Source: Treponema sp.
GTDB taxonomy: Bacteria > Spirochaetota > Spirochaetia > Treponematales > Treponemataceae
DNA length: 47,766 bases
Assembly: GCA_024680155.1 (NCBI GenBank)
Contig: JAILCM010000146.1
Span: 1 to 47,766 of the forward strand
Direction of reading: 5' to 3'
The translations under genes were made by a program, and so were the position numbers. The notes beneath the pieces were generated by a model. That model ran no database searches, was not told where the DNA came from, and saw only the letters and a list, made by a program, of their open reading frames with translations. Below are positions 1-47,766 of the stretch, piece by piece (position 1 is the stretch's first letter; each line of letters opens with the position of its first letter).

Positions 1-252
1 GAAGTTCAAGCATTAATTAATATTATTTTTGAAGAAGCTGACACCTCAATTGAGAAGGCCTATAAAGAAGGTTATAAACAGGCTACCGTTGAATTATTAC
101 CGGAAGTTGAATATTGGAAAACAATGTATGAAAAACGAAAAGAAAATAGTTTTACAGAGTATTTGAAATTTTCATTAATCGGTTTTGGTTCCGGTTTTGC
201 TTTAGGTGGTCTAGGTGGTTTCTGTATAGGCTTTAATATTCCAATCAATTAA
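1..252 (+). CDS. C-terminal part of a small protein with a Gly-rich transmembrane C-terminus, probably belonging to the integrated element (5' end outside window)
   Basis: Frame 1 is open from base 1 to TAA at 250-252: EVQALINIIFEEADTSIEKAYKEGYKQATVELLPEVEYWKTMYEKRKENSFTEYLKFSLIGFGSGFALGGLGGFCIGFNIPIN*. Confidence 0.55.
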   Translation, partial: EVQALINIIFEEADTSIEKAYKEGYKQATVELLPEVEYWKTMYEKRKENSFTEYLKFSLIGFGSGFALGGLGGFCIGFNIPIN

Positions 253-1417
253 ATACAGAATTTAATGTTCCCTTATTCTGCAGCAATCCATCAAGATGTT
301 CCACAGCCTTTGATTTATCGTAATAATCAGTCATCTGTTCTTTAGTATGACCAACCATAAGACGTAAATCATCACCAGAAATTTCTCCGCGAACTAAGGA
401 ATTATATGTAAATCTGCATGAATGAACTGTAATATTGCGTCTATCACAATCAATTCCATTTTTTCTCAACACGCACTTAAAATGATCAAGCAAAAAATCT
501 GTTGTTATAGTATGGCCTTCATAGATAAAAACAAAATCATTGTCAGATTTATCCAGACGTAATAAATTAATCATTCTTACTGTTCTATCAGGTAAAATAG
601 TAACACGCCACTTCTTGTTATCATCAGTCCATTTTTTTAGTCTATTAACACGCTCATTATTGGAATCTATCATTGCATTTATCAAAATAGCATCAGGCCT
701 AATAAATTGGTTCCATTGCAAAGCCCTAATTTCACAACTTCTCATACCTGTAGATATAAGAGTATAAACTGCTGTGGCGAAGGAATATATATCATTTTCT
801 CTTTCTGTTGATCTTACGCGCCAAACTTTAATCAATTTATCATAATCAATTGGAAATAAGGTATTTATTTCTTGCAAAGAAAAAATATCTTTTTCATTTG
901 TATTTCGCTTGAAGTGTCTTACTTTAATAGGATTATCAATAATCTTATCGCTATAGAGTTCATTTTCAATTTCATCAACAACAGAAAGAATATTATTCTT
1001 AGTTGCATTACTACACTTCATATCTATCAGCCAATTTTCGACAGCACCAACAGTTAGCAAATCAACATTCATCTGACCAAAAACTTTTAAGAATTTTGAT
1101 AAATATAATTGTTTCTGATAAATGCTATTAGGCTGATATTTATATCCGCGAGCCATTTGTTTTCTAAAAAAACGCGAATTTGGTTCATAAAAATCTTTGC
1201 AATATAAATTAAAGGTTATTGATTCTTTCTTTATGATTTCTTCATTTGGTAAATTTGCAATAAAGGCTTCTGCTTCACGTTTTGTTAAACACGGTTTTCC
1301 ATTTTGGCCGCAAGATTTTCTTACCTGTTTTCCGTTTTCATCATAATACCAATAATACCAGGCTTTGATTTTTTTTCCATTTCTTGTAATTGTTCGTTGA
1401 AATAGGTGTCGTATCAT
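245..1417 (-). CDS. Tyrosine-type site-specific recombinase/integrase
   Basis: Tyr-recombinase catalytic motifs: Arg in STGMRSCEIRALQW, HSCR (HxxR), MVGHT, and Tyr in DYYDKS; AP2-like N-terminal region (YYWYYDENGKQVRKS). Confidence 0.93.
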   Translation of the reverse strand: MIRHLFQRTITRNGKKIKAWYYWYYDENGKQVRKSCGQNGKPCLTKREAEAFIANLPNEEIIKKESITFNLYCKDFYEPNSRFFRKQMARGYKYQPNSIYQKQLYLSKFLKVFGQMNVDLLTVGAVENWLIDMKCSNATKNNILSVVDEIENELYSDKIIDNPIKVRHFKRNTNEKDIFSLQEINTLFPIDYDKLIKVWRVRSTERENDIYSFATAVYTLISTGMRSCEIRALQWNQFIRPDAILINAMIDSNNERVNRLKKWTDDNKKWRVTILPDRTVRMINLLRLDKSDNDFVFIYEGHTITTDFLLDHFKCVLRKNGIDCDRRNITVHSCRFTYNSLVRGEISGDDLRLMVGHTKEQMTDYYDKSKAVEHLDGLLQNKGTLNSVFN

Positions 1418-1506
1418 AAATAATCCTTATTTTGTCTACGTACATATTTTTATGTTTTATTCACAATTTATGCACATAAACCGTATTCTTACACCTAAAA
1501 ACCACA

Positions 1507-1550
1507 TATAGTGTATATTTTAGGCATAAAACCTGTAAAATAACACTATA
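1507..1550. repeat. Near-perfect inverted repeat TATAGTGTATATTTTA ... TAAAATAACACTATA (one-base length difference, about 13-nt spacer)
   Basis: Left arm 1507-1522, right arm 1536-1550, read directly. A second nested inverted repeat CCTAAAA (1494-1500) / TTTTAGG (1518-1524) overlaps it. Confidence 0.75.
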
Positions 1551-1559
1551 TAACGCAAC

Positions 1560-3527
1560 CTAATTGGCTGTATACCCATCCGGCTCCTCTACAGTAAAAG
1601 CCGGTGGCTCGTAATCCCCGCGCTTACAGAAACTTTTTTCAAAATAGAAGGTAACGCTTTTTGCATCCATCTTCACTTCATCCAGAACATCTCTTACATA
1701 AATCTTAACACCTGCGTAAACAGTTCCTTCGGCCTTAACTTTACCGACCGCTTTAAGCTCTCTTAAATGAGCCTGAATTTTATCAATTTCAGAATTCATT
1801 TCGCCCAAATCTTCTGTTACGTCTTTTTTACGTTGTTTAAGTTTTGTAAGTTTGTCTTCTTTTTCCTGAGGCAGACGTTTACGTAACTTCTTTTGTTGTT
1901 CCAAAGTCTGAATATCAAGTTCCAGAGCTTCATATTCCTTAGTTGCATCTCCCTGCATTTTCTGCAGCTGTTCAAGACGCTTTTTTGCCCTTGGATCAAT
2001 TCCGACTTCAAGTATAGTTTCTGTACCGCCACCCGGAGAACCGATATTACGTGCACAAATCTCTTCTGTTGCAAGCAAGTGTCCACCCATAATCTGAGCT
2101 TTTTTACCTCGCAGCAGAATGTTCTTCATTGCAGTTACATTTGAATTGAGAATACTGTCTAAAACGATGACATTTTCTTCAACTTCGACGGTAGTATCAT
2201 TTATAAATTTAGCCCACAGAGATTTTCCGGCTTTAATATAACCTTCGCCTTTACCAAAAATTCCCTGACGGACAATAATATTTCCAGTAGCTTCAAGATG
2301 AGATTTATCTACAATTCCATTTACTTCTATATTAGTTGCTTCTACGCGGTAACCTTCTTCAACATTACCTTTGATGATAACAGTTCCAACAAATTTAACG
2401 TCACCAGTCTTAACATTAACTGCATCAAGATATTTAATTGGTTCAACTGTGATTTTTCCGTTTACAAGCATTACTTCGCCGTCAATTGCAGCTTTAATTG
2501 TAACACCATCACGGTCAAGAACAACGTTTGCTCCAAGCTGAATCTGAATATCTTTTCCGTTTTTAGCTTCAAGGTAACGTCCAAATATTGTTTTTCCACC
2601 CTTTCCACGTTCTGCTGGAATTTTTGTTGCAAGAGGTTGATCTTTTATTACATTCTGAATCTGATTAAGTTCCTTGTAGTTGATGTTTCCAGTATCAGAA
2701 ATTTTAGCCTTGAGTTTTTTAGGGTCAGTTTCAAAATTGTAGGAAAGATAAGCATCGTGTCCGTCTAAAGGCTGAATTGCAGCGGCAACTTCAAAAGGAA
2801 CATTATAAACAGGATTGTCAACAAATTCAGAAATTTTTGCATCATCAATACACTGTTCAATGATTCCCTGAGTCATTAGACTGCGCTTAATTGATTCTTC
2901 CGAAGCTTCCGCTCCACTCATTGAAGGCGGAGAAACAACAATCGAAGCCTTCATTTCATCTTTTGCCGCTTCTACAGAAATTAAAACATCACCTGCAGAA
3001 ACATGTTTATACTGACCAACGGAATAATAATGACCATCGGTTCCGTTTTTAATATATTTTTTTACAAGCTCTTCATCAAAATCAAGCGTATCTTCACGAC
3101 GGATTTCGTCCAGAACATCACGTAATTCAATGGGAAGTCCATCTCCAACTGGTAAAATGATTTTAAGCATAATATCTGAAGAAAAATGGCGTACATAAAA
3201 AAGTCCGTCTCTGTTTTTTACTTCCTGTGTTTCGCCTTCTTCATCATCAATAATAAGTCCATCCGAAGCAAGTTTAACAGCTTTTTTGATTGTATTTGGA
3301 TCCTGATAAATTTTTAATTTCCAAGGCTTTTTTCCAATTCCTAAAAATCCATCACTTCCCTTTTCTACAACTTCATACTGCAAATTTGTCGTTTTTGTAT
3401 CAAACTGAACGGCAGCATCAGCAAGTGCTTCATCTATGGTATCTGCGTTTACTTCAACCTGATGAAGCTCCTTGTCTACTGCGAGGAGTTTTTTCATATC
3501 AGTACGGATTGTATCAAGGGTTACCAT
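1560..3527 (-). CDS. FapA-family (DUF342) protein with N-terminal Jag_N-like domain
   Basis: Jag_N-like N-terminus (VEVNADTIDEALADAAVQF...GSDGFLGIGKKPWKLKIY) followed by the beta-helical DUF342 region (VKTGDVKFVGTVIIKGNVEEGYRVEATNIEVNGIVDKSHLEATGNIIVRQGI) and a coiled coil. Confidence 0.85.
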   Translation of the reverse strand: MVTLDTIRTDMKKLLAVDKELHQVEVNADTIDEALADAAVQFDTKTTNLQYEVVEKGSDGFLGIGKKPWKLKIYQDPNTIKKAVKLASDGLIIDDEEGETQEVKNRDGLFYVRHFSSDIMLKIILPVGDGLPIELRDVLDEIRREDTLDFDEELVKKYIKNGTDGHYYSVGQYKHVSAGDVLISVEAAKDEMKASIVVSPPSMSGAEASEESIKRSLMTQGIIEQCIDDAKISEFVDNPVYNVPFEVAAAIQPLDGHDAYLSYNFETDPKKLKAKISDTGNINYKELNQIQNVIKDQPLATKIPAERGKGGKTIFGRYLEAKNGKDIQIQLGANVVLDRDGVTIKAAIDGEVMLVNGKITVEPIKYLDAVNVKTGDVKFVGTVIIKGNVEEGYRVEATNIEVNGIVDKSHLEATGNIIVRQGIFGKGEGYIKAGKSLWAKFINDTTVEVEENVIVLDSILNSNVTAMKNILLRGKKAQIMGGHLLATEEICARNIGSPGGGTETILEVGIDPRAKKRLEQLQKMQGDATKEYEALELDIQTLEQQKKLRKRLPQEKEDKLTKLKQRKKDVTEDLGEMNSEIDKIQAHLRELKAVGKVKAEGTVYAGVKIYVRDVLDEVKMDAKSVTFYFEKSFCKRGDYEPPAFTVEEPDGYTAN

Positions 3528-3554
3528 CTTTCTTTTTTAAATAATTCCTTATTA

Positions 3555-4337
3555 TTAAATAATTCCTTTTCGTAAATTCGTAAGTTTTGCACGCAGACGA
3601 AGATTTGCTTTTGTATGAAGCTGAGAAATTCTAGATTCACTAACTTCAAGAACTTCACCAATTTCTTTAAAAGTAAGGTCTTCGTGGTAGTAAAGTACGA
3701 TAACCAGTTTTTCTTTTTCCGGAAGTTCACTGATTGCCTGTGCAATTACCTTTTTGATTTCTTCACGTTCAGCAATTACATCAGGGTTAAGACTTGAAGG
3801 AGATTCAATATTGTTTCCGATTGACATATTATCGTTGTCGTCACCAGCATACCAAACATCATTTAAGGAAAGAATGCTTGTTCCAGAAACTTTCATTACA
3901 GTGCGATGATATTCTTCTTCGGTCATGTTCAGGGCATCTGCAATTTCTGTATCTGTAGCTGTGCGGCCAAGTTTTGATTCGAGAGAAACAATTGTATCTT
4001 CAATTTCGCGTGATTTCTGGCGAACAGAACGTGGAACCCAGTCAATTTGACGTAATTCATCAAAAATCGCACCACGAATTCGGGTAACAGCGTAAGTTTT
4101 GAATTTTACGTTCTTTGAAGTATCATATTTATTAATTGCATCAAGAAGTCCAAACTGTCCGAATCCGACTAAATCATCAAATTCAACGCTATTTGGCATT
4201 CCAACAGCAACTTTTCCTGCAACATACTTTACAAGAGGCATATATTGACGAATGAATTTATCGCGTATAGCGGGAGACCTAGTTTTTTTGTATTCTTCCC
4301 AAAGATCGTCTTCTTCTTTTTCATCATTAATCGGCAT
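3555..4337 (-). CDS. fliA: Flagellar sigma factor of the sigma-28 / FliA / WhiG family
   Basis: sigma70 region 2 (MPLVKYVAGKVAVGMPNSVEFDDLVGFGQFGLLDAINKYD), FKTYAVTRIRGAIFDELRQIDWVPRSVRQK and region 4 HTH (LTFKEIGEVLEVSESRISQLHTKA). Start set at ATG 4337 with SD AGGTGG; the ORF track starts at an upstream GTG. Confidence 0.93.
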   Translation of the reverse strand: MPINDEKEEDDLWEEYKKTRSPAIRDKFIRQYMPLVKYVAGKVAVGMPNSVEFDDLVGFGQFGLLDAINKYDTSKNVKFKTYAVTRIRGAIFDELRQIDWVPRSVRQKSREIEDTIVSLESKLGRTATDTEIADALNMTEEEYHRTVMKVSGTSILSLNDVWYAGDDNDNMSIGNNIESPSSLNPDVIAEREEIKKVIAQAISELPEKEKLVIVLYYHEDLTFKEIGEVLEVSESRISQLHTKANLRLRAKLTNLRKGII

Positions 4338-4354
4338 ACATCCCACCTTTTTTA

Positions 4355-5293
4355 TTATGATTCAGCTGATAGCAGAGAACTGATTGCTTTTGCCATAAGC
4401 GAAGCATCTTTTACCTCTGTATCAGATGTGTTTTTACTTTTATAATTCCCTGATGAACCTTCAAAATCAGTATCATCAGATTCCGCTTCTTCAGAAGATT
4501 CCGAAGAGTCGTTATTTATTTGCAAATCAGACATATCCGGCAATACGTCTAGTTCTGGCCCAGAAGAAGATTCCTGCCGCGGATTTGCAGCCTGAATATT
4601 CGAAGAAATTACAGCTTCCGTTCCCGAAACCTTTTTAAAACTTTCTTTTCCGAGCGGTACAAATCCTGAATTTGTATTATCCAACGAAGAATTTGCATTT
4701 GCCGTTCCAGCTTGAGCAGATTTTTCACCAGCAGAATTTGCCACACCAGAAGAACCAGTTGCATTTACTGCAGATTGAGCTCCACTTTCTGTTGCAGAAA
4801 AAGCTGTTTGCCCTGCACTTCCTGCATTTGTAGAAGCCATTCCCGCTCCCATACCAAAAGCTGCAGAACTTTCCGCCCCAAATGAACCTGCTCCTGCCGA
4901 AAATCCATCACTATGTACTGCACCAGCATGCATATCAGCTTCTGAAAGCATCTGATGATTTTGGCCAACCACATAATGATTATCACTTGTTTCAGAATCG
5001 AGTTCCTCATCTTTTACAACAAAATCAACATGCTGTCCTTTTGTATATTCAGAAGAAGAAGGAGCAGATTCCGTCCCTGTGAGCTGGTCATTATCAAAAT
5101 CGGAAGAAGAATTATCATCCAAGAATTTTCCGTATATTATTTTAATTCCAAATCCAATTGCAAAAAAAACAACTGCGAAAATTAAGGCTCTAAGAAAGAT
5201 TATTCCAAAATGCGAACGTGAGAAAAATCCAAAAAACAATGATAATGCAAATCCAAAACCTGCAAATATCATAGGAAATTTCAAATTCCGCAT
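4355..5293 (-). CDS. Unknown membrane protein with a long Ser/Ala/Gly-rich disordered region, inside the flagellar operon
   Basis: ATG at 5293 preceded by SD GGGAGGTAAA; two hydrophobic N-terminal segments, then low-complexity Ser/Ala/Gly/Asn region, then a short C-terminal helix (DASLMAKAISSLLSAES). Confidence 0.75.
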   Translation of the reverse strand: MRNLKFPMIFAGFGFALSLFFGFFSRSHFGIIFLRALIFAVVFFAIGFGIKIIYGKFLDDNSSSDFDNDQLTGTESAPSSSEYTKGQHVDFVVKDEELDSETSDNHYVVGQNHQMLSEADMHAGAVHSDGFSAGAGSFGAESSAAFGMGAGMASTNAGSAGQTAFSATESGAQSAVNATGSSGVANSAGEKSAQAGTANANSSLDNTNSGFVPLGKESFKKVSGTEAVISSNIQAANPRQESSSGPELDVLPDMSDLQINNDSSESSEEAESDDTDFEGSSGNYKSKNTSDTEVKDASLMAKAISSLLSAES

Positions 5294-5389
5294 TTTACCT
5301 CCCAACTTTTTTTTAAACTCATTCAATTATACATCATAATAGAAAAAAAATACAGAAAATATTTTATTGAAAATCTAAAATTAGGCTTT

Positions 5390-6274
5390 CTATTTCTTTC
5401 TTCCAAGGAATTTTTTTAGGAAGTTTGCAACTCCATCATTATATTCCGGTTCAGTTTTTTCTATTTTACCAACAATATGTTTAAGACACACTGCCGGTTT
5501 TGATGTAGGATTTACAACAATAAACGGTTTCTGCCTGATTACAGAAGCCTGAACTACAGAATCTTCATAAACAAAACCAAGATATTCAACTTTATAACCA
5601 AGGAACTGTCCAACAATTGTAATAATTCGTTCTGAAATTCGTTTTCCTTCGTCGGCAGAATGAACGCGGTTTACAATAAGTTTAATATCTACAGTACGGT
5701 CTACAATTTCTGTAGTAATAATTTTTATAATTCCGTAAGCATCGGTAATTGCAGTTGGCTCTGGTGTTGTAACAACAAAAACCTCGTCGGCAGCGGCTAC
5801 AAACTGAAGAACGTTATTTGCAATTCCCGCACCTGTATCAATAATAATGATATCCGCATTTCCAAGAGAAGCAAACTGTTTTGCAAAATAGTCAAGTTCT
5901 TCTACAGTAAGGTTTGCAATTTTTGAAAATCCGTTTGCACCGGCAATAAATTTAATGCCGAATTCTGTATCCATGATAATTTCTTTCATGGTCTTTTTCT
6001 TATTGATTACGTGCATAAGATTGTATTGAGGAACAATATTAAGAAGAACGTTAACATTTGCCATTCCCAAATCACCATCAATCAAAATGACTTTTTTACC
6101 AAGCTGAGCATAAGCAATGGCCATATTTACGGCAAAGTTAGTTTTACCAACACCGCCCTTACCGCTTGTAATTGCAATAATTCTTGTATTATGTTCTTTT
6201 TTTACAGGAGCGTTATCTTTTGCAGGAACATCATCCTTCATCAATTCTCTTAATTCTTCTGCCTGTTCTTCCAT
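5390..6274 (-). CDS. flhG: FlhG/MinD-like ATPase (flagellar number regulator)
   Basis: Deviant Walker A (TSGKGGVGKTNFAVNMAIAYAQLGKKVILIDGDLGMANV), N-terminal EEQAEELREL resembling the FlhG DQAxxLR activation helix, directly downstream of flhF. Start set at ATG 6274. Confidence 0.9.
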   Translation of the reverse strand: MEEQAEELRELMKDDVPAKDNAPVKKEHNTRIIAITSGKGGVGKTNFAVNMAIAYAQLGKKVILIDGDLGMANVNVLLNIVPQYNLMHVINKKKTMKEIIMDTEFGIKFIAGANGFSKIANLTVEELDYFAKQFASLGNADIIIIDTGAGIANNVLQFVAAADEVFVVTTPEPTAITDAYGIIKIITTEIVDRTVDIKLIVNRVHSADEGKRISERIITIVGQFLGYKVEYLGFVYEDSVVQASVIRQKPFIVVNPTSKPAVCLKHIVGKIEKTEPEYNDGVANFLKKFLGRKK

Positions 6275-6275
6275 A

Positions 6276-7490
6276 CTATTTTTCTCCAAATTTTTCTTCA
6301 ATATGAGCTCTGTCAATATCAAAACCAGAAAGATTCTTTAGAATTTCAACCACATCTGCTTTGTGAATATTCCTTGGAACTCTCTGTCCATCGGTAATAT
6401 AAGAAATACATTTATGCCTGTCCCACAAAACGCTGATTACATTACCAAAATGCTTAGTTTCATCGCATTTAGTAACTATAACAGATTCGTAGGCAAAAGG
6501 CTCGTAATTTCTAAAAATATTCTGCAAATCCGATGCTTTTTTATCTGCCGAAACAGAAAGATAAACATCCGGATTCATGTTTACATTTAAAATATTTTTC
6601 ATTTCGCTGATATGAGTTGCATCATTCGGACTGTAACCACTTGTATCAACAAAAATATAATCAACATGCTCTTTATATTGTTCGTAAATTTCTTTTACAT
6701 CTTCGGAATTTTCTGCTTTTAAAACATCTTTCTGTAAAATTTCGCCAAATTTCGAAAGCTGTTCAAGCGCACCTACACGCATTGTATCTATAGTAAGAAT
6801 ACAGATTTCTGGTCTAGGCTGATTATTTGCCTTTGCATCAAGGATTGCATTAGAAGCAAGTTTTGCAATTGTTGTAGTTTTACCAACTCCTGTAGGTCCA
6901 ACAATGATGATTACGTGCGGTGGACGGAAAGTTTTTGGCTGTACAATCTGAATAGTTTCTCCAATCCAATCTACAACATAACGCTGAACCAGTTTAAAAT
7001 CATCTTTTTGTTCGTCAGTTAATGTCTGCCGGATTTTTTCAACAATCATTTTTATATAAGAATTTGTAAATTCATTTTCTTCGAGTAAATCTTCAATTTT
7101 TGTAATTGATTCGTGCTGAGATGATGAAGAAACCGGCATTGTCTCCATTTTTTTTGTCATCTCGTCTAATTTTGCAGACATCTGATTAAGCTGAGAAGTT
7201 AAAAGAATTGTGCTCTGCTTTTCCAAAATTGCACGACGGTTTTCTTCAAGTTTTTCAGATTCATAACTTTTATCTTCGTAAAAATTATTATCGTAAGCTT
7301 TTTTGTGATTAACAGTATATTTTACAACCTGAACTTCCTTACGTTTTAATCCCAAAAAACCAGAAGGACGAAATTCCGTTTTTTTATCGATAATTTTGTA
7401 ATCGTGATTGTAGAGTCTGAATAATTCCTGTTTACATTCATCAATGGTATTACGTTCAATTACTTGTACTATTTCTTCATCATACGCCAT
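6276..7490 (-). CDS. flhF: Flagellar biosynthesis GTPase FlhF (SRP-type GTPase)
   Basis: GPTGVGKTTTIAKLAS, TIDTMRVGALEQL, VDTSGYSPND, TKCDE; genomic position between flhA and flhG. Confidence 0.93.
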   Translation of the reverse strand: MAYDEEIVQVIERNTIDECKQELFRLYNHDYKIIDKKTEFRPSGFLGLKRKEVQVVKYTVNHKKAYDNNFYEDKSYESEKLEENRRAILEKQSTILLTSQLNQMSAKLDEMTKKMETMPVSSSSQHESITKIEDLLEENEFTNSYIKMIVEKIRQTLTDEQKDDFKLVQRYVVDWIGETIQIVQPKTFRPPHVIIIVGPTGVGKTTTIAKLASNAILDAKANNQPRPEICILTIDTMRVGALEQLSKFGEILQKDVLKAENSEDVKEIYEQYKEHVDYIFVDTSGYSPNDATHISEMKNILNVNMNPDVYLSVSADKKASDLQNIFRNYEPFAYESVIVTKCDETKHFGNVISVLWDRHKCISYITDGQRVPRNIHKADVVEILKNLSGFDIDRAHIEEKFGEK

Positions 7491-7515
7491 ATTTTACCCC
7501 AACAACTTTCCTAAA

Positions 7516-9639
7516 TTACGAAATTTCATCAATAACTTCTACAGAAATATTTCTTCCCGCTGCATAAAGCTCCATTTCGGAAAGAACAACAATACCCGGC
7601 ATTTCCTGCTCCAAAGAACTGTAAACAAGCTGACGGATAGGACTTACGCAAAGAATAATAGGCTGGAATCCCTTATTTCTTACACGTGCAATTCCATCAC
7701 TTACAGCCTGCAGCCATTTACGGCGATCAACAGGATCAAATGCAACATAAGGCTTTGAACCATCAGAAGGAATATATTCATGTTCCTTTACCATTTCTGA
7801 TAACGGCTGCGACAAAGTAAGTACGCGAAGTTTTTTATCAGCATCTGCATATTGAGAACAAATCTGCAAACCTAAAGCTTCTCGTGCTTTTGCAGTTAAA
7901 TCCCAAGGATTATGAGAAATACTTGCATAGTTAGCCAGTGTTTCCAAAATTGTATCAATATTTCTGATTGAAACTTTTTCTTCAAGAAGATTCTGTAATA
8001 CTTTTTCAATCTGACCATAGGTAAGTTTTGCAGTATTAAGAACATCCTCAACAAGGACAGGTTTCTTTTCTTTTACTACATCAAGAATAGCAGAAACTTC
8101 CTGACGACCAAGCATTTGTGCAGCATGAGAGCGGATAATTTCTGTAAGATGTGTGGCAATGATTGTTGGTGGGTCTACAACCACATAACCAGCTTCTTCA
8201 GCTTCCGCACGTTTTTCATCCGGTAACCAGATTGCATCCATTCCAAATGCAGGATCTTTTGTTTTTTCTCCTTGTAACGGCGTAATTACAGCACCGGTAT
8301 CCATACACATATAGTAACCAAGACGAATTTGTGCATGACCGGCTTCTATTCCTTTTATTTTAAAACTGTATTCATTAGGATCAAGAGTCATATTATCCTG
8401 AATACGAATTTTTGGAATTACAAATCCCATATCAAGTTTAGCTTCTTCCCTGATTCGCGTAATGCGTTCAAGAAGTTCAGCTCCATTTTTCTTATTAACA
8501 AGCGGAATAAGCGCATAACCAAGTTCAAGAGAAAGAGGATCGAGCATAGAAATTTTTTCTGCATCTGCCGAAGCTGTTCCAACCTGATTCTGTTCCTTTG
8601 CCTTTTCTTCTGATGCTTTTTGAGCAGCAACCTTGGAAGTTTCAGCTGCAGCAAGACGAGTTCCAATAAAAACAAAAAGTCCGCCAACTGGAATAAAAAG
8701 CACAAGCAATGAATAATGGCGCATAAAAATTCCCATAATTATGCCCATCAAAATAAGAATTGCTCCAAGAATTTCGTAAATATAACCTGAGCGGGTAAAA
8801 TCAGATTTAAGCTGAGCGTCAAAACGTTCATCAGATTTAGAACCGGTAACAAGAAGACCAGTTGCAAAAGAAGTCATCAAAGACGGAAGCTGAGAAAGAA
8901 GACCGTCACCAATTGTAAGCGAAGAATACATTGAAAAAATATTTCCAAACCCGCTAACCGCACTAGTTCTTCCCGGCAACATATTTATTATAACACCGCC
9001 AGCAAGATTTATAACTGTAATAAAAATACCAGCCTTTACGTTACCGGAAACGAATTTAGAAGAACCGTCCATTGCAGAGTAAAAGTCAATTTCTTTACGA
9101 ATTGCGTCTTTTTCGGCAAGTGCTTCTTCTTCGGAAATTGCTCCACTATTCAAACGGTTATCAACATCAAAAAATTTCTGGTTCATGGAATCCAAAGAGA
9201 ATCGGGCTGCAACTTCAGAAACGCGACCAGCACCCTTTGTAACAACAAGAACCTGAACTACAATAATAATGATAAAAATTACAAATCCTATTACTGCGTC
9301 ACCACCGGCAACAATATCGGCAAAAGCTTTTACCATGTCACTTTGTTCACGCATTGACCTTGCAGTAAGAATAAGACGTGTAGAAGAAATATTAACCGCA
9401 AGCCCGAATAAGGTTAAATACAAAACAACTCGCGGGAATGTCTGGAAATTTGATGCACGTGGGGTATAAACTACAACAAGAAGGACAATTATAGAAGCTG
9501 CAAGGTTTAAAACCATACAAATATCTATAATAAATTTTGGCATAGGAATAAAAATGCAGAATACAACAAGAACAACAGCAACGCCAACAACGTTATGCTG
9601 AAGAAAATTGAAAATTCGTCCCCTTCTTTCGTTTGCCAT
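7516..9639 (-). CDS. flhA: Flagellar biosynthesis protein FlhA
   Basis: FHIPEP-type export channel protein with multi-TM N-terminus (PRVVLYLTLFGLAVNISSTRLIL, GDAVIGFVIFIIIIVVQVLVVTKGAGRVSEVAARFSLDSM) and cytosolic domain. Confidence 0.96.
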   Translation of the reverse strand: MANERRGRIFNFLQHNVVGVAVVLVVFCIFIPMPKFIIDICMVLNLAASIIVLLVVVYTPRASNFQTFPRVVLYLTLFGLAVNISSTRLILTARSMREQSDMVKAFADIVAGGDAVIGFVIFIIIIVVQVLVVTKGAGRVSEVAARFSLDSMNQKFFDVDNRLNSGAISEEEALAEKDAIRKEIDFYSAMDGSSKFVSGNVKAGIFITVINLAGGVIINMLPGRTSAVSGFGNIFSMYSSLTIGDGLLSQLPSLMTSFATGLLVTGSKSDERFDAQLKSDFTRSGYIYEILGAILILMGIIMGIFMRHYSLLVLFIPVGGLFVFIGTRLAAAETSKVAAQKASEEKAKEQNQVGTASADAEKISMLDPLSLELGYALIPLVNKKNGAELLERITRIREEAKLDMGFVIPKIRIQDNMTLDPNEYSFKIKGIEAGHAQIRLGYYMCMDTGAVITPLQGEKTKDPAFGMDAIWLPDEKRAEAEEAGYVVVDPPTIIATHLTEIIRSHAAQMLGRQEVSAILDVVKEKKPVLVEDVLNTAKLTYGQIEKVLQNLLEEKVSIRNIDTILETLANYASISHNPWDLTAKAREALGLQICSQYADADKKLRVLTLSQPLSEMVKEHEYIPSDGSKPYVAFDPVDRRKWLQAVSDGIARVRNKGFQPIILCVSPIRQLVYSSLEQEMPGIVVLSEMELYAAGRNISVEVIDEIS

Positions 9640-9665
9640 TAGTCCCCACCCAGCAATCTACTTTT

Positions 9666-10730
9666 TTATTTTGAATCCGATAAAATACTCGTATAAATTG
9701 TAGCCATTACCTTCCAATAGCTCTCTGGTATTATATCACCAACTTGCGTGTCTGTATATAGTCCGCGGGCCAATGCCTTATTTTCTACAATAGGAACATC
9801 ATTTTCCTGCGCAAGCCTTCTTATTGTAAATGCAGTTTCGTCTTCGCCTTTTACCGTAACTGTAGGAGATGAATCTGCGACGTTAAAATCATACTTTACA
9901 CCAACAGCAAAATGTGTAGGGTTTGTAATGATTACATCAGATTCTGCAACTGCACGCGGAATATTCTGCTGTAAAAGCTGCATTTGAGCCTGTCTAAGAC
10001 GCCCTTTTACTTCCGGGTCACCTTCGAGTTCTTTATATTCTTCTTTTTGTTCCTGCTTTGTCATTTTCATAGATTCCATGAATTCACGACGCTGCATAAA
10101 ATAATCTATAATAGAAACACCAAGAAAAAAAACTGCAACAATTATAAGAATCTGAGCTGCCATTTTTGCAATTTTGGCAACACCAATCAAAATCTGTCCG
10201 TTTTTTAGAATCATCATAAGCTCGAACATATCTTTTTTTATTAAAAAATATGCAATCACAATAATGACAGCAACTTTTACAATTGATTTTGCAATATTGA
10301 ACAAACCTTTCCCAGAAAAAATCGTCTTTTTAAAATATTCCCCAAAATGCGGAAGGATATTTGAAAATTTTGGTTCAATCGGCTTCCAGCTGAATAAAAA
10401 TCCACGATTTTGAACAATATTTGCAATAAAAGCGGCAACAATGGCAATTCCAGAAAAAGGAAGTACACATTTTAAGAAAAACATGATAAATGCAGTATAC
10501 AAAGAACGGTCGCTCATATCTGGAGACGAGCATTTAGAAAAATAAAATTTATACACATCAATACACTGCCCAAAAATCCATTTTGCAAGAATGTACATTA
10601 ACAGAATACCAAGAAGCAGAATTAAAGCACCACTAACTTCCTGACTTTTAGCGACACGACCTTCTTTACGGGCTTTTTCAAGTTTGTATTCCGACGGTTC
10701 TTCGGTACGTCCTTCATCTTCCGCTGCCAA
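9666..10730 (-). CDS. flhB: Flagellar export switch protein FlhB
   Basis: N-terminal RTEEPSEYKLEKARKEGRVAKSQEVSGA; intact autocleavage motif NPTHFAVGVKYD. Confidence 0.96.
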   Translation of the reverse strand: MAAEDEGRTEEPSEYKLEKARKEGRVAKSQEVSGALILLLGILLMYILAKWIFGQCIDVYKFYFSKCSSPDMSDRSLYTAFIMFFLKCVLPFSGIAIVAAFIANIVQNRGFLFSWKPIEPKFSNILPHFGEYFKKTIFSGKGLFNIAKSIVKVAVIIVIAYFLIKKDMFELMMILKNGQILIGVAKIAKMAAQILIIVAVFFLGVSIIDYFMQRREFMESMKMTKQEQKEEYKELEGDPEVKGRLRQAQMQLLQQNIPRAVAESDVIITNPTHFAVGVKYDFNVADSSPTVTVKGEDETAFTIRRLAQENDVPIVENKALARGLYTDTQVGDIIPESYWKVMATIYTSILSDSK

Positions 10731-11531
10731 TTACATACCTCCGCCAATCTGTACAAAAAAATGTTCCAAATCACTAAAACCAGTAGCAAACGAATTAATA
10801 AAAAAGTCGCAGAGATTTGGAAGAATTGACATAATTATAAAAAATGCCACCAGAATCATAATTGGGAATCCTTCTGAAAGTAAGTTCATCTGAGGAGCCG
10901 CTTTAGAAAGAAGTCCTGTACAAACTGTAATTAAAAGTAAAGTTCCCATTAACGGAAGAGAAATAATCAAAGCATCGGCAAAAAGATTTGAAAGTCCGGA
11001 AAGAAAAAGTTTTACAAGATTTTCCCTGCCTGCAATCAAAGAAAAAACATTTATTGCTGAATAACTTGCCGTAAGTCCCCTGAAAAACAGCATCTGGAAC
11101 CATTTTGTCTGGAAAAAAATTAAAATTGCAATAAAGTTAAAAAACTGTCCCATAAGAGGATTTTCAATTTGAGCAAGAGCATCGTAAGTACTTGCCGCAC
11201 TGAATCCCATCTGGAACGCCGTAAACTGACCTGCAGAACTGAATGCAGAAAAAATTATCGTAATATAAAAACCAAGAATTACGCCGATTAAACCTTCACC
11301 TAAAACTAAAAGGAGGAAAATAAGAGAAAAAGCCCCATCATCACCTAAAAAATTCTGATATTGCGAAAAATCAACAACCGAAAGCAAAAAATAAGCCATA
11401 TATCCTGAAACTGCAATTTTAGCAATTCGCGGAACTGAACGCATAGAAAAAAGCGGAAGGGTCATAATCATCATAAAGCAGCGGGCAAAAATGAGAAGAA
11501 AAACTGGTGCTTTAGATAAAATATAATCCAT
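10731..11531 (-). CDS. fliR: Flagellar export apparatus protein FliR
   Basis: Multi-TM protein with FliR-type segments (PVFLLIFARCFMMIMTLPLFSMRSVPRIAKIAVSGYMAYFLL, GLLSKAAPQMNLLSEGFPIMI); abuts flhB. Confidence 0.93.
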   Translation of the reverse strand: MDYILSKAPVFLLIFARCFMMIMTLPLFSMRSVPRIAKIAVSGYMAYFLLSVVDFSQYQNFLGDDGAFSLIFLLLVLGEGLIGVILGFYITIIFSAFSSAGQFTAFQMGFSAASTYDALAQIENPLMGQFFNFIAILIFFQTKWFQMLFFRGLTASYSAINVFSLIAGRENLVKLFLSGLSNLFADALIISLPLMGTLLLITVCTGLLSKAAPQMNLLSEGFPIMILVAFFIIMSILPNLCDFFINSFATGFSDLEHFFVQIGGGM

Positions 11532-11539
11532 AGGCTACT

Positions 11540-11809
11540 TTATTTTGCAAAATCCGGGATTCGTCTGAACAAAGCTACAGTATATTCACCAAGTTGAGTG
11601 AACATAGTACCACCAAGCAGCGCAATTATAAGAAGTATTACAAGAAGTTTTGGCAAAAATGTAAGTGTCTGCTCCTGAATGGAAGTAACTGCCTGAAAAA
11701 TACCAACTATTAAACCAACAAGAAGAGCAAAGCCAAGAACAGGTCCAATCAATGTTATTACCTGCTGAACGGCATCTCTCATTATTGCAACTACATCACC
11801 AACTGACAT
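11540..11809 (-). CDS. fliQ: Flagellar export apparatus protein FliQ
   Basis: 89 aa, two TM segments, FliQ-type (GPVLGFALLVGLIVGIFQAVTSIQEQTLTFLPKLLVI). Confidence 0.95.
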   Translation of the reverse strand: MSVGDVVAIMRDAVQQVITLIGPVLGFALLVGLIVGIFQAVTSIQEQTLTFLPKLLVILLIIALLGGTMFTQLGEYTVALFRRIPDFAK

Positions 11810-11835
11810 TTATTCCTCCCACACCAAAATCCGTT

Positions 11836-12681
11836 CTAATGTAAAACCGAAACAAAAAGCTGCTGAGTTAATAAGCCCCAGCCATCAACCAGAACGAACA
11901 GAATCAATTTAAACGGCATCGAAATCTGAACCGGCGGAAGCATCATCATACCCATAGACATAAGAATTGACGCAACTACCATATCAATAATGATGAACGG
12001 TATATATAGAAGAACACCTATTTTAAATGCAACTGTAAGTTCATGCAAAATATAAGAAGGAATTAAAATGTAAGTTGGTACATCAGAAGGAACCGTTGGA
12101 GCAGGAAGTTTTGCCATACTCATAAACATTGCAATATAGCCGTTTCCTTTTTTAGCATCGTCTTCCAGCTGTACGAACATCCATTCGCGGATTGGTTTTT
12201 CAACTTCGGTATAAGCTTCGGTAAGCCCAATTGTTCCGTCAGAAAGCGGTTTATAGGCATTTTCGTAAACTTTAGAAATTGTAGGCCACATTACAAAAAT
12301 GGTCATAAAAAAAGCGATTCCATTTAAAACTGCAGTTGGAGGAACCTGCTGCAAAGAAAGAGCACGTTTTATAAAATCAAGTACAATAGAAAAACGCAGA
12401 AAACAAGTTACAAGAATTAAAATGCTTGGTGCAAGAGTTAAAACTGTAAGAATAAGAAGTAATCGAACAGAAAATGCCACTTCACGGCCAGATTGAGGCT
12501 CGGTAATCTGAACGTTAATATTCGGAATTAAGGGCGTAGAAGGAACTTCGGCTTCGCGGATTGAACGGCCCATTTCGGTAATTCCCTGAGCTGAACCGTT
12601 TGGCAAAGTATTCTGCGCATTCAGAAAAGAAAAAAGAGAAAACAATAATCCTGCTAAAACTAACGATTTTTTTATATTCAT
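11836..12681 (-). CDS. fliP: Flagellar export apparatus protein FliP
   Basis: Signal peptide plus FliP core (TCFLRFSIVLDFIKRALSLQQVPPTAVLNGIAFFMTIFVM, IDMVVASILMSMGMMMLPPVQISMPFKLILFVLVDGW). Confidence 0.96.
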   Translation of the reverse strand: MNIKKSLVLAGLLFSLFSFLNAQNTLPNGSAQGITEMGRSIREAEVPSTPLIPNINVQITEPQSGREVAFSVRLLLILTVLTLAPSILILVTCFLRFSIVLDFIKRALSLQQVPPTAVLNGIAFFMTIFVMWPTISKVYENAYKPLSDGTIGLTEAYTEVEKPIREWMFVQLEDDAKKGNGYIAMFMSMAKLPAPTVPSDVPTYILIPSYILHELTVAFKIGVLLYIPFIIIDMVVASILMSMGMMMLPPVQISMPFKLILFVLVDGWGLLTQQLFVSVLH

Positions 12682-12694
12682 CTTCGTATTTCTT

Positions 12695-13342
12695 CTATTT
12701 TAAAAAGCGCGAAATATTATCGACTTTTTTTTCTGTCTCCGAATAAATATTTTTATTAGAACGCGGACCGTTTGGCATAAATTTTTCCAAAACATCTTCA
12801 AATGTCTGCGGCTTTTTTACATTCTGGCGTTTATCAAAATCAAGATTCATTGCCTGAATAAGCTCTGTATCTGTAATTTCACTAAGAAGATTTATACTTC
12901 CGTCGGTAACGCCAATTAAATAACCTTTATCAAGAAGAGTCACAACTTCAACTGATTTTCCAGGTCCAAGCGGCAATGTAGAAACACGGCGCAAATAATC
13001 ATCATCACTTTTTGCAATTTTACCTTTACGCTTGAAAAACCACATGATTGCATAAATTGCCGCAACCACAAGAATAAGAAAAACAATTACTTTTATTAAA
13101 GTTGGAACTATAGAACGACGCTCACCATTTGAAGTATAAACAGAAGATTCGGTAGAAGAATTAAACCAATCAGTATTATTTTCTGAAAAACCGTTTATGC
13201 CGGGAGCTTCAACAACAGAATTAGAAGCTGCAACATCCGAAGCTCCAGTCTGAACATTCTGAGCAGTATCTTGAGAATAAAAATATGAAACTGCAGCCAT
13301 CATAAAAATGACAGCCGCTATAATTTTTTTGAACCTATACAA
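12695..13342 (-). CDS. fliO: Flagellar biosynthesis protein FliO/FliZ-like
   Basis: Signal peptide, single TM (IVPTLIKVIVFLILVVAAIYAIMWFFKRKG), FliO-like VSTLPLGPGKSVEVVTLLDKGYLIGVTDGSINLLSEI; upstream of fliP. Confidence 0.82.
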   Translation of the reverse strand: MYRFKKIIAAVIFMMAAVSYFYSQDTAQNVQTGASDVAASNSVVEAPGINGFSENNTDWFNSSTESSVYTSNGERRSIVPTLIKVIVFLILVVAAIYAIMWFFKRKGKIAKSDDDYLRRVSTLPLGPGKSVEVVTLLDKGYLIGVTDGSINLLSEITDTELIQAMNLDFDKRQNVKKPQTFEDVLEKFMPNGPRSNKNIYSETEKKVDNISRFLK

Positions 13343-13372
13343 TTTTTCCCCACCCTAAAAATTGCACTTTAT

Positions 13373-14629
13373 TTAGCTTAATTCATTAACGCGTTCAATT
13401 GGAGAAAGAATTTCAGTTACACGAACACCAAAGTTTTCATCAATAACTACAACTTCCCCTTTTGCAATCGCTTTATGATTTACAAGAATGTCTACAGGTT
13501 CACCGGCAAGTTTATCCAACTCGATGATGGTACCTTCACCCATTCCAAGAATATCCTTAATTGATTTTTTAGTACGACCAAGTTCTACGGTCATCTCCAT
13601 GAATACGTCCATAATAAGGCTGATGTTGCCCTGTTCGGTTGGAGTCATATTCGTTTGAAGATTTGGGAACTGGAGCTGCTGAACGTTTGGAACATTCATT
13701 CCCATATTAACGCCCATATTAGCCGGCATTCCCATACCGCCCATGTTCATCCCCATTCCACCGGCAGGCATTCCCATACCCATCATCTGCTGGTTAGGCA
13801 TTCCACCCATAGCGCCCATACCACCCATCTGATTAGGCATTCCGCCACCCATCTGGCCCATACCCATTCCGGTGTTCATTCCGCCCATTGCTCCACCCAT
13901 AGGCGAATTCATATTCATTCCGCCGCCCATACCAGGCATTTCGGTCATTCCAACTGGAGAACCAAGTTCTTCTGGAGCATCTGCAACACCAAGAGCATTA
14001 CAGATTTTTTCCGCAACTTCACCACCCATACATTCCCAAACTGTATAAGCAGCACCATCCAATGTAAGTGGATAAGAAGAAAGAACAAAATTTCCCTGAG
14101 GGAACATTACCATTGCTTTTGATTCATTTACACTTTCGGGTGTAGCATAAGCAAGACCAGGCAATTTTCCACTCTGATCAAGAACATTAATTTGAGCACT
14201 AATATGAGTAGCAATAATTTCGGAAACAACAGAAAGAACCATATCATCAACTTCTGTTGCTTCTTCAGAATTAACTAAAGCAAAAAGTTTAAGCGCAAAA
14301 TCGGTAGAAAGAAGATAAAGATGACTACCTTTAATTCCCTGATTGTAATCAGCACTAACACCAACTACAACTTCTGGCAAACGGGCAAGAACTTTATCTC
14401 TATCAACTTCTTCTACAACAGGATTATCAACTGTAAAAGATGCACCCGTATATTTATTGACATTTTCTTCCAGTTTAGGTTTTAAATCATCCGCCAGTTT
14501 CTGCAATGTAGGGATATCAATATGGTAACTTGGACCATTACCAACATGTCCCGATGAATTCAATCCATCGATTGCAACTCCAGAAAGCAAAGCATCAATT
14601 TCGTCTTGTGAGATAGCACCATCACTCAT
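13373..14629 (-). CDS. fliY: Flagellar motor switch protein FliY (CheC-like region plus C-terminal FliN domain) with a long Met/Gly-rich linker
   Basis: N-terminal [18 protein letters not shown]-terminal SpoA/FliN domain ([73 protein letters not shown]); internal low-complexity [23 protein letters not shown]. Confidence 0.93.
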
Positions 14630-15659
14630 AGGTTTCGTCTCCTTCTACGGATAATTCTTCAAATTCTTCAGCATCCTCATCTTCAAGCTTTCCGGTAATT
14701 TGAACGGCCATTTTCTTACCTACAACACCAGGCTGACAATAAAATTTCTTTTTACTGCCTACACTTAAAGTTAAAGGATCTCCAACTTTTATACTCGAAA
14801 GACGTACTACATCACCGACACGCAATGATAAAACATCTCTAATTGGCAAATTAATTGTTCCAATATCAGCAACAACATCCATATCAACAGATGAAAGCTG
14901 ATTTTTAATTGTTCCCAAATACTGTGTAGTTGAACTTCGTCTAACAGAAGAAAACCAGAACTGGGATGAAAGTTTAGATACAATCGGCTCAATAGTAAGA
15001 TAAGGAATACAAAAGTTCATCATTCCTTCTTCTTCACCGACTTTAGTTTCCAAAGTTACAAGAACGACCATTTCTGTTGGTGGTACAATCTGTGCAAACT
15101 GAGGATTTGTTTCAATCTGAGCAAAACGAGGTCGTAAATCGATTACCTGTGTCCATGCTTCACGCATATTTGCAAGAATACGTACGATAACACCTTCCAT
15201 TACTTCCTGCTCAATATCGGTAAGGTCGCGGTTTTTATTTCCAGAAGTTGCACCACGTCCACCAAAAAGACGGTCAATCATACAGAAAGTGATTGCAGGG
15301 TCAATTTCCAATACGGCATTTCCTTTTAGAGGATCCATATTGATCACGGCAAGAGTTGTAGGTGTTGGAATAGAACGAATAAATTCCTCGTAAGTAAGCT
15401 GATCTACAGAAGCAACGTGTACATGAACCAAAGAACGAAGCTGTGCAGAAAGAGAAGTCGTTGTTAAACGCGCAAAAGTTTCGTGCATATTCGAAACTGT
15501 ACGAAGCTGTTCCTTTGAGAATTTATCTGGTCGCTTAAAATCGTAAATCTTTATTTTTCGCTGGCTTGAAACCGGCTTAAAGTCATCTGCCTCCGTATCA
15601 CCGGAACTGATGGCACTAAGAAGCTGGTCAATTTCGTCCTGCGACAGAACCTCGTTCAT
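14622..15659 (-). CDS. fliM: Flagellar motor switch protein FliM
   Basis: [59 protein letters not shown]. Confidence 0.96.
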
Positions 15660-15675
15660 TTACTTTCCACCTTAC

Positions 15676-16236
15676 CTAGTTCGGATCTACAACGCTAAGT
15701 TCATCAAAACTTACTGCGCGTATTTTTGAACCACTCAAAACTTTATCATTTATACCATTACGAATTTCCATCTGGAATTTTTCTTCGTTATTTGCATTTT
15801 TTAATTCAGAAGCTGTTTTTCCGCGGAAATATCGTCTTAAAAATTCCTTAATCTCTACTGAACGGGATGTAATTTCGGTAGAAGTAGCTTTATCATCTTT
15901 TTTATAGCCAAGGAATACATTTACACGTACAGTTGCAGCAGGTTCATCGCTGGTAAAAGTCTGAATTGTACCGATAGATTTATACCAGTCGTAAGTTTCA
16001 CGCTGACCGGAAGTATAATCTTCTGTAGCAATACCAACGCTCTGATTTTTTGACTGATTATGATTATTTATAGAAATTGCAACGATTACAATTGTGATTA
16101 CAACAATAATTGCCGCTACACCAATGATAATCCATTTAAGCATACCGGTAATCAAGTTTTTTATACCGCCACCCTTTTTCGCAGGTGCTGCAGCTCCGCC
16201 CTCGTCACCAAGGTCCAAGTCGTCATTGTCTGCCAT
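15676..16236 (-). CDS. fliL: Flagellar basal-body associated protein FliL
   Basis: Single N-terminal TM followed by FliL domain; position between motB and fliM. Confidence 0.88.
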   Translation of the reverse strand: MADNDDLDLGDEGGAAAPAKKGGGIKNLITGMLKWIIIGVAAIIVVITIVIVAISINNHNQSKNQSVGIATEDYTSGQRETYDWYKSIGTIQTFTSDEPAATVRVNVFLGYKKDDKATSTEITSRSVEIKEFLRRYFRGKTASELKNANNEEKFQMEIRNGINDKVLSGSKIRAVSFDELSVVDPN

Positions 16237-16269
16237 ATCCCCTCCAGCAAAACATATTATATGATAACA

Positions 16270-16998
16270 TTAAAAATGTCCTTCGTCTAGAATAATTATA
16301 TCTACACGTCTGTTATATGCCCGTCCTTCTTCCGTTTCATTCGGGAATTTTGGTCTGGTATCAGCATATCCCGCAATAGAAAATTGACTTTCATTTACTC
16401 CATAATCGGCAAGATAATGAAGAACATTAACAGCTCTTGTAGCAGATAATTCCCAATTACTAGGAAATTTTGAATCTATAGAAACAGGCGTATTATCGGT
16501 ATGCCCTTCTATTCTAAAACGACGGTCTTTTAATTCATCAGAACGGAAAAATTCAGAAAGTCTGAGCAAAGTTTCGCGGGTATCGTTAATATTTAAATCC
16601 GCACTTCCCTGTTCAAAAAAATTATCAGAAAGAAGCGTGATTATAAGTCCACGTTCATCACTTGTAAGCGTAATTCTGTTTGATTTAACATCTGGAGCAA
16701 ACAAACTTACAGCCTTCTTTTTTGCAAGACCAAGTGATTTACCTTTTTCCAAAGATGGCAGAGAATTTATGTTATTTCCCAAATCCGCAAGCTTACCTGC
16801 CGAAAGTGACATACCACCAGATGTAGTTTCTGATTCAGACATCTGGAGACTCTGCGTAATGGTTGCAAGCATCGTAGGATCAACTTCCGACGGATTGTAA
16901 AGCATTACGAAGAAGCAGAGCATTAATGTAATCATGTCACCATAGGTACCCATCCAGGCTGCGGATGGTTTTTCAGGTGCCTTACTTTTTCTTCCCAT
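16270..16998 (-). CDS. motB: Flagellar stator protein MotB
   Basis: TM segment with conserved Asp ([28 protein letters not shown]) and OmpA-like peptidoglycan-binding domain ([12 protein letters not shown]...[16 protein letters not shown]...GYADTRP). Confidence 0.95.
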
Positions 16999-17059
16999 TC
17001 TATCTTCCTATTTTTTCTTCCATATAAAAGTACAAATTCAACAAATCAGACTAAAAAAC

Positions 17060-17842
17060 TTAGTCTTTAAGAACATCAGCTTCAATTGCCTTTCTTGTAA
17101 CAGGGTCAAGATAAGTAAGAAGCTTCTGAGCCATAATACGAGGGTTTTCACCGGCCTGAATTGCAAGTACACCTTCGATAATCATTTCTTTTGAACGCAT
17201 CTCCTGTGAGTTATGTGCCGCAAGTTTTGTAGAGAACGGTGTAATCAACCAGTTGGCCATCATAGAACCGTACAATGTTGTAATCAACGCAACGGCCATG
17301 TTAGGACCAAGGGATGACTTATCTTCCAAGTTGTTCAACATACCAATAAGACCAAGTACGGTACCCATCATACCAAAACCTGGTGCAAATCCGGCCCAGG
17401 CATTAATAAGACCAATCCAGTCCATATGACGTGCTTCTACCTGGTTCATTTCGTTTTCCATAATTGCACGGATAATATTTCCATCCGTACCATCAACTAC
17501 AAGACGCAAGCCCATTTTCATAAAATCATCTTCCAAATCGTCAAGACCATCTTCCAAAGCAAGAATACCTTCACGACGAGCCTTTTCTGAAAGAGCCTGC
17601 ATATTTATTACAATATTTTTTTCACCAAAATCAGGAACTTTAAACGCTCTCATCATAACTTTGAACATTCCGAGCGCCTTTTTAAGAGGAGCCGCAATAA
17701 ACATTGCAAAATAAGAACCACCGATTGTCATGAATACAGATGGAATATCGATAATTCCACCCAATGTACCACCTGATGTCAATACAGACATGACGATCAT
17801 GGCTGCACCACCGACAATACCAATTATACTTGCTATATCCAT
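17060..17842 (-). CDS. motA: Flagellar stator protein MotA
   Basis: MotA signature (GLINAWAGFAPGFGMMGTVLGLIGMLNNL, VALITTLYGSMMANWLITPFSTKL). Confidence 0.96.
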   Translation of the reverse strand: MDIASIIGIVGGAAMIVMSVLTSGGTLGGIIDIPSVFMTIGGSYFAMFIAAPLKKALGMFKVMMRAFKVPDFGEKNIVINMQALSEKARREGILALEDGLDDLEDDFMKMGLRLVVDGTDGNIIRAIMENEMNQVEARHMDWIGLINAWAGFAPGFGMMGTVLGLIGMLNNLEDKSSLGPNMAVALITTLYGSMMANWLITPFSTKLAAHNSQEMRSKEMIIEGVLAIQAGENPRIMAQKLLTYLDPVTRKAIEADVLKD

Positions 17843-17843
17843 A

Positions 17844-18044
17844 CTACAAGACCTCTTGCTTATCTATACCAATTTGTTTACGGTATTCAATTATTTTTTT
17901 AGTTATATCTTGGGGAGAATTTTTGACAACGATTTTACGCCCCGACAGCAATGTTAATGTCAGGTCAGGATTTGATTCCATACTTTCTATCATGTGCGGA
18001 TTCACCCAATAATTTTTCCCATCTAACCGCGTTACTTCAATCAT
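17844..18044 (-). CDS. flbD: FlbD-family flagellar protein
   Basis: 66 aa: MIEVTRLDGKNYWVNPHMIESMESNPDLTLTLLSGRKIVVKNSPQDITKKIIEYRKQIG. Confidence 0.92.
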   Translation of the reverse strand: MIEVTRLDGKNYWVNPHMIESMESNPDLTLTLLSGRKIVVKNSPQDITKKIIEYRKQIGIDKQEVL

Positions 18045-18083
18045 TATTCATCCACTTATTATAATGAATTTAAAGTCCTTTTT

Positions 18084-18111
18084 ATTATAACCGATTTTTT
18101 TAATATTTCAA
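18084..18111 (-). promoter_or_regulatory. Predicted sigma-70-type promoter for the flagellar operon: TTGAAA - 16 nt - TATAAT (minus strand)
   Basis: Plus-strand complements: TTTCAA at 18106-18111 (-35) and ATTATA at 18084-18089 (-10), about 40 nt upstream of flbD. Confidence 0.6.
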
Positions 18112-18243
18112 TAAATATATTTAAATTTTAGTTAATAAATATATCTAAAATCCTATACGATAATTTTACGTTATTACGATTTTTTTTATTTTACTGTTTT
18201 CCCAAGTTGAATATAATATTAGTATCAAAATACAGGACATATT

Positions 18244-18969
18244 ATGAAAGAAAAAAAACTTACACCTTTTATTTACGTTATTGAAGATGAAGAATCAATT
18301 TCAAAACTTGTATGCATGTATCTGTCCAAATCGGAGATGGAAACAAAAGCATTTATTACAGCTGAGGAAGCACTCGAGGATTTAAAAAATAATGCTCGTC
18401 CGGACCTTATTATTCTAGACTTGAATCTTCCGGGAATGAGTGGTTTTGAATTTCTGGAGCAATATAGAAAAGAATTTGACAAAGCAATTCCAGTAATTAT
18501 CCTTTCTGCACGTGACGCTGATGAAGACATTATAAAAGGACTTGGATTTGGTGCTGATGAATTTGTTACAAAACCATTTTCACCAAGCGTTCTTGTTGCA
18601 CGTGTAAAAGCAAACCTTCGCCGTCAGGTTTTTGCATCTGCTAAAGCTGAAGAATCAATTACTTTTGATGATTACACACTTTTACTCAATAGCTGCGTTC
18701 TTAAAAAAGGCACACACAAGGTTCCTCTTTCTTCAAAAGAATACGAAGTTCTTGAATATCTGCTTAAACACGCAGGCGAAACCCTTTCTCCAGAAAAAAT
18801 TTATTCAGACGTATGGAAAGTTCAATTTGGTGATGTAACAGCAGTTGCAGTATACATTCAAAGATTGCGCAAAAAGATTGAAAGCGGCGAAAAAACGTAC
18901 ATCAAAACTGAATTTGGAAAGGGTTATATTTTTAACAAAGAATGCGTATCGCTTAACAATAGCAAATGA
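18244..18969 (+). CDS. OmpR/PhoB-family DNA-binding response regulator
   Basis: Receiver domain (VIEDEESI, LIILDLNLPGMSGFEFLE, KPFSPSVLVARVKANLRR) and winged-helix DNA-binding domain; SD AGGA before ATG. Confidence 0.95.
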   Translation: MKEKKLTPFIYVIEDEESISKLVCMYLSKSEMETKAFITAEEALEDLKNNARPDLIILDLNLPGMSGFEFLEQYRKEFDKAIPVIILSARDADEDIIKGLGFGADEFVTKPFSPSVLVARVKANLRRQVFASAKAEESITFDDYTLLLNSCVLKKGTHKVPLSSKEYEVLEYLLKHAGETLSPEKIYSDVWKVQFGDVTAVAVYIQRLRKKIESGEKTYIKTEFGKGYIFNKECVSLNNSK

Positions 18970-20330
18970 CAATAAAGAAACAATTTATACTTCTGGCTGG
19001 GCTTATCATTACAATTCCGGTTCTCTGTGTTCTATATATATGTGTTCATCATTATATTCATTCCCCTTCAAGATTGATTATAAAAGGACCGGATGAAATA
19101 AGTCATCTTGATAAATATAATTTTTCGGCAAATGACAGAGAAGCTATTTCAAGATTAATGAAAAGCATACCACCAAATGTAGATTATCTTCTTATTGACA
19201 ACGATTACAATATCATTTATTCAAAAATTCCAGAACTTCCGGCTTCTACAAAGATTCCGCCGCAATCATTCTGGATTACAATGCGCGACACTTCTGAAAA
19301 TTTTATCTATCAGGCATCTTCTATAAATATTGAAGGTAAAACAATTTATTTAGTTTCTAGAATTCAAAAAGAACCGCCGCATGATAGACCAAGAAAAGAA
19401 GGACCTCAATCTTTTGCACCAGTTCTTATCGAAATTCTGGTTATTGTTGTAGTATTCTGCGTTGCCCTGCTCATTCTTATTTTTTCAAATATTTCAAAAT
19501 CAATTACAGATTTGGAAAACAAGACCCAATCAATTGCAGACGGAAATTTAGAAGAAAAACTTGAAATAAAAGATTTAGCAAGCAACGAAATAACTTCTAT
19601 AACCGAAAGTCTTGAAAAAATGAGAATTTCCTTACTGGAAGCTCAAAATCAAAAGAACAAATTTATTATGGGAATAAGCCACGACTTAAGAACTCCAGTT
19701 GCAATTATAAAAGGTTATACAGAAGCTTTGTCAGATGGCGTTATTACCAAAAAGAAAGAAGTAAAAAACACTTATGAACTGATTATGACTAAGGCTTCGC
19801 AGCTTGAATCAATGATTGATACGCTTATAAACTTTATGAAGCTGAACAACACAGAAATAAGACAGAATTTTGCACCTGAATCTATTACAAAACTGATTAA
19901 AAATTTTGCAAAAGAATGTGAATTTACTGCAAATGTATTTAAACGTGACATAAAATGCGAGATTGATTTGACTGAAGATATTTTAATTCCAATGGATATT
20001 CAGTTTGCAACACGCGCTTTTGAAAATATTTTTAACAATGCACTGCGTTATACAAGAGAAAACGATTCTATTATAATCCGTTCATTGCAAAAAAATAATA
20101 ATATTTATTTTTCAATTGAAGACACAGGAATTGGAATTGATGAAAATGATTTAGAAAACATATTCAATCTTTTCTACCGCGGAACAAACTCTCGGCGGGA
20201 AGCTGGAATGGGAATTGGACTTTCGGTTGTAAAAAATATTGTTGAAACTCACGGCTGGACAATTGATGTAAAATCTAAAAAAGATCAGGGAACCTGTTTT
20301 ACAATTACAATTCCAATCAATAAAAAATAA
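18966..20330 (+). CDS. Sensor histidine kinase (TM-sensor-TM-HAMP-HisKA-HATPase)
   Basis: ATGA overlap with the response regulator; H-box MGISHDLRTPVAIIKGYTEAL, N-box FENIFNNALRYT, G-box DTGIGIDENDLENIFNLFYR, GMGIGLSVVKNIVETHGW. Confidence 0.95.
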   Translation: MTIKKQFILLAGLIITIPVLCVLYICVHHYIHSPSRLIIKGPDEISHLDKYNFSANDREAISRLMKSIPPNVDYLLIDNDYNIIYSKIPELPASTKIPPQSFWITMRDTSENFIYQASSINIEGKTIYLVSRIQKEPPHDRPRKEGPQSFAPVLIEILVIVVVFCVALLILIFSNISKSITDLENKTQSIADGNLEEKLEIKDLASNEITSITESLEKMRISLLEAQNQKNKFIMGISHDLRTPVAIIKGYTEALSDGVITKKKEVKNTYELIMTKASQLESMIDTLINFMKLNNTEIRQNFAPESITKLIKNFAKECEFTANVFKRDIKCEIDLTEDILIPMDIQFATRAFENIFNNALRYTRENDSIIIRSLQKNNNIYFSIEDTGIGIDENDLENIFNLFYRGTNSRREAGMGIGLSVVKNIVETHGWTIDVKSKKDQGTCFTITIPINKK

Positions 20331-20331
20331 T

Positions 20332-20345
20332 TTTTTAGCTAAAAA
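20332..20345. terminator. Possible AT-rich palindromic terminator element between convergent genes (TTTTTAGCTAAAAA)
   Basis: Perfect 14-bp palindrome between the stops of the histidine kinase and hemW, adjacent to an 8-bp palindrome GTCGCGAC (20347-20354). Confidence 0.3.
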
Positions 20346-20367
20346 TGTCGCGACGTGTACAAACTCT

Positions 20368-21657
20368 TTATAAAAGCTCCAGAAATTTGTTTAAAAATAA
20401 AATTCCTTTTGCATTAAGACTATATCTTGTGTCATTTTTTACACAGCTTTCAGAACCACATGAACAAAGTTCAATTTTTGCAAGACCTTTTTGCTGCCAC
20501 TCTTTAAAAAGATTTTCTACTTTTTGTGGAAATTTGTCAGAAAAACAAGATTCGTATTCATTTTTTGTTATTCCGCTTAATTTACGAAGCCCCATCATAA
20601 AAAATTCAAATTTTGAATCTTCAATATTTACAATTTCTTTTTCACCGGGAACTTCATCAAGAAAAGAGAAAATCATTTCACTCTCAGAAGCTCCATCTCC
20701 CCCGCCAGTTGCAATTCCAGCATAGAAATTTTCTTTTTGCCAAAAATCAATGTACTCCTGCAAATTACGGGAATTGATAAAACGCAGCGCAGTTCCATCA
20801 TTATTATACAAAGTTCCAGTTGCACCGCTTCCACATCCATAATAACTTTTACGCGTCCAATAAGCCATATTATGAATACTTTCTTTACCCGACAAGCAAA
20901 AATTTGAAATTTCGTATTGAGAATAACCTTTTGACTCTAAAAATTCTTTTCCACAAAACCAAAGTTTATCAGAAAAATCAAAATCATAAGGAATTTCGCC
21001 TGAATCAATTTTTTTTCCAAGCGGAGTTTCTTCTTCCACCACTAGCGAATATAAAGAAATGTGAGACGGTTTTATTTTTACTGCAAGTTCGAGTCCATTT
21101 TGTAAAGATTCTTCAGTTTCAAAAGGAAGGCCTGAAATAAAATCAAGCGAAAGTTTTTTATACCAATATTCATAAAAAAGAGAAAGAACTTCCTGATTTT
21201 TTTCTGAGCTTCCCCTTCTTCCTGCAAAATCAAGAACTTTTTGATTCATAGATTGAATTCCGCACGAAATTCTGTTTACGCCGGCAGAATCAAGACAAAA
21301 AAGAAGCTCTTTACTCACATCTTCAGGGTTCACTTCAAAAGTAACTTCGGCATCATTTTTCAAAAAAGGTTTTATCACATTAAAAAGCGTCTGAATCTGC
21401 TGAAATTTTAAAATACTTGGAGTTCCGCCGCCTACATAAACAGATTTTAAAACAGGGGAACAAAAATGGGCTTTTTCGTTAGAATCAGCTCCTTCACTTA
21501 AACGAAATTTAATTTCATTACAAAGAGCAGAAACATACGAATCAGGCACACCTGCAAACTTTTCTTTACAAGGCACACTGTAAAAATCACAATAAGCACA
21601 TTTTGAGACACAATACGGAATATGGATATAAAGATACTCTGCCACGCCCAAATTCAA
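20368..21657 (-). CDS. hemW: HemW-like radical SAM protein (coproporphyrinogen III oxidase-like)
   Basis: YIHIPYCVSKCAYCDFYS (CX3CX2C), VYVGGGTPSIL, EVNPEDV, GIQSMNQKVLDFAGR, HISLYSLVVEEETPLGK. Confidence 0.9.
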   Translation of the reverse strand: MNLGVAEYLYIHIPYCVSKCAYCDFYSVPCKEKFAGVPDSYVSALCNEIKFRLSEGADSNEKAHFCSPVLKSVYVGGGTPSILKFQQIQTLFNVIKPFLKNDAEVTFEVNPEDVSKELLFCLDSAGVNRISCGIQSMNQKVLDFAGRRGSSEKNQEVLSLFYEYWYKKLSLDFISGLPFETEESLQNGLELAVKIKPSHISLYSLVVEEETPLGKKIDSGEIPYDFDFSDKLWFCGKEFLESKGYSQYEISNFCLSGKESIHNMAYWTRKSYYGCGSGATGTLYNNDGTALRFINSRNLQEYIDFWQKENFYAGIATGGGDGASESEMIFSFLDEVPGEKEIVNIEDSKFEFFMMGLRKLSGITKNEYESCFSDKFPQKVENLFKEWQQKGLAKIELCSCGSESCVKNDTRYSLNAKGILFLNKFLELL

Positions 21658-21660
21658 TTT

Positions 21661-22359
21661 TTAATACAGTTTAATTCTGTTGAACGGAAAATAACATACC
21701 ATTGCTTTTGCAGAAATTTCATCTTGCATAACAGGTCCCCACAAACGGGAATCTTCACAAGATTTTCTGTTATCACCAAGAACAAAATATTCGTTTTCTT
21801 TTAATGTAATTTGCGAAAAAGAACCTTGAACGCCAAGAGATGTTTCCCATTCAGAAGGCGGAATATAAAAAAGAACATTGTATTTTTTTTCACAAATTTC
21901 AAATTCAGTCAAAAAATGAGTTTGACCTTCAGGTTTTACATACAAAACATAATCTTTCATATAAATTGTATCACCAGGAAGAGCCAAAACACGACGTAAA
22001 TGTTCGTTAGTTCCCGGATAATATGATTTTTTATTAAAATCTATCTGCTGAGCGGTAAAAAATATACAAATTTTACGTGCAAGACTTTTAAAAAACGGCA
22101 GTTCTTCATCACTTTTCTGACGAACAAGAACAACATCCCCTCTTTGCGGAGTTTTAGAAAGCGGTGTAACCATTATTAAAGATTGTGGTTCAAAATCTGG
22201 TAACATAGCAGAAGAATTATGTCTTACTGGAAAAACTAAAAATTTTAAAATAAGACATACAGCTGCTATACAAACCGCAACGTTCAGAAGAATCAGAAAA
22301 AAATGTTTTTGTTTTTCTTTTTTAAGGGAATACGAATATTGAAAGATTTTTCTGTTCAT
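21661..22359 (-). CDS. Signal peptidase I (S26) family protein that appears to lack the catalytic Ser/Lys dyad
   Basis: N-terminal TM, box-B-like RHNSSAMLPDFEPQSLIMV, RGDVVLVR, box-D-like HLRRVLALPGDTIYMKD, box-E YFVLGDNRKSCEDSRLWGPV. Confidence 0.85.
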   Translation of the reverse strand: MNRKIFQYSYSLKKEKQKHFFLILLNVAVCIAAVCLILKFLVFPVRHNSSAMLPDFEPQSLIMVTPLSKTPQRGDVVLVRQKSDEELPFFKSLARKICIFFTAQQIDFNKKSYYPGTNEHLRRVLALPGDTIYMKDYVLYVKPEGQTHFLTEFEICEKKYNVLFYIPPSEWETSLGVQGSFSQITLKENEYFVLGDNRKSCEDSRLWGPVMQDEISAKAMVCYFPFNRIKLY

Positions 22360-22446
22360 TTTTATAAAACCACCTGTATAAAAAATATCATAAAGAAAAG
22401 TAACTTACAATAAGAATTAAAGAACAAAACAAACAAATCAAAGAAC

Positions 22447-22475
22447 TTGAAAGGTAAGGAGCGATATTTTATAAT
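22447..22475 (+). promoter_or_regulatory. Predicted promoter of smpB: TTGAAA - 17 nt - TATAAT, with the -10 ending 6 nt before ATG
   Basis: TTGAAA 22447-22452; TATAAT 22470-22475; ATG at 22482. Confidence 0.7.
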
Positions 22476-22481
22476 AGAGTT

Positions 22482-22946
22482 ATGGCTGAAGGAAGAAAAA
22501 TTATTGCAGAAAACAGAAAAGCTCGTTTTGATTATTTTATTGAGGAAACTTATGAATGCGGACTTGCACTCGAAGGTACCGAAGTAAAATCTGTAAAAAA
22601 CGGCAGCATCTCTTTTCCCGACTCTTTTGCCGAAATTCAAAACGGTGAAGTTTGGGTAAAAAATTTCCACATCTCGGAATATGCGTTTTCTTCTATTTTT
22701 AATCATAATCCTGACCGTCCAAAAAAACTGCTTTTAAAACGTGATGAAATAAAACGACTTACTAGAAAAGTTGATGAAAAAGGATATACACTTATACCGA
22801 TTGATTTTTATTTAAAAAATGGTAGAGTAAAGATGACGCTTGGAGTTTGTAAAGGCAAAAAGCAATACGACAAACGTGCTACAATTAAAGACAGAGATAT
22901 TAATCGGGAACTTCAGAGAGAGTTTTCAAAGAATTTGAGAGGATAA
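22482..22946 (+). CDS. smpB: SsrA-binding protein SmpB
   Basis: IIAENRKARFDYFIEETYECGLALEGTEVKSVKNGSISFPDSFAEI; basic C-terminus KGKKQYDKRATIKDRDINRELQREF. Confidence 0.97.
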   Translation: MAEGRKIIAENRKARFDYFIEETYECGLALEGTEVKSVKNGSISFPDSFAEIQNGEVWVKNFHISEYAFSSIFNHNPDRPKKLLLKRDEIKRLTRKVDEKGYTLIPIDFYLKNGRVKMTLGVCKGKKQYDKRATIKDRDINRELQREFSKNLRG

Positions 22947-22947
22947 T

Positions 22948-23805
22948 TTGAGAAATATAAAATTTTGCAAACATACATTATGCATATTTCTCTTTTTTAT
23001 AATCTGTAATTTTGCGTTCGGTCAAAAAACTTCAATTGATTATTACGGAATTAATTCTGACCAGCTTGATTCGAACATTGCAAAAATGACAAGTGATCTT
23101 TATTACACCCAACTTTCGGAACTGAATAATTTTTCTGTAAACGACAAACGGACTTCCGATTCTGTAATTTCAAGAAGCAATTTTTCAAAAGATGCAATTT
23201 CATTTTACGCTTCAGTTTCTCAAGATGAAGTTTCGGGAAAATGGCTTATTACTTACAATGTTATTGATGGCAACGACAATTCGGAATATTCAGACACAAA
23301 AAAATTTGATTCCTACTACAAAATTCTTATGGAACCAAAAACTGAACTCCAGACTTCTCTTAAAAAATTATTTGAAAAATTTTCAGCTGGAACTTCGGTA
23401 AGCAAAAACAATTCTTCTACGCCAGTAACAAAAGGAACTTCTACCGATGAACTTTCCGGAACTTGGGAAGGCGAAGATTCTATTGATAAAATTGTAATTA
23501 TGCGAGGTGGCCGCGGATTTATAATTTTTAACAACGGCGCTTCAATGAATATTTCGGTAAATATAATAAACAGCAGTTCTGGAGCAAAGGTAAAAATTGA
23601 ACAGAAAAGCCGTTCCAACGCATCATTTTTCCCGGAACTTTCACGTCAGGTTGCAATGAAAGAAGCAATAAACGCAGACCCGATTACCTGGGAACTTTCT
23701 TTAACTGACGAAAACACTTTACACGGAATTAAAAACACACTTTTTGAAAGCAATGCAAACGTAAAAAAAGGAAGTGTGGACGTAACCTGGAAGAGGAAGC
23801 TTTAG
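22948..23805 (+). CDS. Hypothetical secreted protein
   Basis: TTG start with SD GAGAGGAT; signal peptide LCIFLFFIICNFAFG; C-terminal lipocalin-like or beta-rich region (ELSGTWEGEDSIDKIVIMRGGRGFIIF). Confidence 0.65.
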   Translation: MRNIKFCKHTLCIFLFFIICNFAFGQKTSIDYYGINSDQLDSNIAKMTSDLYYTQLSELNNFSVNDKRTSDSVISRSNFSKDAISFYASVSQDEVSGKWLITYNVIDGNDNSEYSDTKKFDSYYKILMEPKTELQTSLKKLFEKFSAGTSVSKNNSSTPVTKGTSTDELSGTWEGEDSIDKIVIMRGGRGFIIFNNGASMNISVNIINSSSGAKVKIEQKSRSNASFFPELSRQVAMKEAINADPITWELSLTDENTLHGIKNTLFESNANVKKGSVDVTWKRKL

Positions 23806-23816
23806 TCCTACAAAAC

Positions 23817-24380
23817 TTAAATCCTTACACTACCCTGTCGAATAACTTTTATATTTTCACCTTCAAACTCAACAATTGTAGATGGAACTGCATTTTTTTT
23901 GTCGCCGCCAAGAACAATCACACTTGCATCATTTGAAAATTCTTCTAGAATTGCACTTTCTTCATCCAGAACGGGCTGGCCACTGCGGTTAAGACTTGTA
24001 GAATAAACAGGTTCACTAACTTGAGCTAAAATTTGTCTAAGCCATTCATCACCAGGACACCGGAATGCAGTTTTTACGTTTGAATAACGATTATCTTTTA
24101 CAATAATAGTAAGAGGTCCAGGCCAATGCTCCAATAATGTTGAAGGTATTTTTTCATCTGTATAATCAAAAATCTTTTCGGGACAAGAAATCAACTGAAT
24201 AAAAGGCTTAGATTCAGAACGCCCCTTTATTGTACGGATTTTTTTATCACATTCATGTACGGAATCGGCAATACCAGAAAAACCATAAACGGTATCGGTA
24301 GGAATAATTACAACTTCCCCCTTTTTAAGGGCTTCAACAACATTTTTAATAGATTCAGAATCAGATTTGCGGCAAATCAT
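23817..24380 (-). CDS. Sua5/YciO/YrdC/YwlC family protein (threonylcarbamoyl-AMP synthase-like)
   Basis: EVVIIPTDTVYGFSGIAD, IKGRSESKPF, WPGPLTIIVKD, AFRCPGDEWLRQIL, STSLNRSGQP, IVEFEGENIKVIRQGSV. Confidence 0.9.
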   Translation of the reverse strand: MICRKSDSESIKNVVEALKKGEVVIIPTDTVYGFSGIADSVHECDKKIRTIKGRSESKPFIQLISCPEKIFDYTDEKIPSTLLEHWPGPLTIIVKDNRYSNVKTAFRCPGDEWLRQILAQVSEPVYSTSLNRSGQPVLDEESAILEEFSNDASVIVLGGDKKNAVPSTIVEFEGENIKVIRQGSVRI

Positions 24381-24861
24381 ACAAAGGAATTCCTGTTACA
24401 ACGGCCGGACGTTTTTTTGCACCCAGCACAATATTTCCTTTGACAATATCATAAAATAGAAGTAGAGAAAATACCATCAAACTAAAAACAAAAGCTACAA
24501 TTTTACAAATCTTTTCAGAAACAAAAGCCGGTTCCTGATGACGCAAAACTTTTCCCGTATCATACAATGCAGTTTGAGCTGGTTTTAATCCGGTAATTTT
24601 TATTATTTTTTCATCCTGGGCAACATAGCCAAGTTTACGTGCATAAGCGGCAATTACAGCCTTATCATCGCGCAAAGCTGTAAGTTCAAGTTCAAGTTCG
24701 CTGTTTATATTCTGTATATCTGATTTTTGTTTACTTAGAATAACTTTCTGCTCTTCCATAAATTTATAATTCTTTAAACTGTTTACTCCAAAAAGAAGCG
24801 ACATGAGAACATAAATTAAGGTTCCAGAAAATATAACTAAAATATATTTAGCACGTTTCAT
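24361..24861 (-). CDS. FtsB/DivIC-like septum formation protein with an additional C-terminal TM segment
   Basis: N-terminal TM, coiled coil (EEQKVILSKQKSDIQNINSELELELTALRDDKAVIAAYARKLGYVAQDEKIIKI), then hydrophobic VAFVFSLMVFSLLLFYDIV. Confidence 0.65.
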   Translation of the reverse strand: MKRAKYILVIFSGTLIYVLMSLLFGVNSLKNYKFMEEQKVILSKQKSDIQNINSELELELTALRDDKAVIAAYARKLGYVAQDEKIIKITGLKPAQTALYDTGKVLRHQEPAFVSEKICKIVAFVFSLMVFSLLLFYDIVKGNIVLGAKKRPAVVTGIPLYDLPQI

Positions 24862-24914
24862 AATATATTGATTATCGGCAAATAATTTCTGTTTTCTGAA
24901 TTAAAAATGTGTGA

Positions 24915-24920
24915 TATAAT
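24915..24920 (+). promoter_or_regulatory. Likely extended -10 element (TGTGATATAAT) upstream of the acidic-protein cluster
   Basis: TATAAT at 24915-24920; no strong -35; about 85 nt leader with SD AGGGG before ATG 25006. Confidence 0.45.
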
Positions 24921-25005
24921 AAAAGAAATTAATTAAAAAAAATGTGTTTTTTATAGAAAAAATTGCCGATAAATTTAAAGAGACTATAAAAACTAGGGGA
25001 CTTTT

Positions 25006-28000
25006 ATGAGCGATTCTACGGACAATACAAACGAACTTGATACATACGGTGTTTGGGTGAAACACGGTGCTGCTGAAGATAATAAAGATTCAGAAAAATT
25101 AGATGGACTCGAAGATTCTTTGGATTTACCGGAATTTGATGACGATTCTGATTTTTCAGATATGTTTAAAGATGATTCACAATTTGTATCGGAAGCAGAT
25201 TCAGAAAATGCGGATAATACAGAAGAAACTCTTACAGAAGATGAACTTGCAAATATTACAAATGGAAGCAGCAATTTTACTTTTGAAGAAACTACAATAG
25301 ATGCGTCAGAAACTTTTGACGACTCAATCGACAGTTCTTTTGATGATTCGTTTACCCCTCAGGAAGATGCTCTTACACAAGAAGAAGAACCAGTTCCTGT
25401 AACAGAAGAAAGTCCTGTAGAACCAACTGAAAGTATAGAAACCGATACTACAGAAGAAGAAATCAGCTTAGATGATTTTGATGCCCCTGCTCAAGAAGAA
25501 GAAGTAAGTTTTGGCGATAATGAAGAAATCTCGCTTGATGATTTTATGGATGAAGGCTTTTCTGATGAATCAGTTGCTTCTGGAAATAACGGTTTTGCAG
25601 CAGATGCAATGCCAACTTCAAGTGGTTCAGAAGAAATTTCACTTGATGACTTCCTTGATGGCGACAGTTTTGAAATGCCAGAAGCTCCAGCCGCTAAAAA
25701 AGAAGAAGTAATTCCAGATGCACCTCCACTTGAAATGGACATTTCTTTTGATGATTCAGCTGATTCTGTTCAGACAGTAGAAAATAACGAAGCAGATGAT
25801 CTTTCTATTGATGATGATTTTGATTCTGCTTTTGAAGAAGAAGTTTCAGAAACAGTAGAAGAAAAAACAGAAGAAGTTCATGCAGACAGCAGTTCAGTTT
25901 CTATGGATACAGAAGAAGTTGACCTTTCTGATTTTGGTATTGATGAAGAAGCTGAAGAAACTCCAATCACACAAAATGTTGACGAAGCTAAAGCAAAAGA
26001 AGTTGTTGTTGACTATGATTTGAATGTTGGAAATGCAAATGAAACAGCACCAATTGTAAATCAGATTAAGGATATAGAAGAACCAGAGCAGAATAATATG
26101 ACAGAAGAAGTTAAGGAAGAAGTAAAGAATGAAAATGTGGAGACAGTGAGCACTTCCCTTCTCCAGCAGATTGTAAATGATCTTTCGGGTCTTAAAAACG
26201 AAATTAATGAACTTAAAACAAATCTTGCAGAATTAAGAGCACGCGAAAATACAGCTGCAGTTTCTCAACCTGAACCAGCCGTAGTAGAAGAAAGCGTTAT
26301 TGAAGATCCTATTGTTGACGCAATTCCAGAAGAACAGCAATTTTCGGGCGGATTCTTTGGTGATGACGACGGTGATGATACAATTGCACTTTCAAGCGAT
26401 GAACTTTCTAACATCCTTACAAATGCAAACTTTGAAGAAACTGTTGCCGAAGTTTCAGCAGAACCAGAAGAAGAAGAAACAATTACAGACGAACCAGTTG
26501 TTACAGAAAACGAAGAGCCTGTTTTTGAAGAAACTGCTGTTGATGAATCATTTGGAGACGATGCAATTATAGAAGATACAATTGCAGAAGAACCTTCAAA
26601 AGAAACAGAAAATTTTATTTCGGAAGAAAGTTCAGATATGTCTTACAACTTTGACGAAGACAATCTTGAAGAACCAGATATTGAAAACTTTGAAGTTTCA
26701 TCAGAAGAAATTGAAGAAACAGAAGACGATCTTCCATCTGAAATTTCAATTCCAAAAGAAGATGAAATGTTCGTAGAATCTTCTTCGGATGATTTTATGG
26801 AATCAGTTGCAGACTCAACTCCAGAAACAGAAGAAACTATAGAAGAAACTCCAGCAGAAATTGAAGAATTTAATGATGCTGAAATTATTGAAGAAACAGA
26901 AGAGCCTATTATAGAAGAAACAATTGAAGATACTTTCAGTGAAGAACCAGTAATCGAAGAAACATTGACAGATAAACCTGTTATTGAAGAAACTATCGAT
27001 GAAACGTTTACTGAAGAACCTGCAATTGATGAAACTATCGAAGAAACAACAGTTGAAGAACCTGTTATTGAAGAATCATTCGCAGAAGGTTCAGTTGAAG
27101 AACCAATTATCGAAGAAAGTTTTGCAGAAGAAACTATAGAAGAGACTCTTCCAGAAGAAATTGCAGAAACTACAGAAGAAGACGATGGAATTATTACTGT
27201 AGATTCAATTATTGGAATGAAAACTGAAGAAATCACAGAAGAAAACGGATTTGCTTCGGTTGATGATTTTACAGAAGAAACTACAGAAACAACCGAAGAA
27301 CCTCAGCCTGCAGAAACTTTGGATGAAGAAACTTTTGCTACAACAGATGACTTTATTTCAGAAGAATCAATTGAAACCGAAAGTTCTGAACCAACAATTG
27401 AAGAAACTCTTGATGAAAATCCGATTGACGAAGCATTTGCAAGCGTTACCGATTTTACTGAAGAAGAAGCCGCAGAATCTCCTGTTGAAACAACAGAAGA
27501 AACTCCAGTTGAAGAAGATTCTTTTGCAAGCGTAGAAAGTTTTGCAGAAGATACAGTTACAGAAGAACCAGCAGAATTTGTAGATGAAACTCCTGCTGAA
27601 GAAGATGATTTTGCTTCTGTAGACAGTTTTGCTGATGAACCAGTTTCTGAACAGATTGAAGAACCTGCAGTTCAAGAGCCAGTATTTGAAGAAGAACCAG
27701 TTGCCGAAGAAACAATTACAGAGGAACCTGATTTTGAAGCTCCAGTTTCTGAAGAACCTGTTGTAGAAGAAACTGTAATTGAAGAAGAAGCTCCTGCATT
27801 TGAAGAAACCGCAGTTGATATTGAAGAACCTGCTGACGAAACAGAAAACAATATCAATTATCTTACAGAAAAAGCTGCACCAGCAAATGATAATACAGCA
27901 GACTTTAATTCAGATTTGAAGAAAGATATTAAATCAGTACTTCTTTATATGGATCAGCTGCTTGAAAATCTTCCAGAAGAAAAGATTATTGAATTTGCAA

Positions 28001-28056
28001 AATCAGATGAATTTACAACTTACAAAAAACTTTTCTCTGAATTGGGATTATCTTAA
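25006..28056 (+). CDS. Very acidic, repetitive low-complexity protein (1016 aa) with a small C-terminal conserved-looking domain
   Basis: Continuous ORF with SD; three EEISLDDF motifs, about five FASVDxF-type motifs, many EEPVIEET-type repeats; C-terminus FNSDLKKDIKSVLLYMDQLLENLPEEKIIEFAKSDEFTTYKKLFSELGLS. Confidence 0.85.
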   Translation: MSDSTDNTNELDTYGVWVKHGAAEDNKDSEKLDGLEDSLDLPEFDDDSDFSDMFKDDSQFVSEADSENADNTEETLTEDELANITNGSSNFTFEETTIDASETFDDSIDSSFDDSFTPQEDALTQEEEPVPVTEESPVEPTESIETDTTEEEISLDDFDAPAQEEEVSFGDNEEISLDDFMDEGFSDESVASGNNGFAADAMPTSSGSEEISLDDFLDGDSFEMPEAPAAKKEEVIPDAPPLEMDISFDDSADSVQTVENNEADDLSIDDDFDSAFEEEVSETVEEKTEEVHADSSSVSMDTEEVDLSDFGIDEEAEETPITQNVDEAKAKEVVVDYDLNVGNANETAPIVNQIKDIEEPEQNNMTEEVKEEVKNENVETVSTSLLQQIVNDLSGLKNEINELKTNLAELRARENTAAVSQPEPAVVEESVIEDPIVDAIPEEQQFSGGFFGDDDGDDTIALSSDELSNILTNANFEETVAEVSAEPEEEETITDEPVVTENEEPVFEETAVDESFGDDAIIEDTIAEEPSKETENFISEESSDMSYNFDEDNLEEPDIENFEVSSEEIEETEDDLPSEISIPKEDEMFVESSSDDFMESVADSTPETEETIEETPAEIEEFNDAEIIEETEEPIIEETIEDTFSEEPVIEETLTDKPVIEETIDETFTEEPAIDETIEETTVEEPVIEESFAEGSVEEPIIEESFAEETIEETLPEEIAETTEEDDGIITVDSIIGMKTEEITEENGFASVDDFTEETTETTEEPQPAETLDEETFATTDDFISEESIETESSEPTIEETLDENPIDEAFASVTDFTEEEAAESPVETTEETPVEEDSFASVESFAEDTVTEEPAEFVDETPAEEDDFASVDSFADEPVSEQIEEPAVQEPVFEEEPVAEETITEEPDFEAPVSEEPVVEETVIEEEAPAFEETAVDIEEPADETENNINYLTEKAAPANDNTADFNSDLKKDIKSVLLYMDQLLENLPEEKIIEFAKSDEFTTYKKLFSELGLS

Positions 28057-28979
28057 TGGGATTGCTTAGTACATTGGAGGGGAAACACTTCCCCTCTGAA
28101 GTAAAAGCAACAGAACCAGAGCAAAAATCACAAGCCGTCGCTAACAAAGAAAACATTGGACTGTTGCAAAAAACATTAAAACTTTCCGCAAATCAAAAAC
28201 AAGATTCCACAAATATTTCTCAAACTCTTTACAATTATAATCTTTTATTTTGTGCACTTTTTGAAAAACACGAAAATCATTTTTTAATTACAAACAGTTA
28301 CAATCTTGATTCAAAATCAATTTTTTCTTCCTGGTCAACAGAAGACTTTTGGAAAGGAAGCGTAAAACAAAAAAACTGCTGGCAATATTTTTACAACGAC
28401 GACAATTCTCTTTCACAATTTTATCAGTTTTTTTCTGTTGAACTTAAAGACAAAATTCAATCAATCGCAATCTTTTTTACGAACGAAGATAATATAATAA
28501 TAACTGGAAGCGAACAAAAAATTGAAAAACTTCCCTATTCGTTCGCAGATGAACTAAAAAATTACTTTAACGCTCAAAACAAAGACAATAACACATTCAA
28601 CGCTCACAATATTCAAAATCCAGAAAATTTTTATACTTACAAACTTAAAATTGATATTGAAAAAATTATAGATTCAACTCTTTCTAAAAATATTACTGAT
28701 AACAGTCAGACAGAATTATTTGAAAAATCAATTTGTAATGAATTGCAAAACAGAATCTATGCTTTTTTTTCGTATCCAAATTGCTGTATAAAAAAATCAA
28801 ATACAATTATAAATGCAGTTATTTATTCTAAAAATGAAATTAAAGAAGAATTAATCCAAAATCATTTTATATATTCTATCAAAGATTTTGCAGAAGAAAA
28901 TTCAAGTCTTTTAATAATAAATTTTGAAGGACAAGCTCATACAATCACTGAAATTCTCGAATTCTTGCAGGCGGAATAA
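28056..28979 (+). CDS. Hypothetical protein, translationally coupled to the acidic protein
   Basis: TAATG stop/start overlap at 28054-28058; no family recognised. Confidence 0.7.
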   Translation: MGLLSTLEGKHFPSEVKATEPEQKSQAVANKENIGLLQKTLKLSANQKQDSTNISQTLYNYNLLFCALFEKHENHFLITNSYNLDSKSIFSSWSTEDFWKGSVKQKNCWQYFYNDDNSLSQFYQFFSVELKDKIQSIAIFFTNEDNIIITGSEQKIEKLPYSFADELKNYFNAQNKDNNTFNAHNIQNPENFYTYKLKIDIEKIIDSTLSKNITDNSQTELFEKSICNELQNRIYAFFSYPNCCIKKSNTIINAVIYSKNEIKEELIQNHFIYSIKDFAEENSSLLIINFEGQAHTITEILEFLQAE

Positions 28980-28980
28980 A

Positions 28981-30468
28981 TTGAACATTGAGTTTTTACA
29001 AGCAAAAAATGGAGAAAAAACGTTTTGTATAGATAAAGTTTTTTTTCATTCAAGTTATGCGCCTTCAAAAGAAGCAGAAAGATTTGTAAATACAATTCAA
29101 TTTCCGTATAAACCACAAACTATTTTTATTGTTGAACCAGGATTCTCTTACACCTATGATTTTTTTAAGCAAAAATTCCCAGAATCACAAATTGTTTGTA
29201 TAAGATTATTAAAAGATCTCGAGCCTCAAAACGAATGGGATTCAACAATAAATTTTACGCAAGAAATTTTTGAAACTGAACTATTAAATAATTATGATGA
29301 AAGCAAGCTTTTAAAAAGTTTCATGGTTACCTGGACACCGACAGCAACTTTATTTAAGAAAGAAAACGATTTTATCTGGAAAACTTACAAAAAATGCCTT
29401 GATTCTGCAAAAACACTACTTATAACTAGACAATATTTTGAAAAAAAATGGCTTTATAATTCATGCAGATTTTTTTCTTTATTAACAAATACGTATATAA
29501 TCAAACAAAACAATAATTTTCCAATTGTAATTACAGCTTCCGGACCAAGTTTAAAAAGCGCCCTGCCCGTATTACAACAACAAAGAGAAAAGTTTTTTTT
29601 AATTTCTGTTTCTTCATCGCTTAGCGTCTTACTTGCAAATAAAATAACTCCTGATTTAGTTGTTACAACAGATGGCGGTTTTTGGGCAGCTGAACATTTA
29701 AAACTTTTAGTAAATAAATACAATAATATTCCAGTTGCAATTACAAGTGAAGCTTTTGTTCAACCGCAAATTCTTATGAACAATCCTGTAATTCCATTGC
29801 GTTATGTAGACGGAATTTCTGAAAACTTTTTTATAATTACAAAAACATCTTTTATAACAGCTCAACGAAACGGAACAGTTTCTGGAACCGCGCTCAATTT
29901 TGCAGAATCAATAACAAATGGAGAAATTTTTCTTTGTGGTTTAGATTTAAGTGTTTCAAAAGGATTTCAGCATTCACAGCCAAATGAATTAGAAAAAAAC
30001 AACAGTATTTATGATAATAGAATTAAAAATAAAAATTCGCGTACAGTAAGACAGGAATTTTCTACAGCGGGATTAGACATTTATTTAAATTGGTTCTGCA
30101 ATCAAAAATATAAAAATCAGACATTTAGAATAATTGAAAACAATAAAAATAAAATTAATGGAATTGAAGATATAAATGGAAAACAGTTCGAATCAAAACT
30201 TAAAAAACGCGAAAAAATCGATAAAAACGACGTAATTCAAAAAAGCGAAAAAATTTCTCCCGCAAAAAGACACGAAAATTGCAAAAAAATACTTGAATTT
30301 ATTGAAAAAAATCAAAATTCCGAGGAGTGGAAGCAACAAATTTTCCCAATTGATTATGTTTCTATTTATCATGCCGAAAATATAAATGATAAAGAAAAAC
30401 TTTTGAAAAACCTTGATGAAAAAAATCAAAAGTTAATAGAAAGATTGCGGAAAATTTTAGATGTGTAG
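28981..30468 (+). CDS. DUF115 / motility-associated factor (Maf)-like protein, copy 1
   Basis: FPIVITASGPSLKSALPVLQQQREKFFLISVSSSLSVLLANKITPDLVVTTDGG; GTALNFAESITNGEIFLCGLDLSVSKGFQH. Start proposed at TTG 28981 (the ORF track starts at 28924 inside the previous gene). Confidence 0.8.
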   Translation: MNIEFLQAKNGEKTFCIDKVFFHSSYAPSKEAERFVNTIQFPYKPQTIFIVEPGFSYTYDFFKQKFPESQIVCIRLLKDLEPQNEWDSTINFTQEIFETELLNNYDESKLLKSFMVTWTPTATLFKKENDFIWKTYKKCLDSAKTLLITRQYFEKKWLYNSCRFFSLLTNTYIIKQNNNFPIVITASGPSLKSALPVLQQQREKFFLISVSSSLSVLLANKITPDLVVTTDGGFWAAEHLKLLVNKYNNIPVAITSEAFVQPQILMNNPVIPLRYVDGISENFFIITKTSFITAQRNGTVSGTALNFAESITNGEIFLCGLDLSVSKGFQHSQPNELEKNNSIYDNRIKNKNSRTVRQEFSTAGLDIYLNWFCNQKYKNQTFRIIENNKNKINGIEDINGKQFESKLKKREKIDKNDVIQKSEKISPAKRHENCKKILEFIEKNQNSEEWKQQIFPIDYVSIYHAENINDKEKLLKNLDEKNQKLIERLRKILDV

Positions 30469-31978
30469 ACTTTACGGTTCAACAATGCGGGCAAAATCAG
30501 GAACTCAAATCCCCGTTTTTTTAAGCGGAAGGACAATTGAATCGCGTTATAATCCTGAAAATGATGCAGAAAGACTTTTATCTACTATTGAATCAGCTAA
30601 AAAATTCTTTCTTGTTCTTGGGATTGGTTCCGGTCTTTTTATTAAAAAACTTCTTGAAAATAATCCTTATTGTTTTGTGCTTGGCGTAGAAAATTGTGAT
30701 GAAAACATTGATTTTTTACTCCAGCTTGATTCTGTGAAAAGTTTACAAAAGAATGAAAGATGCTATTTTTGCAGTATAAATCAGATTGAACAAACTTTGC
30801 CAAATTTGTATGTTCCTGCATTTTATGGAGATATGCAGATTATTGAACAACGCGCATGGATTAATGAAATAGGCAATCAATTTACACAGGTACAACAAAA
30901 AATTCAGAATGCAATTAGTTTTATTTCTGCTGATTATTCGGTACAAACTCATTTTGGAAAAATATGGCAGGCAAATATAAAAAATAATATCATAAACACT
31001 GAATACGAGAAAGTTTTTCCAGCCCCAAAAATTGATACAACCAAAAAGGCCGTAATAATTGCGGCAGGCCCAACTCTTGATGAAAAAATACAAAAACTTA
31101 AACTAGAGCGTAATTCCAGCTTTATTATTGCAACAGACACCGCTTTTTCTACTTTATTACGCAATAATTTAAAACCGGACGCAGTTATTTCTATAGACGG
31201 TCAGCATATTTCGCAGACGCACTTTATTCACAAAACTGATTTTAGCGATACAATTTTTATTTTTGATCTTACTTCAAATGCAAATGCAGTTAGATATGTA
31301 CAAAATCAAGGTGGAAAAGTTTATTTTTGTAAAAACGGACATCCGTTGAGCAAAATTGCAGCAAATTTTACAAATGAACCAGACAAAATTCCAAATCTTT
31401 ACACAGGAAGCGGAACAGTAACAATTGCCGCAACCGATTTTGCAATTAAAGCTGGATTTACAAAAATTGAAGTAATTGGAGCTGATTTTTCTTACAAAAA
31501 TAATAAGCCTTATGCTAAAGGAACTTATCTGGATTCAATTTATTTTAAAGAAAGCAATCGTCTTAATACGTTTGAGCAGAAATTTTCAAAATTGATGTAC
31601 AGAACAGAACTTGAAAAAATTGCAGAAAACACATTTACCACAAAAGTTCTAGAATCATACAAAATTTCTTTTGAAAAATATTTAGAAGATTGTAATTTAA
31701 AATTCACAAAAGAAGACGACATTTACAAAATTGAAAACAATCTTCCACAAAAAAATGAACTTGCAGATTTACGTCCAGCTCATGTTAATTCAACTAAATT
31801 TGTTGATTATATAAATCAAAATTATTCAAATAGTAAAAAGACATTTTCAGCTTTAAACGAAGTCGAACTTGCCCTTCTCCCTGCTGCCGCTTTTTACAGG
31901 CGTACAAAACCTGAATTCGGCAATAATGCAAATGAATTTCTAAAACTTGCATACTATTCTTTAGTAGGATATAATTAA
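30461..31978 (+). CDS. DUF115 / motility-associated factor (Maf)-like protein, copy 2
   Basis: KAVIIAAGPTLDEKIQKL...FIIATDTAFSTLLRNNLKPDAVISIDGQ; GSGTVTIAATDFAIKAGFTKIEVIGADFSY. Confidence 0.83.
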   Translation: MCRLYGSTMRAKSGTQIPVFLSGRTIESRYNPENDAERLLSTIESAKKFFLVLGIGSGLFIKKLLENNPYCFVLGVENCDENIDFLLQLDSVKSLQKNERCYFCSINQIEQTLPNLYVPAFYGDMQIIEQRAWINEIGNQFTQVQQKIQNAISFISADYSVQTHFGKIWQANIKNNIINTEYEKVFPAPKIDTTKKAVIIAAGPTLDEKIQKLKLERNSSFIIATDTAFSTLLRNNLKPDAVISIDGQHISQTHFIHKTDFSDTIFIFDLTSNANAVRYVQNQGGKVYFCKNGHPLSKIAANFTNEPDKIPNLYTGSGTVTIAATDFAIKAGFTKIEVIGADFSYKNNKPYAKGTYLDSIYFKESNRLNTFEQKFSKLMYRTELEKIAENTFTTKVLESYKISFEKYLEDCNLKFTKEDDIYKIENNLPQKNELADLRPAHVNSTKFVDYINQNYSNSKKTFSALNEVELALLPAAAFYRRTKPEFGNNANEFLKLAYYSLVGYN

Positions 31979-31981
31979 TCT

Positions 31982-33340
31982 ATGAAAAATCGCTTGATTC
32001 TTGTTTATGGTGTTGTTGTTTCTTTAATTTACGCTTTTGCCGTTGGATTTTTTGCTTTTAATCTAATTTCGGAATACAAAAATGGATATGAACGCACTCA
32101 AATTACGTTTGATACAATGGTGCACAATATAAAATCTTCTGTTCAAAAAGCGAATCCCCAAACTTTTAATGACGACATGATAAATTCAATCGGTTCGCTC
32201 AATGATTATATGTCTATAGAAGTAAAAATCAACGGGCAGACATTTATTAATTATCCGGACCACGAAATAGCTGGCGGAAAAATGACACGGTCTCTTTTTA
32301 AAACTGACAACGTAAATGACAATAATATTTATGTAAATGCAAATCTTTATCTTTTAAGACCTTACACAATTTTTGCTTATGCAAGGATTTCTTTTTTGAT
32401 TATTTTAGTAACTACTTTAATTACAATTATTATCTTGATTTATTTTAATTTTGTGGAAAAACAACTCACTGGCTCAAGTAGTAATGAAGAATCAAATGAA
32501 GACGATGATGAAACTGACGAAGTAAAAAACGAAATTGAATATTATAAAGAAAGTGATGCAATAGATGAAAATTCAAAAATTATTGAATCTTCTCAAAATC
32601 CAGAAAACACACAAAATCAGGATACAACTCAAACTGACGAACAGCAAAAAAAAGATGGTGAATTAGATATTCCAAATTATGATGAAGTGGAAGAAGAATT
32701 AGAAGAAGCATCATCAGAAGAAAAAGAAGAAATTAAACAAGAGCAAAAAGCAGAATCACAGGAAGAAGAAGTTTCAAAACCAGAAGCCGTTCTTCCTTCC
32801 GAAGAAGTAAAACCAATGCATATAGAAACGCTCGAAGAAAGTAAACCTGCTGGACTTTTTTCTCCAACAACAGGATTCGGATGGCCACAATATTTTAATA
32901 CTCGCCTTGAAAATGAACTTAGACGAGCAACAGCTTCCGAAATTGATCTAGCGTTGTTCCTTATTAAAATTCCACGAATGGATAAACATGACGAAACAAT
33001 TCTTTCTATTTGCAAATATCTTTCGGAACAGTTCCAGTTTACTGATTTGCTGTTTGAATTTAAGGATGATAGTTTTGCCGCAATAAAAATTGCAATGAAT
33101 CTTGATGAAGCACTAACCTTTGCAGATAGAATTCATGAAAAAATTGAAAAACAGCTTGCAATTTTGGATTTACATTGTTATATCGGTATTTCTACAAGAA
33201 CAATACGCTTAATTTCGGCAGATAGAATTCTAAAAGAAGCAGAAGAAGCTCTTGTTCACGCTCAGGCAGAACCAGATTCTCCAATTATTGCATTTAGAGT
33301 TAATGTTGATAAATATAAAGAATTCGTAGAAAAGAACTAA
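31982..33340 (+). CDS. Membrane protein with acidic linker and C-terminal degenerate GGDEF-like domain
   Basis: Two TM segments flanking an extracytoplasmic region; Glu-rich linker; C-terminal LENELRRATASEIDLALFLIKI...DLLFEFKDDSFAAIKIAMNLDEALTFADRIHEKI...IGISTRTIRLISADRILKEAEEALVHAQ. Confidence 0.7.
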   Translation: MKNRLILVYGVVVSLIYAFAVGFFAFNLISEYKNGYERTQITFDTMVHNIKSSVQKANPQTFNDDMINSIGSLNDYMSIEVKINGQTFINYPDHEIAGGKMTRSLFKTDNVNDNNIYVNANLYLLRPYTIFAYARISFLIILVTTLITIIILIYFNFVEKQLTGSSSNEESNEDDDETDEVKNEIEYYKESDAIDENSKIIESSQNPENTQNQDTTQTDEQQKKDGELDIPNYDEVEEELEEASSEEKEEIKQEQKAESQEEEVSKPEAVLPSEEVKPMHIETLEESKPAGLFSPTTGFGWPQYFNTRLENELRRATASEIDLALFLIKIPRMDKHDETILSICKYLSEQFQFTDLLFEFKDDSFAAIKIAMNLDEALTFADRIHEKIEKQLAILDLHCYIGISTRTIRLISADRILKEAEEALVHAQAEPDSPIIAFRVNVDKYKEFVEKN

Positions 33341-33954
33341 GACAAACTTTGAGATTCTTTAGCTTTTAAGGCATCTTCCTCAGCTTTTTTTATAGCATCG
33401 AATTCTTTTTGGAATTTGTCTATATTCGTACTTTCAGGGAATTTTTCTTTTAGAATTTCATACTGTTCTTTTGCTTCATCAATTTTTCCTTGGGCCACTA
33501 AAACAGAAATATAATTTTCCAGGTAAGTTGAATCGTCAGGATTTTTTTCCATTAACTCAAAATAAAGTTTTTTAGCATCATCAAATTGAGAAGTCATAGC
33601 ATAAATATATGCCATTGAAGCAACTAAAGAAATATTATCAGGATCACGGTAAAGAAGAACTTTATAAACAGTTAGAGCTTCTGACCAATTTTCCTGATAA
33701 GCATAAGTTTTTGCAAGTTTATAATACGCAGTCCAGTACAGTTCTTTATTTTTCATTGCATATTTATAATACGTCACTGCTTTTGAATAATTTTCAAGCT
33801 TAAAATATTCATCAGCAATATTCATATATTCAATATAAATATTTTTTATTCTAGCCGAATTTTCACCAGGAAGAGGAATATCAACACTTGTAGACTGACA
33901 AGCCTGAAAAAAAATCAAACTTAGAATAAAAAGAACTGTACCGAGTTTTTTCAT
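33337..33954 (-). CDS. TPR-repeat lipoprotein
   Basis: Lipobox-like LIFFQACQS; TPR-type repeats (ADEYFKLENYSKAVTYYKYAMKNKELYWTAYYKLAKTYAYQENWSEALTVYKVLLYRDPDN). Confidence 0.85.
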   Translation of the reverse strand: MKKLGTVLFILSLIFFQACQSTSVDIPLPGENSARIKNIYIEYMNIADEYFKLENYSKAVTYYKYAMKNKELYWTAYYKLAKTYAYQENWSEALTVYKVLLYRDPDNISLVASMAYIYAMTSQFDDAKKLYFELMEKNPDDSTYLENYISVLVAQGKIDEAKEQYEILKEKFPESTNIDKFQKEFDAIKKAEEDALKAKESQSLS

Positions 33955-33957
33955 TTT

Positions 33958-34992
33958 TTAGCCCAAAACAACCTTTTCAATTTCGTAAAGCTGTGATTTA
34001 TACAAGCCGGAAATATTGTGACCATAATCTGCAATCAACTGAATCATGTTACGTGGAGCATCTTTTGTATCGCAGCCATTCAAACGATCCCCTGCATCAC
34101 CAAGACCTGGCATAATATAAGCTTTTTCGTTCATTACAGGGTCAAGCCAAAGTGTATAGCAGGTACAGTTTTCAAGAGCGCGAGTAACACGAATTGAACC
34201 TTTGAGAGTAGAAATTGTATTAAAGAAAGAAATTGATTTTGGACGAACGCCCTGACTCTGCAAATATTTTACAACAGTTACAAGTGAACCGCCGGTTGCA
34301 TTCATTGGATCTGCAAAAATCAAATCTTTACCGTCAAGCTGTTCAAGATTAAAGAAAGATTTATTCAAATCCATGATGTATTCCATGTCTGATTCATTTT
34401 TTGTATCGTTGCGGCTGATTTTAAACAAAGCAAATGGAGTTTTGTAACCGTGACTAGAATATTCCTGAATTTCTTTAGACATAATCATACTTGGAAGAAG
34501 CGCACCACGAAGCATTACACACATTACAGAGTTTTCAATTTTGTAATCAATATCTGGAATTTTATGAACGGCATAATTCTGAACCGGGAAAGTTACCGGA
34601 GTTTTTACAATGATGTGACCTTTTTTATCAGAATGCTGATCTGTATAAGCCATGCGGAAAAGCATTTCGTATGCACGCTGACTGTAATACATAAATTCCT
34701 GATGGTCAGTACGTTCATCACGAAGTTTTGAAATTACACGTGAACATTCAGCATGAGCACCCTCTTCTGTAACAAAAGAATAAACTTTGATGTTAGGATG
34801 CTTTTCGCAAATTTTCTGCATTTCGTGGCCCATCTTATCGTAACCGGTAATAATTTTTTCTTCATTAACCGGTTCAAAAGATTTCATTGTCTCTTTGAAC
34901 ATCTCTTCAAGATTTTTCAAATCAGACATATCTTCCGATGTAAGATAACCATCCAAATCCTCTGCTTTAAGAATAATTTTGTCTTGTGCCAT
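33958..34992 (-). CDS. Uracil phosphoribosyltransferase-family protein with N-terminal extension
   Basis: PRPP-binding motif [50 protein letters not shown]. Confidence 0.88.
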
Positions 34993-35010
34993 ACTAAACT
35001 CCTGATGTAT

Positions 35011-35919
35011 TTATATTACTAATAAATTATATAATTGCTCTTTATCAAGTTTTATTCCAGAAATATAAAGTTCCGTTGCCGAAAGTGCCTGAACCTGCGA
35101 ATTTGTAAGTCCAAACGTCATTGCAAGAAGAACTTTTCCAGCCTTTAAGATTTTTTCATTTTTAAAATTAAAATCAAGATTTAAAACATATTGTTCCGGA
35201 AATTTTTCGTCGATAGAAAATGTACCTTGAACAGAAACAAGCTTTAAATCAAGATTTGCTCCAACAAGTGTATATAAAAAAGCCTGTGGTTTTCCTGTAA
35301 AAAATCTAATTTCATCAGATGCACCTTCAAGCCATTCATATAAGGAAGAATTTAACTCAGAATAATTGCCATCCAAATAGCCCTCATCTTCTGGAATAGA
35401 ATGAATTGCATCATATTTTGCAAGCATTTCTGTAACATCACGACCAATACAAGTTATTTCAGCTGACGGAAAAGTAAGATTAAGAGCCCCATTTGAATAA
35501 ACATTATATTGAGTTTGAGTTGCCTGAGCAGTATATTCCGAAACATTCCAGCCATTTTTTTTAGAAAGCAATTTTGGTACAAGTTTTACAGGAACCGAAG
35601 AATCAATTGAAGCAAATAAATCTAATGCTTTGTAATGACGATTAAGACCAAGGTAAACAGTATTAACACGGTCAGCAATCATTTGTGCGTCTTTTTGTGT
35701 AATATTGCTTACATTATTCTGAATAATACGATTTATAAGATTAGAGTCGCATTTTGATGGAACTGCCATATAAAAATCACAGTCTTTTTTTAGAAGATCC
35801 AGTGGCTTTACCTTGGTCCCGGAAGGAAGAGTCTTACAAGACCAAAATAAAGTACCAGCCATCAAAAATGCGAAAACTGAAAAAACAATAGATTTTTTGG
35901 AAAAATTATGCTTTTTCAA
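35011..35919 (-). CDS. Putative lipoprotein of unknown function
   Basis: Lipobox AGTLFWSCKT; TTG start at 35919 with SD GGAG 8 nt upstream, overlapping the ileS stop; the ORF track ATG at 35964 is deeper inside ileS. Confidence 0.65.
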   Translation of the reverse strand: MKKHNFSKKSIVFSVFAFLMAGTLFWSCKTLPSGTKVKPLDLLKKDCDFYMAVPSKCDSNLINRIIQNNVSNITQKDAQMIADRVNTVYLGLNRHYKALDLFASIDSSVPVKLVPKLLSKKNGWNVSEYTAQATQTQYNVYSNGALNLTFPSAEITCIGRDVTEMLAKYDAIHSIPEDEGYLDGNYSELNSSLYEWLEGASDEIRFFTGKPQAFLYTLVGANLDLKLVSVQGTFSIDEKFPEQYVLNLDFNFKNEKILKAGKVLLAMTFGLTNSQVQALSATELYISGIKLDKEQLYNLLVI

Positions 35920-38900
35920 CAGTAAAACTCCATTTTTTATCGTCAGCTTCAACTGTAAATCCACCGCTTAAATCAGATTTCCAGCCAATTTGAACAGCAA
36001 GGGTTTCGCTAGAAATATAGTCACTGAACATTTTGTATGCAGCTTCCAGATCTGCGTCGCCACCAAGAACAAGATTAATTCTGTCTGTTACATTGTAGCC
36101 GTTTTCCTTACGCTGATTCTGAATTCCGCGGATAAGGTCACGAACATAACCTTCTTTTTTAAGTTCGTCAGTAATTTTTGAATCCAAACCAACAGTCAAA
36201 GTTCCGTCATTCAAAACTTTAAGGTCATCTTTTTCAAAACGTTCTACAATAACTTTTGTTTCATCAAGTTCTACGGTAGTTCCGTTTACGTCGATGCTAA
36301 GTTTTGTACCTTCAAGAATTGACTGAATCTGGTCGCTTGTAAGAGTTGCAATTATTCCGGCAGCCTGTTTCATAAGTCCGCCAAGCTCTTTTCCAAGAAC
36401 CTTAAAGTTTGCCTTTGCCTTATATTCAACAAGTTCGTCTTCACGGTCGTGGAATTCAACTTTTTTAACGTTCAATTCTTCGCGGATTGAATCTTCCATT
36501 TCGGCAAGAACGCGTTTTTCATCAGGATTGCGTGTAACAAGAGCTACACTTGCAAGTGGCTGACGGTTTTTAAGGTTGAACTGATTGCGGAGGCTGTGTC
36601 CCATAGAAACTGCCTTTTGAACAGTTGCCATCTTGAATTCAAGTTCTTCGTTAATCCATGCTTTGTTTGGAGTTGGATAATCGCAAAGGTGAACTGATTC
36701 TGCATCGCCTTCAACTTTAAGGTTCTGATACATTTCTTCTGTAATAAACGGAACAAATGGAGCAGCAACTTTTGCAAGAGTTTTAAGTGCAATATAAAGT
36801 GATTCGTATGCTTCTGCTTTATCGCTGTCATTTTCTGATTTCCAGAAACGGCGGCGGCTTCGGCGAATGTACCAGTTATTAAGTTCATCAATAAACTTAA
36901 CGATTGGGTCAATTGCTCCAGACAAATCATAAGAATCAAGTGCATTTGTTACTTCTGAAATAAGGTTCTGTGTAATAGACAAAAGCCATGCATCCAAAGG
37001 ATTTGAAGGAGTTTTGTTGTCAAAAAGGTGACCTGTAGGAGCTGCCTTATCGATATTTGCATATGTAACAAAGAATGAATATGAATTCCACCAAGGAATG
37101 ATGATTGATTTAAGAACATCACGTACACCATCATCTGAATAACGGATTTCGTCTGCCTTTACAACTGCTGAATGCATTAAGAAAAGACGGATTGCATCTG
37201 CACCATACTGATTGATTGCTTCAACAGGGTCAGTGTAATTGCGAAGAGATTTAGACATTTTTCGTCCATCGCTTGCAAGTACGATTCCGTTTACAATACA
37301 GTTTTCAAAAGCAGGCTTATCGAAGAGCTGAGCTGCAAGAACTGTAAGTGTATAGAACCATCCGCGAGTCTGGTCAAGACCTTCTGAGATGAAGTTTGCA
37401 GGGAAGTTCTTTTCAAACTTTTCTTTATTTTCAAAAGGATAATGAACCTGGGCATAAGGCATAGAACCTGATTCGAACCAGCAGTCAAATACTTCTGGGA
37501 TACGGCGCATTGTACCTTTTCCACATTTAGGACACTTGAAAGTGATTTTATCTACAAACTGTTTGTGTAAATCTTCTGGGTAAGTTCCGCTCAAATCTTT
37601 GAGTTCCTGGCGACTTCCTACACAAAGAGTGTGTTTACAATCAGGATCATCACAACGCCAGATAGGAATTGGGTTACCCCAGTAGCGGTTACGGCTAACA
37701 GCCCAGTCACGAGCACCAGCAAGCCATTTACCAAAGCGGCCTTCCTTAATATGAGCTGGCTGCCAGGTAATCTTTGAGTTTGCACGTAGAAGTACATCGT
37801 GGTAATCAGCTACTTTTACGAACCATGAACCAATTCCGCGGTAAATTAAAGGAGAACCACAACGCCAGCAGTGAGGATATGAGTGAACGATAGAATCACG
37901 TTTTACAAGCTTTCCTTCGTCTTTAAGGCGCTTCATGATATCTTTATCTGCATCTTTTACAAAAACGCCCTGATAGTCCGGAACTTCTTTTGTAAATTTA
38001 CATTCAGCATCGATTGGTTCAACATTTGGAACACCCGAACCGCGGAATACCTTGTTATCTTCTTCACCAAAGGCCGGAGCAATATGAACGATACCGGTAC
38101 CGTCTTCTGTAGAAACGTAGTCTGCGTTGAACATGCGGAAAGCACCTTTTTCGCACTTCTGACCGCTCATTTCTTCGCAGGCTTTTGGATCTTTGAGGCT
38201 TGCAAAATAAGGGAACAATGGTTCATATTCAGCGCCAATAAAGTCTTTACCCTTCTGGCGGTAAATGATTTCGTAGCCGGCAGCATCTTTGTAGTAAGCG
38301 CTCAATCTTGCTTCAGCAAAAATGTAGTAATCACCGCTTTCTTTATCTAAAATCTTTACATAGTCGATATTCGGACCCATACAAAGTCCAAGGTTTGAAG
38401 GCAAAGTCCATGGAGTTGTTGTCCATGCAAGGAAATATGTTTTTCCGTTTGCCATGTCAGTATCTTTTACACCATCAGGAGCCTTTGTAATCTTAAAACG
38501 AACAGTTACAGTCTGATCCTGAACGTCTTTATAGCCCTGTGCAAGTTCGTGTGTAGAAAGTACAGTAGAACAGCGTGGACAATATGGAAGAATGTATTTT
38601 CCTTCGTAGATAAGTCCCTTGTCCCAGAGAGATTTTGCAACCCACCAGATAGATTCCATGAATTCAGGATTCATAGTTTTGTAGTCGTTGTCAAAATCAA
38701 CCCAGCGGCCCATACGGGTAATTGTTTTGCGCCATTCTGATGTATATTTAAGAACCGATGCACGACAAGCTTCGTTAAACTTATCAATACCCAAAGCTTC
38801 AATTTCGTGCTTAGAGTTAAGTCCAAGGTCTTTTTCAATCAAATTTTCTACAGGAAGTCCGTGACAGTCCCAACCGAAGCGGCGTTCTACACGATTTCCT

Positions 38901-39127
38901 TTCATTGTCTGATAGCGTGGAATAATATCTTTAATGGTTGATGGAATAAAATGTCCGAAGTGTGGAAGTCCTGTAGCAAACGGAGGGCCATCATAAAATA
39001 CAAAGTCCTCTGCTCCTTCTCTCTGGCTAACTGATTTTTTGAAAATATCATTATCCTGCCAGAATTTTAATACGTCCTCTTCCTGTTTTGGAAAGTCAAC
39101 TTTTGGATCAACCGGTTTGAAACTCAT
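35906..39127 (-). CDS. ileS: Isoleucyl-tRNA synthetase
   Basis: HIGH-type motif FATGLPHFGHFIPSTIKDIIPRYQTMKGNRVERRFGWDCHGLPVE, KMSKSLRNYTDP, GSWFVKV. Confidence 0.97.
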   Translation of the reverse strand: MSFKPVDPKVDFPKQEEDVLKFWQDNDIFKKSVSQREGAEDFVFYDGPPFATGLPHFGHFIPSTIKDIIPRYQTMKGNRVERRFGWDCHGLPVENLIEKDLGLNSKHEIEALGIDKFNEACRASVLKYTSEWRKTITRMGRWVDFDNDYKTMNPEFMESIWWVAKSLWDKGLIYEGKYILPYCPRCSTVLSTHELAQGYKDVQDQTVTVRFKITKAPDGVKDTDMANGKTYFLAWTTTPWTLPSNLGLCMGPNIDYVKILDKESGDYYIFAEARLSAYYKDAAGYEIIYRQKGKDFIGAEYEPLFPYFASLKDPKACEEMSGQKCEKGAFRMFNADYVSTEDGTGIVHIAPAFGEEDNKVFRGSGVPNVEPIDAECKFTKEVPDYQGVFVKDADKDIMKRLKDEGKLVKRDSIVHSYPHCWRCGSPLIYRGIGSWFVKVADYHDVLLRANSKITWQPAHIKEGRFGKWLAGARDWAVSRNRYWGNPIPIWRCDDPDCKHTLCVGSRQELKDLSGTYPEDLHKQFVDKITFKCPKCGKGTMRRIPEVFDCWFESGSMPYAQVHYPFENKEKFEKNFPANFISEGLDQTRGWFYTLTVLAAQLFDKPAFENCIVNGIVLASDGRKMSKSLRNYTDPVEAINQYGADAIRLFLMHSAVVKADEIRYSDDGVRDVLKSIIIPWWNSYSFFVTYANIDKAAPTGHLFDNKTPSNPLDAWLLSITQNLISEVTNALDSYDLSGAIDPIVKFIDELNNWYIRRSRRRFWKSENDSDKAEAYESLYIALKTLAKVAAPFVPFITEEMYQNLKVEGDAESVHLCDYPTPNKAWINEELEFKMATVQKAVSMGHSLRNQFNLKNRQPLASVALVTRNPDEKRVLAEMEDSIREELNVKKVEFHDREDELVEYKAKANFKVLGKELGGLMKQAAGIIATLTSDQIQSILEGTKLSIDVNGTTVELDETKVIVERFEKDDLKVLNDGTLTVGLDSKITDELKKEGYVRDLIRGIQNQRKENGYNVTDRINLVLGGDADLEAAYKMFSDYISSETLAVQIGWKSDLSGGFTVEADDKKWSFTVEKA

Positions 39128-39218
39128 GTTTATGTCCTTTATATATAATATATATGAAATTTTTTATAATCTTCTTATTATTACATAAAAACCGATTTTA
39201 TTCTATATCCTATAAAAA

Positions 39219-39247
39219 TTGACAAACAAAAAGTTATATTTTATTAT
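39219..39247 (+). promoter_or_regulatory. Predicted promoter of the GT8 gene: TTGACA - 17 nt - TATTAT, with the -10 ending 6 nt before ATG
   Basis: TTGACA 39219-39224; TATTAT 39242-39247; ATG 39254; no SD. Confidence 0.7.
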
Positions 39248-39253
39248 TATAGA

Positions 39254-40288
39254 ATGGTAAATTATATAAAGTACAAACAAATTATTCCTATTTGTTTTGC
39301 GACTGATGATAACTATATTCCCTTCTTGGCTGTTGCGATTGCATCTCTTCTTGAAAATGCTAATAAGAAAAATTTTTACAAAATTTACGTACTTACAACT
39401 CAACTTAAACAAGAAAATATAGAACGTATTTTAAAATTAAGAACGCCAAATTCTAAGATTGAATTTATTTCTCTTGCAAAAGAACTTGATAAAGTGCAAG
39501 GTTTATTCCATCTGCGCGATTATTATTCTAAAGAATCATACTATAGAATATTTATTCCAAACGTATTCCCGGAATATTCAAAAGTTCTTTATCTTGATTG
39601 CGACATTACAGTTACCGGCGACATTAGCAAACTTTATAACACAGAAATTCACGGCTATTATGTTGGAGCTGTAGTTGAAGAAGTTATGCTTTCTTATGAT
39701 AACTTTGGTAATTATGTAGAAAAAGTTTGCGGAATTAACAAAAACAATTATTTTAATTCCGGCGTTCTTTTAATAAACTGCCATCGCTGGCGTAAAAAGT
39801 CTATTGCAGAACGATTTGTAGCTCTTTTGAGTATTTACAAATTCCGACTTGTTCAGGATGAAGATTATCTTAATGTTTTGTGTAAAGATAATGTAAGAAT
39901 GCTTCCTCTTGGATGGAACAAAACTGCTTACAAAAATCCAGCTTTTAATGATTCAGATTTAAGCTTAATTCACTGGAAAATAAACTGGCGTCCTTGGAAA
40001 TATAAAGATGTTCTTTACGAGGAATATTTCTGGAAATATGCAAAAATGACAGATTTCTATGATGACCTTATAAAAATGCGCGATACCAGAACAGATGAAC
40101 AGAAACAGCAGGATTCAAAAATGTTCGACAATCTTCTGGTAATGGCACAGGAAGACATTGATAATCCAAATAATTACTTGAAGACTATTGGAAAACAGGC
40201 AATTCCTCAAAAATTACTGAATTCTCTTGTTACGTTTATTAAATTCAGAAGAATTATTAACCTTAAAATCTTCAGGCACAAATTATGA
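39254..40288 (+). CDS. Glycosyltransferase family 8 protein
   Basis: IPICFATDDNYIPFLAVAIASLLENA, KVLYLDCDITVTGDISKLYNTEI (DxD), NYFNSGVLLINCHRWR, QDEDYLNVLCKDNVRMLPLGWN. Confidence 0.93.
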   Translation: MVNYIKYKQIIPICFATDDNYIPFLAVAIASLLENANKKNFYKIYVLTTQLKQENIERILKLRTPNSKIEFISLAKELDKVQGLFHLRDYYSKESYYRIFIPNVFPEYSKVLYLDCDITVTGDISKLYNTEIHGYYVGAVVEEVMLSYDNFGNYVEKVCGINKNNYFNSGVLLINCHRWRKKSIAERFVALLSIYKFRLVQDEDYLNVLCKDNVRMLPLGWNKTAYKNPAFNDSDLSLIHWKINWRPWKYKDVLYEEYFWKYAKMTDFYDDLIKMRDTRTDEQKQQDSKMFDNLLVMAQEDIDNPNNYLKTIGKQAIPQKLLNSLVTFIKFRRIINLKIFRHKL

Positions 40289-41145
40289 TAGAAAAAGACA
40301 AAGGCAGACTTAAGGTTCTTGAACGAATTGAAGAAAACGAAAAAAACGGCTGGTTCTCTAAAACTGTAGAAGATGACCCGCCGACAATTCCGTTAACTCC
40401 AGACAAAGTAGATTATCTTAACAAAAAGCTTTTTAATAAAATTGCAACTTTTTTTGTAAATAAAACTGCAAAACGCTTTATAAACAATCTTGTCAAAACA
40501 GGAAAAATGCGCATTAAAGGAATTTACGGCCTTGAAAATTATGAAGCAATTCATAATTCAGGTGCGATTTTAACATGCAATCATTTTAATCCTTTTGATA
40601 ATTTTGCAATTCATTATGCTCTTTTTAAGTATATGTATAATCGCAGTGGAAAAGTTTTGTATAAAGTAATCCGCGAAGGTAATTTTACAAATTTTCCTGG
40701 CTTATATGGATTTTTCTTCCGTCACTGTAACACGCTTCCTTTAAGTTCCAATTTTTCTACAATGAAAAAATTTATGGATGCAGTAAAAACACTTCTTGCC
40801 CGTGGTGAAAAGATTTTAATTTATCCGGAACAGGAAATGTGGTGGAATTATAGAAAACCGCGTCCAACAGAAAAAGGTGCTTATAGATTTGCCGCTTCAA
40901 GTAATGTTCCTTTGCTTCCAATTTTAATTACAATGCAGGATACCGACGAAATTGGTGAAGATGGATTTGCAATTCAAGAATATTCAGTTCATTTTTTAAA
41001 ACCGATTATGCCAGATCCAAATAAAAACGCAAAACAAAACATGGATTATTTAAGGCTGAAAAATTATGAAGAATGGAAAGAAAAATACGAAGAAGTATAT
41101 GGAATTCCACTTACCTATTCTTGCGGGCCTGTAAGTTTTGATTAA
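40285..41145 (+). CDS. PlsC-like lysophospholipid/1-acylglycerol-3-phosphate acyltransferase family protein
   Basis: ATGA overlap with GT8 gene; HX4D motif in CNHFNPFDNF; LIYPEQEMWWNYRKPRPTEKGAYRFA; VPLLPILITM. Confidence 0.85.
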   Translation: MIEKDKGRLKVLERIEENEKNGWFSKTVEDDPPTIPLTPDKVDYLNKKLFNKIATFFVNKTAKRFINNLVKTGKMRIKGIYGLENYEAIHNSGAILTCNHFNPFDNFAIHYALFKYMYNRSGKVLYKVIREGNFTNFPGLYGFFFRHCNTLPLSSNFSTMKKFMDAVKTLLARGEKILIYPEQEMWWNYRKPRPTEKGAYRFAASSNVPLLPILITMQDTDEIGEDGFAIQEYSVHFLKPIMPDPNKNAKQNMDYLRLKNYEEWKEKYEEVYGIPLTYSCGPVSFD

Positions 41146-41165
41146 TTTTTACTCAGGAGGAAAAA

Positions 41166-41798
41166 ATGGTTCTTTACATTCTTACTATTGTACTGGCAAT
41201 GGTCGGAATCTTTTTGTATAACTTTTTTGTAAATCCGGCTGATTACAGTCTTACCAAAAATATAATTTTTACAATTTTGCAGCCAATAATTATGATTGCG
41301 TGGGATGGACTTTGGGCTTTTATTGTTCATTGGATTTTGCCTGGAAAATGGTTTTCTGCTGATTCAAAATTTGTTGACGTTGGTAAAAAAGAATGCCGCT
41401 TTTATGAATTTTTAGGAATCAAGCATTGGAAGGACCACGTTCTTGAACTTGGATTTTTGGGCGGATTCAGTAAGAAAAAAGTTTCTAATCCAAATGACCC
41501 GGAATATATTAAGCTTTTTATTCAGGAATGTAACGTCGGCTCAACCGTTCATCTTGTAAATTTAATTTTTGCCTTCCCTATTCTTTTTTGTTTTCCGCAT
41601 AATTTTTCTATTTATTTTGTATTGCCGGCCGCTTGTGTAAATGCATTTTTGAGCCTTTTACCAATAATGGTTTTGCGTTATAACATTCCACGGTTAAGAA
41701 GACTTTATGCAGTTCTTATAAAAAAAGCTAACAGGCAGGCTAATCTTCAGAATCAGATAAATCCGACAAATCAGAAGACTTCCCAAACTGACTCTTAA
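41166..41798 (+). CDS. Membrane protein resembling the glycosyl-4,4'-diaponeurosporenoate acyltransferase (CrtO-type) family
   Basis: SD GGAGG; RFYEFLGIKHWKDHVLELG, HLVNLIFAFPILFCF, YNIPRLRRLYAVL; family call from motif memory only. Confidence 0.6.
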   Translation: MVLYILTIVLAMVGIFLYNFFVNPADYSLTKNIIFTILQPIIMIAWDGLWAFIVHWILPGKWFSADSKFVDVGKKECRFYEFLGIKHWKDHVLELGFLGGFSKKKVSNPNDPEYIKLFIQECNVGSTVHLVNLIFAFPILFCFPHNFSIYFVLPAACVNAFLSLLPIMVLRYNIPRLRRLYAVLIKKANRQANLQNQINPTNQKTSQTDS

Positions 41799-43320
41799 AT
41801 TCTTTTGGAGTAATTCCAGTGTGGCGTTTGAACTTCATAAAAAAGTAATCCGCATTGGAATAACCGACAAGTTTTGAAATTTGATAAATTTTTAAGTCAG
41901 TGTGAATAAGTTTATCTTTTGCATCTTCAATTCTAAGATTATCAAGAAAATTATTAAACTGAACGCCGGTATATCTTTTGAATTTTTTTCCAAGATACGC
42001 GCTGTTACAATTAAACAAATCACCAAGAACTTCGAGCTTTAAATCCTGTGTGTAATTATTTTTTATATAAGCAATAACTTTTACAATTACAGAATCTGCA
42101 GTATTAAAATTAAAACTTTCAACAGAATCAATTATAATTGAACGGAAATAAGAAAAACATGATTCAAAACTCTTTTTTTCAAGAATATTCGGAACTACAT
42201 CATCAATTTTGCCAGATTCAAATTCGCGTTCAGGATATTTTGAACAGAGAGTTCTGTGCAATTCCAGAATTGCGTTTATCATTATTTTTTTTGTATTATC
42301 AGCGTTATCAGAATAATAGAAGAAATATTCACGAAGTTCCAAAAGCAATTTATTCAGCTGCTCTTTGTCGTAAGTTTCTATGTAAAAAATGATTTTTTTA
42401 ATGCAATCTTCAAGATTAAATGAAATTTCGCGACATTTTAACGAAGAGATATGCTCCATTGTAATAAAAGGTTCGGAACTAAAATAAAAAAGATATTTTT
42501 TTAGACTTTCAGCCTGATTATAAGATTCCAAAAAACCTTGAATTCCTTTTTCCATACCACCGCAGCAAACAAAACTTTGACCTGGAATTTTTAAGAAAAC
42601 ACGGCGCAAACAATTGTAAACCGCTTCCTGATTTGAAGTTTTTACAATAATAATATAATCGTGGTCAACCTGCAAAATTATGTGATTAAAAAAATCAAAC
42701 GACGAACTAAGAATATTTTTTAAAGAATGAACAGCCTCTTTTCTTTCTATAAAATCCTGGCAGGCAATTATACAAACGTAAGAACTCGATTCATAATCAG
42801 AAAGAATGCGTAAATCTTTACATTCGGGAGGAACTTCTGAATTTTGAGTTCGGATTGCATCTATAAAAAATTCACGTTCTTTTAAGGTGTCGGCATTGCG
42901 TAATTGAACAAGCATATCACGGTGTTTTTTTGTATCTTCGTAAACACTAAGTACAATTTTCTGAAGTTCATCTTCGTCAACAGGTTTTAAAAGATACGCT
43001 TTTGCTCCAAGATTAACTGCTTCTTTTGCAAATTCAAATTCCGAAAATCCCGAAAGAATAATAAAAGCCGGTCGTTCAAGAGCTTTAGAATCGCAGAATT
43101 CGTTTATTTGTTTTATAACCTCAATTCCTGTCATCCCAGGCATTTTTATATCAAGAAGAACAATATCAGGACGCAAATCTATTATCTGACTTACAGTATC
43201 TTTTCCATTTGAAGCTTCGCCACAAATTTTATACCCACAACTTTCCCAATTTATAATTTGTTTTAAACCAGAGCGAATATTTTCTTCATCATCAGCAATC
43301 AAAAGTTTAAGATAATCCAT
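41740..43320 (-). CDS. AraC-family response regulator (YesN-like)
   Basis: Receiver (LLIADDEENIRSGLKQIINWESCGYKICGEASNGKD, DIVLLDIKMPGMTGIEVI, KAYLLKPVDEDELQ) and AraC HTH (LEVLGDLFNCNSAYLGKKFKRYTGVQFNNFLDNLRIEDAK...ISKLVGYSNADYFFMKFKRHTGITPKEF). Confidence 0.94.
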   Translation of the reverse strand: MDYLKLLIADDEENIRSGLKQIINWESCGYKICGEASNGKDTVSQIIDLRPDIVLLDIKMPGMTGIEVIKQINEFCDSKALERPAFIILSGFSEFEFAKEAVNLGAKAYLLKPVDEDELQKIVLSVYEDTKKHRDMLVQLRNADTLKEREFFIDAIRTQNSEVPPECKDLRILSDYESSSYVCIIACQDFIERKEAVHSLKNILSSSFDFFNHIILQVDHDYIIIVKTSNQEAVYNCLRRVFLKIPGQSFVCCGGMEKGIQGFLESYNQAESLKKYLFYFSSEPFITMEHISSLKCREISFNLEDCIKKIIFYIETYDKEQLNKLLLELREYFFYYSDNADNTKKIMINAILELHRTLCSKYPEREFESGKIDDVVPNILEKKSFESCFSYFRSIIIDSVESFNFNTADSVIVKVIAYIKNNYTQDLKLEVLGDLFNCNSAYLGKKFKRYTGVQFNNFLDNLRIEDAKDKLIHTDLKIYQISKLVGYSNADYFFMKFKRHTGITPKEFKSQFGKSSDLSDLSDSED

Positions 43321-43332
43321 TTGCTGCCTCCC

Positions 43333-44034
43333 TTATTTAGTTTCCTCTATTTGGTTTTCGCGGAAATTGCGGATTCTTAAGGTTACGCTTGTGCCTTCTC
43401 CAGGTTCGCTTTGAATTGTAATTCCGTATTGTTCGCCGTAAAAAAGTTTGATTCGTGAATTAACGTTTGCCATGCCGATTGAGGTGGTTGTTATATTTGT
43501 GGCGTTCATCTTTTCTGTAAGCGCTTTGATTTGCTCTTCGTCCATTCCGCAGCCGTTATCTTTTACTGTAATAAGAATGTCGTCGCGATTTTTTGAATCC
43601 TGTGTAATCAAAATGTAAATAAATCCACCCGAAACCTTGTTTTCAAGTCCGTGCAAAAACGAATTTTCAACTATCGGCTGAATTAAAAGCGGCAAAATCA
43701 TGATATTTTGAATATCGCAGGTAGTGGCAATATCATAAGAAACCCGGTCACCAAAACGGAAATGCTGGATGTTAAGATAATTTTGAATTGCTTCAAGTTC
43801 TTTTATTAGCGGAACCGGCTTACCTTCCACCGAAAGATTGTACCGCAAAAGTGAAGCAAGAATACGCAGCATTGTAGCAACTTCTTTATCGCCCGAACCA
43901 AGTGCTTTCATACGGATAGTTTCCAGCGTATTAAAAAGAAAATGCGGATTAATCTGCGAAGAAAGCATTTTGTACCGCATCTCAAGCTGAATAGAGTCAA
44001 TTTGATGTTTTAAGTCTGATAACGATTCGGACAT
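43333..44034 (-). CDS. Soluble YesM-like histidine kinase (His_kinase + HATPase), no transmembrane sensor
   Basis: QINPHFLFNTLETIRM, ILPLLIQPIVENSFLHGLENK, VKDNGCGMDEEQI, GMANVNSRIKLFYGEQYGI; ORF track start 44070, likely start ATG 44034. Confidence 0.88.
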   Translation of the reverse strand: MSESLSDLKHQIDSIQLEMRYKMLSSQINPHFLFNTLETIRMKALGSGDKEVATMLRILASLLRYNLSVEGKPVPLIKELEAIQNYLNIQHFRFGDRVSYDIATTCDIQNIMILPLLIQPIVENSFLHGLENKVSGGFIYILITQDSKNRDDILITVKDNGCGMDEEQIKALTEKMNATNITTTSIGMANVNSRIKLFYGEQYGITIQSEPGEGTSVTLRIRNFRENQIEETK

Positions 44035-44134
44035 AAAATTAATTTTAGCACAGAAGCACGGATTTGTCATTTAGAACTTACTTGAACATACCAGCATGCA
44101 TATTTACAAAGGTGTGGGCCTACCAGCGGATTTT

Positions 44135-45154
44135 CTAGTAGTGAATTTTCTGACGTGCGCGGACTTTTTGGATTAGTTCATTGTCTTTTTCTAGCATGTT
44201 GATTATATCCCAGTGCCAGTCTAAATCTTTAGGCGGAAATAACGGCGGGCTCGGTGGCTTTCTGCGGGAATTTGCTTCTTTTATAATTGTAATTAAATCT
44301 TCAAAAGTTGATTTGTCGGCAAGGCGAACAAGATAAGGCTCTTTATCGCGGGCAAGAAGAGTTTTATCAGAATTAAAAACGTAATCTTCGGGGTGGAACT
44401 CAAACGAAGGCTGCATATTTCGGATGTAGGTGCGGCGGCCTTTTGTACAGGAATAAACGTTTCCAGCGCTAAATAGATGTTTGTCTACATAAAAAGAATC
44501 ATCATCATATTCTGCAAGAACTTTGTCGTCGGTAAAATCCATGCCGCTTTTCCAGTAACGGATGTCGTAAAGTTTATTATCCTGAATATAAAAGCCCGGA
44601 ATATTTTCTTTTTCAACCTGCGAAGCAACTTTTATGCCCTCGGAAGCAACATTTCCACGCCAAAAGCCATTGTAAGGATTCTGGTCAACTACACCACTCG
44701 CTGTATATGCAACTGCATCATCATTTTGCGGATATTCAGGCAAATCTTTTACAAGAAAATCAAGATACATTTTTCCGTCAATCACGCAGACTGGAACAAG
44801 ATTTTTTTCGTGCTTTGAATAATTTAAGTTCAGCTCCCAAACATCAGAAACTTTTGCCTTAGAAATTTCGGAAAAAGAAAAAGTGATATTTTCGGCTGTT
44901 CGCGGAGTGGGAATATTTCTGTGTCGGGTGAATTCCTGCGATTTTTCAGGGCTTTCTGCGGCGCGGTCGTAAAACCATCCGTAATATTCTTTTAAAATAA
45001 TTACAATTTTTGGATTTTCATCGCCTTCTTTCTGTTCAAAAAAAACAAAACGGTCTTTACCTTCCCAAATACCCGCAAGTTCATCAGGAAGATCTAGCGC
45101 AAAAAGAGCGGAAATATAGAAAAAAGTCGAAATCAAGAGAAAAAGCTTTTTCAT
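44135..45154 (-). CDS. Hypothetical secreted protein
   Basis: Signal peptide MKKLFLLISTFFYISALFALD; no family recognised. GTG at 45157 is an alternative start. Confidence 0.7.
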   Translation of the reverse strand: MKKLFLLISTFFYISALFALDLPDELAGIWEGKDRFVFFEQKEGDENPKIVIILKEYYGWFYDRAAESPEKSQEFTRHRNIPTPRTAENITFSFSEISKAKVSDVWELNLNYSKHEKNLVPVCVIDGKMYLDFLVKDLPEYPQNDDAVAYTASGVVDQNPYNGFWRGNVASEGIKVASQVEKENIPGFYIQDNKLYDIRYWKSGMDFTDDKVLAEYDDDSFYVDKHLFSAGNVYSCTKGRRTYIRNMQPSFEFHPEDYVFNSDKTLLARDKEPYLVRLADKSTFEDLITIIKEANSRRKPPSPPLFPPKDLDWHWDIINMLEKDNELIQKVRARQKIHY

Positions 45155-45160
45155 CACTTT

Positions 45161-45210
45161 ATTATCGGAAGAAAAAGATTATTGCAACATCGCCTTTTTC
45201 AGTTTATATT
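45161..45210. promoter_or_regulatory. Divergent promoter region: thiI (TTGCAA - 17 nt - TATATT) and the secreted-protein gene (GATAAT on the minus strand), around a shared palindromic TTGCAA
   Basis: TTGCAA 45182-45187, TATATT 45205-45210, ATG 45217; minus-strand GATAAT = ATTATC at 45161-45166, 6 nt from ATG 45154. Confidence 0.55.
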
Positions 45211-45216
45211 TACGTT

Positions 45217-46407
45217 ATGACTTATTTGGCTAAAATTGGTGAGCTTACATTGAAGGGCTCAAACTTACAGGAATTTGAAAATCTTTTAAAACACAATGCT
45301 GCACAATGTCTGGAAGGACTTAACTGCAAGGTTACGCTTCGTGCCGGACGATTGTATATTGATTGCGAAGAAAAAGCTGCAGAAAAAGTTGAGTTTACGT
45401 TAAATCATCTTATTGGAATTACGGGCTGGGCTAAGGTTACTGTTTGCGAAAAAACAATTGAAGATATCAATAAAGCAGTTTTTGATGTTGCAAAAAAAGA
45501 AGCTGATAAGGGCGCAAAAACTTTTAAGGTAGATGCCCGTCGTGCTGATAAAAGTTTTCCGCTTAATTCTTACGAAATTTGTTGTGAAGCAGCCGGTGAT
45601 GTTGAAAGCATTATGAAAGTTGATGTTCACAAACCTGATACAATTATTTATGTTGAAGTTCGCGAAAAATGTTTTGTTTATGCCGAAACAAATGTTGGCT
45701 GCCGCGGACTTCCTGTTGGATGCAGTGGAAAAGGACTTTTACTTTTAAGCGGCGGACTTGATTCTCCTGTTGCAGGTTACAGAATGCTCCGTCGTGGAAT
45801 GAAAATTGAATGCTGTTATTTCCATTCTTACCCTTACACTTCCGAAGAAGCTAAGCAGAAAGTTGTGACTTTGGCACAAAAACTTGCCTATTACGGAATA
45901 AAAACTTATTTGAACGTAATTCCTTTTACCGAAGTTCAGATGAAAATTAAGCAGAAGGCTCCTGAATCGTGGGCTACATTGATGCTCCGAGTCTGCATGA
46001 TGAAGGTTGCAAATATTCTTGCAAAACGCTGTAACGCAAAGTGCATTATTACTGGTGAAAGCGTTGGCCAGGTTGCAAGCCAGACTATTGAAAACATGAC
46101 AGTTACTGAACATTTTGCAGAATTCCCAATGATGCGTCCACTTTGCGGGTTGGATAAGGAAGAAATTATTAAGACGTCTGAATTTATAGACACTTATGAA
46201 ACTTCAATTTTGCCTTACGAAGACTGCTGTGTACTTTTTAGCCCACGCCACCCGGTTTTGCGCGGAACAATTGAAGAAGCCGAAAAGATTTACGCCGAAC
46301 TTGAAGTTGATGACCTTATTAAAAAAGCCTACGACGAACGGGAAATTGTAAAATTGACTTTTGCTGATGAACCTGTGTGGAAATGCCAACAATCGAAAAT
46401 CCGTTAA
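45217..46407 (+). CDS. thiI: tRNA 4-thiouridine synthase ThiI
   Basis: MTYLAKIGELTLKGSNLQEFENLL; THUMP domain; PP-loop LLLLSGGLDSPVAGYRMLRRG; CIITGESVGQVASQTIENM. Ends without a rhodanese domain. Start set at ATG 45217 (the ORF track starts at 45010, antisense to the neighbouring gene). Confidence 0.94.
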   Translation: MTYLAKIGELTLKGSNLQEFENLLKHNAAQCLEGLNCKVTLRAGRLYIDCEEKAAEKVEFTLNHLIGITGWAKVTVCEKTIEDINKAVFDVAKKEADKGAKTFKVDARRADKSFPLNSYEICCEAAGDVESIMKVDVHKPDTIIYVEVREKCFVYAETNVGCRGLPVGCSGKGLLLLSGGLDSPVAGYRMLRRGMKIECCYFHSYPYTSEEAKQKVVTLAQKLAYYGIKTYLNVIPFTEVQMKIKQKAPESWATLMLRVCMMKVANILAKRCNAKCIITGESVGQVASQTIENMTVTEHFAEFPMMRPLCGLDKEEIIKTSEFIDTYETSILPYEDCCVLFSPRHPVLRGTIEEAEKIYAELEVDDLIKKAYDEREIVKLTFADEPVWKCQQSKIR

Positions 46408-46483
46408 AAAACAAGCCGAAAGGGTTGTTTTAGGATTATCGATAAAACGGCACAGAGGAAAACTGTGTTTTCCGAGGAAACTG

Positions 46484-47314
46484 ATGAAAAAGGAAGAAAA
46501 AGAACTGATATATAATCTTCTCAAAACTGCTGAAGCCTATGAAACAGGCTATTCTTCGAAGGCGTTTGCGGTGGCACCAGAATTTACGGATGATGTGGAA
46601 GCGGTTGCCGAAAACACGGCGGAAGAAACAACTACAAATAGAGCATCGGTACAGGGGGCGGACACAGACGCAATGGAAGTTGTAACTCAAACGGGCGCTT
46701 CAGGCTCAACCACAACAAATCCACTTTCCCCATCAGACGACGCTCTTCCAAAAGCTGGACTCAGTCTCGAAGAACTTACCGCAAAAATCATGCGTTGTAC
46801 AAGATGTCAGCTGGCACGTACAAGAAACAACGTTGTGCCTGGAATCGGTGTAAAAAATCCAGAAGTTATGGTTATTGGCGAAGGACCTGGCTACGACGAG
46901 GATATGAAGGGAGAACCTTTTGTTGGAAAAGCAGGCGTTCTTCTTGATAAAATGCTCAACGCAATCAATCTTGACCGTCACACAAACTGCTACATTGCAA
47001 ATATTGTAAAATGCCGTCCGCCGCAGAACCGCGATCCATTCCCGGAAGAACAGGCTGCCTGTATTTCATTTTTGGAAGCACAGATTCATATTTTAAAACC
47101 AAAGATGATTTTGTGTATGGGCCGAATTTCTGGCCAAAAGTTGCTTAATTCACAGGCTCCGATGGCTCAACTTCACGGAAAAGTTTTTGAATACAACGGA
47201 ATTCCGCTCATGGTAACTTATCATCCAAGTGCTCTGCTCCGTAATGAAGAATTAAAACGTCCTGCCTGGGAAGATTTAAAGGCCTTCCGCAGAAAGCTCG
47301 ACGAACTTAAATAA
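46484..47314 (+). CDS. Type-4 (Fe-S) uracil-DNA glycosylase family protein
   Basis: CTRCQLARTRNNVVPGIGVKNPEVMVIGEGPGYDEDMKGEPFVGKAGVLLDKML, YIANIVKCRPPQNRDP, MVTYHPSALLRN; ATG 46484 preceded by SD GAGGA. Confidence 0.92.
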   Translation: MKKEEKELIYNLLKTAEAYETGYSSKAFAVAPEFTDDVEAVAENTAEETTTNRASVQGADTDAMEVVTQTGASGSTTTNPLSPSDDALPKAGLSLEELTAKIMRCTRCQLARTRNNVVPGIGVKNPEVMVIGEGPGYDEDMKGEPFVGKAGVLLDKMLNAINLDRHTNCYIANIVKCRPPQNRDPFPEEQAACISFLEAQIHILKPKMILCMGRISGQKLLNSQAPMAQLHGKVFEYNGIPLMVTYHPSALLRNEELKRPAWEDLKAFRRKLDELK

Positions 47315-47350
47315 AATCGAACAAACAAAATATAAATACAAAAGGCAAAA

Positions 47351-47766
47351 ATGTATCTTGAAGTGCTTTTAAACCTTCCTGTTAATCAGGGATTCACCTA
47401 TTCCTATATTCCGCCTCAAAACGAAAAACCGGAGCTTGTTCCGCAAATCGGTAAACGCGCTGAAATCATGTTCGGGAATAAAAAGACGGAAGGTTTTATT
47501 ATAAGCATGGGAGAAACGCTGCCTGCCGACTGCCCGGTACCTCTTGAAAAAATCCGCCCGATAAAACGAATAATCGACAAAGAACCGCTTTTTTCGGAAG
47601 AATTAATTAGTCTTGCAAAATGGGTTTCGCACTATTATCTTTGCACGCTTGGGGAAGCTGTATTTTCGATGATTCCTTCGGGACGGCGTGAAACAAGTGC
47701 TGGCGGCTTTTCTTTTGAAGAAGAAGTTGGCCAGAAACAAAAAAATGAACTTTCGGATGAACAGAA
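47351..47766 (+). CDS. priA: Primosomal protein N' (PriA), N-terminal part, truncated by window end
   Basis: MYLEVLLNLPVNQGFTYSYIPP...IGKRAEIMFGNKKTEGFIISMG...LAKWVSHYYLCTLGEAVFSMIP. Confidence 0.9.
   Translation, partial: MYLEVLLNLPVNQGFTYSYIPPQNEKPELVPQIGKRAEIMFGNKKTEGFIISMGETLPADCPVPLEKIRPIKRIIDKEPLFSEELISLAKWVSHYYLCTLGEAVFSMIPSGRRETSAGGFSFEEEVGQKQKNELSDEQ

What the first reader, a model, noticed from the sequence alone, without database searches (positions are those of the whole stretch)
21661..22359. Signal peptidase I homologue that appears to have lost both catalytic residues (pseudo-protease)
In S26 signal peptidases the nucleophile is the Ser immediately before Met in box B (SxSM), and the general base is the Lys immediately before Arg in box D (KRxxGLPGD). 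Here box B reads N-S-S-A-M-L-P-D-F, placing Ala at the nucleophile position, and box D reads H-L-R-R-V-L-A-L-P-G-D, placing Arg at the Lys position. I re-translated both codons from the DNA (TCT TCT GCT ATG; TTA CGT CGT GTT). Box E (GDNRKSCEDSRLWGP) and the TM anchor are intact and the ORF is uninterrupted, so this looks like a retained non-catalytic paralogue, perhaps a binding or regulatory partner, rather than random decay.
Basis: partly seen in the sequence, partly recalled or inferred. Interest (0 to 1): 0.62.

Follow-up and report, generated by a model that had tools for sequence, protein, structure and literature searches.

The report
Dead signal peptidase conserved across spirochetes
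The gene encodes a signal-peptidase-like membrane protein that lacks both residues of the cutting site, and it belongs to an old side-branch of signal peptidases, found through most of the spirochetes including the syphilis and Lyme groups, that has decayed as an enzyme but is still kept under strong selection, probably as a non-cutting partner or binding protein.

Summary
The two changes differ in age. Arg, never Lys, fills the general-base position in 120 of 125 distinct orthologues from the window's family (Treponemataceae), the rest being Tyr, Phe or Ser. Ser-to-Ala is a later, private change. The same genome has a 597-aa signal peptidase I with an intact dyad.

The short protein belongs to one old clade. 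In about 50 genomes of 18 family-level groups it lies directly downstream of lepB. It has decayed repeatedly: the signature Pro87-Ser90-Lys145-Gly272-Ser278 is intact in all 89 full-length canonical enzymes checked, but in only 3 of 175 short ones. The window reads N-A-R-G-C. Borreliaceae have Glu and Ser at the dyad. Structural residues stay near-invariant and dN/dS is 0.04-0.20, so this is retention, not decay.

Best reading: a non-catalytic partner or peptide-binding paralogue, comparable with S. aureus SpsA and S. pyogenes SipA. The partner is inferred, not shown. A weak Ser-Arg protease is not excluded for relatives that keep Ser, but is not credible for the window protein.

The parts
21661..22359 (-). 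Short S26 (signal peptidase I-like) paralogue, 232 aa, one N-terminal TM helix, lacks the Ser-Lys dyad
   Evidence: AlphaFold2 model pLDDT 83.7, pTM 0.76; PDB fold matches LepB, SpsB, SipA
22234..22299 (-). Predicted transmembrane anchor, about residues 21-42, after a Lys-rich cytoplasmic N-terminus
   Evidence: read from the sequence; model helix 2-41
22198..22215 (-). Box B S49-S50-A51-M52-L53-P54; nucleophile position is Ala51 (codon 22207-22209); the residue at LepB Pro87 is Asn48 (just before)
21970..21999 (-). Box D L121-R122-R123-V-L-A-L-P-G-D130; general-base position is Arg122 (codon 21994-21996)
21898..21912 (-). Clade-specific motif L150-T-E-F-E154 between boxes D and E; LTEFE in 107 of 125 family members, near variants in most of the rest
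21745..21777 (-). Box E G195-D-N-R-K-S-C-E-D-S-R205; structural Asp/Arg kept, LepB S278 position is Cys201
20368..21657 (-). hemW (radical SAM heme chaperone), next gene downstream, starting 3 bp after the stop; conserved neighbour
22482..22946 (+). smpB, divergent neighbour on the upstream side; marks the ancestral smpB | lepB | short | hemW slot from which lepB is absent in this family

Best explanation
It is a pseudo-protease of the signal peptidase I (S26) fold. An ancient tandem copy of lepB kept the membrane anchor, the fold and the structural core, and lost the machinery for cutting piecemeal: the Pro of box B, the residues that seat the Lys (Gly272, Ser278), and in different lineages the Lys, the Ser, or both. 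Most likely it binds preproteins, signal-peptide regions or the active LepB at the periplasmic face of the inner membrane and helps or tunes processing without cutting. Shown: loss of the dyad, the clade, the tandem arrangement in other families, purifying selection, fold. Inferred: the binding role and that LepB is the partner.
For: Dyad positions: the K145 equivalent is Lys in 0 of 125 family members and in 90 of 90 canonical paralogues; Ser90 in 105 of 125 against 90 of 90. Five-site signature intact in 3 of 175 short proteins against all 89 full-length canonical enzymes plus LepB. Structural sites near-invariant in the family: M91 124 of 125; R146, D273, R275, D280, R282 125 of 125. Close pairs give dN/dS 0.04-0.20 whatever the dyad state, including an A/G pair at 0.093 and an N-R/V-R pair at 0.122. 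One clade, support 87. At least 23 changes at Ser90 and 9 at Lys145 on a tree built without those columns. Directly behind a full-dyad lepB in about 50 genomes. Kept in genomes of about 1 Mb: Borreliaceae have Glu/Ser at the dyad, and a T. pallidum-sized genome has Ser/Arg. Fold search: SipA, an SPase-like protein reported inactive, gives the best target-normalised TM-score, 0.74 (PMC4049620).
Against: A hydroxyl (Ser or Thr) is still present at position 90 in 117 of 125 family members, more than free drift would be expected to leave. In Treponemataceae the gene is no longer beside lepB, and the f10 and f12 genomes examined keep lepB without it, so it is not an obligate subunit. No interaction, expression or activity data are available here.
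Confidence: 0.62

Rival explanations
1. A SipA-like dedicated assembly factor: it no longer works with LepB but binds a particular cell-surface or periplasmic client and positions it for assembly.
For: The pseudo-SPase with a solved structure, SipA, is essential for pilus polymerisation and has no detectable peptidase activity (fold match). Physical separation from lepB in Treponemataceae; its own LTEFE motif and a changed box B.
Against: No recurring client gene beside it among those recognised; its conserved neighbours are hemW and smpB, housekeeping genes. A link to periplasmic flagella was tested with FlaA and failed in both directions.
Confidence: 0.2
2. Still a protease, using a Ser-Arg (or Thr-Arg) dyad in most relatives, with the window species as a dead member.
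For: Ser or Thr kept in 117 of 125 family members, nearly always alongside Arg; the S88 position is mostly kept (107 of 125).
Against: Arg is a poor general base (general knowledge); G272 and S278, which seat the general base, drift; Ser was lost many times in the clade, including Borreliaceae with Glu/Ser and the window itself. Pro87, universal in canonical enzymes, is absent in all but 3 short ones.
Confidence: 0.12
3. The Ala codon is an assembly or sequencing error in this draft genome and the protein is really Ser-Arg like its relatives.
For: One base (TCT to GCT) separates the states; the genome is a draft in 329 contigs, 82% complete; nearest relatives mostly read Ser-Met.
Against: Arg122 is matched by 120 orthologues, and independent Ala/Thr/Val/Asn changes occur elsewhere in the family. 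Even if true, the conclusion about the clade stands.
Confidence: 0.06

Closest known systems
Staphylococcus aureus SpsA (inactive SPase I paralogue; its position beside spsB is from general knowledge)
   Same: S26 paralogue lacking catalytic residues, alongside an active essential SPase, SpsB (PMC12445088, PMC2721850)
   Different: SpsA is a Gram-positive case and dispensable; the spirochete clade spans most families of a class, with a family-wide Lys-to-Arg and its own LTEFE motif
Streptococcus pyogenes SipA (PDB 4n31)
   Same: Same fold; both dyad residues replaced (Asp48/Gly85), Gly272 and Ser278 equivalents also replaced, no detectable peptidase activity (PMC4049620); best TMt 0.74
   Different: SipA sits in a pilus gene cluster and is needed for pilus assembly; here the conserved neighbours are lepB (in other families), hemW and smpB
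E. coli LepB / canonical SPase I
   Same: Fold, TM anchor, boxes B, D, E, D280 and R282
   Different: No Ser90, Lys145, Pro87 or Ser278 equivalent in the window protein
Borreliaceae second LepB (BB0031-type; that this is the same locus is from memory, BB0031 is listed as LepB in PMC3757035)
   Same: Same slot: directly behind lepB, near smpB; matches the short-clade profile
   Different: Glu at the nucleophile and Ser at the Lys position, more diverged

Membership tests
Type I signal peptidase (S26A), active enzyme | Nucleophilic Ser in box B | tested here: not met
   Ala51
Type I signal peptidase (S26A), active enzyme | General-base Lys in box D | tested here: not met
   Arg122
Type I signal peptidase (S26A), active enzyme | Peptidase activity | not testable with these tools
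   needs an assay
Peptidase S26 fold family (Pfam PF10502, TIGR02227) | Profile score above curated cut-off | tested here: met
   87.6 against 22.9 bits; 77.6 against 47 bits
Peptidase S26 fold family (Pfam PF10502, TIGR02227) | SPase fold with N-terminal TM anchor | tested here: met
   the 23 PDB matches at E <= 0.001 are all signal peptidases or SipA
Inactive SPase paralogue (SpsA/SipA kind) | Dyad residues absent, fold kept | tested here: met
Inactive SPase paralogue (SpsA/SipA kind) | Coexists with a full-dyad SPase I in the genome | tested here: met
   L002 976-2769, IPSESM and VKR
Inactive SPase paralogue (SpsA/SipA kind) | Lies in a pilus gene cluster (SipA only) | tested here: inconclusive
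   immediate neighbours are hemW and smpB; I recognised no pilus or sortase gene nearby but did not search for them by profile
Periplasmic-flagellum accessory protein (considered) | Presence tracks FlaA across families | tested here: not met
   f10 genomes have FlaA without it, f9 g43 genomes have it without FlaA

The most novel reading that the evidence does not exclude
Spirochetes run a two-subunit signal peptidase system in which a catalytically dead S26 subunit, conserved through most of the class including relatives of T. pallidum and Borrelia, recruits or selects substrates for LepB, a bacterial counterpart of the non-catalytic subunits of the eukaryotic signal peptidase complex.
Probability: 0.3. 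Interest if true: 0.8.

Novelty: new variant of a known kind. Interest (0 to 1): 0.56.

Why it matters
Pseudo-signal peptidases were known to me from a few Gram-positive bacteria. Here a clade of them runs through most of the Spirochaetia and is under strong purifying selection where that could be measured. It is kept even in 1 Mb genomes of the Borrelia and T. pallidum kind. All 47 family members scanned match the Pfam S26 model, and both short proteins tested against NCBIfam pass its signal peptidase I cut-off, so standard annotation would call them active enzymes. That misleads counts of signal peptidases and drug-target lists. The lepB-short pair gives a simple, testable system for asking what a dead protease does in protein export.

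Tried and rejected
Neighbouring Ser as nucleophile: Ser50 sits at a freely varying column (Asp 38, Val 30, Asn 12 of 125) and Ser49 is the LepB S88 position, so neither looks like a replacement nucleophile. Link to periplasmic flagella: suggested by family f12, which lacks both FlaA and the gene, but rejected by f10 and f9. Literature: no paper found on dead SPase paralogues in spirochetes. TP0926, which I recalled as a T. pallidum SPase locus, appears once in a review as a metalloprotease, which does not inform this. LexA K156R as a precedent for Ser-Arg catalysis was recalled but no paper was found.

Full report
Check. The ORF at 21661-22359(-) is real: 232 aa, ATG start, no interruption. 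It scores as signal peptidase I in NCBIfam (77.6 bits, cut-off 47) and Pfam S26 (87.6 bits, cut-off 22.9). Codons for Ala51 (GCT) and Arg122 (CGT) are as reported. By alignment of boxes B and D with E. coli LepB, taken from the MG1655 record, these are the S90 and K145 positions; all 90 canonical spirochete SPases compared have Ser and Lys there.

Another peptidase in the genome. A search of the window's own assembly with PF10502 found one other S26 gene, a 597-aa protein with IPSESM and VKR, so a full-dyad SPase I is present. The assembly is 82% complete, so further genes could be missing.

Orthologues. The short protein has a match in 181 of 200 genomes of the genus (84 of 85 good ones) and in other genera of the family and beyond. 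I aligned 175 distinct sequences. In the window's family (125 sequences) the Lys position is Arg in 120, Tyr in 2, Phe in 2, Ser in 1, and never Lys. The Ser position is Ser in 105, Thr in 12, Ala in 3, and Val, Asn, Asp or Gly in 5. So Lys-to-Arg is old and nearly fixed, while Ser-to-Ala in the window is recent and private. I call the family Treponemataceae because named members include Treponema bryantii and T. porcinum; the tool itself gives only a group code. A 1.14 Mb genome of the family, the size of T. pallidum but unnamed here, has Ser and Arg.

Which sites drift. In LepB numbering, the sites tied to catalysis vary in the short clade: 90, 145, 272 and 278. A side chain at Gly272 would clash with Lys145, and Ser278 stabilises it, as described in the SipA paper (PMC4049620). 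Structural sites hardly vary: Met91, Arg146, Asp273, Arg275, Asp280, Arg282. Pro87 is universal in the canonical enzymes and occurs in only 3 short ones. The five-site signature P-S-K-G-S is intact in all 89 full-length canonical enzymes (the 90th is cut short) and LepB, and in 3 of 175 short proteins, all three from the deep groups f22 and f35; the window reads N-A-R-G-C. This is what loss of catalysis with retention of fold predicts.

History. In a tree of 127 sequences the short proteins form one clade (SH-aLRT 87, not starred), with the three intact members splitting off first. On a tree built without the four catalytic columns, Ser90 needs at least 23 changes and Lys145 at least 9. In about 50 genomes of 18 family-level groups outside the window's family (counted by hand) the short gene lies directly downstream of lepB on the same strand, against 14 where the two are apart; those fetched have a full dyad in lepB and the open frames often abut or overlap. 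The wider slot is smpB | lepB | short | hemW, with a roughly 500-aa ORF between smpB and lepB (hemW and smpB named). In the window's family and in four of the f2 genomes examined, lepB is absent from the slot and the short gene stays; in the f10 and f12 genomes examined the short gene is absent and lepB stays. Borreliaceae carry lepB plus a 217-aa short gene with Glu at the nucleophile and Ser at the Lys position. Family names for f6, f10 and f12 are my reading of genome size and gene content, not given by the tool.

Selection. Close pairs give dN/dS of 0.04-0.20 (Nei-Gojobori), much the same whether the pair is S-R, T-R, A-G or N-R/V-R. Together with open frames in nearly all matches this argues against simple decay. 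No close pair exists for the window gene itself, whose nearest relative is 53-54% identical.

Fold. AlphaFold2 with 47 sequences gives pLDDT 83.7 and pTM 0.76, one long N-terminal helix then beta strands. Foldseek against the PDB returns only signal peptidases and SipA at E <= 0.001; SipA has the best target-normalised TM-score, 0.74, helped by its small size.

Mechanism. The evidence fixes that the window protein is not a Ser-Lys protease, and makes it very likely that it is not a protease. What it does instead is inferred. The tandem with LepB, the kept anchor and fold, and the clade's own LTEFE motif between boxes D and E point to a non-cutting partner of LepB or a peptide-binding factor. 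That lepB occurs without it in f10 and f12, and that it survives away from lepB in Treponemataceae, suggests it is helpful rather than obligatory. A flagellar role was tested through FlaA and not supported.

Known counterparts. S. aureus SpsA (inactive, dispensable; PMC12445088, PMC2721850) and S. pyogenes SipA (PMC4049620) are the same kind of thing in another phylum. I found no description of the spirochete clade in the papers I could search, but most subscription papers are not held. Hence: a new variant of a known kind.

Noticed in passing
L002 976-2769 (contig C230 of the window's genome): The canonical treponeme LepB is unusually long (597 aa) with a large insert between boxes D and E; similar 550-700 aa forms occur in other spirochete families, while the lepB in the ancestral slot is mostly about 330 aa. 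The role of the insert is unknown.
   Followed up: partly
families f10 and f12 (L371, L372, L373): The short gene is absent from the slot, leaving lepB next to hemW; the f12 genomes tested also lack FlaA.
   Followed up: partly
L264 (G389), long gene: The canonical LepB of this genome is split by a stop codon (337 + 257 aa), perhaps an assembly error.
   Followed up: no
window 28924-30468 (+): MptE-like (PF01973) protein with a weak match to flagellin modification protein PseD; possibly flagellin glycosylation.
   Followed up: no
window 25006-28056 (+): 1016-aa acidic, Glu/Thr-rich repetitive ORF with no NCBIfam match; diverged homologues lie at the same place in related treponemes.
   Followed up: no
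window 14622-17842 (-): ORFs that look like a flagellar motor gene cluster (FliM, FliL, MotB, MotA) from reading their translations; not searched.
   Followed up: no
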